NCBI RefSeq assembly: GCF_014145395.1
Contig: NZ_JACHTE010000006.1
Span: 186,001-250,000 of the forward strand
DNA: 64,000 nucleotides
Direction: 5' to 3'
DNA from: Marilutibacter penaei
GTDB lineage: Bacteria > Pseudomonadota > Gammaproteobacteria > Xanthomonadales > Xanthomonadaceae
Part shown: positions 1 to 64,000 of the stretch, in pieces
Layout: every line of letters begins with the position of its first letter
Position numbering within the stretch: the stretch's first letter is position 1
Translations under genes and position numbers: made by a program
The notes under the pieces: generated by a model
What the model was told of the DNA's origin: nothing
The model's database searches: none
The model's input: only the letters and a program-made list of their open reading frames with translations

Positions 1-21
1 ATCTTCGCGCGAAGGATGAGC

Positions 22-624
22 ATGAGTTCCAGGCATTGGAATCAGCCGAGCGAGCCGGCTGTTCTTTTCGCAGCGAGTATAGGAATACTCCTGATCGGGA
101 GCGTGTCGATCAGGCTGCTGTCGCTCCTGGGCTTCCCTTTCGCCAAGGTGCTGGTCGAGCTTGTTCTTGTTATCGCACTGTACGGCGCGTTTCCGGAAAG
201 AGGGGGAAGAAAGTGGAGCCTTCGATCAGTAGTGGCCATGCTTGTGCTCGGCTCAGCACTGGTATCCGGTTGGGTCTTCTCTCTCTCACCTTCTCATAAC
301 GAGCAAGCCAGTTTCGACCCGGCCGGTCCTTTGTCCGGCACTGATCTCGTCCATCTTCTGGTGGGCGTTGGGGTCGTTGCGCCGCTATACGAAGAAAAGC
401 TTGTGCGGTTCCTTATGCTCAGGGGACTTGTCAGCCTCGGACCGGTTGCCTCCACGCTGCTGGTCTCTTCGCTGTTTGCAATCGCCCACGAAAAGGCGAT
501 GGTTTGGTCGTTCCTGGCGTCAGTCGTCTTCTGCATCGCTGCGTTTCGTGGTTTCACGAGCGGACAGAGGGCTGTCGCCCACGGCCTATGCAACCTTGGA
601 ATCCTTGCCTGGCATCTGGGGTAG
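22..624 (+). CDS. CPBP-family intramembrane metalloprotease (Abi-like)
   Basis: A hydrophobic protein of about 200 residues with several membrane segments. It carries the three CPBP/Abi motifs: EExxxR (E124, E125 and R129, in YEEKLVR), FxxxH (FAIAH, residues 152-156) and HxxxN (HGLCN, 187-191). These polar residues form the predicted metal site of the Rce1-like fold. Members process prenylated or secreted peptides, and many sit in bacteriocin loci as maturation or immunity proteins. The second ATG was chosen because GAAGGA at 11-16 sits five bases before it; ATG at 16 is the alternative. The gene lies just upstream of the HlyD and C39-ABC genes, so a role in peptide maturation or self-protection is plausible but inferred. 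One line counted at 181-240 is about 57% GC, lower than the window in general, consistent with acquisition. Confidence 0.75.
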   Translation: MSSRHWNQPSEPAVLFAASIGILLIGSVSIRLLSLLGFPFAKVLVELVLVIALYGAFPERGGRKWSLRSVVAMLVLGSALVSGWVFSLSPSHNEQASFDPAGPLSGTDLVHLLVGVGVVAPLYEEKLVRFLMLRGLVSLGPVASTLLVSSLFAIAHEKAMVWSFLASVVFCIAAFRGFTSGQRAVAHGLCNLGILAWHLG

Positions 625-756
625 GCATCAGGCTCTTTCGAAGGCTCAGCGAGTGCACACCCGGTATTCTTCGTTGACGCTTCCGGAGCGCGCCGCTTAG
701 CATTGCTTTCAGTAGAGAAGCGCGATCCTATGGATGGGTCGGCATGGTCAAGGACG

Positions 757-2010
757 ATGACGCAACCCCTCTTCCGACCCGAAGTCATGCAAGCGCGCCG
801 CGCCAGTTGGCTGGGCGGCATCTCCCTCGCTCAGCCGCTGCGGCTTTGGATCCTGACTGCGCTCGCCGGCTTTGCCGCGCTGGCCATCGTGCTGTTCCTC
901 GTTTTCGGTACCTACACGCGACGTGCCCGCGTCGTCGGCCAACTGGTGCCGGTGAAGGGCATGGCGTCGGTGCTGGCGCCCGCGACCGGGATCGTGACGC
1001 GGATGGACACACCCGAAGGCGGTCGTGTAGAAGCTGGCGAGACGCTCGCCGTGGTCACCGTGCCGCGGGCTACGGTCACCGGCGGCGACACTCTAGCCGC
1101 CTTGGAAAGCCGACTGCAGCGCCGTGTTACTGGACTGAAGGATGCGCGCACGGCCCAGCAGCGGTTGTTGGATGCACAGGCCGCCGGCCTCTCCGGCCAG
1201 CTGGGGGCGGCTCGCCACGAGTTGGCCCAGGTCGCAACCGGAATCGCCACCCGTCGCGAGCAGATTCGTATCGCCGAGGAAACCTTGGGGCGGCTGCGGG
1301 AGCTGGAAGACGAACGCTATGTCAGCCTGCTGCAGATCAAACAGCAGGAGTCAGCCGCGCTGGCCCAGGTTGGCGATATGCAGGCACTGCAACGCCAGGC
1401 CACCGCCACACGTCGTTTGATTGCCCAGCTGGAGCAGGCCATCAGCGAGCTGCCCGGCCAGCGTGACGCTCAGGATGCCGGTTTCGCGCGCGACCTCGCC
1501 TTGCTGGAGCAGGAGCAGGTCGAGACCCTCGCACGCGGCGAACTGGCGATCGTCGCCCCCGTTAGCGGCGTTGTGGCCACCCAGATGCTCAAACCCGGGC
1601 AGGCCGTACAGGCCGGCGAAGTACTGATGACCGTGCTACCCGGCGACGGGACGCTCGAAGCCGAGCTGTTCGTGCCCAGCCGCGCGATCGGCTTCATCGA
1701 GCCCGGCGATGCCGTGCTGCTGCGCTACGAGGCCTACCCCTACCAGAAGTTCGGCCACCAGCCCGGCCAGGTGTCGCGCGTCAGCCGCAGCACCATGGCC
1801 ACCGCCGATGGGAACGGCGGGGCCGGTGGTGAACCCCATTACCGCATCAACGTGACCCTGGACCGCCAGGCCATCACCGCGTACGGCAAACCCGAGCCGC
1901 TGAAACCGGGAATGCTGCTCGAGGCCGACGTGCTCGGCGAGCGCCGCACCCTGATCGAATGGGTGCTGGAACCGCTGTATTCGATTCAAGGAACTGTGTT
2001 CGACAGATGA
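757..2010 (+). CDS. HlyD-family periplasmic adaptor of a peptide exporter
   Basis: Membrane-fusion protein of about 417 residues. It has a short cytoplasmic N-terminus, one membrane segment (about residues 28-52), a first lipoyl half around 60-105, a long alpha-helical hairpin rich in Ala, Gln, Arg and Glu (about 115-265), a second lipoyl half (APVSGVVATQML) and a C-terminal beta-barrel region. Such adaptors link an inner-membrane ABC exporter to an outer-membrane TolC-like channel. The partner is almost certainly the C39-ABC exporter at 2437-4548; no TolC gene is visible here. Start: the ATG giving MTQPLFRPEVM resembles the usual N-terminus of this subfamily, but ATG at 730 with GAGAAG upstream is equally possible. 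An upstream TTG at 703 is less likely. Confidence 0.85.
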   Translation: MTQPLFRPEVMQARRASWLGGISLAQPLRLWILTALAGFAALAIVLFLVFGTYTRRARVVGQLVPVKGMASVLAPATGIVTRMDTPEGGRVEAGETLAVVTVPRATVTGGDTLAALESRLQRRVTGLKDARTAQQRLLDAQAAGLSGQLGAARHELAQVATGIATRREQIRIAEETLGRLRELEDERYVSLLQIKQQESAALAQVGDMQALQRQATATRRLIAQLEQAISELPGQRDAQDAGFARDLALLEQEQVETLARGELAIVAPVSGVVATQMLKPGQAVQAGEVLMTVLPGDGTLEAELFVPSRAIGFIEPGDAVLLRYEAYPYQKFGHQPGQVSRVSRSTMATADGNGGAGGEPHYRINVTLDRQAITAYGKPEPLKPGMLLEADVLGERRTLIEWVLEPLYSIQGTVFDR

Positions 2011-2158
2011 CTGCAGCGTGGGGCGAAGCAGGAACCTGCAGGTTGTTCCTTCGATTGGCGCTGCTGCGCAACTAAGGGAAAAGATGGTAGAGCGAGATAA
2101 TCGAACTATAGAGAAATAGTACTAATATTCTGCTGATTTGGGAATTTAAGAACTAACC

Positions 2159-2311
2159 ATGAAGATCAATGAAAAAATTATGTACGCGATAGCCGCAAGT
2201 ATAGTTGGCGTGCTGGTTCTTGGCTTGTATATAGGAACAAGGATGGCTGAGCGTGATAACTCAATTCAGGAGCGGGAAGGCGCGTTGCGTCAAGAGCGGA
2301 TGAAGCCTTAA
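2159..2311 (+). CDS. tiny single-pass membrane protein in an AT-rich patch (possibly frameshifted)
   Basis: A 50-residue reading frame with a charged start (MKINEKIM), one membrane segment (about residues 8-26) and a charged helical tail. It lies in sequence far poorer in GC than the rest of the window: about 30% GC by my count over 2101-2160. The ribosome-binding site is weak (GGGAA well upstream). In another frame, 2260-2415 stays open and reads as a plausible continuation with two cysteines and an RLDGTTVVRKK stretch, so the gene may be a frameshifted longer protein of about 85 residues. There is no double-glycine leader, so it is not an obvious substrate of the C39 exporter. It could be an immunity peptide, a pseudogene remnant or chance. 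Confidence 0.4.
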   Translation: MKINEKIMYAIAASIVGVLVLGLYIGTRMAERDNSIQEREGALRQERMKP

Positions 2312-2436
2312 GTGAAAGGAAGATTTGTAGGCTTGATGGCACAACTGTTGTGCGCAAGAAGGCATCAGATGAGTGGGTACTTCACGACTGCGCATCGCAG
2401 ATCCTTCTTTGGTAACGCCGTGAGTGCGCTCGAGGT

Positions 2437-4548
2437 ATGAGAGCAATCATCCAGTCCGAAGCTGCGGAATGCGGGTTGGCGTCCCTTTCGATGGTGGCTG
2501 CTGCGCATGGTCTGCCTATCGACCTGGCGGCGATGCGTCGTCGTTTCTCCCTCTCCCTGAAGGGCGCCAAGCTCACCCAATTGATTCAAATTGCGCAACA
2601 GCTGGGTTTTAGCGCGCGGGCACTTCGGCTCGATATGGAAGAGCTGGCGCAACTTAAGTTGCCCTGCATCCTGCACTGGGATCTGAATCACTTCGTAGTG
2701 CTTTCCCGGATAAGCAAGGGCAAAGTCACCATACTCGACCCCGCAAGAGGAAAGAGGATACTGGCTCTGTCGCAAGTCTCCGATCGTTTCACCGGTATCG
2801 CGCTTGAGCTAACGCCTGCCGAAGAGTTCAAGCCGCGGAAGGCGGTGCCTGCGGTGAGCGCCCGTCAACTGGCGGGCCGGGTTACTGGCCTCTGGCGCGC
2901 ACTGATACAGATCCTGCTGCTGTCCATGGCGCTGCAGGTGTTCGTGGTGCTGGCGCCATTCTTCATGCAGTGGGTGGTCGATCAGGTGCTGGTGTCGGCC
3001 GACCGCGACCTCTTGGTGGTGCTGGCCCTAGGCTTTGGCTTGGCGATGCTGCTGCAGGTAGCGATCGGGCTGCTGCGCGGCTGGTCGGTGGTGCATTTGT
3101 CGTCGCGACTGGGCCTGCAGTGGATGGGCAACGTCTTCGCCCACGCGCTGCGGCTCCCGCTGGACTTCTTCGAAAAGCGTCATCTGGGTGACATCACGTC
3201 GCGGATGTCGTCGGTGCAGGCCATCCAGCGGACTCTGACCACCAGTTTCGTCGAGGCGATCATCGACGGGCTGATGGCGGTGGTCACGCTGGGCATGATG
3301 CTGCTCTACAGCTGGAAGCTGGCGCTGGTGACCTTGCTGGCGGTCGCGCTGTACCTGGGCATCCGAGCGGTGGCCTACCGGCCGATACGCGACCGCACCG
3401 AGCAGCAGCTGGTCGCGGCGGCGAAGCAGCAGACCCACCTGCTGGAATCGCTGCGCGGAATGCAGAGCCTGAAAATCGCGGGTCAGGAGTCACTTCGCCG
3501 CTCCACCTACGACAACCTGATGAACGAGACCGTCAACAAGGATGTCAGCCTGGCGCGCATGGGGCTGGGCTTCTCGAGTGCCAGCCAGCTGGTGTTCGGT
3601 ATCGAGCGCATCGCGGTGATCTGGATCGGCGCGCTGCTGGCACTGCAGAACGTGTTCTCGGTCGGCATGCTGATCGCCTACCTGGCCTATAAGGACCAGT
3701 TCGCAGGACGCATGGGCGCGTTGATCGACAAGTGGATCGAGTTCCGCATGCTGAGGCTGCATGGCGAGCGACTGGCCGACATCGTGTTGAGCGAGCCGGA
3801 GGGTGGCGACCGCCTGCCCGAGGTCGCGGTACCGGAGACCGCCCGGATCCAGGTCGACAATCTGTCATTCCGCTATGCCGATGGCGAGCCATGGGTACTG
3901 AAGGATTGCAGCTTCACCGTCGAGGCGGGTGAGTCGCTGGCCATCATCGGCGCCTCCGGGTGCGGCAAGACGACCCTGGTCAAGCTGATGCTGGGCCTGC
4001 TCAGGCCAACTTCTGGCAGCATCTCAATCGGGGGGCTGGATCTCCACAAGGTCGGCCCGCACAACATCCGCAGCATCGTGGGCGCGGTGATGCAGGACGA
4101 CCAGTTGTTCGCGGGGAGCATCGCCGACAACATCAGCTTCTTCGATCCCGACTTCGACCTGGCCCGTGTAGAGGCCGCGGCCCGCCTGGCGGCCGTTCAC
4201 GATGAGATCGCGTCCATGCCAATGGGCTACCACAGCCTGATCGGTGACATGGGGAGCTCGCTGTCCGGCGGCCAGAAGCAGCGGGTGATCCTTGCACGCG
4301 CGCTCTATCGTGACCCCAAGCTCCTGTTCCTGGACGAGGCGACCAGCCATCTGGACGTGATGAAGGAGCGTCTGGTCAACGACGCCGTCAAGCAGCTCAG
4401 CCTGACCAAGGTGATCGTTGCTCATCGTCCGGAGACCATCAACAGCGCGGACCGGGTGCTGGTCATGGAGCAGGGGAGGATCGTGCAGGAGCTGCGACCC
4501 GGCACCTTGTCGAATGTCTCGGGGGAGGCGGTCGAAATCGAGGCCTGA
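2437..4548 (+). CDS. C39-peptidase ABC exporter (bacteriocin/microcin type)
   Basis: A 703-residue three-part exporter. Residues 1-125 are a C39 cysteine protease with Q6, catalytic C12 (AECGLASL), H85 (LNHFVVL) and D101 (ILDPARG). Residues about 150-440 form six membrane helices. The C-terminal ATPase has Walker A GASGCGKT (near 505), signature LSGGQKQR (near 609) and Walker B LLFLDEAT. The family cleaves double-glycine leaders from peptides and exports them with an HlyD adaptor and TolC. The ATG is the only start in the open frame (in-frame TAA at 2413-2415) and has no well-spaced Shine-Dalgarno; a 42-codon frame from 2312 ends on it with an ATGA overlap, so translational coupling is possible. 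No precursor peptide with a GG leader was recognised in the window, so the substrate is unknown. Confidence 0.93.
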   Translation: MRAIIQSEAAECGLASLSMVAAAHGLPIDLAAMRRRFSLSLKGAKLTQLIQIAQQLGFSARALRLDMEELAQLKLPCILHWDLNHFVVLSRISKGKVTILDPARGKRILALSQVSDRFTGIALELTPAEEFKPRKAVPAVSARQLAGRVTGLWRALIQILLLSMALQVFVVLAPFFMQWVVDQVLVSADRDLLVVLALGFGLAMLLQVAIGLLRGWSVVHLSSRLGLQWMGNVFAHALRLPLDFFEKRHLGDITSRMSSVQAIQRTLTTSFVEAIIDGLMAVVTLGMMLLYSWKLALVTLLAVALYLGIRAVAYRPIRDRTEQQLVAAAKQQTHLLESLRGMQSLKIAGQESLRRSTYDNLMNETVNKDVSLARMGLGFSSASQLVFGIERIAVIWIGALLALQNVFSVGMLIAYLAYKDQFAGRMGALIDKWIEFRMLRLHGERLADIVLSEPEGGDRLPEVAVPETARIQVDNLSFRYADGEPWVLKDCSFTVEAGESLAIIGASGCGKTTLVKLMLGLLRPTSGSISIGGLDLHKVGPHNIRSIVGAVMQDDQLFAGSIADNISFFDPDFDLARVEAAARLAAVHDEIASMPMGYHSLIGDMGSSLSGGQKQRVILARALYRDPKLLFLDEATSHLDVMKERLVNDAVKQLSLTKVIVAHRPETINSADRVLVMEQGRIVQELRPGTLSNVSGEAVEIEA

Positions 4549-4562
4549 CCCACGGGGGTGCG

Positions 4563-4781
4563 CTAAGCCGGCTCGTCCGGGATCATCGCGCTCTCCAGTC
4601 GCGCGATGCAGTCCTTCAGCCAGAGCTTGCGCTTCTTCATGCGCTTGAGGGCGAGGTCGTCGTGGGCGTCGCCGTCAAGGAGGATCGCCAGGCGTTCGAT
4701 GGCCGCGTCGAGGTCGCGATGCTCCAGCCGCAACTCGGTGAGGCGGCGGGCGGTCTCGGCGGGGTCTTGGGCCTCGGACAT
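4563..4781 (-). CDS. YdcH-family (DUF465) small helical protein
   Basis: A 72-residue, highly charged helical protein. It matches the YdcH/DUF465 pattern: LEHRDLDAAIERL in the first helix, then LKRMKKRKLWLKDCIARLE in the second. Members form short antiparallel coiled coils and have no assigned biochemical function. It is convergent with the ABC exporter, with 14 bases between the stops, and divergent from ttcA. It appears to mark the return from the export cluster to ordinary chromosome. Confidence 0.85.
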   Translation of the reverse strand: MSEAQDPAETARRLTELRLEHRDLDAAIERLAILLDGDAHDDLALKRMKKRKLWLKDCIARLESAMIPDEPA

Positions 4782-4854
4782 GGGCCGAGCTTAGCGCGGG
4801 GGCGGGATGCCGTCATGACGCAGGCCGGCAGGCGGGCAGGTCGCGTCCCTGCAG

Positions 4855-4860
4855 TAGAAT
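4855..4860 (+). promoter_or_regulatory. putative -10 box of ttcA
   Basis: TAGAAT ends nine bases before the ttcA ATG at 4870. A transcript starting about seven bases after it would have a leader of only two or three bases. No -35 box is convincing and no Shine-Dalgarno is present, so ttcA may be translated from a near-leaderless mRNA. Confidence 0.4.
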
Positions 4861-4869
4861 GCACGGTCC

Positions 4870-5772
4870 ATGAGTACCGTCCTGCCCCTGCTTGAACCCC
4901 GTTCGCGCCGCGAGGCCGACCCCTGTGATTCCGAACGGGACATCCGCCGGCTGGCGCAGCGCCTGCGCCACCAGGTCGGCCGCGCGATCGCCGACTACGG
5001 GATGATCGAGGACGGCGACCGGGTGATGGTCTGCCTGTCGGGCGGCAAGGACAGCTACACGATGCTGGACGTGCTGCTGCAGCTGCAGAAGAAGGCGCCG
5101 GTATCGTTCTCGATCACCGCGGTCAACCTTGACCAGAAGCAGCCGGATTTCCCGGAGCACGTCCTGCCGGAGTACCTGCGCTCGATCGGCGTCGACCATC
5201 ACATCATCGAGCAGGACACCTATTCGGTGGTCAGCCGCGTCGTGCCCGAAGGCAAGACGATGTGCTCGCTGTGTTCGCGCCTGCGACGCGGCGCGCTGTA
5301 TACGTATGCCGAAGAGCACGGTTACAACAAGATCGCGCTGGGCCACCACCGCGACGACCTCGTGGCCACGTTCTTCCTCAACCTGTTCTTCCACGCCAAG
5401 CTCTCGGGCATGCCGCCCAAGCTGCTCAGCGACAATGGCAAGCACGTGGTGATCCGCCCGCTGGCGCTGGCCAGCGAGGCCGACATCGCCCGTTACGCCG
5501 ACCTCCGCCGGTTCCCGATCATTCCCTGCAACCTGTGCGGCTCGCAGGAGAACCTGCAGCGCAAGCAGGTGCAGAAGATGATGGCCGCCTGGGAGGCGGA
5601 GACGCCGGGCCGCATCGAGACCATCGCCCGCGCGCTGGCCGACATCCGGCCGTCGCAGCTCAGCGACCCGAAGCTGTTCGATTTCCTGTCGCTCGGCCGA
5701 ACGGCCGGCGACCTGCCGTCCGCTGCCGGGGCCTGGGCGGATGCCGATCCGTCCGCACGTGACGACGATTGA
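4870..5772 (+). CDS. ttcA: tRNA 2-thiocytidine(32) biosynthesis protein TtcA
   Basis: A 300-residue PP-loop ATPase that thiolates cytidine 32 in certain tRNAs. The PP-loop is SGGKDS at 57-62. Two CxxC motifs are present, C132-C135 (MCSLCSRL) and C220-C223 (PCNLCGS); in E. coli TtcA cysteines in these positions hold the [4Fe-4S] cluster. Length matches the family (about 310 residues). The ATG immediately follows a TAGAAT hexamer with no ribosome-binding site, so translation may be leaderless. It is followed by rdgC on the same strand 48 bases later. Confidence 0.95.
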
Positions 5773-5820
5773 GCCGCACCCGCGATGGCCCTGCCTTCCG
5801 ACACACCACCTGGACCCTGA

Positions 5821-6726
5821 ATGTTCTTTCGCAACCTGACGCTGTTCCGCTTCCCCACGTCCCACAAGTTCGATGGCCTCGATGCCGGCCTCGACGAATG
5901 CCAGCTGAAGCCGGTCGGCCCGCTGGAACTGTCCAGTCGTGGGTTCATCTCGCCTTTCGGCCGTGATGCCGATGCGATGTCCCACACCGCCGGCGACGCG
6001 ATGTGGCTGACGGTCGGTGGCGAAGACCGGCTGCTGCCGGGCAGCGTCGTCAACGACATGCTGGCGAAGAAGCTGGCGGAGATCGAACAGAAGGAGGGCC
6101 GCAAACCCGGCGGCCGCACCCGCAAGCGCATCAAGGACGAACTGATCACCGACCTGCTGCCGCGCGCCTTCATCAAGCCCAGCCGGACCGATGCCCTGAT
6201 CGACCTGGGCCACGGCATCGTCGTCGTCGACACATCGAGCCGCAAGAATGCGGAGACGGTGGTCAGCGAGATCCGCCGTGCGCTGGGCAGTTTCCCCGCG
6301 CTGCCGCTCAATGCCGAAGTCGCCCCGCGGAGCGTGCTCACCGGCTGGGTCGCGGGCGAACCCCTGCCGGAAGGCCTGTCGCTCGGCGACGAATGCGAAC
6401 TGCGCGATCCGGTCGATCAGGGCGCGGTAGTCAAGGTGCAGCGCATGGAGCTGCAGTCGGACGAGATCAACAAGCACCTGGAATCGGGCAAGCAGGTCAC
6501 CCGCCTCGCACTCAACCTCGACGACCACGTGAGCTTCGTGCTCGGCGAGGACCTGGTCATCCGCAAGTTCAAACTGCTGGACGGTGCAGTGGACGAACTC
6601 GAGCACACCGAGGCCGAGGACATCCGTGCGGAACTCGACGCGCGATTCATCCTGATGGCCGGCGAGACCAAGCGGTTGTTCGCCGTGCTGGAGCAGGCGC
6701 TCAAGCTCAGCCGCGTCGACGCCTGA
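5821..6726 (+). CDS. rdgC: recombination-associated protein RdgC
   Basis: A 301-residue protein with the characteristic RdgC start (MFFRNLTLFRF) and the internal GRKPGGRTRKRIKDEL segment. RdgC is a nucleoid-associated ring-shaped dimer that binds double-stranded DNA without sequence preference and restrains RecA. Length matches the family (about 300). It follows ttcA on the same strand; the TGA of CCCTGAATG touches the ATG in another frame. Confidence 0.95.
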   Translation: MFFRNLTLFRFPTSHKFDGLDAGLDECQLKPVGPLELSSRGFISPFGRDADAMSHTAGDAMWLTVGGEDRLLPGSVVNDMLAKKLAEIEQKEGRKPGGRTRKRIKDELITDLLPRAFIKPSRTDALIDLGHGIVVVDTSSRKNAETVVSEIRRALGSFPALPLNAEVAPRSVLTGWVAGEPLPEGLSLGDECELRDPVDQGAVVKVQRMELQSDEINKHLESGKQVTRLALNLDDHVSFVLGEDLVIRKFKLLDGAVDELEHTEAEDIRAELDARFILMAGETKRLFAVLEQALKLSRVDA

Positions 6727-6834
6727 TCGCGTCATCGTCCTGACATCTCTGCGCGGCGCCGTGGCGCTATGATGGGTGCGCCCCCAGGGATGGGGCGTGC
6801 CTGGCACCCGCGCCCCGCTGCATCCGAAGATCCC

Positions 6835-7620
6835 ATGACTCCTCCGTTCCGCCTGTTGGCTTCCCCGCCCCGGCCTGCCGCGCGCGTTGAGCGGGACGTC
6901 GTGCCGCACGTCCTGCCCGATGGTCGCGTGATCGAAGTACTGCGGGTACGCAACCCGCGTGCGCGGCGCCTGCGCCTGTCGGTGGACGAGCGCGGCGCGC
7001 GGCTGACGCTGCCGCCACGGCTCTCTGCGGCGACGGCGGATGATTTCCTGCACACGCATTCGGCGTGGCTTTCCGAGCAGGTCACCCGCTTTACCGTGGA
7101 TGTCCTTCCGGCGCTGGCCAGGGACGAGACCGCCGTGTTGCCCCTGCGCGGCACGTTGCAGCCGGTGGCCTGGCAGACGGGGCGCTTCACCCACCTGGCC
7201 GCGTCCGGCGAAGGGCTGTGCTTCACCACGTCCGCACGCGCCGGCGAGCCGGCCCTGCGACGCGCGTTGCGCGAGTTCTACGAAGCAGAGGCCCGGGCCG
7301 ACATTGGTCGCTGGCTGCCGCGGTACCTGCCCACGTTGCCACGTGCGCCACGGCGCACCCGCCTCAAGCTGATGAGCTCCCAATGGGGTTCACTTGCCCC
7401 CGATGGCACCCTGGCGCTGGACCTGTCGCTGGTGCTGGCGCGGCCTTCGGCCTTCGAGTACGTCCTGGTGCACGAGTTGTGCCACCTGATCCACGCCGAC
7501 CATTCCCCCCGCTTCTGGGCCGAGGTGGAAGCGCGGTGCCCGCGCTGGCGGGACGAGCGCGACTATTTCCGGACAGAGGGTCGCCGACTGAAGGCCGAGG
7601 CGCGTGCGCTGCTGGGCTGA
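6835..7620 (+). CDS. YgjP-like zinc metallopeptidase (DUF45, SprT-like fold)
   Basis: About 261 residues. It has the zinc motif HELCH (residues 213-217) within VLVHELCHLIHADHSPRFW, followed by the third-ligand region, and the family motif MSSQWGSLAPDG that precedes the active site by some 35 residues. YgjP/DUF45 proteins are predicted cytosolic metalloproteases of unknown substrate, often next to restriction or housekeeping genes. Start: ATG at 6835 gives MTPPFRLL and has GAAGA five bases upstream. ATG at 6769 would add 22 residues with no ribosome-binding site. Confidence 0.85.
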   Translation: MTPPFRLLASPPRPAARVERDVVPHVLPDGRVIEVLRVRNPRARRLRLSVDERGARLTLPPRLSAATADDFLHTHSAWLSEQVTRFTVDVLPALARDETAVLPLRGTLQPVAWQTGRFTHLAASGEGLCFTTSARAGEPALRRALREFYEAEARADIGRWLPRYLPTLPRAPRRTRLKLMSSQWGSLAPDGTLALDLSLVLARPSAFEYVLVHELCHLIHADHSPRFWAEVEARCPRWRDERDYFRTEGRRLKAEARALLG

Positions 7621-7699
7621 CAGGGCTGGCCGGCCCCTCCCGCGGATTGCGTCATTCGTAGGACCGGCCCTGTCGCGGCCCTGCCCCTGGATACCTGCC

Positions 7700-8224
7700 A
7701 TGCCCGTCCCGATGTCGACCGTATGCAAGCCCCTGGCCGCCTCCTGCATGCTTGCCGGAGCGCTGGTGCTGGTGGGTTGCCAGCAGTCGGTCGAGGAACG
7801 CCTCGCCGAGAGCGCGATCAAGGCCGCGTCGGGTCAGGACGTGCAGGTGGAACAGGACGGCGAACGGATGACGATCTCCACCGACCAGGGCGAGATCAGT
7901 GTCGCCAGCGGCGAAGGTGTCCGTTTGCCGGAAGACTTCCCCGACGACGTGTTCCTGCCCGTGGATTACCGGGTCGAAAGCATGCTGGAGATGGCCGGAA
8001 CCCAGGTGCTGTCGCTGACGGCGAAGGGTGACCCGCTGTCGCTGTATGCCGATGCGCGTGCGCGCATGCAGGACCAGGGCTGGAAGGAAACGCTGACGCT
8101 CCAGCAGGACGACCGGAGCGCGATGTCGACCTTCGAGAAGGACGACCGCAACGCGGTGATCTCGGTGGGTGCCGGCGAGGACGGCGACGTCCAGGTCGGC
8201 ATGCAGCTGCGCGACCGGCAGTAA
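7700..8224 (+). CDS. predicted lipoprotein of unknown function
   Basis: About 174 residues. The N-terminus is a lipoprotein signal: hydrophobic stretch then LVLVGCQQ, with Cys as the acylation site. The mature part is acidic and polar with no recognised catalytic motif; it alternates short predicted strands and ends in a QVGMQLRDRQ tail. A reading frame open from 7604 suggests a longer start, but the signal peptide fits a start at 7700 or 7712. It is convergent with the hydrolase at 8232-9101, and only seven bases separate the two stops. Function unknown. Confidence 0.7.
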   Translation: MPVPMSTVCKPLAASCMLAGALVLVGCQQSVEERLAESAIKAASGQDVQVEQDGERMTISTDQGEISVASGEGVRLPEDFPDDVFLPVDYRVESMLEMAGTQVLSLTAKGDPLSLYADARARMQDQGWKETLTLQQDDRSAMSTFEKDDRNAVISVGAGEDGDVQVGMQLRDRQ

Positions 8225-8231
8225 GCCGGCC

Positions 8232-9101
8232 TCAGCCGCGCAGGAATTCGCCGATGGTCGCGGCCACGGCCTCCGGCTGCTCCATGTGCAGGTGGTGGCC
8301 GCCTTCCATCACCACCAGCCGGCCGTCCGGGAGCAGCGCGGCGCGTTCCCGCCGCAGCGCATCCGGCAGGTACGGCTGGGCCGGGTCCGCGAACAGCGCG
8401 AGCGTGGGACAGGTGATCGCGGCGACCAGGTCGCGGATCTGGGCTTCGGTGGGACGCAGGAAGGTGGGCAGCATCAGGCGCGGGTCGCTGCTCCAGCAGT
8501 AGCCCCCATCGACGGGGCGGGTCCCGCGCTCCACCAGCAGGCGCGCTGCGTCCTCTTCCAGGCGGCTGCCGACGCGTTGCCCGCCGGCCATGCGTGCCCG
8601 CGCCGCGACGGCCAGGTCGGGGAAGGTGCGCAGTTGCTTGCCCCGGAGTGCCCGCGCGGCGCTGATGGCATCGCGCATGCGCTCGGCGGTGCGGGCCGGC
8701 TCCTCGGCCAGCGCGCCCAGCGCTTCGATCACGACCAGGCGCGACACACGCTCCGGACAGGACGCCGCCAGCAGGCTGGCAATGCCCGCTCCCATCGAAT
8801 GCCCCAGCAGAACGAAGTGTTCCCAGCCCAACGCGTCGGCCGCGTCCAGCACGGCGTTGACCGAACCGGGGAAGGAATAGTCGGCGCCATGCGGCAGGTG
8901 GGCGCTGCACCCATGGCCCGGCAGGTCCAGCGCGACCAGGTCCAGGCCCGGCAGGTGAGGGGCGATCGGCAGGAAGCTGGCGGCGTTGTCCAGCCAGCCA
9001 TGGAGGGCCAGCACGCGGGGGCCATCCGCGGGGCGGCGTGCCGGGGGTGTCCGCAGGGCCGCCACCGTGCCCAGCGGGGTCTCCAGGGAGAAGGGGTCCA
9101 T
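8232..9101 (-). CDS. alpha/beta-hydrolase, co-translated with hemH
   Basis: A 289-residue alpha/beta-hydrolase. It has the oxyanion-hole motif LHGWLDNAASF, the nucleophile elbow GHSMGAG (Ser), an acid in the ALFADPAQPY region and a late His in EGGHHLHMEQP. It resembles the MhpC/serine-hydrolase group; the substrate is unknown. Its ATG overlaps the hemH stop (TGATG at 9103-9099), so the two are probably translationally coupled, although no link to heme is known for this family. Confidence 0.88.
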   Translation of the reverse strand: MDPFSLETPLGTVAALRTPPARRPADGPRVLALHGWLDNAASFLPIAPHLPGLDLVALDLPGHGCSAHLPHGADYSFPGSVNAVLDAADALGWEHFVLLGHSMGAGIASLLAASCPERVSRLVVIEALGALAEEPARTAERMRDAISAARALRGKQLRTFPDLAVAARARMAGGQRVGSRLEEDAARLLVERGTRPVDGGYCWSSDPRLMLPTFLRPTEAQIRDLVAAITCPTLALFADPAQPYLPDALRRERAALLPDGRLVVMEGGHHLHMEQPEAVAATIGEFLRG

Positions 9102-10075
9102 CAGGCCTGCTCCGCGAGGGCCGGGGCGGCGATCGCCGCGAGGGCGGCCGCGTGCGCGGGACGGTCGTTCAGGCATGGGATGTAGTGCAGGCGCCCGCCT
9201 TGGGCGTGGAACGACTCGGCCAGCATCATCGCCACTTCCTCGAGCGTTTCGATGCAGTCCACCGCGAAGCCCGGCGCGACCACGTCCACGTCGTTCACGC
9301 CGCGTGCGGCGAGCGCCTGCAGGGTGTGTTCGGTCGAGGGCTCGAGCCAGCGGTCGCGGCCGAAGCGCGACTGGTAACTCAACGACCAGGCATCCTCCGG
9401 CAGGCCGAGGGCGTCGGCGATCGCGGCCGCGCTGGCTTCGCACTGGCGCTGGTAGGGATCACCCGCGTCGACGAGGCGTTGCGGCAGGCCATGGAAGGAG
9501 AACAGCAGGTGGCGGTCGTGCGCGCCGCGGTGTTCGCGGATCGCCGCCGCGACCGCCGCGACCCAGCCCGCATCCACATGGTAGTCATCGACCATCGTCA
9601 CCCGCGTGTCGCGCGCGCGCGCGCGGAACGCCGCGACCACGTCGCCGACCGACGCCGTGGTGGTCGTCGAATACTGCGGGTACAGCGGCAGCACCCCGAT
9701 CGTGCGGATGCCGGCCTCGCGCAGCCCGTCCAGGGCCGAGGCGAGCGATGGCCGGCCGTAGCGCATCGCATGCACCACGCGTACGCCGGGCAGCTCGGCC
9801 TGTACCGCGCGCGCCAGCCGACGGGTGTATGCCGCCAGAGGCGAGCCGCCGTCCTCGCCCGGCAGCCAGATGCTCGCGTATTTGGCGGCGACCGGCCGCG
9901 CCCGCAGCGGCAACACGGCCAGGCGCAGGATCGGTTGCCACACCAGCGGCGGCAAGCCCACGACGCGGCGGTCGCCGAGGAACTCGGCGAGGTAGCGACG
10001 TACCGCGGCGGGCGTCGGTGCGTCGGGCGTCCCGAGGTTGACCAGGACCAGGGCGGAGTGGGGGGCAGGGCTCAT
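9101..10075 (-). CDS. hemH: ferrochelatase
   Basis: A 324-residue ferrochelatase that inserts Fe(II) into protoporphyrin IX, the last step of heme synthesis. It shows the family start [13 protein letters not shown], the active-site His in [11 protein letters not shown] and the acidic DCIETLEEV region near the C-terminus. No C-terminal [2Fe-2S] cysteines are seen, as usual in gammaproteobacteria. The ATG is internal to a longer open frame; the residues upstream do not resemble the family. The downstream hydrolase overlaps its stop codon. Confidence 0.95.
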
Positions 10076-10253
10076 GGGTTCGTCAAGGGTGCGTGGACGC
10101 GCATCCTGCGCCGGAGAATGCGAACATTGTCGCGGATTTCGTGACGATTCATTCGAGCGGCCGTAGCCTGCGATGAACCGGACCGACGCGAAGACCGGCC
10201 CACCTTCGCACGCGCCGCCGTCGCGTGCCACGACGCCATGACGGAGTTGACCC

Positions 10254-11138
10254 ATGCCCCACGCCCCGATCCGCCGCCTGTCCGCCGCGTTGCTCCTGTC
10301 GGTGTCCGCGCTGCTCGCCAGTGCGCCCGCGTTCGCCGGTGCCCAGGAGGACGAGCGCGCCCAGAACGCGGTACGCGTGCTCTCGCAGATCCAGGCCATC
10401 CCGGAGTCGGCGATCCCGGACAAGCTGCTGGACGAGGCGAAGGGGATCGTGGTGGTGCCGGACACCCTCAAGATCGGCCTGGTCCTCGGCGGTCGTCGCG
10501 GCCACGGGCTGATGTCGGTGAAGAACCCCGACGGCACCTGGTCCAACCCCAGTTTCGTCAAGTTGACCGGCGGCAGCATCGGCCTGCAGGCCGGCGTGCA
10601 GTCGGCCGACGTGGTGCTGGTGTTCCGCAGCGAGCGCGGTCTGGATTCGATCGTCAACGGCAAGGTCACGCTGGGCGCCGATGCGGGTGTCGCCGCCGGT
10701 CCGGTCGGGCGCAACGCCGCCACCGCCACTGATGGCCAGCTCAAGGCCGAGATCTGGTCGTGGTCGCGTGCGCGCGGCCTGTTTGCCGGCATCGCCCTGG
10801 ATGGCGCGGTGCTGAGCATCGACGACGACGCCAATCTGGCCGTGTACGGGTCCGGCACGACCCCGCGGATGGTGTTCGAGGGGCGTGCCCCGCAGGCGCC
10901 GTCGGACGCCGTGGTCGCGTTCCGTGACCAGCTGGAAGAAGCCACCGCCTTCGCCCGGGCCAATCGCAGCGATGGCAGCGCCGAGCCGGCGCAGTACACG
11001 ATGCCGGCGACGACGGTGCAGCCGGAGGCCGCCACCGCCCCGGTGGTACCGCCCGCGACCGGCCAGGCGCCCCAGCCGGCGCCGTTCGAGACCGTCGAGC
11101 AGCCCGTGCAGGCCGAGCCGCTCCCGCCGGAAACCTGA
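10254..11138 (+). CDS. SYLF-domain (YSC84-like) lipid-binding protein, exported
   Basis: 294 residues. A cleavable signal peptide (about 1-28, ending SAPAFAGA) is followed by a SYLF/YSC84 domain: [21 protein letters not shown], a [16 protein letters not shown] strand pair and the [20 protein letters not shown] block. SYLF domains bind phosphoinositides in eukaryotes; bacterial members are exported proteins of unclear role. The C-terminal 60 residues are a Pro/Ala/Gln-rich low-complexity tail. GGAG seven bases before the ATG supports the start. Confidence 0.88.
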
Positions 11139-11217
11139 ACCGGCCGTGTGATCGGCGTGCGCATCGGCTGTCATCGGGCTGCGGTATCCTGAGCGTCCTC
11201 TCTCCACGGGCAATCCC

Positions 11218-11442
11218 ATGGGCAGTTTCAGTATCTGGCACTGGCTGGTCGTCCTTCTGATCATCGTGCTGGTGTTCGGCACCAAGAAGCTGAAGAACGT
11301 CGGCAAGGACCTCGGCGAAGCCGTCAAGGGCTTCAAGGACGGGGTTGGCGATGACAAGCCGTCCGCGCGCATCGCGCAGGACGACGCGGCCGACGAGGCC
11401 AAGCGCACCGAACAGCCCGAGGACCAGCGCACGCCGCGCTGA
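11218..11442 (+). CDS. tatA: Sec-independent translocase subunit TatA
   Basis: A 74-residue TatA: short N-terminus, membrane helix (about residues 6-21), the [20 protein letters not shown] amphipathic helix and an acidic polar tail. TatA oligomers form the pore for folded twin-arginine substrates. It is first in tatABC with 30 bases to tatB. A TATCCT hexamer at 11185-11190 is a possible -10 box. Confidence 0.96.
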
Positions 11443-11472
11443 GTCCCTCCGGGTCAAGCCTTCCAGCCGACC

Positions 11473-11889
11473 ATGTTCGACATCGGTTTTTCCGAGATCT
11501 TCGTGATCGCGGTCGTGGCCCTGCTCGTGCTTGGCCCCGAGCGCCTTCCCAAGGCGGCCCGTTTCACCGGCCTGTGGGTGCGGCGCGCGCGCGCGCAGTG
11601 GTACTCGGTGAAGTCCGAGTTCGAGCGCGAACTCGCCGACGATGAGCTGAAGCGCAGCCTGCGCGACATGCAGGACGACATCCGGGATGCCGGCCGCGTG
11701 ATGCGCGACGGCGGCGAACGCCTGAAGCGCGACATCGAGGGCTCCGCCAGCGATGTGCGCGATGCGGTCCGCGACGCGACGGGCACCTTGCCGGATGCCA
11801 ACGACCCGCCGACCGTGGAGCAGGGTGACGGCCCCCGGGACGACCGCCCCGGCGCTGCCGACGAGAAACGCGATGCACCGCGCGCCTGA
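11473..11889 (+). CDS. tatB: Sec-independent translocase subunit TatB
   Basis: A 138-residue TatB. It has the membrane helix with the conserved Glu (MFDIGFSEIFVIAVVALLVL), GPERLPKAAR at the hinge, a long amphipathic helix and a disordered acidic tail. TatB and TatC form the signal-peptide receptor. The end of the gene overlaps tatC by 17 bases. Confidence 0.96.
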   Translation: MFDIGFSEIFVIAVVALLVLGPERLPKAARFTGLWVRRARAQWYSVKSEFERELADDELKRSLRDMQDDIRDAGRVMRDGGERLKRDIEGSASDVRDAVRDATGTLPDANDPPTVEQGDGPRDDRPGAADEKRDAPRA

Positions 11890-12646
11890 CGCCAGCGACG
11901 GCCATGCAGACGCGGACGAGCCGCGCCTGATCGACCATCTGGTCGAGCTGCGCAGCCGTCTGATGCGCGCCGTGCTGGGCCTGCTGGTGGCCCTGGTCGC
12001 GCTGCTGCCGTTCGCCAATACCCTCTATGCGTGGTTGTCGGCGCCGCTGCTGGCGAAGTTGCCGGAAGGCGCGCACATGATCGCGGTCGAGGTCGCTTCG
12101 CCGTTCTTCGCGCCGCTCAAGCTCGCGTTCTTCGTCGCCCTGGTCCTGGCGATGCCGTGGCTGCTGTACCAGGCCTGGGCGTTCGTCGCGCCAGGGCTGT
12201 ACCAGCGCGAGAAGCGGCTGGCGATGCCCTTGCTGGTGTCCGCCGTGCTGCTGTTCTACGCCGGGTGCGCGTTCGCGTTCTTCCTCGTGCTGCCCACCGT
12301 GTTCGGTTTCCTCACCGGGGTCACGCCGGAGGGCGTGGCGATGATGACCGACATCAACGCCTACCTCGACTTCGTGCTGGTGATCTTCCTGGCCTTCGGG
12401 CTGAGCTTCGAATTGCCGGTGGCGCTGGTGATCGTGTCGCTGCTGGGCTGGGTAACGCCGCAGCAGATGCGCGATGCGCGTGGCTATGCGGTCGTGGGTG
12501 TCTTCGTTGTGGCGGCGATCGTGACGCCCCCTGACGTGATTTCGCAGTTCATGCTCGCGGTGCCGATGATGGCGCTGTACGAGCTGGGTATCCTCGCGTC
12601 GCGCTGGCTGGCGCCTTCGCCCGCGCCCGATCGCACGCCGGAGTGA
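11873..12646 (+). CDS. tatC: Sec-independent translocase subunit TatC
   Basis: A 257-residue six-helix membrane protein. It has the conserved HLVELRSRLMRA at the start, SPFFAPLKLAFF, the periplasmic Glu in the FVAPGLYQREKR region and GLSFELPV. TatC recognises the twin-arginine motif. The ATG within the tatB tail was chosen because the usual TatC N-terminus begins 18 codons later and the length then fits (about 250). The stop overlaps the GTG of the RDD gene. Confidence 0.96.
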   Translation: MHRAPDASDGHADADEPRLIDHLVELRSRLMRAVLGLLVALVALLPFANTLYAWLSAPLLAKLPEGAHMIAVEVASPFFAPLKLAFFVALVLAMPWLLYQAWAFVAPGLYQREKRLAMPLLVSAVLLFYAGCAFAFFLVLPTVFGFLTGVTPEGVAMMTDINAYLDFVLVIFLAFGLSFELPVALVIVSLLGWVTPQQMRDARGYAVVGVFVVAAIVTPPDVISQFMLAVPMMALYELGILASRWLAPSPAPDRTPE

Positions 12647-13326
12647 CGGCGCCGGCGCGTTTCTGGCCACGCAGCGTGGCGTGGTCGCTGGACATGCTGC
12701 TTGCGGCCCTGCTGTGCGCGCCATGGCTGGCAGGACCGCTCGCGCGGGGGCTGGCCAGGCTCCGGGCGGACCTGCTGGCGTTCCTGACCGCGGCATATCG
12801 CGAGATGCACCTGGCGTTTGCCGGCGGCGAGGCGCCGCTGGCCTTCCTGCCGCGGGCGCTGCGTGCGCCCTGGCTGCACGAGGGCATTGCCGCCCTCCAT
12901 GCGGATGTGTGGACGACGTTCGCCATGCCGCTGCTGTTGTTCGTCCTCGTTGCGATCATCCTGCAGGCGCTGGGCGAGGCGAGTCCGTGGCAGGGCGGCC
13001 CCGGCAAGCGGCTGCTGGGGTTGCGGGTGGCCACGTCCGAGGGCGGGCGGCTCACGCCGGGCCGGGCGCTGTCGCGCCAGCTGGCCGGCGTGCTGTCCTG
13101 GCTCACGCTCAACGTGGGTCATGCGCTGGCCGCGGTGCCCCCCGCGCATGCCGCCCTGCACGACCGTCTCACGGGCACCCGTGTCGTGGGCGGACCGCAG
13201 CGCCTGCCTGCATGGGGCCGTGCATGGCTGGCCCTGCTCGGCCTGGGCACGCTGGCGCTGGTGGTCGTGCTGTCAGTCTCGCTGTCGCAGCTCGCGGAGG
13301 CGGCCCTGACGGCCGCGCTGGGCTGA
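12643..13326 (+). CDS. RDD-family membrane protein, coupled to tatC
   Basis: 227 residues with an RDD-like layout: ARFWPRSVAWSLDMLLAALL at the start (Arg and Asp of the first helix), a middle helix and the late GKRLLGLRVAT plus ALHDRLTGTRVV motifs. RDD proteins are small membrane proteins, some implicated in Na+/H+ exchange; the function here is unknown. The GTG start overlaps the tatC stop (GTGA), so it is part of the tat operon and probably coupled. A 100-residue extra segment between helices one and two is longer than in most members. Confidence 0.8.
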   Translation: MTAPARFWPRSVAWSLDMLLAALLCAPWLAGPLARGLARLRADLLAFLTAAYREMHLAFAGGEAPLAFLPRALRAPWLHEGIAALHADVWTTFAMPLLLFVLVAIILQALGEASPWQGGPGKRLLGLRVATSEGGRLTPGRALSRQLAGVLSWLTLNVGHALAAVPPAHAALHDRLTGTRVVGGPQRLPAWGRAWLALLGLGTLALVVVLSVSLSQLAEAALTAALG

Positions 13327-13344
13327 GCCGGTGAATCGCTGCTC

Positions 13345-13367
13345 CCGGGATCAGGCCTCGATCCCGG
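13345..13367. terminator. inverted repeat between convergent genes
   Basis: CCGGGATC at 13345-13352 pairs with GATCCCGG at 13360-13367. It lies at the ends of the convergent RDD and BPSS1780-like genes. There is no T-run on either side, so any terminator function is weak. Confidence 0.25.
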
Positions 13368-14208
13368 TACTGGGCATCGGCGGCGGTGCGACGCCAAGAC
13401 CCGCACCCGCACCCAACAGGTAACGCCACGCCGACAGCAGCGTGCCCCCGAGCAGGGGCAGCAGGACCGCCGTCAACAGAAGCTGACCCGTGAACACCGC
13501 GAACGCCTGGCCGAGCATCCACTGCAGCAATGCCACCAGGATCTGCACGGCGAGGGTGATGGCGAACAGCATCACGACGAACAGCAGCATGAACACCAGT
13601 ACCGCGCCAAGGTTGCGCAGGCACGCGCGGAAGCTCAGGCCCATCGCGGCGAAACCGCCACGGTCGCCCAGCATCACTTCGGGTACCGCGACGAAGGTGA
13701 AAAAGCCCGCGACCACGCTGACCACGAGGACCGCGATCAACCAGGCGAACAGGGCGTTGAGCGGGAGCGACTCGACCAGCGCCGGATCGGGCTCGGGGGA
13801 GGCCTGCAGCTTTTCCATCACGTCGACCATGTGCTGCAACTGGTCGCCGCCGACCATCACTACCAGCAGGACCGCCAGTACGATCAGGGCGACGACCTGC
13901 GGCAGCAGGAGGGCGAGGAAGTGCACGAACTTGCCGTCCCGCAGGCCCTGCAACAGGTGCAGCGGATGGGCGTTGCGACCCTGCTCGACCTCGCGTGCGG
14001 CGAATACGACGCCCCCGAACAGGACCGGGCCCAGCACCGTCAGGATGGCGTTGAGCCAGAGCTGGCCACTCACGGCGACCAGTGCCGACACCAGGCCCCA
14101 CGCCAGACCGATCATGCCGAGCGCGAGCGGCGCCTTGCGGAGCGTGGCGAAGCCATCGAGCAGCCATTGGGCGCCATTGCTGGCGGGAACCTTGTTGATC
14201 TGGGACAT
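13351..14208 (-). CDS. BPSS1780-like multi-pass membrane protein
   Basis: About 285 residues with six or more hydrophobic segments. It has the family-like opening (INKVPASNGAQWLLDGF) with a first helix pair, VLFGGVVFAAREVEQG, and a Gly/Pro-rich C-terminus. It resembles the BPSS1780 group of beta- and gammaproteobacterial inner-membrane proteins, which have no known function. An ATG three bases upstream (14211) is an alternative start. It is convergent with the RDD protein. Confidence 0.7.
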   Translation of the reverse strand: MSQINKVPASNGAQWLLDGFATLRKAPLALGMIGLAWGLVSALVAVSGQLWLNAILTVLGPVLFGGVVFAAREVEQGRNAHPLHLLQGLRDGKFVHFLALLLPQVVALIVLAVLLVVMVGGDQLQHMVDVMEKLQASPEPDPALVESLPLNALFAWLIAVLVVSVVAGFFTFVAVPEVMLGDRGGFAAMGLSFRACLRNLGAVLVFMLLFVVMLFAITLAVQILVALLQWMLGQAFAVFTGQLLLTAVLLPLLGGTLLSAWRYLLGAGAGLGVAPPPMPSTGIEA

Positions 14209-14314
14209 CATGACGCCTGCATGCGTTGCGGGGGTTCAGGGGGAGCCGGTGCGAGCGGGCACGGCCGCTCCGGCGCCAGTGTGCCAGCACCGGAGCGACG
14301 CCGCGATGGCCGCA

Positions 14315-15067
14315 TCAGGCGCGGGCCTCGCGCGCCACGTGGACGAACCGCTTCAGCACCCGGCGACCCTGCGGCGCGGCACCGACCGCCTTCGACAACG
14401 CGTCGGGATCCTGGCCCTCGCGCATCAGCGCCACCCGCCGTGCCCGGATGTAGCCCCGCATGTGGGTGGCACTGAACTCCGGGTGGAACTGCACGCCCCA
14501 GGCCGCCTCGCCCCACCGGAACGCCTGCACGGGCTCATGGGCGGAGCGGGCCAGGACGGTCGCGCCATCCGGCAGGCGCAGCACGCTCTGCACGTGGGTC
14601 AGCTGGGCGTCGAAGCGGGACGGGAGCGGGCCGAGCACGGCATCGTCGCGGGCCGCGTCTTCAAGGACGATCTCGAACGTCCCCATCTCGCGACCGCCCG
14701 GGTGGTCGCCGACCTCGCCACCCAGCGCGTGCGCGAGCAACTGGTGGCCGTAGCAGATGCCCAGCACCGGGATGCCGGCACGCGCCACTTCGGCCAGCCA
14801 GGCGGCGGTGCGCTCGCTCCAGTCGAGCCGGTCGCTGACCATCGCCCCCGAGCCGGTGACGATCACGCCCGCGAAGCCGTCGGCGGCGGGCAGCGTTTCG
14901 CCGGCCTCGACGTCGACCGTGGCGGTGTCCCGTTCCGCGAGCCCGGCCGCCACCCGGATCCAGTGGGGAAAACCGCCGTGGCGGCGCAGCGCGGGCAGGG
15001 GTTGGCCGGTTTCGACGATCAGGAAGCGCTGGGGCACGACGGGATCCGCACGGAGAAGGGCGTCCAT
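14315..15067 (-). CDS. class I glutamine amidotransferase (GuaA-like)
   Basis: 250 residues. A type 1 glutamine amidotransferase with nucleophile Cys in [15 protein letters not shown] and the His-Glu pair in GVQFHPEFS. The N-terminal part has [16 protein letters not shown]. It is the free-standing GMP-synthase-like group that hydrolyses glutamine or gamma-glutamyl compounds; the partner synthetase, if any, is not adjacent. The start was chosen at the first ATG that gives a family-length protein. It is divergent from glyQ, sharing a 100-base intergenic region. Confidence 0.88.
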
Positions 15068-15122
15068 TCTCGCGCATGCGCGCCGCGTGCGCGCAGCCGC
15101 GGCCTGGGCGCGGGCCCGCGCC

Positions 15123-15147
15123 GACGGGGCCGCTATACTGCCCCGTC
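15123..15147 (+). promoter_or_regulatory. glyQ promoter -10 box flanked by a perfect inverted repeat
   Basis: TATACT at 15134-15139 is a good -10 box about 30 bases before the glyQ ATG. It is bracketed by GACGGGGC (15123-15130) and GCCCCGTC (15140-15147), an exact 8-base inverted repeat. The arrangement could be an operator or a chance GC-rich palindrome. No clear -35 box is seen. Confidence 0.4.
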
Positions 15148-15167
15148 CCCCGATCCATCGCACACGC

Positions 15168-16088
15168 ATGGCCGCACCGACCTTCCAGGAACTCATCCAG
15201 CGCCTCAACGCCTTCTGGGCCGAACAGGGCTGCGTGCTGATCCAGCCGCTCGACCTCGAGGTCGGCGCCGGCACCTTCCACCCGGCGACCTTCCTGCGCG
15301 CGCTGGGCCCGGAGCCGTGGAACGCCGCCTACGTGCAGCCCTGCCGCCGACCGACCGACGGCCGCTATGGCGAGAACCCCAACCGCCTGCAGCGCTACTA
15401 CCAGTACCAGGTGGCGATGAAGCCGTCGCCCGACAACATCGTCGAGCTGTACTTCGACTCGTTGAAGGCGCTGGGCATCGACCCGCGCGTGCACGACCTG
15501 CGACTGGTCGAGGACAACTGGGAGTCGCCGACGCTCGGTGCCTGGGGCCTGGGCTGGGAGGTCTGGCTCAATGGCATGGAAGTCACCCAATTCACCTACT
15601 TCCAGCAGGCAGGCGGCCTTGAATGCCGGCCGGTGCTGGGCGAGATCACCTACGGCCTCGAGCGCCTGTGCATGTACCTGCAGAACGTCGACAACGTCTT
15701 CGACATCGTCTGGACGCACGGCCCCGACGGCACTCCGGTGACCTACCGCGATGTCTACCACCAGAACGAAGTGGAGCAGAGCACCTACAACTTCGAGCAT
15801 GCCGACGTCGCCGAGCTGTTCCATCGCTTCGACGCCTGCGAGGCCGAGGCGGCAAAGCTCATCGAGCTCGAACTGCCGCTGCCGGCCTACGAGCAGGTCT
15901 GCAAGGCCAGCCACAGCTTCAACATGCTCGATGCGCGTCGCGCGATCAGCGTGACCGAGCGCCAGCGCTACATCCTGCGCGTGCGCAAGATCGCGCAGGG
16001 CGTGGCCCAGGCCTATTTCGCGCAGCGCGAGAAACTCGGGTTCCCCGGCGTGAAGCAGGCGGCCACAAGCGCGGAGGTGGCGGCATGA
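15168..16088 (+). CDS. glyQ: glycyl-tRNA synthetase alpha subunit
   Basis: 306 residues, the catalytic alpha chain of the bacterial alpha2beta2 glycyl-tRNA synthetase. It has the typical start ([20 protein letters not shown]), [32 protein letters not shown] and [10 protein letters not shown]. Length matches E. coli (303). Its stop overlaps the glyS start by four bases (ATGA at 16085-16088), so the two are coupled. Confidence 0.97.
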
Positions 16089-18229
16089 GCGCCAAGCTGC
16101 AGCCCCTGCTGATCGAACTGGGCACCGAGGAACTGCCGGTCAAGGCACTGCCGGGCCTGGCCCGCGCATTCTTCGACGGCGTGGTCGCCGGGCTGGGCAA
16201 GCGCGGCATCGAGGTCGATGCGACGGACGCCAGGCCGCTGTACACACCGCGCCGGCTCGCGGTGCTGCTGCACGGCGTGGCCGTCGAGCAGCCCGAGCAG
16301 CGCGGCGAAGTGCTCGGCCCTTACCTCAACATCGCGCTGGATGCCGACGGCCTGCCGACGCGCGCGCTGGAGGGTTTCGCGGCCAAGGCCGGCGTCGACT
16401 GGAAGGCCCTGGAGCGCACCACCGACGCCAAGGGCGAGCGTTTCGTGCACCGCTCGGTAACGCCGGGTGCGCGCACCGCTGACCTGCTCGGCGAAGTGAT
16501 CGCCGAAGCGGTCGCCGGCATGCCGATTCCCAAGCCGATGCGCTGGGGCGCGCACGCGCACGGCTTCGCGCGGCCGGTGCACTGGCTGGTCGTGCTGCTG
16601 GGCAAGGACGTGGTGGAGGCGCCGCTGATGGGTGTCACCGGCGACCGCATGAGTCGCGGGCACCGCTTCATGCACGACAAGCCGGTGTGGTTCTCCGCGC
16701 CGGAGGACTACGTGGAGTTCCTGCGCGGCGCGAAAGTGCTGGTCGACCCGGACGAGCGCCGCGCGCGCATCGTCGCCGAGGTCGAGGCGGCGGCGCGCGA
16801 GGTGGGCGGCACGGCGCGCATCGATGCCGGCAACCTCGAAGAGGTCAATGGCCTGGTCGAGTGGCCGAAGGCCGTGCGTTGCGGCTTCGAACCGGAGTTC
16901 CTCGCGGTGCCGGCCGAGGCGCTGGTGGCGACCATGGAAGCCAACCAGAAGTTCTTCCCGGTGCTGGATGGCGACGGCAGGCTGTCGGAGCATTTCGTCG
17001 GCATCGCCAACATCGAGTCCAGCGACGAGGCCGAGGTCCGCAAGGGCTACGAGCGGGTGATCCGTCCGCGTTTCGCCGACGCGCGTTTCTTCTTCGTCGA
17101 GGACATGAAGCAGGGCCTGGCGGGCATGGGCGAGGGCCTGAAGCAGGTCACTTACCAGGCGAAGCTGGGCAGCGTGGCCGACAAGGCCGCGCGTGTCGCG
17201 TCACTGGCCGCGTCCGTGGCGACGGCGGTGGGCGCCGATCCGCAGCTCGCACGTCGTGCGGCGGAGTTGTCGAAGAACGACCTGCAATCGCGCCTGGTCG
17301 GCGAGTTCCCGGAGTTGCAGGGCATCGCCGGACGTTATTACGCGGTCGCGGCCGGCGAGCCGGTCGAGGTGGCCGATGCCGTCGATGAGGCCTACCGCCC
17401 GCGTTTCGGTGGCGACGACATCGCGCTGTCGCCGGCCGGCAAGGTGCTGGCGATCGCCGAGCGCCTGGATACGCTGGCCGGCGGCTTCGCCGCGGGCCTG
17501 AAGCCCACCGGCAACAAAGACCCGTTCGCACTGCGCCGCAACGCGCTGGGACTGGCGCGGACGATCATCGAGAGTGGATATTCACTGAACCTCTTCGAGT
17601 TGATCAACGATGCTTTCAGATTGCTCCCGAGTCAGGTTCAGGCGAGCGCTGATCAGAATTCGGACACGATTCAGCTGGAGCTCCATGACTTCGTCATCGA
17701 ACGACTTCGTAGCTACTACGCCGATAAGGGCGTGCCGGCACAGCACTTCAACGCAGTAGCTGCCTACGCATTGGCGGACTCCGAGGTGCGGGCTGCACGA
17801 CACATTCCTCTTGGCGGCGTGCATTTATACGACTTCGACCGCCGCATCGACGCGATCGGCGGCTTCGCGCAGCTGCCCGAAGCCGAGGCACTCGCCGCGG
17901 CGAACAAGCGCATCGGCAACATCCTGAAGAAGGCCGACATCGAGGTGCCGCGCATGGAGGATCCGGCCCTGCTGTCGGAGCCGGCCGAGCGCGCGCTGGC
18001 CGAGGCGGTCGAGGCGCTCTACGGCGAAACCGCCGGCGCGCTGCGCAGCGGCGACTACGCCAACGTGCTCACCCACCTGGCGCGCGTCCGCCCGCAGGTC
18101 GATGCCTTCTTCGACGCGGTGATGGTGAACGCCGACGACCCGGCGGTGCGGGCCAACCGCCTGGCCCTGTTGCGGCGCCTGGGCGAACGCCTGGGCAGCG
18201 TGGCGGCGATCGAACACCTGTCTGCCTGA
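16085..18229 (+). CDS. glyS: glycyl-tRNA synthetase beta subunit (mosaic)
   Basis: 714 residues, the tRNA-binding beta chain, starting [16 protein letters not shown]. It contains an HD-like region, the KKAD-type C-terminal segment and the anticodon-binding end. At about 17575-17830 composition drops to roughly 56% GC (my count for 17581-17820) against about 63-72% on flanking lines I counted. The codons used there (TTA, GAT, TCA, GTA, CGT) are scarce elsewhere in the gene. The encoded stretch includes some 15-20 residues near [19 protein letters not shown] not expected from other family members I recall, and the protein is longer than E. coli GlyS (689). The frame stays open throughout, so the gene is probably functional, with a recombined patch. 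Confidence 0.95.
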
Positions 18230-18235
18230 CCGGAC

Positions 18236-18269
18236 GCCGCAGGGCCGGATCGACCGGCCGGCGGCTTTC
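18236..18269 (+). terminator. possible terminator after glyS
   Basis: GCCGC near 18236-18240 pairs with GCGGC at 18261-18265, and GGCCGG (18243-18248) pairs with CCGGCC (18254-18259) around an ATCGA loop. The tail is only TTTC, so termination may be partial. Confidence 0.3.
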
Positions 18270-18292
18270 ATGGACGATTGACACCCGCCCGG

Positions 18293-18298
18293 TATCCT
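18293..18298 (+). promoter_or_regulatory. putative -10 box of tamA
   Basis: TATCCT ends six bases before the tamA ATG at 18305. If used, the transcript would begin at or just beside the start codon. A TTGACA at 18278-18283 is too close to serve as a normal -35. Confidence 0.3.
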
Positions 18299-18304
18299 GC
18301 GGCC

Positions 18305-20095
18305 ATGCCCCCTCGCCTGCCTGCCATCGCCGCCCTGCTGCTCGTCGCGAGCGTGGGGCCGGCATGGGCGGCGAAGGTCGGCGAGGTCACGATCGTCGGC
18401 CTCGACGACGAGGCCATGGAAACCAACGTCCGCGAGTCGCTGTCGCTGGTCGACGCCGAGGGCGAGGAGATGCGGCCGCGGCGACTGGGTTTCCTGGTGA
18501 GGCAGGCCGAGGACGAGACCCGCACGGCGCTCGAGCCCTTCGGCTACTACGACCCCGAGATCGCCGTCGAGCGCGAGCGCGTGGGCGAAACGGTCTCCGT
18601 CACCATCACCGTGGCACCCGGCGAACCGGTGAAGGTGCGCCGTTCCGACATCGCGATCATCGGCGAGGGCGCCCAGGACCGGTACCTCAAGGAGGATCTG
18701 GCCAAGTTCAAGCCCGCGCCGGGCGAGGTCTTCAACCATCCCGCGTACGAGGCGAGCAAGGTACGGATCAGCCGCCGCCTGGCCGAGCGCGGTTACTTCG
18801 ATTCCGACTACCTGTCGCACCGGGTCGAAGTCACCCGCGCCGCGAAGGCCGCCGACATCGACCTGGTCTGGGAAAGCGGCATCCGCTACGACATGGGGCC
18901 GATCACCTTCGTGCAGGACCCGGAGACCATCATCCGCCCGGGCATCATCGAACGGCTCGTGTACTGGGAGCAGGGCAGCTACTACCACCAGGGCAAGCTG
19001 GACCGCCTGCGCCAGTCGCTGTCCGCGCTGGACTATTTCTCGACGATCGATATCGCTCCCGATCCCTCGCAGGCGGTGGACGGCGAAGTCCCGGTCACGG
19101 TGACACTGACCCCGGCCAAGCGCACCGTGTACACGGCCGGCCTGAGCTATGGCACCGACACCGGGGCCGGCATCCGCCTCGGACTCGACCGCCGCTACCT
19201 CAACGACCGCGGCCACAAGCTCAAGAGCCAGATCGACTGGGCCGAGAAGAAGAAGACCGCCACGGTGCAGTACCTGATCCCGGCGTTCGCCTGGCTGGAC
19301 GGCTGGTACACGATCAGTGGGCAGTACGCCGACGAACAGACCGATTACGTGGATTCGCGGCGCGTGGAATTCGTCGGCTCGCGCAGCGGACAGATCAACC
19401 GGCACTGGAATGCAACCGCATCGGTGCACTTCCTGCGGGAGCGCTGGCGCTATGCGGTAGCCGATGACGGCGGCGGCGCGCTCGCTCCCTTGCCCGAGTA
19501 TCTCTACGGGACCTATTTCTATCCGTCCCTGCGGGCGACCTACAGCGACGTCGACAACCCGCTGTTCCCGCGCGACGCGGTCAGCATCACCGGCCAGGTC
19601 AAGGGGGCGGTCGAGGGCGCCGGCTCCGACGCCAGCTTCGCCCAGGTCTACGTGCTCGGTCGCTGGTATATCGGCCTCGGCGACATCGACCGCTTGATCC
19701 TGCGCGGCGAGCTCGGGAACACCTATGGCGACGATATCGTCAACCTGCCGCCGAGCCTGCGCTTCTATGCCGGTGGCGACAACAGCATACGCGGCTATGC
19801 CTACCAGGAAGTCGGGCCCTCGTTCGAGAACGACTTCGGCGAGTACTACACCGGGGCGAAGAACCTGGTGACCGCCAGCGTCGAGTACGAACACTACTTC
19901 AACGACACCTGGGGCGCGGCGGTGTTCGTCGACAGCGGCTCGGCCTTCGACGACAGCCCGGACTGGCGCACCGGCGTCGGCATCGGACTGCGCTGGATCT
20001 CGCCGGTGGGGCCGCTGCGCCTTGACGTGGCGCATGGCCTGGACGACCCGGATTCGGACTACCAGATCTACATCAACATCGGCGCGAATCTCTGA
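18305..20095 (+). CDS. tamA: outer-membrane translocation and assembly module TamA
   Basis: 596 residues of the Omp85 superfamily. It has a signal peptide (about 1-22, ending GPAWA), three POTRA domains to about residue 260 and a 16-strand beta-barrel containing the GDNSIRGY motif and YEHYFNDTWGAAVFVDSG. TamA works with TamB in insertion of outer-membrane proteins and, in more recent work, lipid transport between membranes. The start with a typical signal peptide was preferred over an upstream in-frame codon at 18278. It is followed by tamB two bases after the stop. Confidence 0.93.
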   Translation: MPPRLPAIAALLLVASVGPAWAAKVGEVTIVGLDDEAMETNVRESLSLVDAEGEEMRPRRLGFLVRQAEDETRTALEPFGYYDPEIAVERERVGETVSVTITVAPGEPVKVRRSDIAIIGEGAQDRYLKEDLAKFKPAPGEVFNHPAYEASKVRISRRLAERGYFDSDYLSHRVEVTRAAKAADIDLVWESGIRYDMGPITFVQDPETIIRPGIIERLVYWEQGSYYHQGKLDRLRQSLSALDYFSTIDIAPDPSQAVDGEVPVTVTLTPAKRTVYTAGLSYGTDTGAGIRLGLDRRYLNDRGHKLKSQIDWAEKKKTATVQYLIPAFAWLDGWYTISGQYADEQTDYVDSRRVEFVGSRSGQINRHWNATASVHFLRERWRYAVADDGGGALAPLPEYLYGTYFYPSLRATYSDVDNPLFPRDAVSITGQVKGAVEGAGSDASFAQVYVLGRWYIGLGDIDRLILRGELGNTYGDDIVNLPPSLRFYAGGDNSIRGYAYQEVGPSFENDFGEYYTGAKNLVTASVEYEHYFNDTWGAAVFVDSGSAFDDSPDWRTGVGIGLRWISPVGPLRLDVAHGLDDPDSDYQIYINIGANL

Positions 20096-20097
20096 CG

Positions 20098-23000
20098 ATG
20101 GCCGCGAACACGCCCAGCCCGACGCCGGAAGAACGCGAAGCCCGCATCCGCGAGCTGCGCGAACGGCGACGCGCGCGCCTGCGCTGGCTGGCCGTGCGGG
20201 CGGCCATCCTCGGCGTCGTGCTGGGCGGGCTGGTGGCGATGCTGCTGTACTGGCTGCTGATGACCGTCGGCGGCCGCGACATGCTGCTGTCGCAGGTCAA
20301 GGCCCGGCTGCCCGCGAACGCCAGCCTGGAGTGGCGCGAGGCGGAGGGCCCGGTCGCCGGGCCGATGACCCTGCGGGGCATCCGCTTCGAGATGGACGGG
20401 CTGGTGTTTACCGCCGAGCGCGCCACCGTGGACCCGGCGATCCGCCCGCTGATCGGGCGCACCCTGCGGCTCGACGCGCTGGAGCTCGATGATGCGACGC
20501 TGCAGCTGCCGCCGTCGGAGGACGAGCCTTTCGAGCTGCCGCGCTGGCCCGACGTGCTCCCGGCAATCGAGCCGCCGCTGGCGCTCGAGGCCGACCATGT
20601 GCAGGTCGATGGTTTCGTCGTCACCCGGTTGGAGGCATCCCCGGGTGGCGCGGTCGAAGCGGTGCCGGTGGTCGGCATCCGCCAATTGCGTGGTGGCCTG
20701 CGCGCGCGCAGCGGAATCCTGGAAGTCGAACGCCTCGACATCGACAGTGACCTGGGCCTGTTCCACGTGCACGGCGAGTACCGGCCGGGCGACAACTACC
20801 GCACCGACCTGCTGGCCACTGCGGTGCTGCCGGCCGCCCCTGGCCGTACCCCGGGCCGCCTGGGCCTGGTGGCGCGCGGCGACCTCGCGCACATGGATGT
20901 TGGCATCGGCGGTCGTGTACCCGGGGCCCTGCGCGCGACCGCGACGCTGCGTGGCGAATCGCCGGTGCGCTGGAATCTCGACGTCGACGCCGACGCGATC
21001 GATCCCGGCCTGCTGGCGGGCAGCGATGTGCCAGCCGAAACGCCGCTGCAGGTGGAGCTGCGCATCGCCGGCGTCGATGGCGAGGCGCAACTGCAGGGCG
21101 AGGTCGTCCAGGGCGAGCTTTCGGCGCGCGTGCTGCCTTCGACCGTGCGCCTGCGCGACAACGTGCTCGACGTCGATCCGCTGGTGGTCGAGGCGCTCGA
21201 GGGACGCGTCCGTGCGGAGGGCCATGCCGATTTCAGCGACCCCGGGCACACCCGCCTGCGCGTCGCGGTGAATGCACGCGGGCTGACCTGGACCGGTGCC
21301 GCACCCGCGGCAGGCGAAACGGCGGCCCCCGCCATTCGCGCCGACGCCGATCTCGGCGTCGCCGGCACCCTGGACGCCTGGGCCGCGGTCGGCCGCGCCA
21401 CGCTGACCCGCGACCTCGAGCAGGCCGACATGCACTTCGATGCGCGGGGTGATGCGGAGAAGGCACGCATCCAGCAGCTCGAAGTCGAAATGCCGACCGG
21501 TCGCCTCGACGTCGAAGGCAACGTGGCGTGGGCGCCCGCACTGGCCTGGCAGGCGGAGGCACGACTGGCGGGCTTCGACCCTGGATACTTCCTCGCCGAC
21601 TGGGCGGGCGCGGTTGATGGCCGGATCGCCAGCGAAGGGCGCGTGCTTGACGGTGGCGCGTTGCAGGCGACCGTCGACATCGAGGACCTCGGCGGCCGCC
21701 TGCGCGACCGACCGCTCGACGGCGAGGCCCACGTCGCGATCGAAGGGGACACCTACAGCGGTGACATCGCGCTCGGTCTGGGCGGCAGCCGGATCGAGGC
21801 CGAGGGCCGGATCGCCGACACGCTCGACATCGATGCCCGCGTCGCACCCCTGCAGTTGGCCGACCTGCTGCCCGATGGGCATGGCCGGCTCGAAGGCACG
21901 ATCCAGCTGGAGGGTCGGCGCGACGCGCCAGACCTGAGCGCCAACCTTCGCGGCGATGCGCTGGGTGTGGCCGGCTACGCCGCCGAACGGCTGTCGCTGC
22001 AGGGCGACCTGCCCTGGCGCGGCGGCGGCGGACGCTTGTCCCTGCAGGCCCAGGGCGTGCAGGCAGGCGTCGCCCTGGACACCCTCGACGTGCAGGCGCG
22101 CGGTGCGGTGGAAGCCTTGCAGCTCGACGCCGAGGCCCGCGGCGAGATCGGCGAGCTGTCACTGGCCGGCGGTGTCGACCGGCGGGGCGCGGCCTGGCAA
22201 GGCCAGCTGGCCCGCCTGCGCCTGGCCCCGGCACGCGGCGCCAGCTGGACGCTGGAGCAGCCCGCGGGCTTCCGCATCGCGGGTGCGGACATCCGGCTCG
22301 ACCGGAGCTGCCTGGCCGCCAGCGAGGGCGGCCATCTGTGCGCAAGCGCGGACTGGCCGCGGCAGGGTGTCGCCGTGCAGGGCGAACAGTTGCCGTTGCT
22401 GCTCGTCGAGCCCTACCTGCCCGAGCGCGGGGATGGTCGTCCCTGGGTGATGCGTGGCGAGCTGGCGCTGGATGCCCGGTTGCGCCCAGTCGGCAACGCC
22501 TGGGACGGCCACGTCGAACTGAGTTCGCCCTCCGGTGGCCTCAAGTTCCGGCCCGAAGCACAGAACGAGCCCTTCCACTACAGCGGCCTGCGCCTGTCGG
22601 CCGAATTCGACGCCAACCGCATCGAAGCCACGCTGGACAGCACGATCAACGATGACGGCCGGCTCGACGCCCGGCTGCGGACGGGCTGGGACGCGCAGTC
22701 GGCGCTCGACGGCAGCATCGGCATCGACATCGACGACCTGGTCTGGGTCGAGATGTTCTCGCCCGACGTGCTGGAGCCGCAGGGGCACCTGGTCGGCCAG
22801 CTGGCCCTGTCCGGCACCCGCGAGGCGCCGCACCTGGGCGGCCAGCTGCGCCTGACCGACTTCACCACCGAGGTGCCCGCGCTCGGCATCCTGCTGCAGG
22901 ACGGCGACATCACGCTCGCCGCGCAGGGCGACGGCAGCGCGCGACTCAGCGGCTCGGTCTTCAGCAGCAATGGCGACGAGGCCGGTGGACGGCTCGACAT

Positions 23001-23970
23001 CGACGGCGTGCTTGGTTTCCGCGAGGGCGTGCCGCCGCTGCAGTTGAACGTGCGCGGCGACAACGTGCTGGTGTCCGATACCCGCGACCTGCGCGCGGTC
23101 GCCAGCCCGGATTTGCAGGTGCGCATCGCGGCGGACGAGCCGATCACAGTCACCGGCCGGGTCGAAGTGCCGTCGGCCCTGCTCGACCTGGAACGGCTGG
23201 ACGGCGCGGTGTCGCCGTCGGACGACGTCGTCGTGCTCGACCCCGTCGATCCGGAAGACACCGGCGCGTCGCCACTGGCACTCGATCTGGAGGTCGCCCT
23301 CGGCGACGACGTGCGTCTCAACGGCTTCGGGCTGACGGGCAAGCTCGACGGCGGCATGCGCGTGCGTGCGGTTCCGGGGCGCGAAATGACGGCGCGCGGC
23401 GCCCTGCAGGTGTCCGGCCGCTACAAGGCCTATGGGCAGGACCTCACCATCACCCGGGGAGAACTGGGCTGGTCCGGTGGACCGGTGTCGGATCCGCTCC
23501 TCGACGTGCGGGCGGAGCGCGGCATCGGTGACGTGACCGCGGGCGTCGCCATCACCGGGCGCGTCAGCAGCCCCAAGGTCGAGGTCTGGTCGGACCCGGC
23601 ATCCACCCAGTCGGAAGCCTTGGCCTACCTGACCCTGGGACGCCCGCTTTCGACCGCCAGCGACAGCGAGACCGAAAGCCTCAGCGCCGCCAACGCCGCG
23701 CTGGCGGCGGGCGGCAGCCTGCTGGCCTCGCAGCTGGGCGACAAGCTTGGCCTGGACGATGCCGGCATGATGGAGAGCCGCACGGCCGGCGGTGTGTTCG
23801 GCTTCGGCAAGCGCCTGTCGCCGCGCCTGTACGTCGGCTACGGCGTCTCCCTGCTCGGCAACGGCACCGTGCTGACCCTCAAGTACCTGCTCGGCATGGG
23901 CTTCGACGTCGAGGTCGAGAGCAGCTCGATCGAGAGCCGCGGTTATCTCAACTGGCGCAAGGAGAAGTAA
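20098..23970 (+). CDS. tamB: translocation and assembly module TamB (DUF490)
   Basis: 1290 residues. An N-terminal signal anchor (about residues 38-60) is followed by a very long beta-helical periplasmic part made of repetitive strands and a C-terminal DUF490 domain (TALAYLTLGRP-like SEALAYLTLGRPLS, then GYGVSLLGNGTVLTLKYLLG). TamB spans the periplasm to TamA and belongs to the AsmA-like/VPS13-like lipid-transfer family. Length fits the E. coli protein (1259). The ATG lies two bases after tamA TGA, so the two form an operon. Confidence 0.93.
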   Translation: MAANTPSPTPEEREARIRELRERRRARLRWLAVRAAILGVVLGGLVAMLLYWLLMTVGGRDMLLSQVKARLPANASLEWREAEGPVAGPMTLRGIRFEMDGLVFTAERATVDPAIRPLIGRTLRLDALELDDATLQLPPSEDEPFELPRWPDVLPAIEPPLALEADHVQVDGFVVTRLEASPGGAVEAVPVVGIRQLRGGLRARSGILEVERLDIDSDLGLFHVHGEYRPGDNYRTDLLATAVLPAAPGRTPGRLGLVARGDLAHMDVGIGGRVPGALRATATLRGESPVRWNLDVDADAIDPGLLAGSDVPAETPLQVELRIAGVDGEAQLQGEVVQGELSARVLPSTVRLRDNVLDVDPLVVEALEGRVRAEGHADFSDPGHTRLRVAVNARGLTWTGAAPAAGETAAPAIRADADLGVAGTLDAWAAVGRATLTRDLEQADMHFDARGDAEKARIQQLEVEMPTGRLDVEGNVAWAPALAWQAEARLAGFDPGYFLADWAGAVDGRIASEGRVLDGGALQATVDIEDLGGRLRDRPLDGEAHVAIEGDTYSGDIALGLGGSRIEAEGRIADTLDIDARVAPLQLADLLPDGHGRLEGTIQLEGRRDAPDLSANLRGDALGVAGYAAERLSLQGDLPWRGGGGRLSLQAQGVQAGVALDTLDVQARGAVEALQLDAEARGEIGELSLAGGVDRRGAAWQGQLARLRLAPARGASWTLEQPAGFRIAGADIRLDRSCLAASEGGHLCASADWPRQGVAVQGEQLPLLLVEPYLPERGDGRPWVMRGELALDARLRPVGNAWDGHVELSSPSGGLKFRPEAQNEPFHYSGLRLSAEFDANRIEATLDSTINDDGRLDARLRTGWDAQSALDGSIGIDIDDLVWVEMFSPDVLEPQGHLVGQLALSGTREAPHLGGQLRLTDFTTEVPALGILLQDGDITLAAQGDGSARLSGSVFSSNGDEAGGRLDIDGVLGFREGVPPLQLNVRGDNVLVSDTRDLRAVASPDLQVRIAADEPITVTGRVEVPSALLDLERLDGAVSPSDDVVVLDPVDPEDTGASPLALDLEVALGDDVRLNGFGLTGKLDGGMRVRAVPGREMTARGALQVSGRYKAYGQDLTITRGELGWSGGPVSDPLLDVRAERGIGDVTAGVAITGRVSSPKVEVWSDPASTQSEALAYLTLGRPLSTASDSETESLSAANAALAAGGSLLASQLGDKLGLDDAGMMESRTAGGVFGFGKRLSPRLYVGYGVSLLGNGTVLTLKYLLGMGFDVEVESSSIESRGYLNWRKEK

Positions 23971-24002
23971 GCTCGGCCGATTGTCCCGCGCGGAGTGCGC
24001 CC

Positions 24003-24722
24003 ATGAGACCGTCGTCCTGTTTCATCCTGTTGCCGGTGCTGTGCCTGTCCCTCGCCGCGGCTCGCGCGGGTACACCCTTGCCTGACGCACCGCACATCGT
24101 CGTGAGCGGGTCCGGCGAGGTCAGCGTGAAACCGGATGCCGTTACGGTCACCTTCGAGTTCCGGAGCCTGGCCGATGCCCCCCTGCCCGCCAAGCAGCGT
24201 GTGGATGCGGCGGTCAATCGCTTGCTGGAGGGCCTGCCGGGATTCGAGGTCGACGAGGAAGACGTTGTCGCATCGTCGCTCGACACCGGAGAAGAGGTGG
24301 ATTACGACGACGAGGGAAATTCCGTCCGCAAGGGTTACTACGCCCGCCGCGAAGTAACGGCGACCCTGCGCGACCTGGAACGGTTCAACGCCTTTCGTGA
24401 CAGTGGACTGGAAGCCGGTGCGACCTCGATTTCTTCCGTCGCATTCGAGTCGAGCCGGGCGGATGCGCTGCGCCAGGAAGCCAAGTCGAAGGCGGTGGAG
24501 GATGCCCGGCGCGAGGCCGGCGAAATGGCCCGCTCGTTCGGAACCACGTTGGGGCCGGTCTACAGCATCGACAGCGTCGGCTCACGCGTCATGGATGGCT
24601 ATGGGGGTACCTCACTCGACCGGATCGAAGTGAGCGGCTCCCGCCTGGACCCCGGTCGCTACGTCCAGCCGACGGTGGAGTACAGCGCGTCGGTCCGCGC
24701 GGTGTTCGAACTCCAGCGCTGA
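24003..24722 (+). CDS. SIMPL-domain (DUF541) exported protein
   Basis: 239 residues. A signal peptide (about 1-22) is followed by a SIMPL/DUF541 domain: HIVVSGSGEVSVKPDAVTVTFEF, the GYYARREVTATLRDL strand and VGSRVMDGYG. DUF541 proteins (E. coli YggE, mammalian IRAK1-binding SIMPL) are periplasmic and are linked to oxidative-stress tolerance; the activity is unknown. GGAG upstream supports the ATG. It is convergent with mnmG. Confidence 0.88.
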   Translation: MRPSSCFILLPVLCLSLAAARAGTPLPDAPHIVVSGSGEVSVKPDAVTVTFEFRSLADAPLPAKQRVDAAVNRLLEGLPGFEVDEEDVVASSLDTGEEVDYDDEGNSVRKGYYARREVTATLRDLERFNAFRDSGLEAGATSISSVAFESSRADALRQEAKSKAVEDARREAGEMARSFGTTLGPVYSIDSVGSRVMDGYGGTSLDRIEVSGSRLDPGRYVQPTVEYSASVRAVFELQR

Positions 24723-24765
24723 GTGCCGGTACCCTGCGCGCGGATGGCAGGGTTGGCCGGGGCCA

Positions 24766-26655
24766 TCACGCCACCCGGCTGCGCCGCTGCCGGGTCAGGT
24801 GCACCAGCAGCAGCGAGATGGCCGCCGGGGTCATGCCGGGAATGCGCTGGGCCTGGCCGATGGTCTGCGGGCGCACGCGGTCGAGCTTGCCCTGCACTTC
24901 GGCGGACAGCCCGCGCACCGTGGCGTAGTCGAAACCGGTCGGGATCGCGGTGTCTTCGTGGCGGCGCGCGCGTTCGATTTCCTCGCGCTGGCGATCCAGG
25001 TAACCGGAATACTTCACGTCGATCTCGACCTGCTCGGCCACTTCGGGGTCGTCCACGCCGGGACCGATGCCGGGCACCGATGCCAGCTTCGCGTAGTCGA
25101 GTTCCGGGCGCTTGAGCAGGTCGCGTGCGCGGGTCTCGCGGCTGGGTTCGATGCCCAGCGTGTCGGCCAGTGCGCGGCCCAGCGGGTTGTTCGGCGCTGC
25201 CCACAGGGCGCCGAGGCGGGCGCTCTCGCACGCGATGGCGTCACGCTTGGCTTCGAAGCGCGACCAGCGCGCATCGTCGACGAGGCCGAGGTCGCGGCCG
25301 ACCGGCGTGAGCCGCAGGTCGGCGTTGTCCTCGCGCAGCTGCAGCCGGTACTCCGCGCGGCTGGTGAACATCCGGTACGGCTCCGACGTGCCGTGCGTGG
25401 TGAGGTCATCGACCAGCACGCCCAGGTAGGCCTCGTCCCGGCGCGGTGACCAGCCGGCCGCCTCGCGCACGAAGCGCGCGGCGTTGACGCCGGCCAGCAG
25501 GCCCTGTGCCGCCGCTTCCTCGTAACCAGTGGTGCCATTGATCTGGCCGGCGAAGAACAGGCCGGCGATCGCCTTGGTCTCCAGGGTGGTCTTCAGGCCG
25601 CGCGGGTCGAAGTAGTCGTACTCGATCGCGTAGCCGGCCCGTGTGATGTGCGCCTGTTCGAAGCCACGGATGCTGCGCACCAGCTCGAGCTGCACGTCGA
25701 AGGGCAGCGAGGTGGAGATGCCGTTCGGGTAGATCTCCGCGACCTCCAGGCCCTCCGGTTCGACGAAGATCTGGTGGTTCGCCTTCTCGGCGAAGCGCAC
25801 GACCTTGTCCTCGATCGATGGGCAGTAGCGTGGGCCGGTGCCCTCGATCTGGCCGGTGTACAGCGGCGAGCGGTCGAGCGCACCGCGGATGATCTCGTGG
25901 GTGCGTTCGGAGGTATGCGTGATCCAGCAGGACACCTGGCGCGGATGGTCGGCGGCGCTGCCCATGAACGACATCACCGGGCGCGGATCATCGCCGGGCT
26001 GTTCTTCCATCACCGCATAGTCCAGCGTGCGCCCGTCGATGCGCGGCGGCGTGCCGGTCTTCAGGCGGTCGACCACGAAGGGCCCTTCACGGAGGCGCTG
26101 CGCCAGCGCCTGCGCGGGCGGGTCGCCGGCACGGCCTGCGGCATGGGTGGCCTGGCCGATGTGGACCTTGCCAGCGAGGAAGGTGCCCGCGGTCAGCACC
26201 ACGGCCGGGGCCTCGAAGCGGAGGCCGGTCTGGGTCACCACCGCGCGTACGGCGTCGCCCGCGAACTCGATGTCGTCCACCGCGGCCTGGAACAGGGTCA
26301 GGTTCGGCTGGCCTTCCACCGCGCGCCGGATGAACGCCCGGTACAGGGACCGGTCGGCCTGGCAGCGGGTCGCGCGTACCGCCGGGCCCTTGCTTGCGTT
26401 GAGGCGCCGCCACTGGATGCCGGCCGCGTCCGCGGCGCGCCCCATGAGGCCGCCGAGCGCATCGATCTCCTTGACCAGGTGGCCCTTGCCGATGCCGCCG
26501 ATCGCCGGGTTGCAGCTCATCGCGCCCACCGTCTCGACGTTGTGGGTCAGCAGCAGGGTCCTGGCACCGGCGCGCGCGGACGCCAGCGCGGCCTCGGTGC
26601 CGGCGTGGCCGCCACCGACCACGATCACGTCGTACTGGTAGAAGGATTTGCCCAT
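24766..26655 (-). CDS. mnmG: tRNA uridine-5-carboxymethylaminomethyl modification enzyme MnmG (GidA)
   Basis: 629 residues. FAD-binding motif [10 protein letters not shown] at 14-23, [20 protein letters not shown], and a C-terminal helical domain. With MnmE it makes cmnm5U34 in tRNAs that decode NNA and NNG codons. The ATG giving [15 protein letters not shown] was chosen; an upstream in-frame codon adds an implausible 28 residues. No mnmE lies in the window. Downstream, it is convergent with the SIMPL gene. Confidence 0.96.
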
Positions 26656-26882
26656 GCCTCTGGTCTCGGAAATTGGTGGGCGGGTCCGCCCGATGGCAGC
26701 TTGTGACCCGGCCCGGCCACGGGTGTCGCAATCGGTCACCCCAAGTGGCCGTGCATACCTTGGATGCGGGCCGCAGCACGCGGCGCGGATGCAGGGGTCA
26801 ATGGGAAGCCGGTCACGGAACGCAAACCGCGAGCGCCCATTCTAAGGCCTGGAGGGGCGGATCGCCTGTTCCCACAAAAAGT

Positions 26883-26898
26883 TGGCACGCATCCTGCA
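26883..26898 (+). promoter_or_regulatory. sigma-54 (RpoN) -24/-12 promoter
   Basis: TGGCACG at 26883-26889, four spacer bases, then CTGCA at 26894-26898. This matches the sigma-54 consensus TGGCACG-N4-TTGCA with one mismatch, and the 12-base distance between the GG and GC elements is exact. Predicted transcription start is near 26909 on the plus strand. An enhancer-binding activator would be needed; no site for one was identified upstream. Confidence 0.65.
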
Positions 26899-26908
26899 TC
26901 GTTATACA

Positions 26909-27022
26909 TGCACCCGACGGGGCAGGCGCTTCACGCGCTGGCCGGAATTGGAACAGGGGCTGGCCAAGTGCCCGCCGGGGAAGCAGAGGGCCGAATGTCG
27001 GGGGACGTTCGGCCCTTTTTTT
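26909..27022 (+). ncRNA. putative sigma-54-dependent small RNA (about 115 nt)
   Basis: The interval from the predicted start of the sigma-54 promoter to the T-run of an intrinsic terminator. It holds no convincing open frame with a ribosome-binding site. It contains GGCGCTTCACGCGC-type self-complementary stretches and a G-rich middle before the terminator hairpin. No known RNA family was recognised. It is separated from any downstream gene by the terminator, so it is unlikely to be a leader. Confidence 0.5.
26988..27022 (+). terminator. strong intrinsic terminator
   Basis: GGGCCGAATGTC (26988-26999) pairs with GACGTTCGGCCC (27004-27015), 12 pairs including one G-U, around a G4 loop. Seven T follow at 27016-27022. 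No plus-strand protein gene precedes it for over 2 kb, since mnmG runs the other way, so it must end a non-coding transcript. Confidence 0.85.
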
Positions 27023-27115
27023 ATCTTTCGTCGCGCTTCTCGTCGCGCGCGAGGTCGCTTCTTCCAGGGCCGTTGCTGCCCGCTTATCCGTCTGCGGGGT
27101 TCCCGGGGGAATGCC

Positions 27116-27144
27116 CAAAAAGAAAATGGCCGCATTTCGCGGCC
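27116..27144 (-). terminator. terminator of the minus-strand lipoprotein gene
   Basis: Read on the minus strand, GGCCGC (27144-27139), loop GAAAT, GCGGCC (27133-27128), then ATTTTCTTTTT. It lies about 230 bases past the stop of the lipoprotein at 27374-27940. Confidence 0.6.
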
Positions 27145-27373
27145 AAGTCAGTGTGGTGCGTTGCAAGGCGCCGACGCTCGACGGGGACGGAACAGGGGGG
27201 ATCCGTGATTCCTCGTCGAACGCCGACATCGACGCTTGCAGTTTCCAGTTTCCCTGACCCATTCAACGTCGCAATGCGACGATTTAGGTCAGGTGGCCCT
27301 ACTTTGCGCCTCCGGGCGGCAGGCCGTCAAGCGACGGCGGTCACGTCCCCGACGTGCGGTGCCGCAGGGTGGG

Positions 27374-27940
27374 TCAGCGTTCCTGCTCCAGCGCACCCCA
27401 GGGGCTGCGCTCCCGATTCCCGCCGCTGCGCGGGGCCGAGGGACGCGGGGCCGGCCTCGGGGGTGCTGTCTGGACCTCGCGGGCGGTCCGGTCCGGCACC
27501 ATCCTGGGCGGTCGCTGCTCGCGACGGTTGATGTTGTTGACGTGATCCCAGGGCGAATCGGGGCGGTCGCCACGATCCGGCCTGCCGGGACGGTCGGGCC
27601 GATCAGGCCGATCAGGCCGATCAGGGTGATCCGGCCGGTGCGGGGGGCGGATCACCACCGGCGGGCGCGGGTAGTAGGGGTAGTAGGGATTTCCCGGGTA
27701 GTAGGGATTGCCCCAGCCCGGCCGGTTGTAATAGCCCCAGGGGGCGTACCCGTAACCGTAGCTCCACGGGCCATAGCCGTACCCGTAGCGACCGTAGCCA
27801 TAGCCGCCGTACTGGCGGTACTCCACCGACGGTTGGCCGTAGTAGTAACCGCCACCGTTGCCGGTCGGGCGGTACGAATAGGTACTGCATGCGCCCAGCA
27901 GGAGCAGCGCTGCGGCGGGAAGGGCGATGGTGCGGATCAT
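27374..27940 (-). CDS. repeat-rich lipoprotein (Gly/Tyr and Pro-Asp-Arg repeats)
   Basis: 188 residues. A lipoprotein signal (MIRTIALPAAALLLLGACS) gives an acylated Cys. The mature part has a Tyr/Gly-rich low-complexity stretch (YGGYGYGRYGYGYG) and proline-tyrosine runs (NPYYPGNPYYPYYP), then a tandem Pro-Asp-Arg segment (PDRPDRPDRPDRP), and a basic Arg/Pro tail. No fold is recognised; such proteins in gammaproteobacteria are surface or periplasmic structural proteins of unknown role. The start at 27940 has AGGGGGA eight bases upstream. A longer open frame to 28117 lacks a signal peptide. The Pro-Asp-Arg codons come from 9-base DNA repeats. Confidence 0.7.
   Translation of the reverse strand: MIRTIALPAAALLLLGACSTYSYRPTGNGGGYYYGQPSVEYRQYGGYGYGRYGYGYGPWSYGYGYAPWGYYNRPGWGNPYYPGNPYYPYYPRPPVVIRPPHRPDHPDRPDRPDRPDRPGRPDRGDRPDSPWDHVNNINRREQRPPRMVPDRTAREVQTAPPRPAPRPSAPRSGGNRERSPWGALEQER
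27592..27636 (-). repeat. 9-base tandem repeat inside the lipoprotein gene
   Basis: Five units close to GATCAGGCC run end to end at 27592-27636: exact at 27601-27609 and 27610-27618, with one or two changes in the other three. On the minus strand they encode Pro-Asp-Arg triplets. In-frame unit gain or loss would change protein length without a frameshift. Confidence 0.8.
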
Positions 27941-28103
27941 GACAAGGATCCCCCTTTTGGGATGGGTCCACCATGCGCGTAAGTCATTGAACTCGCGCTT
28001 AATTCGTCCCTCTCCGAACGGTCCCGGGCGTACGGGTCGCGAAGCGGGCGGACGAAGGCTTGTGGGGGGTGCGGGAGGGTGAGAGCATGCGCTCCCCGCG
28101 TCG

Positions 28104-29102
28104 ATGCATCCCACCATGAACCTTCACCGTGCCTCAGGCAACTGGCGTCTGGGCCTGGGTCTCTCGCTGACCACCGCCCTGTGCTGGGCGACCCTGCCGA
28201 TCGCCCTCAAGGTGGTCCTGGACGAGCTGGACGCGATCACCCTGACCTGGTTCCGCTTCCTGGTCGCGACCGTGTTCACCGCGGCGTGGCTGGGCCTGCG
28301 CGGTCGCCTGGGCGGCTATGCCCGGTTGGGAGGCGTGGGCTGGGGGCTGCTGGCCCTGGCGGGTGTGATGCTGCTCGCGAACTACGTGTTCTACCTGCTG
28401 GGGATCCAGTACACCTCGCCGGCCAACACCCAGTTGCTGATCCAGCTGGCGCCGCTGCTGATGGCCCTGGGCGGGATCTGGGTGTTCGGCGAGTCGTTCC
28501 GGGCGGCGCAGTGGATCGGCTTCGGCATGTTGGTGGGGGGGCTGGTGGTGTTCTCGCTGGACCAGTGGCAAGGGGCGCGCGGCCCCGGATACCTCACCGG
28601 TTCGCTGCTGGTCGTGGTGGCCGCGGTGACGTGGGCGATCTATGCGCTGCTGCAGAAACAGCTGTTGCTCAAGCTGGGCTCCATGCAGATCCTCCTGTTC
28701 ATCTATGCGCTGTCCACGCTGGCCCTCTGGCCCTTCGCGACGCCCAGTGCGCTGTTGCGCCTGGATGGCCTGCACTGGCTGCTCCTCGGCTACTGTGCGT
28801 TCAACACCATCGGGGCCTACGGCGCGTTTGCCGAAGCGCTGGCGCACTGGGAAGCGTCGAAGGTGTCCGTCGTACTCGCCACGACGCCGCTGCTCTGCAT
28901 CGCGGCATCGGCGGCCGTCGCGGTGCTCTGGCCCGGCTGGCTGGCGCCGGAGCGCATCGACACGCTGGGGTGGGCGGGTGCGCTGCTGGTGGTCGCGGGT
29001 TCAGTGACGGTGAGCCTGCTGGGACGGCGCAGGGCGGCACCGGTCGTGACCACCCTGCCGCCCTCGATCCCCCCGGAACCGACTGCGGGCGAGCTCCGCT
29101 GA
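28104..29102 (+). CDS. EamA-family DMT transporter
   Basis: 332 residues with ten hydrophobic segments forming two EamA domains (about 17-155 and 165-300). It has the family features WATLPIALKVVLDELDAIT and NYVFYLLGIQYTSPANTQLL. Members export metabolites or amino acids; the substrate is unknown. An ATG at 28116 is an alternative start, and neither has a strong ribosome-binding site. It is followed by the dehydratase 48 bases later on the same strand, so export of an amino acid or catabolite is a weak contextual guess. Confidence 0.85.
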   Translation: MHPTMNLHRASGNWRLGLGLSLTTALCWATLPIALKVVLDELDAITLTWFRFLVATVFTAAWLGLRGRLGGYARLGGVGWGLLALAGVMLLANYVFYLLGIQYTSPANTQLLIQLAPLLMALGGIWVFGESFRAAQWIGFGMLVGGLVVFSLDQWQGARGPGYLTGSLLVVVAAVTWAIYALLQKQLLLKLGSMQILLFIYALSTLALWPFATPSALLRLDGLHWLLLGYCAFNTIGAYGAFAEALAHWEASKVSVVLATTPLLCIAASAAVAVLWPGWLAPERIDTLGWAGALLVVAGSVTVSLLGRRRAAPVVTTLPPSIPPEPTAGELR

Positions 29103-29150
29103 GTCCGCGTTGAAGGTGCTGGCGCGACGGGGCTGGGATACGCTTCGGGG

Positions 29151-30119
29151 ATGAATCCAGCGACTCCTCCCACGGCCTCCGACGTCCTGGCCGCGGCTGC
29201 CCGCATCGCCCCCCATGCCCATGTCACGCCGGTGCTGCGCTCCAGCGCGCTGGACGCGATGGCGGGCTGCGAGCTGCATTTCAAGTGCGAGAACCTGCAA
29301 CGCGTCGGAGCGTTCAAGTTCCGGGGTGCCTGCAACGCGGTGTTCTCCCTGGATGATGCCGAGGCCGCGCGCGGCATCGTCACCCAGAGTTCGGGCAACC
29401 ATGGCGCGGCGGTGGCGCTGGCCGCACGCTTGCGTGGCACCCACGCGACCGTGGTGGCGCCGCGAAGCACGCCCCGGGTGAAGCTGGCCGCGATCGCCGG
29501 TTACGGCGCGCGGATCGTCCCCTGCGAGACCGCCCAGGCGTCCCGCGATGCGACGACCGCCGAGGTGCTCGCCGATACCGGCGGCGTGCTGGTGCATCCG
29601 TTCAACGATGCGCGGGTGATCGCCGGGCAGGGCACGGCCACGCTGGAGTTGCTGCGGCAGGCCCCGGGGCTGGACACCGTGGTCGCGCCGGTCAGTGGGG
29701 GCGGCCTGTTGTCGGGCGCCTGCATCGCGGCCCACGCCTCCGATCCCGACATTGCGATGTATGGTGCCGAACCGCTGGGCGCGCGGGATGCCCACGATTC
29801 GCTTGCCGCCGGAGAGCGCATCACCGGACGCATCGCCGATACCGTCTGCGACGGCCTGCGCGCCGAGCTGGGGAGCGTGACCTTCCCCATCCTGCAGGCG
29901 CACCTGCGAGAGGTCCTGCTGGCCGACGATACCGCGGTGATCCGGGCGATGCGGCTGGTGTGGGAGCGCCTGAAGCTGGTGGTGGAACCGTCGGCGGCGA
30001 TCCCGCTGGCCGTGGTGCTGGGGCATCCGCAGCGCTTCGCCGGGCGCCGGGTCGGCCTCGTCCTCTCGGGGGGCAACGTCGACCTGGACGCCGTGTCGGC
30101 GATGTTCGTGACGTCCTGA
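29151..30119 (+). CDS. PLP-dependent threonine/serine dehydratase or racemase-like enzyme
   Basis: 322 residues of the type II PLP fold. The PLP lysine lies in GAFKFRGACNAVF, the substrate loop is SSGNHGAAVAL, and the phosphate-binding glycine loop is SGGGLLSGA. There is no C-terminal ACT regulatory domain, so it belongs with the catabolic threonine dehydratases or serine racemases. It deaminates or racemises Ser/Thr; which one cannot be told from sequence alone. It lies in a short run with the EamA transporter and the SnoaL-like gene. Confidence 0.88.
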   Translation: MNPATPPTASDVLAAAARIAPHAHVTPVLRSSALDAMAGCELHFKCENLQRVGAFKFRGACNAVFSLDDAEAARGIVTQSSGNHGAAVALAARLRGTHATVVAPRSTPRVKLAAIAGYGARIVPCETAQASRDATTAEVLADTGGVLVHPFNDARVIAGQGTATLELLRQAPGLDTVVAPVSGGGLLSGACIAAHASDPDIAMYGAEPLGARDAHDSLAAGERITGRIADTVCDGLRAELGSVTFPILQAHLREVLLADDTAVIRAMRLVWERLKLVVEPSAAIPLAVVLGHPQRFAGRRVGLVLSGGNVDLDAVSAMFVTS

Positions 30120-30161
30120 AGCAGTGGCATCATGGCGGCCTTCCCGTTGCAGGAGCCCGCC

Positions 30162-30590
30162 GTGAGGATCGACGGAACCCGCAGCCACGACCGTGCCACC
30201 GAGCTTCTGCTGGCCTACTACGCGGCTTTCAATCGCGGTGACTGGGCCGGCATGCTCGAGCTGTTGGCGGACGACGTCGTGCACGACGTGAACAACGGGC
30301 CGCGTGAAAGCGGCAAGGCGGCATTCGAGGCGTTCCTGGGGCGCATGGCGCGCTGCTACCGCGAACGCCTTGACGACGTGGTGGTCCTGGTGTCCTCCGA
30401 CGGCTCGCGGGCCGCGGCCGAATACGTGGTGCATGGCGAATACAGGGCCGACGACGAAGGCCTGCCGCCGGCGCGCGGCCAGCGCTATCGGCTGCCGGGC
30501 GGCGCGTTCTTCGATATCCGGGGCGGGTGCATCGCCCGCGTGACCAACTACTACAACCTGCAGGACTGGCTGGAGCAGGTCAGCGGCTGA
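30162..30590 (+). CDS. SnoaL-like / ketosteroid-isomerase-related protein
   Basis: 142 residues of the NTF2-like fold: LLAYYAAFNRGDWAGMLELLADDVVHDVN, then GKAAFEAFLGRM, a strand with EYVVHGEYRADDEGLP and FDIRGGCIARVTNYYNLQDW. These small cavity proteins can be isomerases, hydrolases or simple binders; no catalytic role can be assigned. GTG at 30162 has GCAGGAG seven bases upstream and is preferred to ATG at 30132. Its end overlaps the convergent gene at 30580-31227 by 11 bases. Confidence 0.8.
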   Translation: MRIDGTRSHDRATELLLAYYAAFNRGDWAGMLELLADDVVHDVNNGPRESGKAAFEAFLGRMARCYRERLDDVVVLVSSDGSRAAAEYVVHGEYRADDEGLPPARGQRYRLPGGAFFDIRGGCIARVTNYYNLQDWLEQVSG

Positions 30591-31227
30591 GGGCGTCGCT
30601 GGAGGCCGCGCCCGCCAGCATGGCCACGCCTTCCATCAGCAGCAGGCGGGTGACCGCGGCGCGTTCGGCCTGCGGCTGGTCTTCAAGGGCGGCGGTGAGC
30701 TGGCCGACCGCCCGGCAGCGGGCGTCCGCATCGTTTCCGTTGAGGGCGGCGGTGAACCCGTCGTTGAGGATGGCCGCACGCACCGCGGCGGCCTTGAGCG
30801 CCTGTCGCGCCGCGTCGACGTCCCACGGCTGGGCCACGCCCTGCGCCGCACTCATCAGCACCAGCACCACCGCGTTGGCGAAGCGTTGCCGGCTGGTATC
30901 GCTGAGGCCCGCCGCGACGCGGTTCAGGCCGTCCAGGCTGCGGTCGCCGCCGGGCTCGAAGGCCGCGCACAGCAGGCGGGCCTCGCGTGGGTCCTGCAGG
31001 CTGTGGTGCACCGCCTGGTAAAGCGTGTCGACCGCCGGGTCCGGCGTACGCAGCAGGAGCTGCGAGGCATTTCCGCTCAGCACCGCGGGGTCCAGGCCCC
31101 AGGCCTCCATCATCGCGCGGGTATCCGGACCGGGCGGCGGCGTGGCCGACGCGGGTCGCGCGCTGGCCACCGCCAGTCCGATCGCCAGGCCAAGCGTGCA
31201 CAGGGTGGAAACGGCGAAGGGGCGCAT
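30580..31227 (-). CDS. exported alpha-helical protein of unknown function
   Basis: 215 residues. A signal peptide (about 1-28, ending PASA) is followed by a mostly helical, Ala- and Leu-rich mature protein with few cysteines. No catalytic motif or family was recognised. It overlaps the convergent SnoaL-like gene. The mature part suggests a soluble periplasmic helical bundle. Function unknown. Confidence 0.65.
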   Translation of the reverse strand: MRPFAVSTLCTLGLAIGLAVASARPASATPPPGPDTRAMMEAWGLDPAVLSGNASQLLLRTPDPAVDTLYQAVHHSLQDPREARLLCAAFEPGGDRSLDGLNRVAAGLSDTSRQRFANAVVLVLMSAAQGVAQPWDVDAARQALKAAAVRAAILNDGFTAALNGNDADARCRAVGQLTAALEDQPQAERAAVTRLLLMEGVAMLAGAASSDALSR

Positions 31228-31314
31228 CGGGACGATCCGGCAAGGGCGAAACCCCGAATCTATCCGCGGGCGGCTGAACCGTCATGACGCGTTGCCGCGC
31301 GGCGGGGCGTTCGT

Positions 31315-32307
31315 TCAGGCGCCGCGGTCGCTGCGGAGCTGGCGGGTCGCGCGGCTCGAGCCGGCCGCGCTGCGCGCGGCGACCGCACTGAAGGCGACGA
31401 TACCGATGGCCACCAGTACCGCACCCCATGCGCTGCGTCCGTGGGGCCAGGCTTCCCCCAGCCACATCACGCCGAACAGGGTTGCGAACAGGATCTCCGC
31501 CGCCTGCATGGCTTCCGCCGCCGCGAGCGCGCTGGGATCGTTCCGGACCATCCCCGTGGCCTGGAAGAACAGCACCGTCGCGATGATCCCCGCGCCGATC
31601 GCGACGCCGATCGCGAGGCCGATTTCCGATCCCCCGGGCGGGCCGGCCCTGAACCAGGCGAACGCGGCCAGCGCAAGCCACGCGGGCTGGCTGGCGAGGG
31701 TCATCCCGAAGACCCGCTGGGTCGCGTTGAGGGGCTCGCCGGTGCGCTCGAGGTGCAGCAGCAGCCCGCGGTTCCCGAGCGGGTAGGCGAAGGCGGCCAC
31801 CGCGACGCTGGCCAGCGCGATCCAGCCCGCGGCATCGAGCCCGCCGTCGGCTTCGCCGAACTGCATCAGCATGACGCCGGCCACCACCACCAGCCCAACC
31901 CCCAGCGCCGCGCGTGGGATGCGCCGACGCGCATCGCGATACAGGAAGGGAGCGCACAACATGCCCGCGACGACGGTCAACTGGAACGTGCCGGCCACCA
32001 GCCACGACGGGCCACTGGCCGCGGCGAAGCTCAGGCCGCAGTAGAACAGGACGAAGCCGACGGCGCTCCATGCCAGCCAGGGCAGCGGGTGGCGGCGCAG
32101 CGCCGTGAGTACGGCGCCGCTGCCTCCCTGCCAGCGCATCAGCGGCCACAACAGCGGCAGCGTCGCGAGGTAGCGCAGCGATGCGGTCCACGCCCAGTGG
32201 CCCCCATCGACCGCTGCCGCACGGTTCATCACGTAGGTGCAGGTGAAGAACAGGGCGGACAGCAGTGCGATTGCGACGGCAAGCAGGGCGGTGCGGCGCT
32301 CGGGCAT
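31315..32307 (-). CDS. DMT-family transporter at the end of the biotin operon
   Basis: About 330 residues with ten membrane segments, of the multidrug-resistance-efflux-like branch of the DMT superfamily (LLSALFFTCTYVMNRAAA, AYPLGNRGLLL, ATVLFFQATGMVRNDPSALAAAEAMQAAEI). It lies just downstream of bioC in the same direction, with about 50 bases between, so co-transcription with bioBFHC is likely. Whether it moves a biotin-pathway compound is unknown. An ATG at 32343 is an alternative start. Confidence 0.82.
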   Translation of the reverse strand: MPERRTALLAVAIALLSALFFTCTYVMNRAAAVDGGHWAWTASLRYLATLPLLWPLMRWQGGSGAVLTALRRHPLPWLAWSAVGFVLFYCGLSFAAASGPSWLVAGTFQLTVVAGMLCAPFLYRDARRRIPRAALGVGLVVVAGVMLMQFGEADGGLDAAGWIALASVAVAAFAYPLGNRGLLLHLERTGEPLNATQRVFGMTLASQPAWLALAAFAWFRAGPPGGSEIGLAIGVAIGAGIIATVLFFQATGMVRNDPSALAAAEAMQAAEILFATLFGVMWLGEAWPHGRSAWGAVLVAIGIVAFSAVAARSAAGSSRATRQLRSDRGA

Positions 32308-32355
32308 GCCGCCAGTGTGCGCGCCGTGCGGCATGCCCGTCATGGCGGCTGGAAC

Positions 32356-33312
32356 TCAGCGCCGGCGAACCGGGATGCCGTGCGCGGGCAGGTGGACTTC
32401 GTCGATGCCGTCGAGCTTGATCGGCGTTCCCGGCGGCGGTGCCCAGGCCTGCGCGTAGATCACCTCCCAGGTCGCGGGCAGCAGGCCCGCCAACGGGCCC
32501 CCGGCGGCCCCGCGGAGCGCCTCGTAGGCGTCCGCCGCGCGAGCGAACCGGGCGCGACCGGTCAGGCTGCGGCGCCGCTCGACGCTCGCATTGGTGGCGC
32601 CGAGCGTGCGCAGCTCGCGCATCAGCCCGCCGAGCGTCCCGTGGCCGTGGACGAACAGGTCGCGGTCCAGCACCGGGTCGCGGAACCCGGCGGCGACCAG
32701 GGCGTCGCCGAACTGCGCGATCGAGGGAAACAGGCTGACGTGGGGCGCGGCGTCGGCTTCGGCGAAGGCGCTCCGCATCTCGTGCAGGGTGTCGGGCCCG
32801 AAGGTGGAGACGAGCAGGCGTCCGCCCGGGCGCAGCACGCGACGGAACCCGGCGAACACCGCGGGCAGGTCCTCGACCCATTGCAGGCAGAGGTTGGAGA
32901 ACAGCAGGTCGACGCTGGCATCGGCCAGCGGAAGCGCGCGGGCGTCGGCGCAGACGGGCAGCGGCGCCGCGCGACCCCCCAGCCAGCGGGGGCGGCCGGC
33001 GCCGGGTCGCGTGGCGGCGTTGCCACGGGTCGCCTGGAGCATGGGCGCGGCCAGGTCCAGGGCGACCACGCGTGCCTTCGGCCAGCGGGCCTGCATGGCG
33101 ATCGCGGCGTGGCCCGGTCCGCAGCCGACGTCGAGCACGCAGCCGGGCGTCATCGCCACCGCGGGGTCGGAGAGGTAATCCAGCGACTCCATCAGTCGTG
33201 AGGCGACTTCGCGCTGCAGGGCCGCGGCTTCGTCGTAATGGTCCGCCGAGCGGGAGAAGGCGCGGCGGACCTGGCGGTGGTCGAACAGCGGAAGCGGGGG
33301 CGACGTGCTCAC
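32356..33312 (-). CDS. bioC: malonyl-[ACP] O-methyltransferase BioC
   Basis: 318 residues. A SAM methyltransferase with motif I VLDVGCGPGHAA and the N-terminal FDHRQVRRAFSRSADHYDEAA typical of BioC. It methylates malonyl-ACP to start pimeloyl synthesis. The GTG start overlaps the bioH stop (GTGA at 33312-33309), so the two are translationally coupled. The C-terminal region is longer than in E. coli BioC (251 residues), as in other xanthomonads. Confidence 0.92.
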   Translation of the reverse strand: MSTSPPLPLFDHRQVRRAFSRSADHYDEAAALQREVASRLMESLDYLSDPAVAMTPGCVLDVGCGPGHAAIAMQARWPKARVVALDLAAPMLQATRGNAATRPGAGRPRWLGGRAAPLPVCADARALPLADASVDLLFSNLCLQWVEDLPAVFAGFRRVLRPGGRLLVSTFGPDTLHEMRSAFAEADAAPHVSLFPSIAQFGDALVAAGFRDPVLDRDLFVHGHGTLGGLMRELRTLGATNASVERRRSLTGRARFARAADAYEALRGAAGGPLAGLLPATWEVIYAQAWAPPPGTPIKLDGIDEVHLPAHGIPVRRR

Positions 33313-34088
33313 GGGACCACCGGTGCGGGCAGCGACTGGACGAACGCATCGATTTCGGCGGCCACGGCGTCGGCCGCGCCGAGGAAGGGTGCATGGCCGG
33401 CATTCGGGATCACCACGCTGCGGCCACCCGGCGCCAGCGCCGCGGCAGCGGGCATCGCGCCGGAAGGCACCAGGCGGTCGCGCCGGCCGCTGAGCCACAG
33501 GCTGGGGACCTGGAGTTCCGGCAGCTCCACCCGCAGGTCGAGCCGGTCGAGCAGGACCAGCCCCTCCTGCAATGCGCGTTCGGCCGGTTCGCCCCGTTCG
33601 AATGCCCGTGCGCGGAGGGCGCGAAGCTCCTCCTGGGCGCTGGCCGAACCCAGTGCCTCGAGCGCGAGGAAGCCCTCGAGCGTGCCCCGGAAGTCGCGGC
33701 GCAGCGCGTCGCCGAAATCACGGAACAGGTTCGGGCCGACCCCGTGCGGCCAGTCCTCGCCGGCGACGAAGCGGGGCGAGGCCGCGACCATCACCAGGCC
33801 ACGGACGGCGTCGGGATGGTCGAGTGCCGCGCGCAGGGCGAACTGGCCGCCCAGCGACCAGCCCAGCCAGACCGCGTCGGGCACGGCCTCGACCAGCGCC
33901 CGGGCCAGGGCCGCGGGGTCCAGGGGCGTGGCGCTGTCGCGCGCATGGCCATGGCCGGGCAGGTCGACCAGGTGCAGGGTATGGCGGTCGGACAGCCGTT
34001 CGACCAGCGGGGCGAACAGGCCGCCGTGCATGGCCCAGCCGTGGATCAGGGCCAGTGCCGGACCGCGGCCGTGGGTTTCAATGTGCAT
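33309..34088 (-). CDS. bioH: pimeloyl-[ACP] methyl ester esterase BioH
   Basis: 259 residues of the alpha/beta-hydrolase fold. Oxyanion region HGWAMHGG, nucleophile WSLGGQ, Asp in GRRDRLVPSGA and His in NAGHAPFLG: this is the BioH pattern. It removes the methyl group added by BioC once the pimeloyl chain is complete. The ATG giving MHIETHGRGPALALIHGW is internal to a longer open frame. It is coupled to bioC through the overlapping stop. Confidence 0.93.
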   Translation of the reverse strand: MHIETHGRGPALALIHGWAMHGGLFAPLVERLSDRHTLHLVDLPGHGHARDSATPLDPAALARALVEAVPDAVWLGWSLGGQFALRAALDHPDAVRGLVMVAASPRFVAGEDWPHGVGPNLFRDFGDALRRDFRGTLEGFLALEALGSASAQEELRALRARAFERGEPAERALQEGLVLLDRLDLRVELPELQVPSLWLSGRRDRLVPSGAMPAAAALAPGGRSVVIPNAGHAPFLGAADAVAAEIDAFVQSLPAPVVP

Positions 34089-34129
34089 CGGGACAACAGG
34101 GGTGGGGGAAAGGGGCGGACAACCGGCCG

Positions 34130-35329
34130 CTATGAGGCGTGGGCGGCTTCGATGGGGTGGCGGTCGCGGGCATGTGCGAGGGCGTCCACGAGTCCGTCGA
34201 CATCCCCTGGGCCGTGCAGGGCCGACAGGGTGATGCGCAGCCGTGCACGGCCATCGGGCACGGTGGGCGGGCGGATGGCCGCGACCCAGTAACCAGCCTG
34301 CTCGAGCGCGGCGGACATCGCAAGCGCACTGGCTTCGCTGCCGCACATCACCGGCTGGATCGGGGTGTCGCTGTCCAGCAGCGGCAGCCCCGCTGCCAGC
34401 GCACGGGCGCGGAAGCGCCCGGCGAGGTCCCGCAGCTTGTCGCGGCGCCACTGGTCGCTGCGTGCGAGCTTCACCGCGGCCAGCGTGGCGGCGGCCTGCG
34501 CAGGGGGCAGCGCGGTGGTGTACAGGTAGGGGCGGGCGGTTTCGGCGAGATGGCCGACGAGGTCGGCATCCCCGGCCACGACGGCGCCATAGCTGCCGAG
34601 CGCCTTGCCCAGCGTGGCGAGCTGCAGCGGGACATCCTGCACCCCCAGCTTGGCCTCGGCGACGCTCCCGCGTCCGTTGGGTCCGACCACGCCGATACCG
34701 TGGGCATCGTCCACGTACAGCAATGCGCGCTGCACGCGCGCCACCAGCGCCAGCTGGCGTAGGGGGGCGATATCGCCATCCATGCTGAAGACGCCATCGG
34801 TGGCCAGCATCGCCAGGCCGTCCGGCAGGCTGCGCAGTTGCCGGATCGCACCCTCGGCATCGGCATGGGGATAGCGGCGCAGGCGGCAGCCGGCGAGACG
34901 CGCGGCGTCGATGAGGCTGGCGTGGTTCAGGCGGTCCTGGACACAGATCGAACCGTCGTCCAGCAGGGCCTGCATGACCGCGAGGTTGGCGGTGAAACCG
35001 CTGCCGAACAGCAGCGCCGCGGGTACCTGCAACCAGTCGGCCAGCTCCCGTTCCAGGGCCTCGTGGTGGGCATGGTGGCCGCAGACCAGGTGGGAGGCGG
35101 TCCCGCCCGCTCCCTCGCGGGCGGCGGCATCCTGCAGCGCGCCCACGACGGCGAAGTGCTGTGACAGGCCCAGGTAGTCGTTGCCGCAGAAGTTGAGCAG
35201 GGAGTGGCCGTCCACCTGGCAGCGGGCGCCGTCGCGCTGGGTGACGCGCCGGCGGTGGCGGCGGCGTTGCCCGGCGTCACGTTCGGCACGCTCCCGCTCG
35301 ACCCGTTCATGCCAGGACGGGCGGCTCAC
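34130..35329 (-). CDS. bioF: 8-amino-7-oxononanoate synthase BioF
   Basis: About 399 residues of the PLP-dependent alpha-oxoamine synthase family. It has [35 protein letters not shown] and the PLP lysine in [14 protein letters not shown]. It condenses pimeloyl-ACP with alanine. The GTG at 35329 has GGGGGTG upstream and gives SRPSWHERV, a typical start; ATG at 35368 would add 13 residues. It is separated from bioB by 42 bases and from bioH by 41. Confidence 0.94.
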
Positions 35330-35371
35330 GGACGCACCCCCAAGGGGGCGGCGTCGAGGAAAAGGCATGGA

Positions 35372-36403
35372 TCAGGCTGCGCAGCCGCGCGCCTGGGCAT
35401 CGATGATGTCCGCATGGACGGTGTCCCCCTGTTCGACCACGGGCATCGGTCGCAGCCCGAGTCGGTCAAACAATGCCATATCGCGCTCGGTGTCGGGGTT
35501 GCCGGTCGTCAGCAATTTCTCGCCGTAGAAGATGGAATTCGCCCCGGCGAGGAAGCACAGCGCCTGCAGTTCGTCGCTCATCGCCTCGCGGCCGGCCGAC
35601 AGGCGCACCATCGAGCGGGGCATCAGCAGGCGGGCCACGGCGATCGTGCGGACGAATTCGAAGGGGTCCAGCTCGGTCGTCCCGGCCAGCGGCGTGCCCT
35701 CGACCTGGACCAGCCGGTTGATCGGCACCGAGTCGGGGTGCGCCGGCAGGTTGGCCAGGGTCTGCAGCAGGCCGGCGCGCTGTTCGCGGCCCTCGCCCAT
35801 GCCGACGATGCCGCCGCAGCAGGTCTTCATGCCGGCATCGCGGACATGGCCCAGCGTGTCCAGGCGGTCCTGGAACTCGCGCGTGTGGATGATCTCGTTG
35901 TAGAACTCCGGCGCGGTGTCGAGGTTGTGGTTGTAGTAGTCCAGCCCGGCCTCGCGCAGCGCGGTGGCCTGCTCGCCACTGAGCATGCCCAGGGTGGCGC
36001 AGGTTTCCAGGCCCAGCGACTTCACCTCGCGGATCATCGCCGCGACCTTCGGGATGTCGCGATCCTTCGGCGAGCGCCAGGCGGCGCCCATGCAGAAGCG
36101 GCTGGCGCCGGCGGCCTTGGCCTGGCGGGCCTTCTCGACCACCGCCTCGGTGCTCATCAGCTTGGTCGCGTCGACGCCAGTGTGGTAGCGCGCCGCCTGC
36201 GGGCAGTAGCCGCAGTCCTCGGGGCAGCCGCCGGTCTTGACCGACAGCAGGGTGCTGACCTGCACCTCGGCCGGGTCGAAGTGGGCGCGGTGGACCTCGC
36301 CGGCACGGCGCAGGAGGACCGGGAAGGGCAGGTCGAACAGCGCGCGGACCTCGGCGCGGCCCCAGTCGTGGCGCAGGGCGGGCACTTCTCTGACGGCAGG
36401 CAT
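35372..36403 (-). CDS. bioB: biotin synthase BioB
   Basis: 343 residues of the radical-SAM family. The [4Fe-4S] motif CPEDCGYC lies near residue 60, followed by the family motifs [14 protein letters not shown] and [13 protein letters not shown]. It inserts sulfur into dethiobiotin. ATG at 36403 follows AGAAAAG. First gene of bioBFHC, divergent from comF with 49 bases between the start codons. bioA and bioD are not in the window. Confidence 0.95.
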
Positions 36404-36440
36404 AGGACTTTTCTGACAGACATGGCCGGGCGGGGCGGCC

Positions 36441-36469
36441 AGTCTGGAAACCATGCAGATTCCTGTCAA
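36441..36469 (-). promoter_or_regulatory. possible bioB promoter inside the start of comF
   Basis: On the minus strand TTGACA (36469-36464) is followed after exactly 17 bases by CAGACT (36446-36441). The -35 is perfect and the -10 weak. The predicted leader to bioB is about 30 bases. The -35 overlaps the first codons of comF, so bioB and comF expression could interfere. No convincing BirA operator was seen. Confidence 0.35.
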
Positions 36470-37214
36470 CCAGCATCGTCTCCGCGAAGTTTACGGCCGG
36501 GTCGGCCAACTGCTGAGGCAATGCCGGGTGCGCGGGTGCCTGGTGTGCGGGGAGCCGGTCGACGAAGCCGGCGAGGGCGGGCTCGACAGCCTCTGCGCCG
36601 TGTGCGCACAGGTGCTGCCGTGGAATCGCCACGCCTGCCCGGCCTGCGCGCAGCCGCTGCCCATGGAGGAAGCCGGCCGCGCCTGCGGGGCATGCCAGCG
36701 CTGCCCGCCGCCGCTGGCGAGCTGCCATGCCACCTTCGCCTACCGCTGGCCGATGGATCGCCTGCTGCCGGGGGCGAAGTTCCACGGGGACCTCGCCGCC
36801 AGCCGGGTCCTGGGCGAATGGATGGCCGCGGCGCTGTGGCGGCACCTGCCGACGGTTCCATGGCCCGAGGCGATCGTGCCGTTGCCGCTCCACCGCGCAC
36901 GCCTGCGACGCCGCGGTTACGACCAGGCCTTGGAGTTGGCGCGGCCGCTGGCGCGACGCCTGCGCCTGCCGCTGCGCCACGACCTGCTGTTGCGGACCCG
37001 CGACACCGTGCCGCAGTCGCGGCTTGACGGCCCGGCCCGGAGGCTCAACCTGCGGAACGCATTCGAGGTCCGGGGTGGCGTCGGCCTGCCGCGGCACGTG
37101 GTCCTGGTCGATGACGTGATGACCACCGGCACGACCCTGCACGCCGCGGCCAACGCATTGCGGCGCTCCGGCATCGAGCGCGTCGATGCCTGGGTCTGCG
37201 CACGGGTTCCTTGA
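36453..37214 (+). CDS. comF: ComF-family phosphoribosyltransferase-like protein
   Basis: 253 residues. N-terminal cysteine pairs ([30 protein letters not shown]) form a zinc-ribbon-like domain. The C-terminal phosphoribosyltransferase domain has the PRPP loop [13 protein letters not shown]. ComF takes part in DNA uptake for transformation in naturally competent bacteria; in E. coli the homologue GntX has a different link. The biochemical activity is unknown. It is divergent from bioB. Confidence 0.9.
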
Positions 37215-37302
37215 CGCCGGGCTTACATGGCCTCGCGCATCCTGCGACGGGGGTCGGCGCCGCTGCCAGGCCCACCGTCGAGTCCATCCGGGGAGGATGC
37301 GC

Positions 37303-37890
37303 ATGAGCACGTCACAGAACACCACGGTTCGCGCCGCGGTCGCAGGGTCGCCGCTGGTACAGGAGTTGGCACGCAGTTGGTGGTTGCTCGTCATCTATGG
37401 GCTGATCGCGGTCGCGTTCGGTCTGTTCGCGTTGTTCCGCCCCGCCGCGGTGACCCTCAGCCTGACCTGGCTCTTCGGCTTCATGGCCCTCGTTGAAGGC
37501 ATCTTCGCGGTCATCGCGTTGTTCACCGGCAAGCATGCGCTGTCGAAGGGCTGGCAGGTGGTCTATGCGTTGGCCTCGCTGGCCCTGGGCGTGCTGACCA
37601 TCGCCAATCCTGTGGCCACCGCCGGCGTGCTGGTGATGTTCCTGGCCGCCTGGCTGATCGTGGGCGGGGTCTATCGGCTCGTGTTCGCGATCCGGGTCCG
37701 CAAGCAGATCTCCGGCGAATGGCTGGTTGCGCTGAGCGGCGTGCTTGCGATCGTGATCGGTCTGCTGTTCGCGATGAGTCCCGTGGTGGGCCTCGCTGCG
37801 GTGGGCCTGTGGATCGGCATTGGCGCGCTTCTCTACGGGCTGGTGCAGCTGTTCGCAGGCTTCAAGCTGCGCTCGCTCAAGGCCGGCTGA
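37303..37890 (+). CDS. HdeD-family (DUF308) membrane protein
   Basis: About 195 residues with six membrane segments. It has the DUF308 repeat pattern in which the two halves resemble each other: WWLLVIYGLIAVAFGLFALFRP, then LVALSGVLAIVIGLLFAMSP. E. coli HdeD is an acid-stress membrane protein; no mechanism is known. ATG at 37303 has GGAGG six bases upstream. The MscS-type gene follows 26 bases downstream. Confidence 0.88.
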   Translation: MSTSQNTTVRAAVAGSPLVQELARSWWLLVIYGLIAVAFGLFALFRPAAVTLSLTWLFGFMALVEGIFAVIALFTGKHALSKGWQVVYALASLALGVLTIANPVATAGVLVMFLAAWLIVGGVYRLVFAIRVRKQISGEWLVALSGVLAIVIGLLFAMSPVVGLAAVGLWIGIGALLYGLVQLFAGFKLRSLKAG

Positions 37891-37916
37891 GCTGGGCGGG
37901 TACGGGGGAGGGAACG

Positions 37917-39608
37917 GTGCGTTCGATGCTCCGCCATGGCCATGCCCGACGCGCGGCCGGGGCGTTGTTGCTTGGCCTGTTGCTGGTCCTGTGGGCACCG
38001 TTGGCATCGGCGCAGTTGCCGGACCTCGTCGATGGCGGCGAGGCGACCCCCGCCGAATCCACGGACGGGGCGACGCCGGAACGCGAAGCCACCGTCACCT
38101 ATTTCAATCGCGACATCGTCACGTTCCGGGCACCCTTCCTCGGAATCCCGCCGGAGCGCCGCGCACGCAACGCGGAAAGTGCCATCGCCACCGCGGTGGC
38201 GCAGCCGGGCGTGGCATCCCTGGGCGAGCGAAAGGTCCCGCAGGGCGTGGTCATCACCGTGGGCGGGGCCGCTGCGCTGGTGCTGACCCCGGGCGATGTG
38301 GACCCGCTCTCCGGCCAGGATTTCGCGCAGGCGCAGGCGGATCTGGTATCGCGCCTCGGCGCCGCGATCGCCGCTGCCGAAGAGCAGCAGGAACCCCGCC
38401 ACCTGCTGCGGGGCGCGCTGTTCTGCCTGCTTGCCACGGCCATCCTGGTCGGCGTGCTGTGGGGCTACCGCTGGCTGGTCCTGCGCCTGCACCAGTGGCT
38501 GGAGCGGCAGGTGCAGAAGCGCCTGTCCGCGACCCGCGCCGAGGCGGGCCGGCAGTTGATCCGCGGCATGGTCACGGTGCTCCGATGGACCGTGCGGATC
38601 ATCGAATGGGTGGTGGTGCTGGTGCTGGTGGAGGAGTGGTTGCGCTTCTGCCTGGGCCAGTTCGCCTATACCCGTCCCTGGGCGGATGCGATGACCGGCT
38701 GGATCGTCGCCCGCCTGAAGGATTTCGGCAGCGGCGTGCTGAGCGCCATCCCGGGGCTGCTGACGGTGGTGCTGATCTTCCTGCTCGCACGTGCCATCAC
38801 CAAGACGCTGGGCCTGATGCTCAAGGGCGTCGAGCATGGCCGCTACAACCTGCTGGGCATCGATGCGCAGCTCGCCGAGCCCACCCGCAAGCTCATGGTC
38901 GCGGTGATCTGGCTGTTCGCGCTGGCCATGGCCTACCCCTACCTGCCTGGCGCGCAGACCGACGCCTTCAAGGGCCTGAGCGTGCTGGTGGGCCTGATGG
39001 TCTCGCTGGGCGCCTCCAGCATCATCGGGCAGGCGGCGGGCGGCTTTACGCTGCTGTATTCGCGGACGATGCAGAACGGCGATTTCGTCAGGATCGGCGA
39101 TACCGAGGGCGTGGTGCTGCAGATCGGCCTGTTCACCACCCGACTGCGCACCTTCACCGGCGTCGAGGTGAGCTTTCCCAACACCGTGGTGCTCAACGGA
39201 CGGCTGGAGAACTATTCCCGCCATCCCGACGGTGCGGGGCTGTGGATGGATACGAACGTCACCATTGGCTACGACACGCCGTGGCGCCAGGTGCAGCGGC
39301 TGCTGCTCCAGGCGGCTGCCGCGACCGAAGGCGTGCAGGAGGCCCCCGAGCCGTTCGTCCTGCAGACCGCCCTCAGCGATTTCTACGTGGAGTACACCCT
39401 GCGCACGCGCCTCGCCGACCCGATGCGGCGCAATGCCATTCGCACGACCCTGCTGTCGAACGTCCAGGACGCCTTCAACGAGGCGGGCGTGCAGATCATG
39501 TCGCCCAACTACCGTGGCGACACCGAAGCGCCGAAGCTGGTGCCCCGTGAGCATTGGGAAGGATTGCCGGTACCCGGCACGCCGGCGAAAGCCGACGCCC
39601 CGGACTGA
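37917..39608 (+). CDS. MscS-type mechanosensitive channel with periplasmic N-domain
   Basis: About 563 residues. A signal peptide (to ASA near residue 35), a periplasmic segment of about 135 residues, several membrane helices, then the MscS core. The pore helix region GLMVSLGASSIIGQAAGGF leads into the beta-domain DFVRIGDTEGVVLQIGLFTTRL and SFPNTVVLNGRLENYSR. It belongs to the larger MscS-like channels that release osmolytes on hypo-osmotic shock. GTG at 37917 has GGGAGG four bases upstream; ATG at 37926 is the alternative. It is convergent with ubiA, with two bases between the stops. Confidence 0.88.
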   Translation: MRSMLRHGHARRAAGALLLGLLLVLWAPLASAQLPDLVDGGEATPAESTDGATPEREATVTYFNRDIVTFRAPFLGIPPERRARNAESAIATAVAQPGVASLGERKVPQGVVITVGGAAALVLTPGDVDPLSGQDFAQAQADLVSRLGAAIAAAEEQQEPRHLLRGALFCLLATAILVGVLWGYRWLVLRLHQWLERQVQKRLSATRAEAGRQLIRGMVTVLRWTVRIIEWVVVLVLVEEWLRFCLGQFAYTRPWADAMTGWIVARLKDFGSGVLSAIPGLLTVVLIFLLARAITKTLGLMLKGVEHGRYNLLGIDAQLAEPTRKLMVAVIWLFALAMAYPYLPGAQTDAFKGLSVLVGLMVSLGASSIIGQAAGGFTLLYSRTMQNGDFVRIGDTEGVVLQIGLFTTRLRTFTGVEVSFPNTVVLNGRLENYSRHPDGAGLWMDTNVTIGYDTPWRQVQRLLLQAAAATEGVQEAPEPFVLQTALSDFYVEYTLRTRLADPMRRNAIRTTLLSNVQDAFNEAGVQIMSPNYRGDTEAPKLVPREHWEGLPVPGTPAKADAPD

Positions 39609-39610
39609 TC

Positions 39611-40519
39611 TCAGCCAGCCACGGGCGACCGCCACACTGCGATCGCGATGCCGGCGAACAATGCCAGCCCCACCCAGTGGTTCTGCAGGAACGCCCTGAA
39701 GCAGGCGGCAGGTTCGCGCCGGCGGCAGATCCAGAACTGCCAGCCCACCAGCAGGGCCGCGGCCATCCAGCCGATCCAGTACGGCACCCCCAGCGACGCG
39801 CGCTGTCCGACCAGCGCCATCGCCAGCAGGAACAGCCCGAACAGCACGCCCTGCGCGATGAGGTCGGCCTGCCCGAACAGGATCGCGGTGGACTTGCTGC
39901 CCATGCGGATGTCGTCCTCGCGGTCGACCATCGCGTACCAGGTGTCGTAGGCCGTGGACCAGACGATGTTGGCGATGTACAGCAACCACGCGAGCGGCGG
40001 CACCTCGCCCTGGATCGCGGCGAAGCCCATCGGAATGCCCCAGCCGAACGCCAGCCCGAGGTACACCTGCGGGAGGTAGGTGTGGCGCTTCAGGTAGGGA
40101 TAGCTCGCGGCCAGCACGACGCCGACCACGCTGAGCAGCACCGTCAGCCGGTTCATCGTCAGCACCAGCGCGAAGGCCGCCAGCATGAGGACGGCGAACA
40201 CCCACAGGGCCTCGCGTCCGGAGACCGCACCCGTCGCGAGCGGGCGGCCGCGGGTGCGTTCGACATGCGGGTCCAGCCAGCGGTCCGCATAGTCGTTGAT
40301 CACGCAGCCTGCCGAACGCGTCAGCCACACGCCCGCCGAAAACACGAACAGCGTCCACAGCGGAGGCACCCCACCCGCCGCCAGCCACAGACCCCACCAG
40401 GTGGGCCAGAGCAGGAGCAACCAACCGATGGGCCGGTCGCCGCGCACGAGTGTCCAATACAGGCGCAGCCTGCGTCGCCATTCGGGTTCGACGGGGGTTT
40501 CGAAGCGTTCGTAGCTCAT
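39611..40519 (-). CDS. ubiA: 4-hydroxybenzoate octaprenyltransferase UbiA
   Basis: 302 residues with eight or nine membrane segments. The first prenyl-diphosphate motif is [19 protein letters not shown], and the second Asp-rich motif is [20 protein letters not shown]. It attaches the polyprenyl chain to 4-hydroxybenzoate in ubiquinone synthesis. ATG at 40519 (MSYERFETP) was chosen over one at 40549. Confidence 0.95.
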
Positions 40520-40673
40520 CGGACGGGGCCGGTGGGCACCCTGCGGCACGTCGTGCCGGGCGACCCTGGACGGATATTGGCGGGCACTATGGCGCGAAAC
40601 CTCGCAATTGTCGCTAGAATGCCTCCCCCGGGCGAGCGACGAGCGTTTCCGTCGCCCGCCGGGTACCAGCCAG

Positions 40674-40750
40674 GCGCCTGTAGCTCAGCCGGATAGAGTA
40701 GTGGCTTCCGAAGCCATTGGTCGGGGGTTCGAATCCCTCCAGGCGCGCCA
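40674..40750 (+). tRNA. tRNA-Arg (anticodon CCG)
   Basis: A full 77-base cloverleaf. Acceptor GCGCCTG (40674-40680) pairs with CAGGCGC (40740-40746); the discriminator is G and CCA is encoded at 40748-40750. The anticodon loop TTCCGAA places CCG at 40708-40710. The T-loop is GTTCGAATC. It reads CGG codons. A TAGAAT hexamer at 40615-40620 could be its -10 box. Confidence 0.97.
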
Positions 40751-40774
40751 CCCCCGCCAGGTAGAGGGCGGGGG
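40751..40774 (+). terminator. GC-rich hairpin directly after tRNA-Arg
   Basis: CCCCCGCC (40751-40758) pairs with GGCGGGGG (40767-40774) around an AGGTAGAG loop. There is no T-run after it, so it may act in 3' processing or as a weak terminator. Confidence 0.35.
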
Positions 40775-40861
40775 CGGTCGTATACTGGCGCGTGGGCCGC
40801 GTGGTGCGGTCCTTGTTGATGGCTTCGCGCCGCCTCCGGGGCGGCGCCACACAGGTGGATC

Positions 40862-41377
40862 GTGCGCAACTACGACCTCGAATTCCTCAAGCACTTCTCG
40901 ATGGTGATCGGCTTCCTGATGCTGGTGACCGTGGGCCTGATCGTCGGGGCCGGCATCCTGCACAACAAGATCCCGCCTGAAGTGGACCCGGCGGTCGCGC
41001 AGCGCACCGAGCGTCGCATCGCCCCGGTCGGCGCCGTGTATGCCGGCAGCACCGGCGCCGCCGCGCAGGCCGCCGCCGCCGCCGCCGCGCAGGCCGCCGC
41101 CGCGTCGCAGGTGGCCTACGGCGGTACGCTTGACGGCTCGGTGATCTACAACAGCCTGTGCATGGGCTGCCACAACACCGGCGCCGGCGGTGCGCCCACG
41201 CTGGACCACAGCCATTGGGACGCGCGCCTCGGCAAGGGCACCGACACCCTGCACCGGCACGCCATCGAAGGTTTCACCGGCGACGCCGGCGTGATGCCCG
41301 CCAAGGGGGGCAACCCGGCCCTGACCGACGAGCAGGTCATCGCGGCCGTCGACTGGATGCTGGACAACCTGCATTAA
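40862..41377 (+). CDS. membrane-anchored cytochrome c5-family protein
   Basis: 171 residues. An N-terminal membrane anchor (about residues 13-34) is followed by an Ala/Gln-rich flexible linker and a class I c-type heme domain. The heme motif is CMGCH (100-104), with a likely axial Met in GVMPAKGG. Cytochrome c5 carries electrons from the bc1 complex to terminal oxidases. The GTG start follows AGGTGG. TATACT at 40781-40786 is a possible -10 box. It ends before a terminator at 41399-41428. Confidence 0.92.
   Translation: MRNYDLEFLKHFSMVIGFLMLVTVGLIVGAGILHNKIPPEVDPAVAQRTERRIAPVGAVYAGSTGAAAQAAAAAAAQAAAASQVAYGGTLDGSVIYNSLCMGCHNTGAGGAPTLDHSHWDARLGKGTDTLHRHAIEGFTGDAGVMPAKGGNPALTDEQVIAAVDWMLDNLH
41055..41106 (+). 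repeat. GCC-rich simple repeat in the cytochrome linker
   Basis: Runs of GCC, broken by GCGCAG units, encode an Ala-rich linker with two AQ interruptions. Two near-identical units of about 20 bases are present. Slippage would lengthen or shorten the linker in frame. Confidence 0.75.
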
Positions 41378-41398
41378 GTCGTCTGCAAGCTGAACCGC

Positions 41399-41428
41399 GA
41401 CGCCGCCTCCGGGCGGCGTCGTCGTTTT
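41399..41428 (+). terminator. terminator after the cytochrome gene
   Basis: GACGCCGCC (41399-41407), loop TCCG, GGCGGCGTC (41412-41420), then GTCGTTTT. A nine-pair stem with a short T-run. Confidence 0.6.
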
Positions 41429-41444
41429 AACCCCCGGGCCTGCC

Positions 41445-41450
41445 GATAAT
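41445..41450 (+). promoter_or_regulatory. putative -10 box of the exported nuclease gene
   Basis: GATAAT ends eight bases before ATG 41459, so a transcript starting there would be near-leaderless if that ATG is used. No clear -35 was found. Confidence 0.3.
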
Positions 41451-41476
41451 GGCCGGTGATGCTTCCGAGGCTTTCA

Positions 41477-43309
41477 ATGCGCTGTTGCCGTCCCCAGGCC
41501 CTGCCCCTGACGCTTTTTCTGGCCGCCCTTGCTCTTGCCCTTGCAGGATGCGGAGATGCCCTGCCAGGGGATGACAACAGTGCCGTCCACGCCTCGGCCC
41601 CTTCGGAGCTGATGATCGGCGAGGTGCAGGGACATCGTGCGCGCAGCCGGCGGGTCGGCGAGGACGTCCTCGTGCAGGGCGTGGTGACGGCGGACTTCAG
41701 TGAAGCGGCTGGGCTGGGCGGGGTCTACCTGCAGGACGCCGGGGATGGCGATCCGGGTACGTCCGACGCGATTTTCCTCCAGGTCGACGCCGATGCTCCG
41801 TTCCGCGCGCAGGTACGGCAGGGCGCCCGGCTGAGCGTGCGCGGCCAGGTCACGGAACTGGATGCGGGCGGTGGGGTTCGACTGACCGCCCTGGTCCCGA
41901 TGGAAGTGGAGCAGCTGGGCCTGGGCGAGGTTGCGCCCACCGTGCTGCGCAGCCCGCCGGCGGACTGGGAGCCGCTGGAGGGCATGTGGGTGCGGATCGA
42001 GGCCCCGCTGACCGTGACGACGCTGGCGGACCTGTCGCGCTTCGGCGAAGTGGGCGCGAGTTTCGACGGGCGTCCATGGCAACCCGCGGAGCGTGCAGCG
42101 CCGGGCAGCGACGCGGCCCGGGCGATCGCCGCCGACAATGCGCGCCGCCGCTTCGTCCTCGACGATGGCCGCGGCGGCCGCGACCTTTCCGTTGCCGGCA
42201 GCGTCTGGCCGGAGGGCGTGGAGCGCCTGCGCAGCGGCAGCGAGGTCACGCGCGCCGAGGGCATCATCGACCATCGGCATGGGCGTTACCGCCTCCAGCT
42301 CACCGTGCCGCCGGTCCTGCAGCCGCAGCCCCGCCCCGCCGTGCCCCGCGTGGCCGGCGACCTGCGCGTGGCATCCCTCAACCTCGAGAACCTGTTCAAC
42401 GGGGACGGCGCGGGCGGCGGCTTCCCGACGCCACGCGGTGCGCGGACCGCCGACCAGCTGGCACGGCAGCAGGCCAAGCTGGTCGCGACGCTGCACGCGC
42501 TGGATCCCGACATCGCGGGCCTGATGGAACTGGAGAACGACGGGTACGGTCCCGACTCCAGCCTGGCCCGGTTCGTCGAGGCCCTCAATGCGGACGGCGG
42601 TGAATGGCGTTTCGTCGATGCCTGCGACCGCCAGTGTCGCCGCAGTGGCCGAGGCCCGGGCGACGACGCGATCCGCGTAGGCCTGGTCTATCGCGGTGAT
42701 CGCGTGCGTGCGGTCGGACGCCCGGCGACCCTGTCGGACGGGCCCCTGGGGCCGCGCAGCCGGGTGCCGCTCGCCCAGGCGTTCGAGCCGCTCGCCGGCG
42801 GCCCGGCGCTGGTGGTGGCGGTCAACCACTTCAAGTCCAAGGGCTGCAACGAGGCCGCTGGCGACGACGCCGACAATGGCGCCGGGTGCTGGAACGCGGT
42901 GCGGGTGGACTCGGCAAGCCGGCTCGCCGCCTGGCTCGACGGCGATCCCACCGGCAGCGGGACGGACCTGGGGCTCATCATCGGTGACCTCAACAGCTAT
43001 GCCGCCGAGGCACCGATCCAGCTCCTCCTCGATGCCGGCTGGCAGGATGCGTTCGCCGTCGCCGGCGTGCTCGAGCCCTACAGTTACGTACACGAGGGTG
43101 AGGCGGGCCGGCTCGATCATGCCCTCGCCACCCCTGCGCTGGCCGCGCGGCTGGCGGGCGCCGCGATCTGGCACAGCAATGCCGACGAGCCGCGCGACGC
43201 GGGCTACTTCGGCCGACTGCATGAGGCCGGGCCCTGGCGCAGCTCCGACCACGACCCGATCGTGGTCGGCTTCGACTGGACGCGGCCGCCGGCCTCGACG
43301 GGGAATTAA
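41477..43309 (+). CDS. ExeM/NucH-type extracellular nuclease (EEP family), lipoprotein
   Basis: About 610 residues. A lipoprotein signal (ALALAGCGD) is followed by an OB-like region (about 30-300) and an endonuclease/exonuclease/phosphatase domain. That domain has LNLENLFN, GLMELENDGYG, VAVNHFKSKG, LIIGDLNSYAAEAP and the final SDHDPIVVGF. ExeM/NucH relatives are secreted DNases that scavenge phosphate or degrade extracellular DNA. GAGG six bases before ATG 41477 supports this start; ATG 41459, eight bases after GATAAT, is an alternative. Confidence 0.88.
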   Translation: MRCCRPQALPLTLFLAALALALAGCGDALPGDDNSAVHASAPSELMIGEVQGHRARSRRVGEDVLVQGVVTADFSEAAGLGGVYLQDAGDGDPGTSDAIFLQVDADAPFRAQVRQGARLSVRGQVTELDAGGGVRLTALVPMEVEQLGLGEVAPTVLRSPPADWEPLEGMWVRIEAPLTVTTLADLSRFGEVGASFDGRPWQPAERAAPGSDAARAIAADNARRRFVLDDGRGGRDLSVAGSVWPEGVERLRSGSEVTRAEGIIDHRHGRYRLQLTVPPVLQPQPRPAVPRVAGDLRVASLNLENLFNGDGAGGGFPTPRGARTADQLARQQAKLVATLHALDPDIAGLMELENDGYGPDSSLARFVEALNADGGEWRFVDACDRQCRRSGRGPGDDAIRVGLVYRGDRVRAVGRPATLSDGPLGPRSRVPLAQAFEPLAGGPALVVAVNHFKSKGCNEAAGDDADNGAGCWNAVRVDSASRLAAWLDGDPTGSGTDLGLIIGDLNSYAAEAPIQLLLDAGWQDAFAVAGVLEPYSYVHEGEAGRLDHALATPALAARLAGAAIWHSNADEPRDAGYFGRLHEAGPWRSSDHDPIVVGFDWTRPPASTGN

Positions 43310-43319
43310 CGCCGCCCCG

Positions 43320-43325
43320 TATCAT
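43320..43325 (+). promoter_or_regulatory. putative -10 box of the hydrolase gene
   Basis: TATCAT ends six bases before ATG 43332, with no Shine-Dalgarno between. The arrangement matches a leaderless transcript. No -35 box is convincing. Confidence 0.3.
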
Positions 43326-43331
43326 GGGCGG

Positions 43332-44021
43332 ATGAAGACGCCCCGTTTCCCCGCAGACGCCGCTGAAACCCTCTCCCTGCCCGGGCCGGCAGGTGCGATC
43401 GAGCTCATCGCCGAGCCCGCCGACGGCAGTGCCCGGCGCGCCACCGCGATCATCTGCCACCCGTTGCCGACCGAAGGCGGCACCATGCACAACAAGGTCG
43501 TGACCATGGCGGCCCGCGCGCTGCGCGAGTCCGGCATCGGCACCGTGCGCTTCAATTTCCGCGGCACCGGCGCGTCCGAAGGCGTGTTCGACGAAGGCCG
43601 CGGCGAGCAGGACGATCTTCGCGCGGTGGCCGCCTGGGTCCGGCAGCAGCGGCCGGCCCACAGCCTGTGGCTGGCCGGCTTCAGCTTCGGTGCCTACGTC
43701 TCGCTGGCAGCGGCGGCCGAACTGCAGCCGGGCATGCTGGTCTCGATCGCCCCGCCGGCCGGCCGCAACTGGGATTTCGACGCCATCGACCTGCCCGATT
43801 GCCCTTGGCTGGTGATCCAGGGCGACGCCGACGAGGTGGTCGATCCGGAGGCCGTGTACGCCTGGCTCGACGGGCTGGAGGGGCTGCGCACCGCGCCCGA
43901 GGTCGTGCGCATGCCCGATACCAGTCACTTCTTCCACCGCCGGTTGATGGACCTGCGCGGCGCGATCAAGAACGGCATCCGCCCCTACCTGCCCGCCGAG
44001 ATCGCGACCGCGAATGGCTGA
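43332..44021 (+). CDS. alpha/beta-hydrolase (dienelactone-hydrolase-like)
   Basis: 229 residues. Motif ICHPLPTEGGTMHNKV, a nucleophile elbow GFSFGAYVSL, an acid in GDADEVVDPE and His in PDTSHFFHRR. This is the COG2945-type group of small hydrolases in proteobacteria whose substrates are unknown. It overlaps zapE by eight bases, so the two are probably coupled. Confidence 0.85.
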   Translation: MKTPRFPADAAETLSLPGPAGAIELIAEPADGSARRATAIICHPLPTEGGTMHNKVVTMAARALRESGIGTVRFNFRGTGASEGVFDEGRGEQDDLRAVAAWVRQQRPAHSLWLAGFSFGAYVSLAAAAELQPGMLVSIAPPAGRNWDFDAIDLPDCPWLVIQGDADEVVDPEAVYAWLDGLEGLRTAPEVVRMPDTSHFFHRRLMDLRGAIKNGIRPYLPAEIATANG

Positions 44022-45126
44022 GTCCCTTCGGGATCCGGCAATGGCCGCGCTGCCGTCGCAACGGTATGCGGACGGGGTGGCGCGTGGCGACTGGAACGAC
44101 GACCCGGCCCAGCGTCGGGTGCTCGACGAGCTCGACCGGCTGCACCGGGCGCTGCTCGACCCCCCGAGGCAGGGCCTGTTCGATCGACTGCGCGGCAGGG
44201 CGCCCGGGGCGCCGACCGGCCTGTACCTGTGGGGGGGCGTCGGTCGAGGCAAGACCTTCCTCATCGACCTGTTCTTCGATGCCCTTCCCCTCCGCGAGAA
44301 GCGGCGCACCCACTTCCACCGCTTCATGCGGGAGATCCACGCGGCGTTGCGCGCGCGCAAGGGTGAGTCGGATCCACTGGCGTCGATCGCCCGCGAGTGG
44401 CGCCATGACCTGCGCGTGCTGGTGCTGGACGAATTCTTCGTCAACGACATCGGCGATGCGATGCTGTTGGGACGCTTGCTCGAACGCCTGTTCGCCGAGG
44501 GCGTCGCGCTGGTCACCACGTCCAACATCGAACCGGCCGGGCTGTTCAAGGATGGCCTGCAGCGCGAACGTTTCCTGCCGGCGATCGCCCTGCTCGAGCA
44601 GCACTGCCGGGTCATGCACATGGACAGCGACACCGACTACCGCCTGCGTGAGCTGACCCGTTCGCCCACCTACCGCGCGCCCCTGGACGCCGGTTCGGAC
44701 GCCTGGCTCGAGGCGCGCTGGCGCACGCTGACCGCCGGCTGCCCGCGCGACGAGGCACGGCTGGTGATCGATGAGCGCGAGATCCCGGTGCGGGGCCTCG
44801 CCGAAGGGCATGCCTGGTTCGACTTCGCCGCCCTGTGCGACGGGCCGCGGGCCGCCAGCGACTACATCGAGATCGCCACCGAGCACCACACGGTCCTGCT
44901 GGGCGGCATTCCGGTGTTCGACGGCGGAAACGACGATCCCGCGCGGCGTTTCGTCCACCTGATCGACGAGCTCTACGACCGCCACGTCAATCTGGTCTGC
45001 ACGGCCGACGCGCAGCCGGTCTCCCTCTACCAGGGGCACCGGCTCGGTCATGCCTTCGAGCGCACCACCTCGCGCCTGATCGAGATGCAGAGCGCGGAAT
45101 ACCTCGCGCTGGAGCACCGCGGCTAG
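44014..45126 (+). CDS. zapE: cell-division ATPase ZapE (AFG1-like)
   Basis: 370 residues. Walker A GGVGRGKT at 74-81, Walker B LVLDEFFVNDIGDAML and sensor STSNIEP-type VTTSNIEPAGLFKDGLQR. ZapE is a cytosolic ATPase recruited to the Z-ring late in division and under low oxygen; the mitochondrial homologue is AFG1/LACE1. Length matches E. coli (375). The ATG lies within the end of the upstream hydrolase. Confidence 0.94.
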   Translation: MAESLRDPAMAALPSQRYADGVARGDWNDDPAQRRVLDELDRLHRALLDPPRQGLFDRLRGRAPGAPTGLYLWGGVGRGKTFLIDLFFDALPLREKRRTHFHRFMREIHAALRARKGESDPLASIAREWRHDLRVLVLDEFFVNDIGDAMLLGRLLERLFAEGVALVTTSNIEPAGLFKDGLQRERFLPAIALLEQHCRVMHMDSDTDYRLRELTRSPTYRAPLDAGSDAWLEARWRTLTAGCPRDEARLVIDEREIPVRGLAEGHAWFDFAALCDGPRAASDYIEIATEHHTVLLGGIPVFDGGNDDPARRFVHLIDELYDRHVNLVCTADAQPVSLYQGHRLGHAFERTTSRLIEMQSAEYLALEHRG

Positions 45127-45148
45127 GCGTGGGTCCTGACGCCGCGCC

Positions 45149-45176
45149 AAAAAAAAGCCCGGCCGTTCGGCCGGGC
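45149..45176 (-). terminator. terminator of the Ax21-family gene
   Basis: Read on the minus strand: GCCCGGCC and GGCCGGGC around a four-base loop (45176-45157), then eight T (45156-45149). It lies between the convergent zapE and the outer-membrane protein gene. Confidence 0.85.
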
Positions 45177-45251
45177 TGACATCGCGTTGCGGGAGGGGGA
45201 GAGAGACAGCGCGATGGATACTCGATGGAGCGGTTTGAGGGAGCCGGTCGA

Positions 45252-45818
45252 TCAGAACGTGTAGCGCGGGCCGACGAACCATTCGGTGTAGTCGTCGCTG
45301 ACCTTCACGTCGCCATTGATCGACCAGTTCGGGTTGAACTTAACGTTGGCGCCGACGCGGCCATAGAAGTTGCCGTCGGTGCGCTCGTAGTCCTCGTAAC
45401 CGGCCATGGCGTACCCCTCGAAGTTCGGGGTGAACGCGCCACGCACGCCGGCTTCGACGTCCCAGCCGTCCAGGTCGACCGGATTGGCGTCGAACTTCTT
45501 GTAGGCAACGCGGGTGACCAGGTCGAGGTTGCGGTTGACCTCGTGGTTGTAACCGACGCCGAGGCGCCACTGGTCGACGTCGACGTCGACGCGGTCGAGT
45601 TCCTGGCTGTTGTACTCACCGAACAGGTGGAAGTTGGGGGCGATCGCGCCGGAGCCCTTGATGGCCCAGCCATCGGCGTCCTGGCCTTCATCCGGGTTGG
45701 TGGCGATGTAGCCGCCTTCCACGTAGCTGTAGGACACGCCATCGGCGGCGCTGGCGGCGAAGGGGAGGGCGGCGATCAGGCCCAGGGCGGCAAGCTTCGA
45801 AATGGGGGAACGCTTCAT
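45252..45818 (-). CDS. Ax21-family outer-membrane beta-barrel protein
   Basis: 188 residues. A signal peptide (LPFAASA, about residues 1-24) precedes an eight-strand-type barrel with aromatic-rich strands (VSYSYVEGGYIATN, GWAIKGSGAIAPNFHLFGEY, YGRVGANVKFNPNW) and a C-terminal Phe after WFVGPRYTF. It resembles Ax21 of Xanthomonas and Stenotrophomonas, an abundant small outer-membrane protein. Earlier claims that Ax21 is a quorum-sensing or immune-eliciting signal were retracted, so only a structural role is safe. It has its own strong terminator. Confidence 0.9.
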   Translation of the reverse strand: MKRSPISKLAALGLIAALPFAASAADGVSYSYVEGGYIATNPDEGQDADGWAIKGSGAIAPNFHLFGEYNSQELDRVDVDVDQWRLGVGYNHEVNRNLDLVTRVAYKKFDANPVDLDGWDVEAGVRGAFTPNFEGYAMAGYEDYERTDGNFYGRVGANVKFNPNWSINGDVKVSDDYTEWFVGPRYTF

Positions 45819-45981
45819 AAGGTCTTGGCCTCTTGTAGTCCGTTATGGGCCGGCGAAGGCTTCTGCATGGCCGTCGTCCGGTGAGGGCCAGTATCCCGGG
45901 GCGAACCGAATCGCAACTTAATACTGAACCGGACGGTTCAGGGTTGGTTTCCCCTGTTCATGCCCATGTGAAGTCGTGGGA

Positions 45982-46446
45982 TCAGGCCCCGCCGTCGTAC
46001 GCCCGTTGGCGCCAGGCCTCGAACACGACCACGGCCACGCTGTTGGACAGGTTCAGGCTCCGGTTGCCAGGGCGCATCGGCAGGCGCAGGCGCTGGTCCT
46101 CTGGCAGGCGTCCAAGCACCTCGTCGGGCAGGCCGCGGGTTTCGGGGCCGAACAGGAAGGCGTCCCCTGGCCCGTAACGGGGGGTGTCAAAGCGGGTGCG
46201 GCCGCGCGTGCTGAGGGCGAACACGCGTGCAGGCCCGATCGCCGAGAGCGCCGCATCCAGGCCGTCGTGGACCTGGACGCTCGCGTATTCGTGGTAATCG
46301 AGCCCGGCACGCCTGAGCTGCTTGTCCTCGAGCGAGAAACCCAGCGGGGCGACCAGGTGCAGGCGGGCGCCGGTGTTGGCGCATAGCCGGATCACGTTGC
46401 CGGTGTTGGGCGGGATCTCGGGCTGGTAAAGGATGACGTCGAACAT
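45982..46446 (-). CDS. trmL: tRNA (cytidine/uridine-2'-O-)-methyltransferase TrmL
   Basis: 154 residues of the SPOUT fold: MFDVILYQPEIPPNTGNVIRL at the start, then FGPETRGLPDEVL and MRPGNRSLNLSNSVAVVVFE in the trefoil knot. It methylates the wobble nucleotide of tRNA-Leu isoacceptors. The length is standard (157 in E. coli). Confidence 0.96.
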   Translation of the reverse strand: MFDVILYQPEIPPNTGNVIRLCANTGARLHLVAPLGFSLEDKQLRRAGLDYHEYASVQVHDGLDAALSAIGPARVFALSTRGRTRFDTPRYGPGDAFLFGPETRGLPDEVLGRLPEDQRLRLPMRPGNRSLNLSNSVAVVVFEAWRQRAYDGGA

Positions 46447-46546
46447 GGGTTATTCCGGCGACTGCGCGCCAGAATAACTGTTGCCGTTGATCCGGACAGG
46501 GTCCGGATAACGCCAACGCGACCCTGCGTGGGCTCGAAATCGACCG

Positions 46547-47248
<702 letters not shown>

Positions 47249-47451
47249 GGGAGGGCTCCGGGTGGTGGCCGCAGGCGTGCCTGCAGCGTACTGGCGGGGG
47301 CGTGTGCGCCGGGTCAGCAAGGGCATGCATGCGAGCCGCGGCCCTGACTTGTGACCCTGTGGCCCCCCCGCCGTTCAGGCTAGGATCGTGGACGCACATG
47401 CATCCCGCGCCACGGTCGGCGCGGGCTCACCATCGAAAAGGGGAAGTACCG

Positions 47452-50349
47452 ATGTCCAAGCACCAACGGCCGCAGGGCCGCGCCGTGTCCCGTTCCAATG
47501 CCGGTCGACGCCTGTTGGGTCGCGGCGTCCTCGCGGCCGCGCTGGCCACCTCGCTGGGGGGGTTCAGCTTCGCCGCGCCGGAGATCGCACGCGCGCAGAC
47601 GGGTCCGCAGGTCGATATCCCGTACGAGTCGTTCACCCTGCCCAACGGGCTGCGGGTCATCGTCCACACGGATCGCAAGGCGCCGATCGTCGCGGTGAAC
47701 ATCTGGTACCACGTGGGCAGCAAGGACGAGCCGGCTGGTCGAAGCGGATTCGCGCACCTGTTCGAGCACCTGATGTTCAACGGCTCGGAGAACCACCGCG
47801 GCGAATACTTCGAACCCTTCGAACTGGTCGGTGCGACCGACATGAACGGCACCACCAACTCCGACCGCACCAATTACTTCCAGAACGTCCCGTCCACCGC
47901 ACTGGACATGGCGCTGTGGATGGAATCGGACCGCATGGGCCACCTGCTCGGGGCGATCGACCAGAAGGTGCTGGACGAACAGCGCGGCGTGGTCCAGAAC
48001 GAAAAGCGCCAGGGCGAGAACCAGCCGTACGGCCAGGTCTGGGAGAAGCTCGGGCGGGCGATGTACCCGAAGGGACATCCGTACCACCACAGCACCATCG
48101 GTTCGATGGCCGACCTCAACGCCGCGTCGCTTGACGACGTGAAGACCTGGTTCCGCACCTGGTACGGGCCGAACAACGCGGTGCTGGTGCTGGCCGGCGA
48201 CATCGACGTCGAGACCGCGAAGGCGAAAGTCGCGCGCTACTTCGGCGACATCCCGGCCGGCCCGACCATGGCCCAGCCCGCGGTCGACGTGGCCCAGCGC
48301 CCGGCCGACACGCGCGAGGTGATGCAGGACCAGGTGCCGCAGGCGCGCATCTACCGTGTCTGGAACGTCGCGCAGACCGGCACGCGTGACCTCGACCAGT
48401 TGCAGGTGCTGTCGCAGGTGCTGGGCGGCAGTGCGTCCTCGCGCCTGGACAAGCGCCTCGTGCATGGCGACAAGCTCGCCGACAGCGTCAGCACCGGGGC
48501 TTACGGGTCGCAGCTGGGCTCGAACTTCATGGTCATGGTCAACGTGAAGGAAGGCGTGGACGTGGCGAAGGTCGAGGCGATCGTCGACGAGGAGCTGGAG
48601 CGCCTCGTGGCCGAGGGCCCCAGCGCAAGCGAGCTGGCGCAGGCGAAGACGGTGTTCCGCGCCGGTTTCATCCGCGGCATCGAGCGCATCGGCGGCTTCG
48701 GCGGCAAGGCCGACGCACTGGCCGAATGCGCGGTGTTCGAGGGTGACCCGGGCTGCTTCCGCGAGTCGCTGGCGAACGTCCAGGCGACGACCGCGGCGGA
48801 CGTGCAGGCGGTGGGCCGGACGTGGCTCGGTACCGGTTCCCACACCCTCGTCGTGGAACCCGGTGCGCGCACGCCGCTGGCCGAGGAGCCGGCAGTGACG
48901 CCGGCACCGTTCGAGCTTCCGGCCGTGGACCCGAAGTACGCCGTATCGCCGTCGTCTGTGGACCGCAGTGGCGGCGTGCCGATGCCGACCGAGTTCCCGG
49001 ACCTCGAGTTCCCCTCGCTGCAGCGGGCGACCCTCGAGAACGGCACCCGGGTCGTCCTGGCCCAGCGCCATGACATCCCGGTGGTGCAGTTCAGCTACAT
49101 GTTCGACGGTGGCTACAGTGCCGATCCTTCGGACCGCCTCGGCGCGTCGAGCTTTGCGATGAGCATGCTCGACGAGGGCGCGGGCGACTACGGTGCGCTC
49201 GAGTTCCGCGACCGCGCCGAATCGCTGGGCGCCAACCTCGGTGCCGGGGCGTCGCTGGATGGCGGCAGCGCCTACCTGTCGGCATTGAAGGAGAACCTGG
49301 ATCCGTCGCTGGACCTGTTCGCCGACATGCTGCGCGCACCGCGCTTCGAGCAGGCGGAGATCGACCGGGTGAAGGCGAGCTGGATCGCCGGCATCAAGCA
49401 GGAGAAGGCGCGTCCGAACTCCGCCGCCCTGCGCGTGTTGCCGCCGCTGCTTTACGGCGACGGCCACCCGTACGCGATGCCGTTCAGCGGTTCGGGTACC
49501 GAGGCCTCGATTGCCGCCCTCGAGCGCGATGAGCTGGTCGCCTACCACCGGGCCTGGGTGCGTCCGGAGGGGGCGACGCTGGTGGTGGTCGGCGACACGA
49601 CGCTGGACGCCGTCGTGCCCGCCTTGAACCGCCACTTCGGCGACTGGCGCGGCGCGGGCCAGGCGCCGGCAGCCATCGAGGTCCCGCACGTCGATCGCCC
49701 GTCCAGCGCCAAGGTCTACCTGATCGACCAGCCCGGTTCGGTGCAGGCCAACATCTTCGCCGGCGAGCTGATGCCGCCGACCGGCAGCGATGGCGAGACC
49801 CTGCTGGCGATGGCCAATGAAGTGATCGGTGGCTCCTTCGTCGCGCGCCTCAACATGAACCTGCGCGAGGACAAGCACTGGTCCTACGGTGCGCGCACGG
49901 TGCTGGTCGACGCGCTGGGCCCGCGCCCGTGGCTCGCGGTCGCGCCGGTCCAGATCGACAAGGCGGCCGAGTCGCTCGCGGAGATCCAGCGCGAGGTGTC
50001 GGACTACGTCAGCGGGAAGGCTCCGCCGACGCAGGCGGAGATCGACCGGATCAAGGCCAACGAAAGCCGCAGCCTGCCCGGTGCCTATGAGACGGCCGGT
50101 GCGGTGATGGGCACGATCGGTGGCATCGTCCGTTACGACCGTCCGGACGACTACGTCGTGCAGCGCAACGAGGCGATCCAGGCGATGACCCCGGCCCAGG
50201 TCGCCCAGGCGTCCAGGGCGATCGACCCGTCGCAGCTGGTCTGGGTGGTGGTCGGCGACCTCGCCCAGATGGAAGCCCCGATCCGCGCGTTGGACCTTGG
50301 CGAGGTGACGGTGCTCGACGCCGACGGCAAGCCGGTAGCGGCTCCGTAA
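47452..50349 (+). CDS. periplasmic M16-family (insulinase-like) zinc peptidase
   Basis: 965 residues with two M16 units. A long twin-arginine-like N-terminus (RRLLGRGVLAAALATSL) ends near ARAQ. The first unit has the inverted zinc motif HLFEH in FAHLFEHLMFNG, with the third ligand expected about 75 residues on (EQRGVVQNEKRQ). The second unit keeps the fold without HxxEH. The N-terminal RR motif suggests Tat export, but this is inferred; the tat genes are at 11218-12646. ATG 47452 follows AGGGGAAG. Substrates are unknown; the family degrades peptides. Confidence 0.92.
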   Translation: MSKHQRPQGRAVSRSNAGRRLLGRGVLAAALATSLGGFSFAAPEIARAQTGPQVDIPYESFTLPNGLRVIVHTDRKAPIVAVNIWYHVGSKDEPAGRSGFAHLFEHLMFNGSENHRGEYFEPFELVGATDMNGTTNSDRTNYFQNVPSTALDMALWMESDRMGHLLGAIDQKVLDEQRGVVQNEKRQGENQPYGQVWEKLGRAMYPKGHPYHHSTIGSMADLNAASLDDVKTWFRTWYGPNNAVLVLAGDIDVETAKAKVARYFGDIPAGPTMAQPAVDVAQRPADTREVMQDQVPQARIYRVWNVAQTGTRDLDQLQVLSQVLGGSASSRLDKRLVHGDKLADSVSTGAYGSQLGSNFMVMVNVKEGVDVAKVEAIVDEELERLVAEGPSASELAQAKTVFRAGFIRGIERIGGFGGKADALAECAVFEGDPGCFRESLANVQATTAADVQAVGRTWLGTGSHTLVVEPGARTPLAEEPAVTPAPFELPAVDPKYAVSPSSVDRSGGVPMPTEFPDLEFPSLQRATLENGTRVVLAQRHDIPVVQFSYMFDGGYSADPSDRLGASSFAMSMLDEGAGDYGALEFRDRAESLGANLGAGASLDGGSAYLSALKENLDPSLDLFADMLRAPRFEQAEIDRVKASWIAGIKQEKARPNSAALRVLPPLLYGDGHPYAMPFSGSGTEASIAALERDELVAYHRAWVRPEGATLVVVGDTTLDAVVPALNRHFGDWRGAGQAPAAIEVPHVDRPSSAKVYLIDQPGSVQANIFAGELMPPTGSDGETLLAMANEVIGGSFVARLNMNLREDKHWSYGARTVLVDALGPRPWLAVAPVQIDKAAESLAEIQREVSDYVSGKAPPTQAEIDRIKANESRSLPGAYETAGAVMGTIGGIVRYDRPDDYVVQRNEAIQAMTPAQVAQASRAIDPSQLVWVVVGDLAQMEAPIRALDLGEVTVLDADGKPVAAP

Positions 50350-50367
50350 CACCTCGCTTCGGGAATG

Positions 50368-50388
50368 CCCCGCCGTTCAGCGGCGGGG
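50368..50388 (+). repeat. hairpin after the M16 peptidase gene
   Basis: CCCCGCCG (50368-50375) pairs with CGGCGGGG (50381-50388). No T-run follows, so termination is uncertain. Confidence 0.3.
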
Positions 50389-50532
50389 AGGGCAGGGGGC
50401 GCTATGAATGGCCCTCTGCCCCAAGGGGTGGCGTCCAAGGGCGCCGCCCGTCCGTTCCGTGTCGTCCGGCATGGCCTTTTGCCGCGGCCGGACGCACGGT
50501 ATCGTCGCCGTGAACGCCTTCCGAGGATTTCC

Positions 50533-50916
50533 ATGCCCCGCATCCACCGCACACCGTCCCTTCTTCTGGCCGTTGCCACGCTGTCCCTGATGGCGGGCTG
50601 CACCTGGGTCCACATGGCGCCGGGCGCGAGCGCGGTACGCGTGGTCTCGGCGGGCACTGCCCCGGCCGGATGCCAGAAGCTGGGCGAGATCAGCGTGTCG
50701 GTGAAGGACAACGTGGCCTTCTACGACCGTAACGAACTCCGGGTGCGCGAGGAACTGGAGACCCTGGCCCGCAACGAGGCACCGGGCCTGGGCGCGGACA
50801 CGATCCAGCCGCTCGGCCACCCCGACGACGGCAGCCAGCGGTTCGCCGGCTTCCGTTGCAACGGCTCCACCGCGGCCCCTTCGGCGGGCACGACCACGCA
50901 CCCGATCAGCGGCTGA
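50533..50916 (+). CDS. DUF4156 lipoprotein
   Basis: 127 residues. A lipoprotein signal (LSLMAGCTWV) is followed by a DUF4156-type domain: VRVVSAGTAPAGCQKLGEISV, the DRNELRVREELETLARNEA helix and a late Cys in FAGFRCNG. Two cysteines probably form a disulfide. The function is unknown. GAGGATT upstream supports the ATG. It lies just before oleA on the same strand, but there is no known link. Confidence 0.82.
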   Translation: MPRIHRTPSLLLAVATLSLMAGCTWVHMAPGASAVRVVSAGTAPAGCQKLGEISVSVKDNVAFYDRNELRVREELETLARNEAPGLGADTIQPLGHPDDGSQRFAGFRCNGSTAAPSAGTTTHPISG

Positions 50917-50996
50917 GCCGACCATGCGGTAGCGGATGCACGGGGGCTCCCGACGCGGTATGCTGGCGTGCTATCACGATTCCGGTACATGCCGTC

Positions 50997-52013
50997 ATGC
51001 TGTTCCAACACGTCGCCATCGCGGGCCTGGCCCATATCGACGCCCCGCGTCGCCTCAGCTCGGACGAGATCAACGAGCGGCTGAAGCCGACCCTCGATCG
51101 TCTCGGCATCCGCATCGACGTGCTCAAGGACATCGCCGGCATCAATGCCCGCCGCCTGTGGGACGGTGAGATGCAGGCTTCCGATGCCGCCACCCTGGCC
51201 GGCGTGAAGGCGCTGGCCGATGCCGGCATCGAGCCGGACCGCGTCGGCCTGCTGGTCAACACCTCGGTCAGCCGCGACTACCTCGAGCCGTCCACGGCCA
51301 GCATCGTCGCCGGCAACCTCAAGCTGACCGAGCACTGCCAGAACTTCGACGTCGCCAACGCCTGCCTGGCCTTCATCAATGGCATGGACATCGCCAGCCG
51401 GATGATCGAGCGCGGCGAGATCGACTATGCGCTGGTCGTCGACGGTGAAACCGCCGGCCTCGCCTACGAGAAAACGCTCGAACGCCTGTCGTCGCCCGAC
51501 ACCACCGAGGAGCAGTTCCGCAACGAACTCGCCACCCTCACCCTGGGCTGCGGCGCCGCCGCGATGGTCCTGGCCCGCGCCGAACTCGCTCCGGGCGCTC
51601 CGCGCTACCGCGGTGGCGTGACCCGTGCCGCCACCCAGTGGAACGGCCTGTGCCGGGGCAACCTCGACCGGATGGTCACCGATACCCGCCTGCTGCTCAG
51701 CGAGGGCCTCAAGCTGGCGCAGGCGACCTGGACCGCCGCGCGCGGGGCGCTGGGCTGGGTGGCGGACGAGCTGGACGAATTCGTGATCCACCAGGTGAGC
51801 CAGGTCCACACCAAGGCCTTCGTCAAGGCGTTCGGCATCGATCCGAAGAAGGTGCTGACGATCTTCGGCGAGCACGGCAACATCGGTCCGGCCTCGGTGC
51901 CGATCGTCCTCAGCAAGCTGCGTGAGATGGGCCGGCTGAAAAAGGGCGACCGCGTCGCCCTGCTGGGCATCGGGTCCGGCCTGAACTGCTCGATGGCCGA
52001 AGTGGTCTGGTAA
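50997..52013 (+). CDS. oleA: 3-oxo-acid (beta-keto acid) synthase OleA
   Basis: 338 residues of the thiolase superfamily. OleA joins two fatty acyl-CoA molecules head to head, giving a beta-keto acid for long-chain olefin synthesis. C123 (NACLAFINGM) is the nucleophile, with H265, N295 and E97. Each is exactly 20 residues before the catalytic Cys143, His285, Asn315 and Glu117 of the Xanthomonas campestris enzyme, so the active site is intact. It is the first ole gene, followed by a probable terminator and then an unrelated 11-kb module before oleB. Confidence 0.96.
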   Translation: MLFQHVAIAGLAHIDAPRRLSSDEINERLKPTLDRLGIRIDVLKDIAGINARRLWDGEMQASDAATLAGVKALADAGIEPDRVGLLVNTSVSRDYLEPSTASIVAGNLKLTEHCQNFDVANACLAFINGMDIASRMIERGEIDYALVVDGETAGLAYEKTLERLSSPDTTEEQFRNELATLTLGCGAAAMVLARAELAPGAPRYRGGVTRAATQWNGLCRGNLDRMVTDTRLLLSEGLKLAQATWTAARGALGWVADELDEFVIHQVSQVHTKAFVKAFGIDPKKVLTIFGEHGNIGPASVPIVLSKLREMGRLKKGDRVALLGIGSGLNCSMAEVVW

Positions 52014-52047
52014 GCGCTGCAAGCGGCGTCACCGCCGCGTCCTGCTG

Positions 52048-52090
52048 AACGCCCCGATGCGAATGCGCCGGGGCGTTCTCGTTTCTGTCT
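52048..52090 (+). terminator. probable terminator after oleA
   Basis: AACGCCCCG (52048-52056) pairs with CGGGGCGTT (52069-52077), a nine-pair stem, followed by CTCGTTTCTGTC. It would cut oleA off from downstream genes. Confidence 0.6.
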
Positions 52091-52247
52091 TCGTCGCGCT
52101 GTATATCCGGGGGATGGCCTGTCCAGGCGCGAATCCGCGTTGCTGGGCATGTCCCGCTGCAGGACCGCCGTTCGACGACCCGTGGTTCGGCCCCGATAGC
52201 GGCAGCCCCATGCCCGCCCGGACACGCCCACCCAGGAGTACACCGTC

Positions 52248-52385
52248 ATGCAGGACAATCCCGCGCACAGCGCCGAGGCCGAGCGCCCGGACACCGTCGA
52301 GGAGGCGCCCCGCCGTCCCTGGGGCTTCGTGGTGTTCGCGCTGTTGATGCTCGCCACTGGAATGGCCGTGGTGCCGACGCCCTGA
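52248..52385 (+). CDS. 45-residue membrane protein downstream of oleA
   Basis: A short polar, acidic N-terminal half is followed by one membrane segment (GFVVFALLMLATGMAVV) near the C-terminus, so it is probably an inner-membrane tail-anchored peptide. AGGAG lies nine bases before the ATG. Not recognised. It sits between the oleA terminator and the DUF2170 promoter, and composition matches its neighbours. Confidence 0.55.
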   Translation: MQDNPAHSAEAERPDTVEEAPRRPWGFVVFALLMLATGMAVVPTP

Positions 52386-52681
52386 GCGGCCTGCCGCCGG
52401 GCTCGGGGAGCGAAGGTGCAGCATCCAGCATCCCCCGCCGCGGCCACGCGAGCGTGCCCGCGCGACGCCTGCATCCGGGCAACGATGACGCTTCACGGTC
52501 CGTGTCCGTCTCGCCGCCCACCTTGCGCCGCGCGCGAAAGGTGGGCCCATGCGCCGTCCACGGGGCGCGCCGCCGCGATCACGGGCGTTACCGCTCCCGC
52601 AAAGGATAGACGGCCGAGCGAGGCTGCCGGCGTCATCCGGCCCTTGGGTGGGACCAGCCGGTCTGAGGTCGCTCCGGCGCT
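52386..52681. other. 296 bases without a gene before the DUF2170 promoter
   Basis: No open frame with a ribosome-binding site was recognised here on either strand. The operator repeats begin at 52682. Confidence 0.5.
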
Positions 52682-52745
52682 CACATGTAATGCGGATATC
52701 ACACCACATGTAATGTGTTGACAGATGTCACATGTGATGTGTAGA
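52682..52745 (+). promoter_or_regulatory. promoter with three tandem CACATGTRATGYG operator sites
   Basis: Sites at 52682-52694, 52705-52717 and 52729-52741 share the 13-base core CACATGTRATGYG, spaced 23 and 24 bases apart. TTGACA at 52718-52723 and TGTAGA at 52740-52745 (16-base spacer) make a promoter whose spacer is filled by the third site. Transcription would start near 52752, so ATG 52754 would be leaderless or nearly so. Three spaced sites fit cooperative binding by a ribbon-helix-helix regulator; the downstream protein has such an N-terminus. Confidence 0.6.
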
Positions 52746-52753
52746 GTCGACCC

Positions 52754-53365
52754 ATGGAACGCAAGACCTCCGCCTACTACCAGCGCCGGCATCGCGAGCG
52801 ATTGCGCGAGATGGGGCTGGTGAAGAAGGAGCTTTGGATCCTGCCGGAGTTCGCTGACGAACTCGCGGCAGTGGAGCGACGCATGCGCCAGCCGCGAGGC
52901 TCGGTGCCTACCCAGAAGGAGAGTGGTATGAACGAGCCCAAGGTCTGGACCGCCACCGCGCTGCACGAGGCGTTGTCGGCCACGGACGCCTTCCGCAGCG
53001 GTGCGGTATCGGTGGAACTGCTGGACGGAGCCACCCCCAGCCTGCATCTGGTGATGCATGACTATGGCGACCTGCCGGTGTTCCTGGCGGTCGTGGGCGA
53101 GCAGATCGTGGTGGAAGCGCTGCTCTGGCCGCTGTCCCAGGTGGAGGATCCCGCCGCCTTCAACGAGGAAGTGCTGCGTACCCACAAGCTGTTCCCGCTG
53201 TCGACCATCGGCATCGAAGTGATCGACGGCGATCCCGTCTACATCATGTTCGGCGCACTGGATGCCAATTCCAGCCTGTCCAACGTGGTGTTCGAAATTG
53301 ACACCCTGGCCGACAACGTCATCAAGGTCACCGAGGCTTTCGAACCCCGCCTGCGCGCGGCGTGA
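52754..53365 (+). CDS. DUF2170 (YjfI-like) protein with an N-terminal ribbon-helix-helix-like extension
   Basis: 203 residues in two parts. Residues 59-203 are a DUF2170 domain (E. coli YjfI, 133 residues, beside the PspA-like YjfJ). Residues 1-50 read like a ribbon-helix-helix unit: basic AYYQRRHRERLREMGL, strand KKELWIL, then two short helices. An internal ATG at 52928 has a strong AAGGAGAG signal and would give a DUF2170-only form of about 145 residues. Both forms could be made: a long leaderless product that binds the tandem operators, and a short one. Autoregulation is inferred. It is first in the module and 30 bases before pspA. Confidence 0.82.
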   Translation: MERKTSAYYQRRHRERLREMGLVKKELWILPEFADELAAVERRMRQPRGSVPTQKESGMNEPKVWTATALHEALSATDAFRSGAVSVELLDGATPSLHLVMHDYGDLPVFLAVVGEQIVVEALLWPLSQVEDPAAFNEEVLRTHKLFPLSTIGIEVIDGDPVYIMFGALDANSSLSNVVFEIDTLADNVIKVTEAFEPRLRAA

Positions 53366-53395
53366 CCGCAGCGTCCGACTTTACGGAGAGACACC

Positions 53396-54088
53396 ATGAA
53401 CATCTGGAGCAAGCTGTTGACCGCACTGCGCGGCGGTGCGAACGAGGTGGGTGAGTCGATCGTCGACGGACAGGCGCTGCGCATCCTCGACCAGGAAATC
53501 CGTGATTCCGACGCGGAGTTGCGCCGTTCCAAGGAAGCGCTTGCCGGGATCATGGCCAAGCACAAGCTGGCCGAGGCCCGGCTGGCCCAGTCCAGCGAAA
53601 AGGTGGCCGAATACGAGGCGTACGCACTGAAGGCCCTGGCCTCGGACGACGAAGCGCTCGCGCGCGAAGTGGCCGGCAAGATCGCGGTGCTCGAGGGGGC
53701 GCGCAATGGCGAGCAGGCGCAGGTCGAGCAGTTCGCGGCCAGCATCGCGGAGCTTCGCAGGGCGATCGGCCAGGCCGAAACCAATATCCGTCGCCTGAAG
53801 CAGCAGGTGGACACGGTCAAGGCCACCGAGAGCGTCCAACGGGCGCAGGCGACGGTCGCGCACCGGTACAGCGGCTCGCAGAGCCGGATGCAGACCGCCG
53901 TGGATTCGCTGGAGCGCATCAAGCAGCGCCAGGCGGAGCGGGGCGCCCGGATGGACGCGGCCGCGGAACTGGCCCGGGACGAAGGCCAGGATGCCGTGGA
54001 CGCCAAGCTCAGGGATGCCGGCATCATCGCGGACGATGCCAGCGCGGAGTCGGTGCTGGAGCGGCTGAAACAGCAACAGGCCGGCTGA
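53396..54088 (+). CDS. pspA: PspA/IM30-family membrane-stress protein
   Basis: 230 residues, almost entirely helical. The hairpin starts NIWSKLLTALRGGANEVGESI, runs through DQEIRDSDAELRRSKEALAGIM and a long Ala/Glu/Gln coiled coil, and ends near LKQQQAG. PspA and its ESCRT-III relatives coat and repair stressed inner membranes. It is closest to the YjfJ branch, as the DUF2170 neighbour suggests, and no pspBC or pspF is present. ACGGAGAG precedes the ATG. Confidence 0.92.
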   Translation: MNIWSKLLTALRGGANEVGESIVDGQALRILDQEIRDSDAELRRSKEALAGIMAKHKLAEARLAQSSEKVAEYEAYALKALASDDEALAREVAGKIAVLEGARNGEQAQVEQFAASIAELRRAIGQAETNIRRLKQQVDTVKATESVQRAQATVAHRYSGSQSRMQTAVDSLERIKQRQAERGARMDAAAELARDEGQDAVDAKLRDAGIIADDASAESVLERLKQQQAG

Positions 54089-54224
54089 GCCCCCACGGGC
54101 ACTGCCTGCACGCACACGTACGCAGCGGCACGGAGGCCGCCCTCAAGCCGGGCATGGATGCCCGGCGACCCGACCGGTACCGCCGGCTCCGGGGCCCGCA
54201 CGCCGGCATCAGGGGAGATCGCCG

Positions 54225-54878
54225 ATGGACGTATTCCTGCAGATCGTTCTGTCCTACCCGACCGTGGTCTACAGCGTGTTGCTGGCCGTGGTGGTCGTGT
54301 ACTGGCTGGTCGCGATGCTCGGCATGATCGACCTGGACGCGGTGGACGGCTGGTTCGAGGCCGACCTTGACCTCGATGCGGCGGAAGCGGTCGACAGCGG
54401 CGGTTTCGCCGGCATCATGGCGCGCTTCGGCCTCGCCGGCCTGCCCCTGATGATCGTGGTCACCGTCCTGGTGCTGGTGGGCTGGCTGCTCAGCTACTTC
54501 GCCGACTACCTGCTGCTTCGCCACCTGCCCGGCGGGCTGTTCCGCCTGCTGCTGGGCAGCGGCGTGGTGCTGGCGACGCTGGTGGCGGCCGTGCCGGTCA
54601 CCGGGGTGTTGCTGCGTCCCGTCCGGGCGCTCTACGACAGGCTGCGCCCCGAACCGCCGCGCTCGCTGCTGGGCATGGCGGGCACCGTCCGCAGCCCGGT
54701 GGTCGATGCCGGACAGGGCATCGCCGCGGTCGAGGACGGTGGCGCCGGGCTGGTGCTGCAGGTGCGCAGCGACGCCGCCAGCGGATTCAGGCGCGGCGAC
54801 CGCGTGGTACTGCTGGAATACCTCGAGGACGTGAACGCCTACCGTGTCGTCGGCGAGGATGAATTCAGGGGGTCGTGA
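54225..54878 (+). CDS. YqiJ-like OB-fold inner-membrane protein
   Basis: 217 residues. An N-terminal membrane segment (about residues 11-33) and two or three further ones (70-130) are followed by a C-terminal OB-fold-like domain (LGMAGTVRSPVVDAGQGIAAV, FRRGDRVVLLEYLED). It resembles E. coli YqiJ, the partner of the flotillin YqiK, and NfeD proteins that pair with flotillins. The flotillin gene follows, so the same pairing is likely. The ATG follows GGGGAGATCGCCG. Confidence 0.85.
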   Translation: MDVFLQIVLSYPTVVYSVLLAVVVVYWLVAMLGMIDLDAVDGWFEADLDLDAAEAVDSGGFAGIMARFGLAGLPLMIVVTVLVLVGWLLSYFADYLLLRHLPGGLFRLLLGSGVVLATLVAAVPVTGVLLRPVRALYDRLRPEPPRSLLGMAGTVRSPVVDAGQGIAAVEDGGAGLVLQVRSDAASGFRRGDRVVLLEYLEDVNAYRVVGEDEFRGS

Positions 54879-54931
54879 CCACGGTGTCGCGATCCATCGG
54901 ATGGACAACCCGTACTTAGGGAGATGGGGCA

Positions 54932-56914
54932 ATGGTGCTTGAACAGTTGATGCCGTTCCTGGTGGTCGTCGGCGTGGTGATCGTGGCGATCTTCGGGCTT
55001 TTCGGCCTGGTGAAGGCCTTCTACGTGAAGGTGCCGCAGGGCACCGCGTTGATCGTGAACGACCTGTCGGCCACGCCGAAGGTCCACTTCACCGGTGCCA
55101 TGGTGCTGCCGGTGATCTACAAGCAGGAGTTCATGAAGATCTCCCTGATCACGCTGGAAGTCGACCGGCGTGGCAAGGATGGACTCATCTGCCAGGACAA
55201 CATGCGCGCCGACATCACGGTCGCCTTCTACCTGCGCGTCAACGAGACCCAGCAGGACGTCCTCAAGGTGGCGAAGGCGATCGGCGTCGATCGCGCCTCC
55301 GACCGCGTCGCGGTCAACGAGCTGTTCAACGCCAAGTTCTCCGAGGCGCTGAAGACCGTCGGCAAGCAGATCGATTTCGTGAAGCTGTTCGAGAACCGGC
55401 AGGAGTTCCGGGACCGCATCATCGAGGTCATCGGCAACGACCTGAACGGCTATGTCCTCGAAGACGTGGCGATCGACTACCTCGAGCAGACGCCCAAGGC
55501 CTCGCTCGATCCCAGCAACATCCTCGACGCCGAGGGCATCCGGAAGATCACCGAGCTGACCGCGGCGCAGAACGTCATCACCAATGAGCTCTCGCGCAAC
55601 GAAGAGCTGGCGATCAAGAAGAAGAACGTCGAGACCCGCGAGGCCATGCTCGCGCTGGAACGCCAGCAGGCCGACGCCGAGGCGCGCCAGAAGCGCGAGA
55701 TCGAGACGATCCGTGCGCGCGAGGAAGCGGAGACGCTGAAAGTGCAGGAGGAAGAGCGCCTCAAGGCCGAGCAGGCGCGCATCGGCGTGCAGGAACAACT
55801 CGACATCCGCGAGGAGAACCGCCTGCGTGAAGTCGAGGTTGCCCAGCAGAACCGCCAGCGGGCGGTGGTCATCGAAGTCGAGAAGGTCACCCGCGCGAAG
55901 GACCTGGAGGTCGTTTCGCGCGAGCGCGAGGTGGAGCTGCAGAAGATCGAGAAGGAAAAGGCGCTGGAGGAACAGCGCAAGGAGATCGCCAACGTCATCC
56001 GCGAGCGCGTCGCGGTCGAGAAGACCGTCGCGCAGGAAGAGGAGCGCATCAAGGAGGTGCGCGAGGTGTCCGAGGCGGACCGCCAGAAGCAGGTCACCAT
56101 CCTCGATGCGCAGGCCCGTGCCGAGCAGGAACTGGTGCGGCAGGTGAAGCAGGCCGAGGCCGACGAAACGGCGGCACGCCACAAGGCGGTCGAAGTGACG
56201 GTGCTGGCGCAGGCGGACCTGGAGGCGGCGGCCAAGCAGTCCGAAGCCAAGAAGAAGCTGGCGGAAGGTGTCGAGGCGGAGCGCGCCGCGCCGGGCCTGG
56301 CCGACGCACGCGTGCGCGAAGTGACAGCGGCGGCGCTGGAGAAGGAGGGCCTGGCCGAAGCGAAGGTCATCGCCGAGAAGCTGACCGCCGAGGCGCGGGG
56401 CGACAAGGAGAAGGGGCTCACCGAGGCCAAGGTGCTGGAGGAGAAGCTGTCGGCGCAGGCGCGCGGCGAGCAGTCGCTGGGCGAGGCCAAGGCCAAGGCC
56501 ACGCGCGACGTCGGCCTGTCCGAGGCCGAGGTGCTGCTGACGAAGTTGAAGTCCGAGGCCGAGGGACTGGAGGACAAGTTCGCATCGCTGGAAGCGCTGT
56601 CCGAGAACGCCCGTTCCCACGAAGAGTTCCGCATGCAGCTTGAGAAGAGCTTTGAGCAGGCGATTGCGGGGATCGAGGCCAACAAGGACATTGCCCGTGA
56701 GCAGGCCGAGGTGCTGGCGACCGCGCTGGGCAAGGCCAACATCGACATCGTCGGGGGCGAAGGCGAGTTCTTCAATTCCTTCGCGAAGGCGCTGTCGGTC
56801 GGCAAGGCCATCGAGGGCGTGGCCGGCAAGAGCCCGATCGTGCAGGAACTGCTCGAGAAGCTGGCATCGATCAAGACCGGCGACCGCAAGGACGGGTCCG
56901 CGCTGGATCCCTGA
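54932..56914 (+). CDS. flotillin (YqiK-like) membrane-microdomain scaffold
   Basis: 660 residues. A membrane anchor (about residues 8-30) is followed by an SPFH/Band-7 domain (about 31-200, with KVPQGTALIVND and LDPSNILDAEGIRKI) and a very long Glu/Ala/Lys coiled coil (about 210-560), then a C-terminal globular end (LGKANIDIVGGEGEFF). Flotillins organise lipid microdomains and recruit partners. It is about 100 residues longer than E. coli YqiK (553); the extra length lies near 445-540, where EKL-(T/S)A-(E/Q)ARG-type units repeat. It is paired with the YqiJ-like gene just upstream. Confidence 0.92.
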   Translation: MVLEQLMPFLVVVGVVIVAIFGLFGLVKAFYVKVPQGTALIVNDLSATPKVHFTGAMVLPVIYKQEFMKISLITLEVDRRGKDGLICQDNMRADITVAFYLRVNETQQDVLKVAKAIGVDRASDRVAVNELFNAKFSEALKTVGKQIDFVKLFENRQEFRDRIIEVIGNDLNGYVLEDVAIDYLEQTPKASLDPSNILDAEGIRKITELTAAQNVITNELSRNEELAIKKKNVETREAMLALERQQADAEARQKREIETIRAREEAETLKVQEEERLKAEQARIGVQEQLDIREENRLREVEVAQQNRQRAVVIEVEKVTRAKDLEVVSREREVELQKIEKEKALEEQRKEIANVIRERVAVEKTVAQEEERIKEVREVSEADRQKQVTILDAQARAEQELVRQVKQAEADETAARHKAVEVTVLAQADLEAAAKQSEAKKKLAEGVEAERAAPGLADARVREVTAAALEKEGLAEAKVIAEKLTAEARGDKEKGLTEAKVLEEKLSAQARGEQSLGEAKAKATRDVGLSEAEVLLTKLKSEAEGLEDKFASLEALSENARSHEEFRMQLEKSFEQAIAGIEANKDIAREQAEVLATALGKANIDIVGGEGEFFNSFAKALSVGKAIEGVAGKSPIVQELLEKLASIKTGDRKDGSALDP

Positions 56915-57020
56915 TCCGGCGTCCGGCCGGGGCGGCGCGCCGGCCGGACGGGAGGGCGGCACGGCCATGCGCCGTGCCACGACATGACGTGGCCCCGGCA
57001 AGGGGTGGGGAAGGCAGGCG

Positions 57021-60000
57021 ATGGCGGAACGGGACGTACAGACGGAAGGCGCGCCGGAACGGCCGGGCTCCGCGGTCGACAAGGCAGTCGCGGAAGGCGG
57101 TGCCTACGAGGTGTTGCAGCGCCGCCTGGTGGAGCAGGGCCGGCAGTTGGACGCGCATGCGGCGACGCTCAATGCCCGCCGCCTGGAGACCTTCGGCAGC
57201 AGTCGCATGGAGCTGCTGGGGCGGTTGAGGGTCCGCACCGGGCACAACTGCGTCGCACGCGACCTGGTCCAGGTCGGCGACCGGCTGCTGTTCGGCTACA
57301 ACGTGTTCCTCGGGCTGAAGAAGGAAACCCGGGTCGAGGACGTGTTCTCGCTGTATCAGCTGGTCGAGACCGCCGAAGGCCACGACGTCACCCCGGTGGC
57401 GATCGCGGACAGCTTCCTCGGCAACGACGCCTTCGTGCAGGATTTCCGCGAGCTGTACGCCTATTACAAGGACACCCGGCTGGTGCAGCTGGCGGTGCGG
57501 GACGGCAAACTGCTGGCCGCGTTCCAGATCGGCGAGCGCCTCGACGACCTGCGCGTGTTCCGCTGGACGCTTTCGGACGAGGGCCGGGAGGTCCGGTACA
57601 TCGACAATCGCGGCGAGCGCGACATCGCCCTGCCCGCGCCCTATGACTTCGAATGGACCGAAGCCACCCGGGAGATGGCCGTCAACGGCCGCCATCCGCA
57701 CCTCAACATCCTCGACACGGTGTTCGTCGAGACCCTCGGCGGCGACCTCACGATCAAGATCGAGGACAACACCGAGGACGGTGCCGGTATCTACACCGAG
57801 CCGGTGGAGGACGCGACCCAGTCGCTCGACGATGCCCGGGTGGCATTCGCCCGGCTCGGCAGTTTGCTGCTGCTGAAGATCCTCCCGTACCGGGAGCGCG
57901 ATTGGCGCTACCTCGTCTACAACATCCACACCCGCCAGGTGCGCCGCATCGACGAGATCGGCCAGGCCTGCATCCAGTTGCCCGAGGACCACGGCATCGT
58001 GTTCCCCGGCGGCTACTACCTGCAGAACGGCGAGTACAAGGCGTTCGAACAGTCCATGCAGGGCATGCGCTTCAGCCGTTCGCTGCGCTCCCCCAATGGC
58101 GAGGACGTGCTTTACGTCTTCTATGAGCCGGCAGCGGGCCGCACCGCGCTGTTCACCTACAACATGATCGAGCGTCGCTTGCAGACGCCGATGTTCGGCC
58201 ACGGCATGGCGCGGCTGTCCGATGGCCGGATGGTGCTGTTCTCCTCCGAGAGCGACGAACCGACCCGCGTGCACCCGATGCAGGTCTGGCAGACCCCCTT
58301 CACCAGCGACGAGTTCGCGGCGCGGCAACCGGCCGACAACAGTGCGTTGGGGCGTATCGGCAATGCCGAGCTGGTACGCGGCATTTCGGACCTGTACGGG
58401 CTGGCGCGTGCGATCGGCGGAGGCGAGGTATCGGCACACCGCTACGAGCAGCTCGCGCACGACGCCCGCCGCCTGTTCGACCTGCACCACTGGATCGCGG
58501 AGGCCCAGTCGGGCGGGATCGCTTCGCTGTTGCACGAGATCGTCGCGACGAGCGAGTCGGTGCTGGACGAGTACGAGAAGGTCGAGGGCATACGCCGGCA
58601 GTCCGCGGAGGCGATGGCCTCGGCCGAAGCGGCGCAGAAGGCGCTGCTGGGCGGACTGCGGCCGGACGACTGGGACGAGGTGCAGCCGTTCGTGGAAGCG
58701 CTGAACGCACTCTCCCGCCACCGGGGCCGCCTGCTGACGCTGCGCGAGCAGCGCTATGTCGACACGGTGCGCATCGATGAACTCGAAGCGCGGGTGCAGG
58801 AGGCGCAGGCAGGCATCGGCAGCGCCACCGGGCGCTACCTCGCCAGTGAACGGTCCCTGCAGCCGTTCGAAGCGCGCCTGGAAACGCTGGATGCGGAAGC
58901 GCAGGCCGTGGGCAGCGTCAACGGGATCGATGCCCCGCTGCAGGCCATGCAGTCCATGTCGGCCGACCTGGACATGCTGTCGGAACTGATGGCGCGCCTG
59001 AAGGTCGAGGATGCCACCCAGCGCACCCGCATCGTCGAGTCGATATCGGCGTTGTATGCGCGCCTCAACCAGGCCAAGGCGCGGGCATCGCAGCGACGGA
59101 AGCAACTGGGTTCGGCCGAATCGGTGGCGCAGTTCGGCGCGCAGTTCAGCCTGTTCTCGCAGAGCATTGCCAGCGCATTGGCGCTGGCGCAGGATCCCGA
59201 GGCCTGCGACGAGCAGTTGTCGCGGCTGATGGTGCAGCTGGAGGAGCTGGAGAGCCAGTTCGGCGAGCACGAACAGTTCCTCGACGACATCCTCGCCAAG
59301 CGCGAGGAACTCCTGGAGACGTTCGAGGCGCACAAGCAGACGCTCGTGGACGTGCGCCAGCGCAAGGCGCAGGCGGTCGCCGACGCGGCCACCCGGATCC
59401 TCGACGGACTGGGGCGCCGCACGGAACGCCTGCAGGGCGCGGATGAGCTCAACGCCTTCTTCGCCGGGGACCCGCTGATCCTCAAGCTGCGGGAACTGGT
59501 CGAACGCCTGCGCGATCTGCGCGACAACGTGCGGGCCGACGACATCGAAGCGCGTCTGAAGGCCACGCGCGACCAGGCGGTCAGGGGCCAACGCGACCGC
59601 AGCGAGCTGTTCGAAGCCGGCGGCGATGTCATCAGGCTGGGGCCGCGCCATCGCTTCAGCGTGAATACCCAGCCCCTCGACATCACCGTGCTGCCCCGTG
59701 GCGACGGACTGGCCCTGCACCTGACCGGGACCGACTTCTTCGAACCGCTGCATGACGACGTGCTGGAGGCATCGCGCGACTACTGGCAGGTCTCGCTGGA
59801 CTCCGAATCGCCGGCGCTCTACCGCGGCGAGTATCTTGCGGGCCTGGTGCTGGACGCCGCCCGCGAAGGCCGCGACGGGCTGGACATGGCGCTGCTCACG
59901 CAGGCGCTCGCGCAACCCGATGCCATGGCGGCGCGGGTCCGGCAGTTCGCTGCACCCCGGTATCGGGAAGGGTACGAGAAAGGCATCCACGACCACGATG

Positions 60001-62327
60001 CCGCGTTGATCCTGCAAGCGCTGATCCCGCTGCAACAGAGCGCAGGCGGCCTGATCCACGCGCCGGATGCCCGCGCGCTGGCCTGGCTGTCCTGGCACGC
60101 GCTGCGGGGTACGGAGCCGGGCGAACGTTGGCCCGGGCGTGCCCGAACGGTCGCCGATATCGCGCGGCTGCTGGGACGCCGCGAGGGCATCGCCGCGCTG
60201 GAGGCGGAGATCGCCGAGACCATTGCCGGCCGGATCGAAGCGCTGGACTGGCCCTTCGCGCCCGCCCTTGCGGCTTCTGCGGCGGCGTATCTTGCCGCCG
60301 AATTGTCGGCCCCGCATCCGCGCCTGTGGGCGAGCGGCCCGGCCCGCGACCTCCTCGAAGCGCTGCGTTCGCGATTGACCGCCAGCCATGCCTGGGAGGG
60401 CCTCGAGCAGGCGCTTGCAGTCCTGCAGGCGCGTCCCGGCGCGCAGTGGGCGCTGGCGCGCAGCTGGCTCCAGGCGCTCGCCGCGGAACCCGGGCATGCC
60501 CCATCGGCACGCCACGTGGACGAAGCGGTGGGCCTGTTGCTGCTCGGGGAGCCGCTCGGGTTGAAGGTGTCGGAAACCGCGTTGTCGGTCCGCGTGGATG
60601 GCCTGCTGGGGGAGCATCCGCGCATCGAGGACGGTGGCATGTCGCTGGCCGTGGACGACTTCGCCACGCGCCTGCGGCAGCACCGCGACCGGTTCGTGCC
60701 CGGGTTCCAGCGCTACCAGGCGCAGCGCCAGGCCGTGGTCGAACGCGAGCGCAAGGCGATGAAGCTGGAGGCGTTCAAGCCGCGGCCGCTGAGCTCGTTC
60801 GTACGCAACCGGCTCATCAACGAGGTCTATCTGCCGGTGATCGGCGACAACCTCGCGAAGCAGATGGGCACCGTGGGCGAATCCAAGCGCAGCGACCTGA
60901 TGGGGCTGCTGATGATGATTTCGCCCCCCGGCTACGGCAAGACCACGCTGATGGAGTACGTGGCGCACCGGCTGGGCCTGAATTTCATGAAGGTCAACGG
61001 GCCGGCGCTCGGGCACCACGTGCGTTCGCTGGACCCGGCGCAGGCGCCCGACGCGACCTCCCGCCAGGAACTGGAGAAGCTCAACCTGGCCCTGGAGATG
61101 GGCAACAACGTGATGCTGTACGTGGACGACATCCAGCACACGAATCCGGAGTTCCTGCAGAAATTCATATCGCTGTGCGACGGGACGCGTCGCATCGAGG
61201 GCGTGTGGAAGGGCGATACCCGCACCTACGACATGCGCGGAAAGAAGTTCTGCGTGGTGATGGCAGGCAACCCGTACACCGAGTCGGGCGAGGTCTTCCG
61301 GATCCCCGACATGCTGGCCAACCGGGCCGACATCTACAACCTGGGCGACGTGCTGGGCGGCATGGAGGATGCCTTCACCCTCAGTTACATCGAGAATTGC
61401 CTGACCTCCAATCCCGTGTTGGCGCCGCTCGCCACGCGGGATCTCGCCGACCTCTACCGTTTCGTGGACAAGGCGCGTGGCCTCGCGTTCTCGGCCAATG
61501 CCCTCAGCCATGCCTACAGCGGCGCGGAGGTCAACGAGATCACGGCGGTACTCGAGCGCCTGCTCAAGGTGCGTGACACCGTCTACCGCGTGAACCAGCA
61601 GTACATCGCCAGTGCCGCGCAGGCGGACCGTTACCGCACCGAACCGCCGTTCAAGCTGCAGGGCAGCTACCGCAACATGAACAAGCTGGCGGAGAAGCTG
61701 TCACCGGTCATGAACGATGCGGAGCTCAAGCAGTTGATCGACGACCACTACCTGGGCGAGGCGCAACTGCTGACCACGGGGGCGGAAGAGAACCTGCTGA
61801 AGCTGGCCGAACTTCGGGGGACGCAGGATGCCGACCAGCAGCAGCGCTGGGCGCAGATCAAGCGCGACTTCATGCGGAACAAGGCCATGGGCGGCGAGGA
61901 CGCCGACGTCGGCCAGCGCGTGGTCGCGCAGCTGGCCGACCTGACCGAGGGCGTGCGCGCCTGGAGCGCCGATGCGGACACACGGCGGAGCGCGGTAGCC
62001 GACGCGCCGTGGCCTGCGTTGCTGGAGGTGCTGGAGCGCATCGCGAAGCCACAGGGGGAGAACGCGGTCGCGGCCGCGCCGCCGACCGAAGCATCGCACG
62101 CGTCGGAGGCGCCGGGTCTCGCCGCGGCGGTGGTCGCGGCCTTCGCCCCGCTGGTGGACAGCCTGCAGGCACGGGCGGAACAGCAATCACGGCTGCTGGC
62201 CGAGCTGGTGCGGCTCGCCGATCGCAGTCCGGATGCCGTCGTCCTCAGCGAAACCGAGCGGCAGATGCAGTTGGAACAGGCGTTGAAGGAGTTCGCCGAT
62301 CGCCTGCACGGCCGGACATCCCGCTAG
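57021..62327 (+). CDS. giant AAA+ ATPase (DUF3686-type 'DNA repair ATPase')
   Basis: 1768 residues. A beta-rich N-terminal part (about 1-520) is followed by a coiled-coil region (about 520-870), a helical middle part and a C-terminal AAA+ domain. Walker A SPPGYGKT is at 1301-1308, Walker B MLYVDD at 1365-1370, and a sensor-1-like segment VMAGNPYTES at about 1412. Databases call this family 'DNA repair ATPase', but nothing here shows DNA repair. Its neighbours are membrane proteins, so a large remodelling ATPase acting with PspA and flotillin is plausible. GGGGAAGG precedes the ATG. Confidence 0.88.
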   Translation: MAERDVQTEGAPERPGSAVDKAVAEGGAYEVLQRRLVEQGRQLDAHAATLNARRLETFGSSRMELLGRLRVRTGHNCVARDLVQVGDRLLFGYNVFLGLKKETRVEDVFSLYQLVETAEGHDVTPVAIADSFLGNDAFVQDFRELYAYYKDTRLVQLAVRDGKLLAAFQIGERLDDLRVFRWTLSDEGREVRYIDNRGERDIALPAPYDFEWTEATREMAVNGRHPHLNILDTVFVETLGGDLTIKIEDNTEDGAGIYTEPVEDATQSLDDARVAFARLGSLLLLKILPYRERDWRYLVYNIHTRQVRRIDEIGQACIQLPEDHGIVFPGGYYLQNGEYKAFEQSMQGMRFSRSLRSPNGEDVLYVFYEPAAGRTALFTYNMIERRLQTPMFGHGMARLSDGRMVLFSSESDEPTRVHPMQVWQTPFTSDEFAARQPADNSALGRIGNAELVRGISDLYGLARAIGGGEVSAHRYEQLAHDARRLFDLHHWIAEAQSGGIASLLHEIVATSESVLDEYEKVEGIRRQSAEAMASAEAAQKALLGGLRPDDWDEVQPFVEALNALSRHRGRLLTLREQRYVDTVRIDELEARVQEAQAGIGSATGRYLASERSLQPFEARLETLDAEAQAVGSVNGIDAPLQAMQSMSADLDMLSELMARLKVEDATQRTRIVESISALYARLNQAKARASQRRKQLGSAESVAQFGAQFSLFSQSIASALALAQDPEACDEQLSRLMVQLEELESQFGEHEQFLDDILAKREELLETFEAHKQTLVDVRQRKAQAVADAATRILDGLGRRTERLQGADELNAFFAGDPLILKLRELVERLRDLRDNVRADDIEARLKATRDQAVRGQRDRSELFEAGGDVIRLGPRHRFSVNTQPLDITVLPRGDGLALHLTGTDFFEPLHDDVLEASRDYWQVSLDSESPALYRGEYLAGLVLDAAREGRDGLDMALLTQALAQPDAMAARVRQFAAPRYREGYEKGIHDHDAALILQALIPLQQSAGGLIHAPDARALAWLSWHALRGTEPGERWPGRARTVADIARLLGRREGIAALEAEIAETIAGRIEALDWPFAPALAASAAAYLAAELSAPHPRLWASGPARDLLEALRSRLTASHAWEGLEQALAVLQARPGAQWALARSWLQALAAEPGHAPSARHVDEAVGLLLLGEPLGLKVSETALSVRVDGLLGEHPRIEDGGMSLAVDDFATRLRQHRDRFVPGFQRYQAQRQAVVERERKAMKLEAFKPRPLSSFVRNRLINEVYLPVIGDNLAKQMGTVGESKRSDLMGLLMMISPPGYGKTTLMEYVAHRLGLNFMKVNGPALGHHVRSLDPAQAPDATSRQELEKLNLALEMGNNVMLYVDDIQHTNPEFLQKFISLCDGTRRIEGVWKGDTRTYDMRGKKFCVVMAGNPYTESGEVFRIPDMLANRADIYNLGDVLGGMEDAFTLSYIENCLTSNPVLAPLATRDLADLYRFVDKARGLAFSANALSHAYSGAEVNEITAVLERLLKVRDTVYRVNQQYIASAAQADRYRTEPPFKLQGSYRNMNKLAEKLSPVMNDAELKQLIDDHYLGEAQLLTTGAEENLLKLAELRGTQDADQQQRWAQIKRDFMRNKAMGGEDADVGQRVVAQLADLTEGVRAWSADADTRRSAVADAPWPALLEVLERIAKPQGENAVAAAPPTEASHASEAPGLAAAVVAAFAPLVDSLQARAEQQSRLLAELVRLADRSPDAVVLSETERQMQLEQALKEFADRLHGRTSR

Positions 62328-62337
62328 GATCGGCGAA

Positions 62338-63054
62338 ATGGACTTCGACGCACTCGACCGGCAGCTCCGGGACAGCATCGCCGACCAGCGGCTGGACAAC
62401 GAGGAGCGCCATGAACTCCGGCAGCTGGGTGAACGCATCGATCGCGAGCAGGTGCGCTTCCTGCGCAACCGCGCCTTCGCGATGGTCCGCGAGGGCCTTG
62501 AGGCGAACCCGGGCGACGCGCGGGCGCTGCTGAAGTGGCTGGAGCAGGTGGTGCGGACGCTGGACGGCGCCACCGCCGTCTCCACGGTGGCCTCCACGGC
62601 CTGTTTCACGCCGGGCGACGCCTGCCTGCGCAAACTCCGGGAACTCTGCCGCGACGCACGCGCGTCGATCGACATCTGCGTGTTCACCATCTCGGACGAT
62701 CGCCTGCGCGAAGCCATCCTCGATGCCCATCGGCGTGGCGTCCGGGTGCGGGTCATCAGTGACGACGAGAAGGTGCTGGATACCGGCAACGACATTGCCT
62801 GGTTGCGGGATCGCGGGGTCGCGGTGCGACTGGACGACAGCCGCCACCACATGCACCACAAATTCGCGCTGTTCGACGGCCGGCTGCTGGCGAACGGCAG
62901 TTTCAACTGGACGCGGAGTGCCAGCGTGTACAACCAGGAGAACCTGGCGGTCACCGACAATACGCACCTGGTCCGCTGTTACGCGGGCGAATTCGAAGCC
63001 CTTTGGGCCCGCTATGGGCACCGGCCTGTGCGGGGGGCCGCCGGCACGGGATAA
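62338..63054 (+). CDS. single-HKD phospholipase-D-like protein (Nuc/PLD6 type)
   Basis: 238 residues. A helical N-terminal part (about 1-90) precedes one PLD-like domain with the HKD motif HHKFALFD (H173, K175, D180) and GSFNWT. A single HKD motif means it must dimerise. The closest pattern is the Nuc nuclease / mitochondrial PLD6 (zucchini) branch, which cuts nucleic acids or cardiolipin. No signal peptide is seen. The gene starts ten bases after the ATPase stop and belongs to the same unit. Confidence 0.85.
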   Translation: MDFDALDRQLRDSIADQRLDNEERHELRQLGERIDREQVRFLRNRAFAMVREGLEANPGDARALLKWLEQVVRTLDGATAVSTVASTACFTPGDACLRKLRELCRDARASIDICVFTISDDRLREAILDAHRRGVRVRVISDDEKVLDTGNDIAWLRDRGVAVRLDDSRHHMHHKFALFDGRLLANGSFNWTRSASVYNQENLAVTDNTHLVRCYAGEFEALWARYGHRPVRGAAGTG

Positions 63055-63082
63055 TGGCGCCCCCGCCGTCCCCGAGCTGCCG

Positions 63083-63979
63083 ATGCCCGTCGCGTCCTAT
63101 CCCGAGTACCCCTTCACCCCGAAACGCCTGGAGGTGCGGCCGGGCATCGGCATGAGTTACCTCGACGAGGGCCCTCGCGACGGCGAAGTGGTCGTCATGC
63201 TGCACGGCAATCCATCGTGGAGTTACTACTGGCGCAAACTGGTGTCGGGTCTGTCGGACCGCTACCGCTGCATCGTGCCGGACCACGTCGGCATGGGATT
63301 GTCCGATCGTCCGGACGATGCCGCCTACGCATACACGCTGCAGTCGCGTGTCGACGATCTCGAAACGCTGCTCCAGCACCTGGGCGTCACCGGCCCGGTG
63401 ACGCTGGCGGTGCACGACTGGGGTGGCATGGTCGGCTTCGGCTGGGCGCTGGCACGGCGGGAACGGGTGCGCCGGCTGGTGGTGCTGAACACCGCGGCGT
63501 TCCCGCTGCCTGCGGCGAAGCCGATGCCGTGGCAGCTGTCGATGGGCCGCGATTCTCGCATCGGCGGCTTCCTGATCCGCGCGTTCAACCTGTTCGCGCG
63601 GGGTGCGACCCGGTTCGGCGTCGAAACGAAGATGCCGGCCGGCGTGCGCCATGCCTTCGAGGCGCCGTACAACGGCTGGACCAACGCGATCAGCACGCTG
63701 CGTTTCATGCAGGACATCCCACTGGCGGAAGGCGACCGCGCGTGGTCGCTGGTGGCGGAGTCGGGCCGGGTGCTGCACGAGTACGCCGACCGGCCGGTGT
63801 TCATCGGCTGGGGGCTGCGCGATTTCGTGTTCGACCGGCACTTCCTCGAGGGCTTCAAGGCCGCGCTGCCGGGCGCGGAGGTGCATGCGTTCGAGGACGC
63901 AAACCATTACGTGCTGCAGGACAAGGCCGAGGTGCTGGTGCCTGCGATCCGGGCGTTCCTCGATCGGCATCCTCTGTAA
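63083..63979 (+). CDS. oleB: OleB beta-lactone decarboxylase (haloalkane-dehalogenase-like)
   Basis: 298 residues of the alpha/beta-hydrolase fold, haloalkane-dehalogenase branch. HGNPSW at 41-46 gives the halide/oxyanion residues, the nucleophile D112 lies in VHDWGG and His is near 275 (ANHYV). OleB decarboxylates the beta-lactone made by OleC and releases the olefin. In related bacteria oleC and oleD follow; the window ends 21 bases after the stop. It starts 28 bases after the PLD-like gene and appears to be transcribed with it. Confidence 0.93.
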   Translation: MPVASYPEYPFTPKRLEVRPGIGMSYLDEGPRDGEVVVMLHGNPSWSYYWRKLVSGLSDRYRCIVPDHVGMGLSDRPDDAAYAYTLQSRVDDLETLLQHLGVTGPVTLAVHDWGGMVGFGWALARRERVRRLVVLNTAAFPLPAAKPMPWQLSMGRDSRIGGFLIRAFNLFARGATRFGVETKMPAGVRHAFEAPYNGWTNAISTLRFMQDIPLAEGDRAWSLVAESGRVLHEYADRPVFIGWGLRDFVFDRHFLEGFKAALPGAEVHAFEDANHYVLQDKAEVLVPAIRAFLDRHPL

Positions 63980-64000
63980 AGCAGAGCATGTCTTGTCGCG

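Follow-up and report, generated by a model that had tools for sequence, protein, structure and literature searches.

Why does an 11-kb block of co-directional genes separate oleA from oleB in Marilutibacter penaei, and how is this block controlled? The initial annotation of the locus had read the intervening genes as one membrane-repair machine, perhaps tied to hydrocarbon-modified membranes. Analysis of the window (the whole 64-kb stretch of DNA studied here, out of a genome of 3.17 Mb), together with related genomes, now leads us to consider it likely that the block is a membrane stress operon of the BAC/PSP type, which was inserted once, in an ancestor, between oleA and oleB and is autorepressed by BacA.

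Gene content of the module

The open reading frame (ORF) list and profile searches gave the order oleA, bacA, pspA, YqiJ-like gene, flotillin gene, DUF3686-AAA+ gene, single-HKD PLD gene, and oleB on the + strand between 50997 and 63979. All of these reading frames are open and co-directional, including the six between oleA and oleB, in the places that the initial annotation had assigned to them. The features are as follows.

50997..52013, + strand: oleA, thiolase-like OleA (ORF; NCBIfam NF006720/PRK09258, 461 bits)
52061..52078, + strand: weak terminator-like hairpin 3' of oleA (5 terminator-like sites against a shuffled expectation of 4.5)
52754..53365, + strand: bacA, RHH-like N-terminal domain (residues 1 to ~50) and DUF2170/CesT-Tir-like domain (PF09938, 9e-51; NCBIfam BacA, 348 bits)
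53396..54088, + strand: pspA, bacB type (PF04012, 7e-53)
54225..54878, + strand: YqiJ-like membrane protein, bacC type (ORF; syntenic family alignment)
54932..56914, + strand: flotillin/SPFH protein, bacD type (PF01145 Band_7, residues 33 to 181, 3e-7)
57021..62327, + strand: DUF3686-DUF7902-AAA+ ATPase of 1768 aa, bacE type (PF12458 DUF3686, 3e-202; PF25472; AAA)
62338..63054, + strand: single-HKD phospholipase D-like protein, bacF type (PF13091, 2e-27)
63083..63979, + strand: oleB, alpha/beta hydrolase (PF00561)

Intergenic gaps within the module measure 10 to 136 bp, and pspA follows bacA as the next gene after 30 bp. NCBIfam names the oleA product a 3-oxoacyl-ACP synthase III and nothing more specific, and its identity was therefore taken from the oleB-C-D neighborhood. 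Past oleB, outside the window, a reverse-strand PF03692 gene is followed by oleC and oleD; oleA, oleB, oleC, and oleD thus form one cluster, with the module sitting between oleA and oleB. The YqiJ-like gene had no credible match in Pfam, NCBIfam, or PDB and owes its name to its operon position and to passages of PMC11237479. The Band_7 match of the flotillin was obtained with its first 223 residues as the query, the full-length protein giving no Pfam match, and PDB sequence searches with the flotillin and the YqiJ-like protein returned no useful match.

The gene set was established by comparison. The same six genes recur in Pseudomonas and Lysobacter, and Lampropedia has the set minus the PLD gene, a recurrence that argues against a chance assembly and bears out the claim that they form one recurring module; no PLD gene was found in the locus G089. 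The start proposed for the module does need to be moved, as position 52248 is merely the first base of a 45-codon ORF for which no conservation was found, and the module proper begins with the promoter region near 52682. In relatives, a conserved gene of 81 aa, TerB-like by eye and without a Pfam match, lies between oleA and bacA.

A module of this composition is already known. Passages of PMC11237479 (Ravi 2024) describe a dyad of a CesT/Tir (DUF2170) protein and PspA that occurs with a band-7/flotillin protein and a YqiJ/YuaF protein, also with an AAA+ ATPase containing a coiled coil and a beta-propeller and, in some Proteobacteria, with a PLD-family hydrolase. DUF2170 followed by pspA, the SPFH/flotillin gene, and the large DUF3686-AAA+ ATPase gene are all present here, and by this description DUF3686 would be the N-terminal propeller of the ATPase. 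In Pseudomonas aeruginosa PA14, bacA to bacF were found to be one operon by RT-PCR, as reported in the portion of PMC10948618 drawn on here; judging from other Pseudomonas loci, bacE and bacF are presumably the AAA and PLD genes. The joining of yjfIJ- and yqiJK-like parts with an ATPase and a PLD protein, to which the initial annotation had drawn attention, is thus real but already in print in passages of these two papers, and the new part is the regulation.

Promoter, candidate operator, and N terminus of BacA

A 13-bp inverted repeat, CACAT-N3-ATGTG, occurs three times upstream of bacA, at spacings of 23 and 24 bp, together with a promoter.

52682..52694, no strand assigned: candidate operator copy 1, CACAT-N3-ATGCG, deviating from the inverted repeat at one base (sequence)
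52705..52717, no strand assigned: candidate operator copy 2, CACATGTAATGTG, immediately 5' of the -35 hexamer (sequence)
52718..52747, + strand: sigma-70-type promoter TTGACA-18-TAGAGT (promoter scan)
52729..52741, no strand assigned: candidate operator copy 3, CACATGTGATGTG, between the -35 and -10 hexamers (sequence)

Copy 2 directly abuts TTGACA, and copy 3 falls between TTGACA and TAGAGT. Two sigma-70-type sites were found in this region, against 0.6 expected, and this promoter is the better one. Its -10 hexamer TAGAGT ends 6 nt before the bacA ATG, and in 41 of 49 loci 6 to 7 nt separate a -10-like hexamer from the bacA start; a leaderless mRNA is therefore predicted. The pattern ACATGTRA-N12-16-ACATGTRA is found in the M. 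penaei genome at the bacA promoter only, with no other exact copy.

With a slightly looser first half, the paired pattern was found in 23 of 198 family genomes, in each only at the bacA promoter, and a reversed-pattern control gave no match among the 198. Of these sites, 22 lie 4 to 6 kb upstream of the AAA gene, and the site in G160, on a 4.1-kb contig, is directly beside bacA and pspA. Among 63 bacA loci (nonduplicates, minus L059, in which the BacA match begins at residue 42), ACATGT pairs occur in 46, always at a spacing of 22 to 24 bp; 13 of the other 17 carry TTNCATGWAA sites, and four betaproteobacterial loci have ACATGT singly or at other spacings. At the same loci, the pair is absent from all 472 regions scanned upstream of pspA, yqiJ, flotillin, AAA, PLD, oleA, oleB, and oleC. 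A second BacA clade carries a variant pair, TTWCATGWAA-N11-16-TTWCATGWAA, detected in 8 of the 198 family genomes, a set that does not overlap with the 23; the site always lies 4 to 6.5 kb upstream of an AAA gene. Operator type tracks the BacA tree, which was built without 11 Pseudomonas-type loci, duplicates, and short matches (4 changes versus 17 in shuffles, a result that near-copies favor), and the two types overlap, as TTACATGTAA matches both patterns.

A class-wide sample of 369 genomes contained a DUF2170 match in 27 and a long BacA, matched from its N terminus, in 8, the window included. The seven long BacA proteins outside the window are 43 to 53% identical, and an ACATGT pair occupies the corresponding position in six of their promoters: in five of these both palindromes are perfect TTACATGTAA copies, and in the sixth one copy has a single mismatch; G497 has a long BacA and no operator. 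At the 21 places encoding a short DUF2170 protein, the 500 to 600 bp before the aligned start never contained the pair, and four contained a single ACATGT. Searched genome-wide, the pair was present in 7 of 8 genomes with long BacA versus 5 of 361 others (Fisher p 4e-11, window included). None of 28 modules without bacA has the pair upstream of yqiJ. In 26 of 28 sampled DUF2170 loci, a PspA match was obtained. By these sequence comparisons, the operator follows the N-terminal extension of BacA and not the module, DUF2170, or PspA. A conserved operator over its own promoter with none elsewhere in the genome is the arrangement expected of an autorepressor, and G497 is the exception to it.

BacA residues 1 to ~50 are strongly conserved, with 13 invariant columns in 25 sequences. 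A MazE-like antitoxin family matches this N terminus in 18 of the 25 members (best 0.0014) and the UrfF plasmid repressor family in 22 of the 25 (best 3e-6); the window's BacA itself scores below the curated cutoffs (PF11455, 16 bits versus 22; UrfF, 18 bits versus 100). A PDB profile search of the N terminus gave no RHH structure, and RHH assignment by that route was dropped. Because the family matches are subthreshold and no RHH match was obtained from the PDB, the domain is labeled only RHH-like. In this form the RHH domain named by the initial annotation can be retained, as the family matches are weak yet repeated and are joined by the operator evidence. BacA appears to be a repressor in which an N-terminal RHH-like DNA-binding domain is fused to a CesT/Tir-like chaperone domain.

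The available structure covers the second domain. PDB chain 8q8o (146 residues) aligns with residues 61 to 202 of the window's BacA and with none of its N terminus. We take it for the crystal of PMC10948618, since the residues named in passages of that paper fit with a constant shift of 33. PA3732 is given as 16 kDa in the part of PMC2587700 used here, and P. aeruginosa BacA has probably been studied so far without its putative DNA-binding part.

The ole genes around the operon

The ole setting was likewise established by comparison. In the family sample (198 genomes; oleA and oleB called at E < 1e-40), oleA was detected in 196 genomes and oleB in 196. A long match to the AAA protein was found in 44, the remaining matches being to short generic AAA proteins, and the window-type operon, as marked by its operator, in 23. 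At least one ole gene lies near the operon in 22 of these 23; in the other, G011, neither oleA nor oleB was present in the 28 kb examined. With positions taken among the matches listed, oleA is located at most 3.2 kb upstream of the module in 14 of the 23 and elsewhere than at the module in G141, G065, G019, G093, G119, and G048, while contig ends in G157 and G160 prevent a judgment on oleA adjacency. Identity among the oleA relatives ranges from 97% down to 77% among the matches listed. The window is unusual for its genus, as oleA is not beside the module in five of the six other sampled genomes and the sixth cannot be judged. Within 6 kb downstream of oleA, G141, G065, and G119 have genes in common, and G019 and G093 have another; at least one rearrangement within the genus therefore took place, and the adjacency of oleA and the module in the window may be an order either retained or restored.

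A tree of the AAA proteins has 77 rows, was obtained by a quick search, and omits 25 loci thinned by hand, most of them from Pseudomonas and Stenotrophomonas, as well as duplicates of named loci and matches shorter than 1300 residues, among them those of G119 and G011. All ole-linked modules in the tree fall into a single supported clade, which comprises 22 rows and has deep branches, and the insertion is therefore old and probably single; a recent chance insertion is ruled out by this deep split. Three family members (L110, L117, and L119) have oleA and oleB without the module in between, and the genes upstream of oleA are common to relatives, which together indicate that the module entered a standing ole cluster. 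A common ancestor of several Lysobacteraceae genera probably received the module in a single event, and it was mostly passed on at that position. Against a single insertion stand the quick search behind the tree, the operon of G011 with its lack of nearby ole genes, and the oleA adjacency of the window, unusual as it is for the genus. The order oleA-module-oleB, which the initial annotation had suggested searching for, is indeed present in several genera and is no recent accident. The module is also widely found without ole genes. When the AAA protein was used to retrieve loci and the best 80 of 576 were kept, oleA and/or oleB turned up in the retrieved DNA of 8; the Pseudomonas loci in this set, many of them with all six parts, have neither gene. 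No sign was seen that the position of the module between the ole genes is functional.

A promoter-like element precedes oleB.

63050..63063, + strand: GATAATGGCGCCCC block, likely -10 region of oleB (comparison of relatives)

The GATAATGGCGCCCC block or a TTATCCTTGGCGGCC block, with small variants, is found upstream of oleB in most mapped relatives at a varying distance from the start, and by comparison it has the appearance of an oleB core promoter. The block is missing from G061, and G012 has a looser TATCCT only. No such block was seen in L110, L117, and L119, where oleB directly follows oleA; in L117 and L119 a strong hairpin and T-run are visible by eye between the two genes. The BacA operator was absent upstream of oleA, oleB, and oleC, and a BacA regulon that includes the ole genes is ruled out on this ground. 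One transcript running from oleA is ruled out by the intervening bacA promoter and operators. A single transcript from 52750 to 63980, as envisaged by the initial annotation, is possible in this genome given the 28-bp gap between PLD and oleB, but the comparative evidence does not indicate it.

The same gap makes read-through into oleB possible in the window, and one could argue that module and hydrocarbon pathway cooperate, with stress-induced read-through raising OleB and tuning membrane olefins. The PLD-oleB gap is mostly below 310 bp in the mapped relatives, all co-directional; 17 of the 23 operon-bearing genomes have a co-directional oleB that starts no more than ~1.3 kb from the module; and a scan of 16 module-oleB gaps gave a single terminator-like site, in G061. 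Set against this, the promoter-like block precedes oleB even in G189 (L118), which has oleA and oleB without an AAA match, the ole genes are present in 196 of 198 genomes and the module in 44, oleB lies 16 to 17 kb from the AAA gene in four genomes (G173, G157, G138, and G090; 5 kb from the module in G115), and oleA, oleB, and oleC lack the BacA operator. We therefore regard such cooperation as unlikely, if still worth keeping in mind. The tie to hydrocarbon membranes was not borne out, as ole genes are near-universal in the family whether the module is present or not, oleB is preceded by a promoter-like block of its own, ole genes occur in only 8 of the best 80 AAA loci, and oleA often lies elsewhere within the genus. 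The hydrocarbon link would seem to reflect an ancient, inherited location and shows no evident function.

Proposed circuit and comparison with known systems

Three further alternatives concern the regulation and function of the operon. The palindromes might be the site of a regulator other than BacA, given that the RHH similarity of BacA is weak by sequence and its contact with the operator is deduced from comparison. However, the operator tracks the N-terminal extension of BacA and not DUF2170, PspA, or the remaining module, operator type goes with BacA clade, and the genome has no second exact copy of the pair, all of which makes another regulator rather improbable. Control by sigma-54 has been proposed from sequence for the P. 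aeruginosa bac operon (in passages of PMC2587700 and PMC10948618). However, the TTGACA-18-TAGAGT promoter stands at the long bacA start, with -10-like hexamers 6 to 7 nt from the ATG in most loci, and the P. aeruginosa site was placed relative to the 16-kDa ORF and so probably lies inside the longer coding region of bacA; we find sigma-54 control very hard to sustain. An anti-phage defense system, in which the AAA protein and a PLD nuclease would act with the membrane parts, has in its favor weak PADLOC matches of the PLD protein to MkoC (6e-8) and DrmC (8e-8). These look like generic PLD-domain similarity, the other module genes have no credible PADLOC defense match, and the operon is inherited with its lineage in the AAA tree. 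Defense was set aside as scarcely credible.

Autorepression by BacA is consistent with published proteomics. In a PA14 transposon mutant of bacA, BacB, BacC, and BacD were 7.2-, 7.9-, and 13.5-fold more abundant, respectively, and the two genes that follow gave 8.9- and 6.1-fold more product (PMC10948618, in the portion drawn on here). As this was a transposon insertion, read-out from the transposon could itself raise the downstream genes. In the same portion, the authors hold BacA to be a key expression protein, propose sigma-54 control, and mention a strong BacA-BacB interaction as unpublished; a BacA-BacB interaction was predicted at 0.981 in the part of PMC13092808 used here.

In the BacA autorepression that we favor, we infer that BacA itself binds DNA, that PspA provides the signal, and in which direction this signal acts. 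BacA would be made from a leaderless message and dimerize, and its dimers would bind ACATGT-centered palindromes about two helical turns apart, which flank or overlap the bacA -35 and -10 hexamers, so that RNA polymerase would be blocked. The chaperone domain of BacA would hold PspA, which is encoded immediately downstream. Recruitment of PspA to damaged membrane would upset the balance between the two proteins and relieve repression, and PspA, YqiJ, flotillin, the AAA+ ATPase, and the PLD protein would then rise together for ATP-driven membrane remodeling. The repair step, proposed from family knowledge and passages of PMC11237479, would comprise remodeling by PspA, a flotillin-YqiJ scaffold, a driving force supplied by the AAA+ ATPase, and processing of lipid or nucleic acid by the PLD protein. 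As a first guess, PspA may act as a corepressor rather than lift repression by titration, a preference drawn from the analogy to antitoxins and to PspA-PspF.

This amounts to a second logic of PspA control, in which an RHH-chaperone fusion acts as a sigma-70 autorepressor with PspA as its stress-sensitive partner and of which the studied P. aeruginosa protein lacks the DNA-binding domain; we give this generalization about an even chance. PspA is a bacterial relative of ESCRT-III, and the proposal bears on how PspA operons without PspF sense damage. It names an operator, a repressor domain, and a partner, and is thus directly testable in one operon common to Pseudomonas and Lysobacteraceae. If true, both the attribution of the bac operon to sigma-54 and the domain makeup assigned to BacA, whose solved structure is without the DNA-binding part, would need correction, and the published bacA mutant proteomics would have to be reread as derepression.

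Several known systems resemble the window in part. The operon of Ravi 2024 has the same gene set, and DUF2170 is seen there as CesT/Tir-like; the passages of PMC11237479 considered do not mention an RHH domain on DUF2170, RHH being named for other genes in other operons, and "olefin," "Lysobacter," "operator," and "autoregul" have no occurrences in the main text. In the open-access literature searched, partly by title, we found neither this operator nor an RHH repressor role for BacA reported. The P. aeruginosa bac operon shares with the window a DUF2170 BacA, a PspA-like BacB, a membrane protein, an SPFH protein, and two further genes; in passages of PMC2587700 and PMC10948618, BacA is the 16-kDa DUF2170 part and regulation is ascribed to sigma-54. 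The window differs in the RHH-like N-terminal domain of its BacA, the candidate operator, and the ole neighbors. The ole cluster of Xanthomonas campestris consists of oleA, oleB, a PF03692 gene, oleC, and oleD, and two additional genes (PF13784 and PF03692) are noted for the Xanthomonas cluster (PMC7064751, in part). In the window, in contrast, an 11-kb operon lies between oleA and oleB.

RHH antitoxins combine a fused DNA-binding and partner-binding domain, a gene placed before that of the partner, and paired operators over the promoter. The BacA circuit would work like this toxin-antitoxin autoregulation; we do not claim membership, and PspA is not known to be a toxin. Escherichia coli yjfIJKL likewise has DUF2170 directly before a PspA homologue, although the short DUF2170 forms sampled here have no operator; YjfI is presumably such a short form without RHH. 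The E. coli PspF-PspABC system shares with the window a PspA homologue, a role in membrane stress, and probably regulation through a transcription factor that binds PspA. PspF, PspB, and PspC are absent from the genes of this operon, and BacA would repress a sigma-70 promoter, in contrast to PspF, which is an activator of sigma-54-dependent transcription. The BacA-PspA logic would thus mirror that of PspA restraining the activator PspF, with PspA being used by BacA as an antitoxin uses its toxin.

Position of oleA and the small gene beside it

In three other genomes of the window's genus (G141, G065 and G119; loci L102, L103 and L106), oleA stands apart from the bacA-to-PLD module, and all three have genes downstream of oleA in common. 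In L102 these were identified by eye as a LysR-type regulator gene, followed by malate synthase and isocitrate lyase genes. The separation of oleA from the module in these genomes is the result of a rearrangement.

A conserved gene of ~81 residues follows oleA in L087, L090, L091, L095, L097 and L118 and precedes bacA in L083-L086. It is thus present even without the module (L118, the locus of G189) and where oleA has moved (L083-L086). A Pfam search returned no match for this gene, which by eye appeared TerB-like. It was not seen between oleA and bacA in the window, where its place is taken by the following feature:

52248-52385, 45-codon ORF

Transcription of oleA and oleB

The following block, present in relatives as GATAATGGCGCCCC or TTATCCTTGGCGGCC, with variants, is likely the core promoter of oleB:

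63050-63063, GATAATGGCGCCCC, upstream of oleB

At two loci with adjoining oleA and oleB (L117 and L119), a strong hairpin followed by TTTT was noted by eye between the genes. Because of this element, oleA and oleB may be separate transcripts even where they are contiguous.

Elsewhere in the window, two RNA genes were detected:

26911-27022, + strand, asX1 sRNA of Xanthomonadaceae (Rfam, 96 bits)
40674-40750, + strand, tRNA-Arg, anticodon CCG

AAA+ and PLD genes in related loci

The AAA gene of G011 (C18:184638-189910) consists of two overlapping frames, possibly owing to a frameshift or sequencing error. In eight loci of the second BacA clade, which carries a variant operator pair (L037, L045, L052, L058, L071, L111, L112 and L115), the AAA-to-PLD gap is ~1.8-2 kb, and something else is therefore inserted there.

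A yqiJ-flotillin-AAA set was also found in L039, from a record titled Bacillus subtilis SK7B5. As its similarity to the window's set equals that of Stenotrophomonas and Luteimonas loci, this record is probably mislabelled or contaminated.
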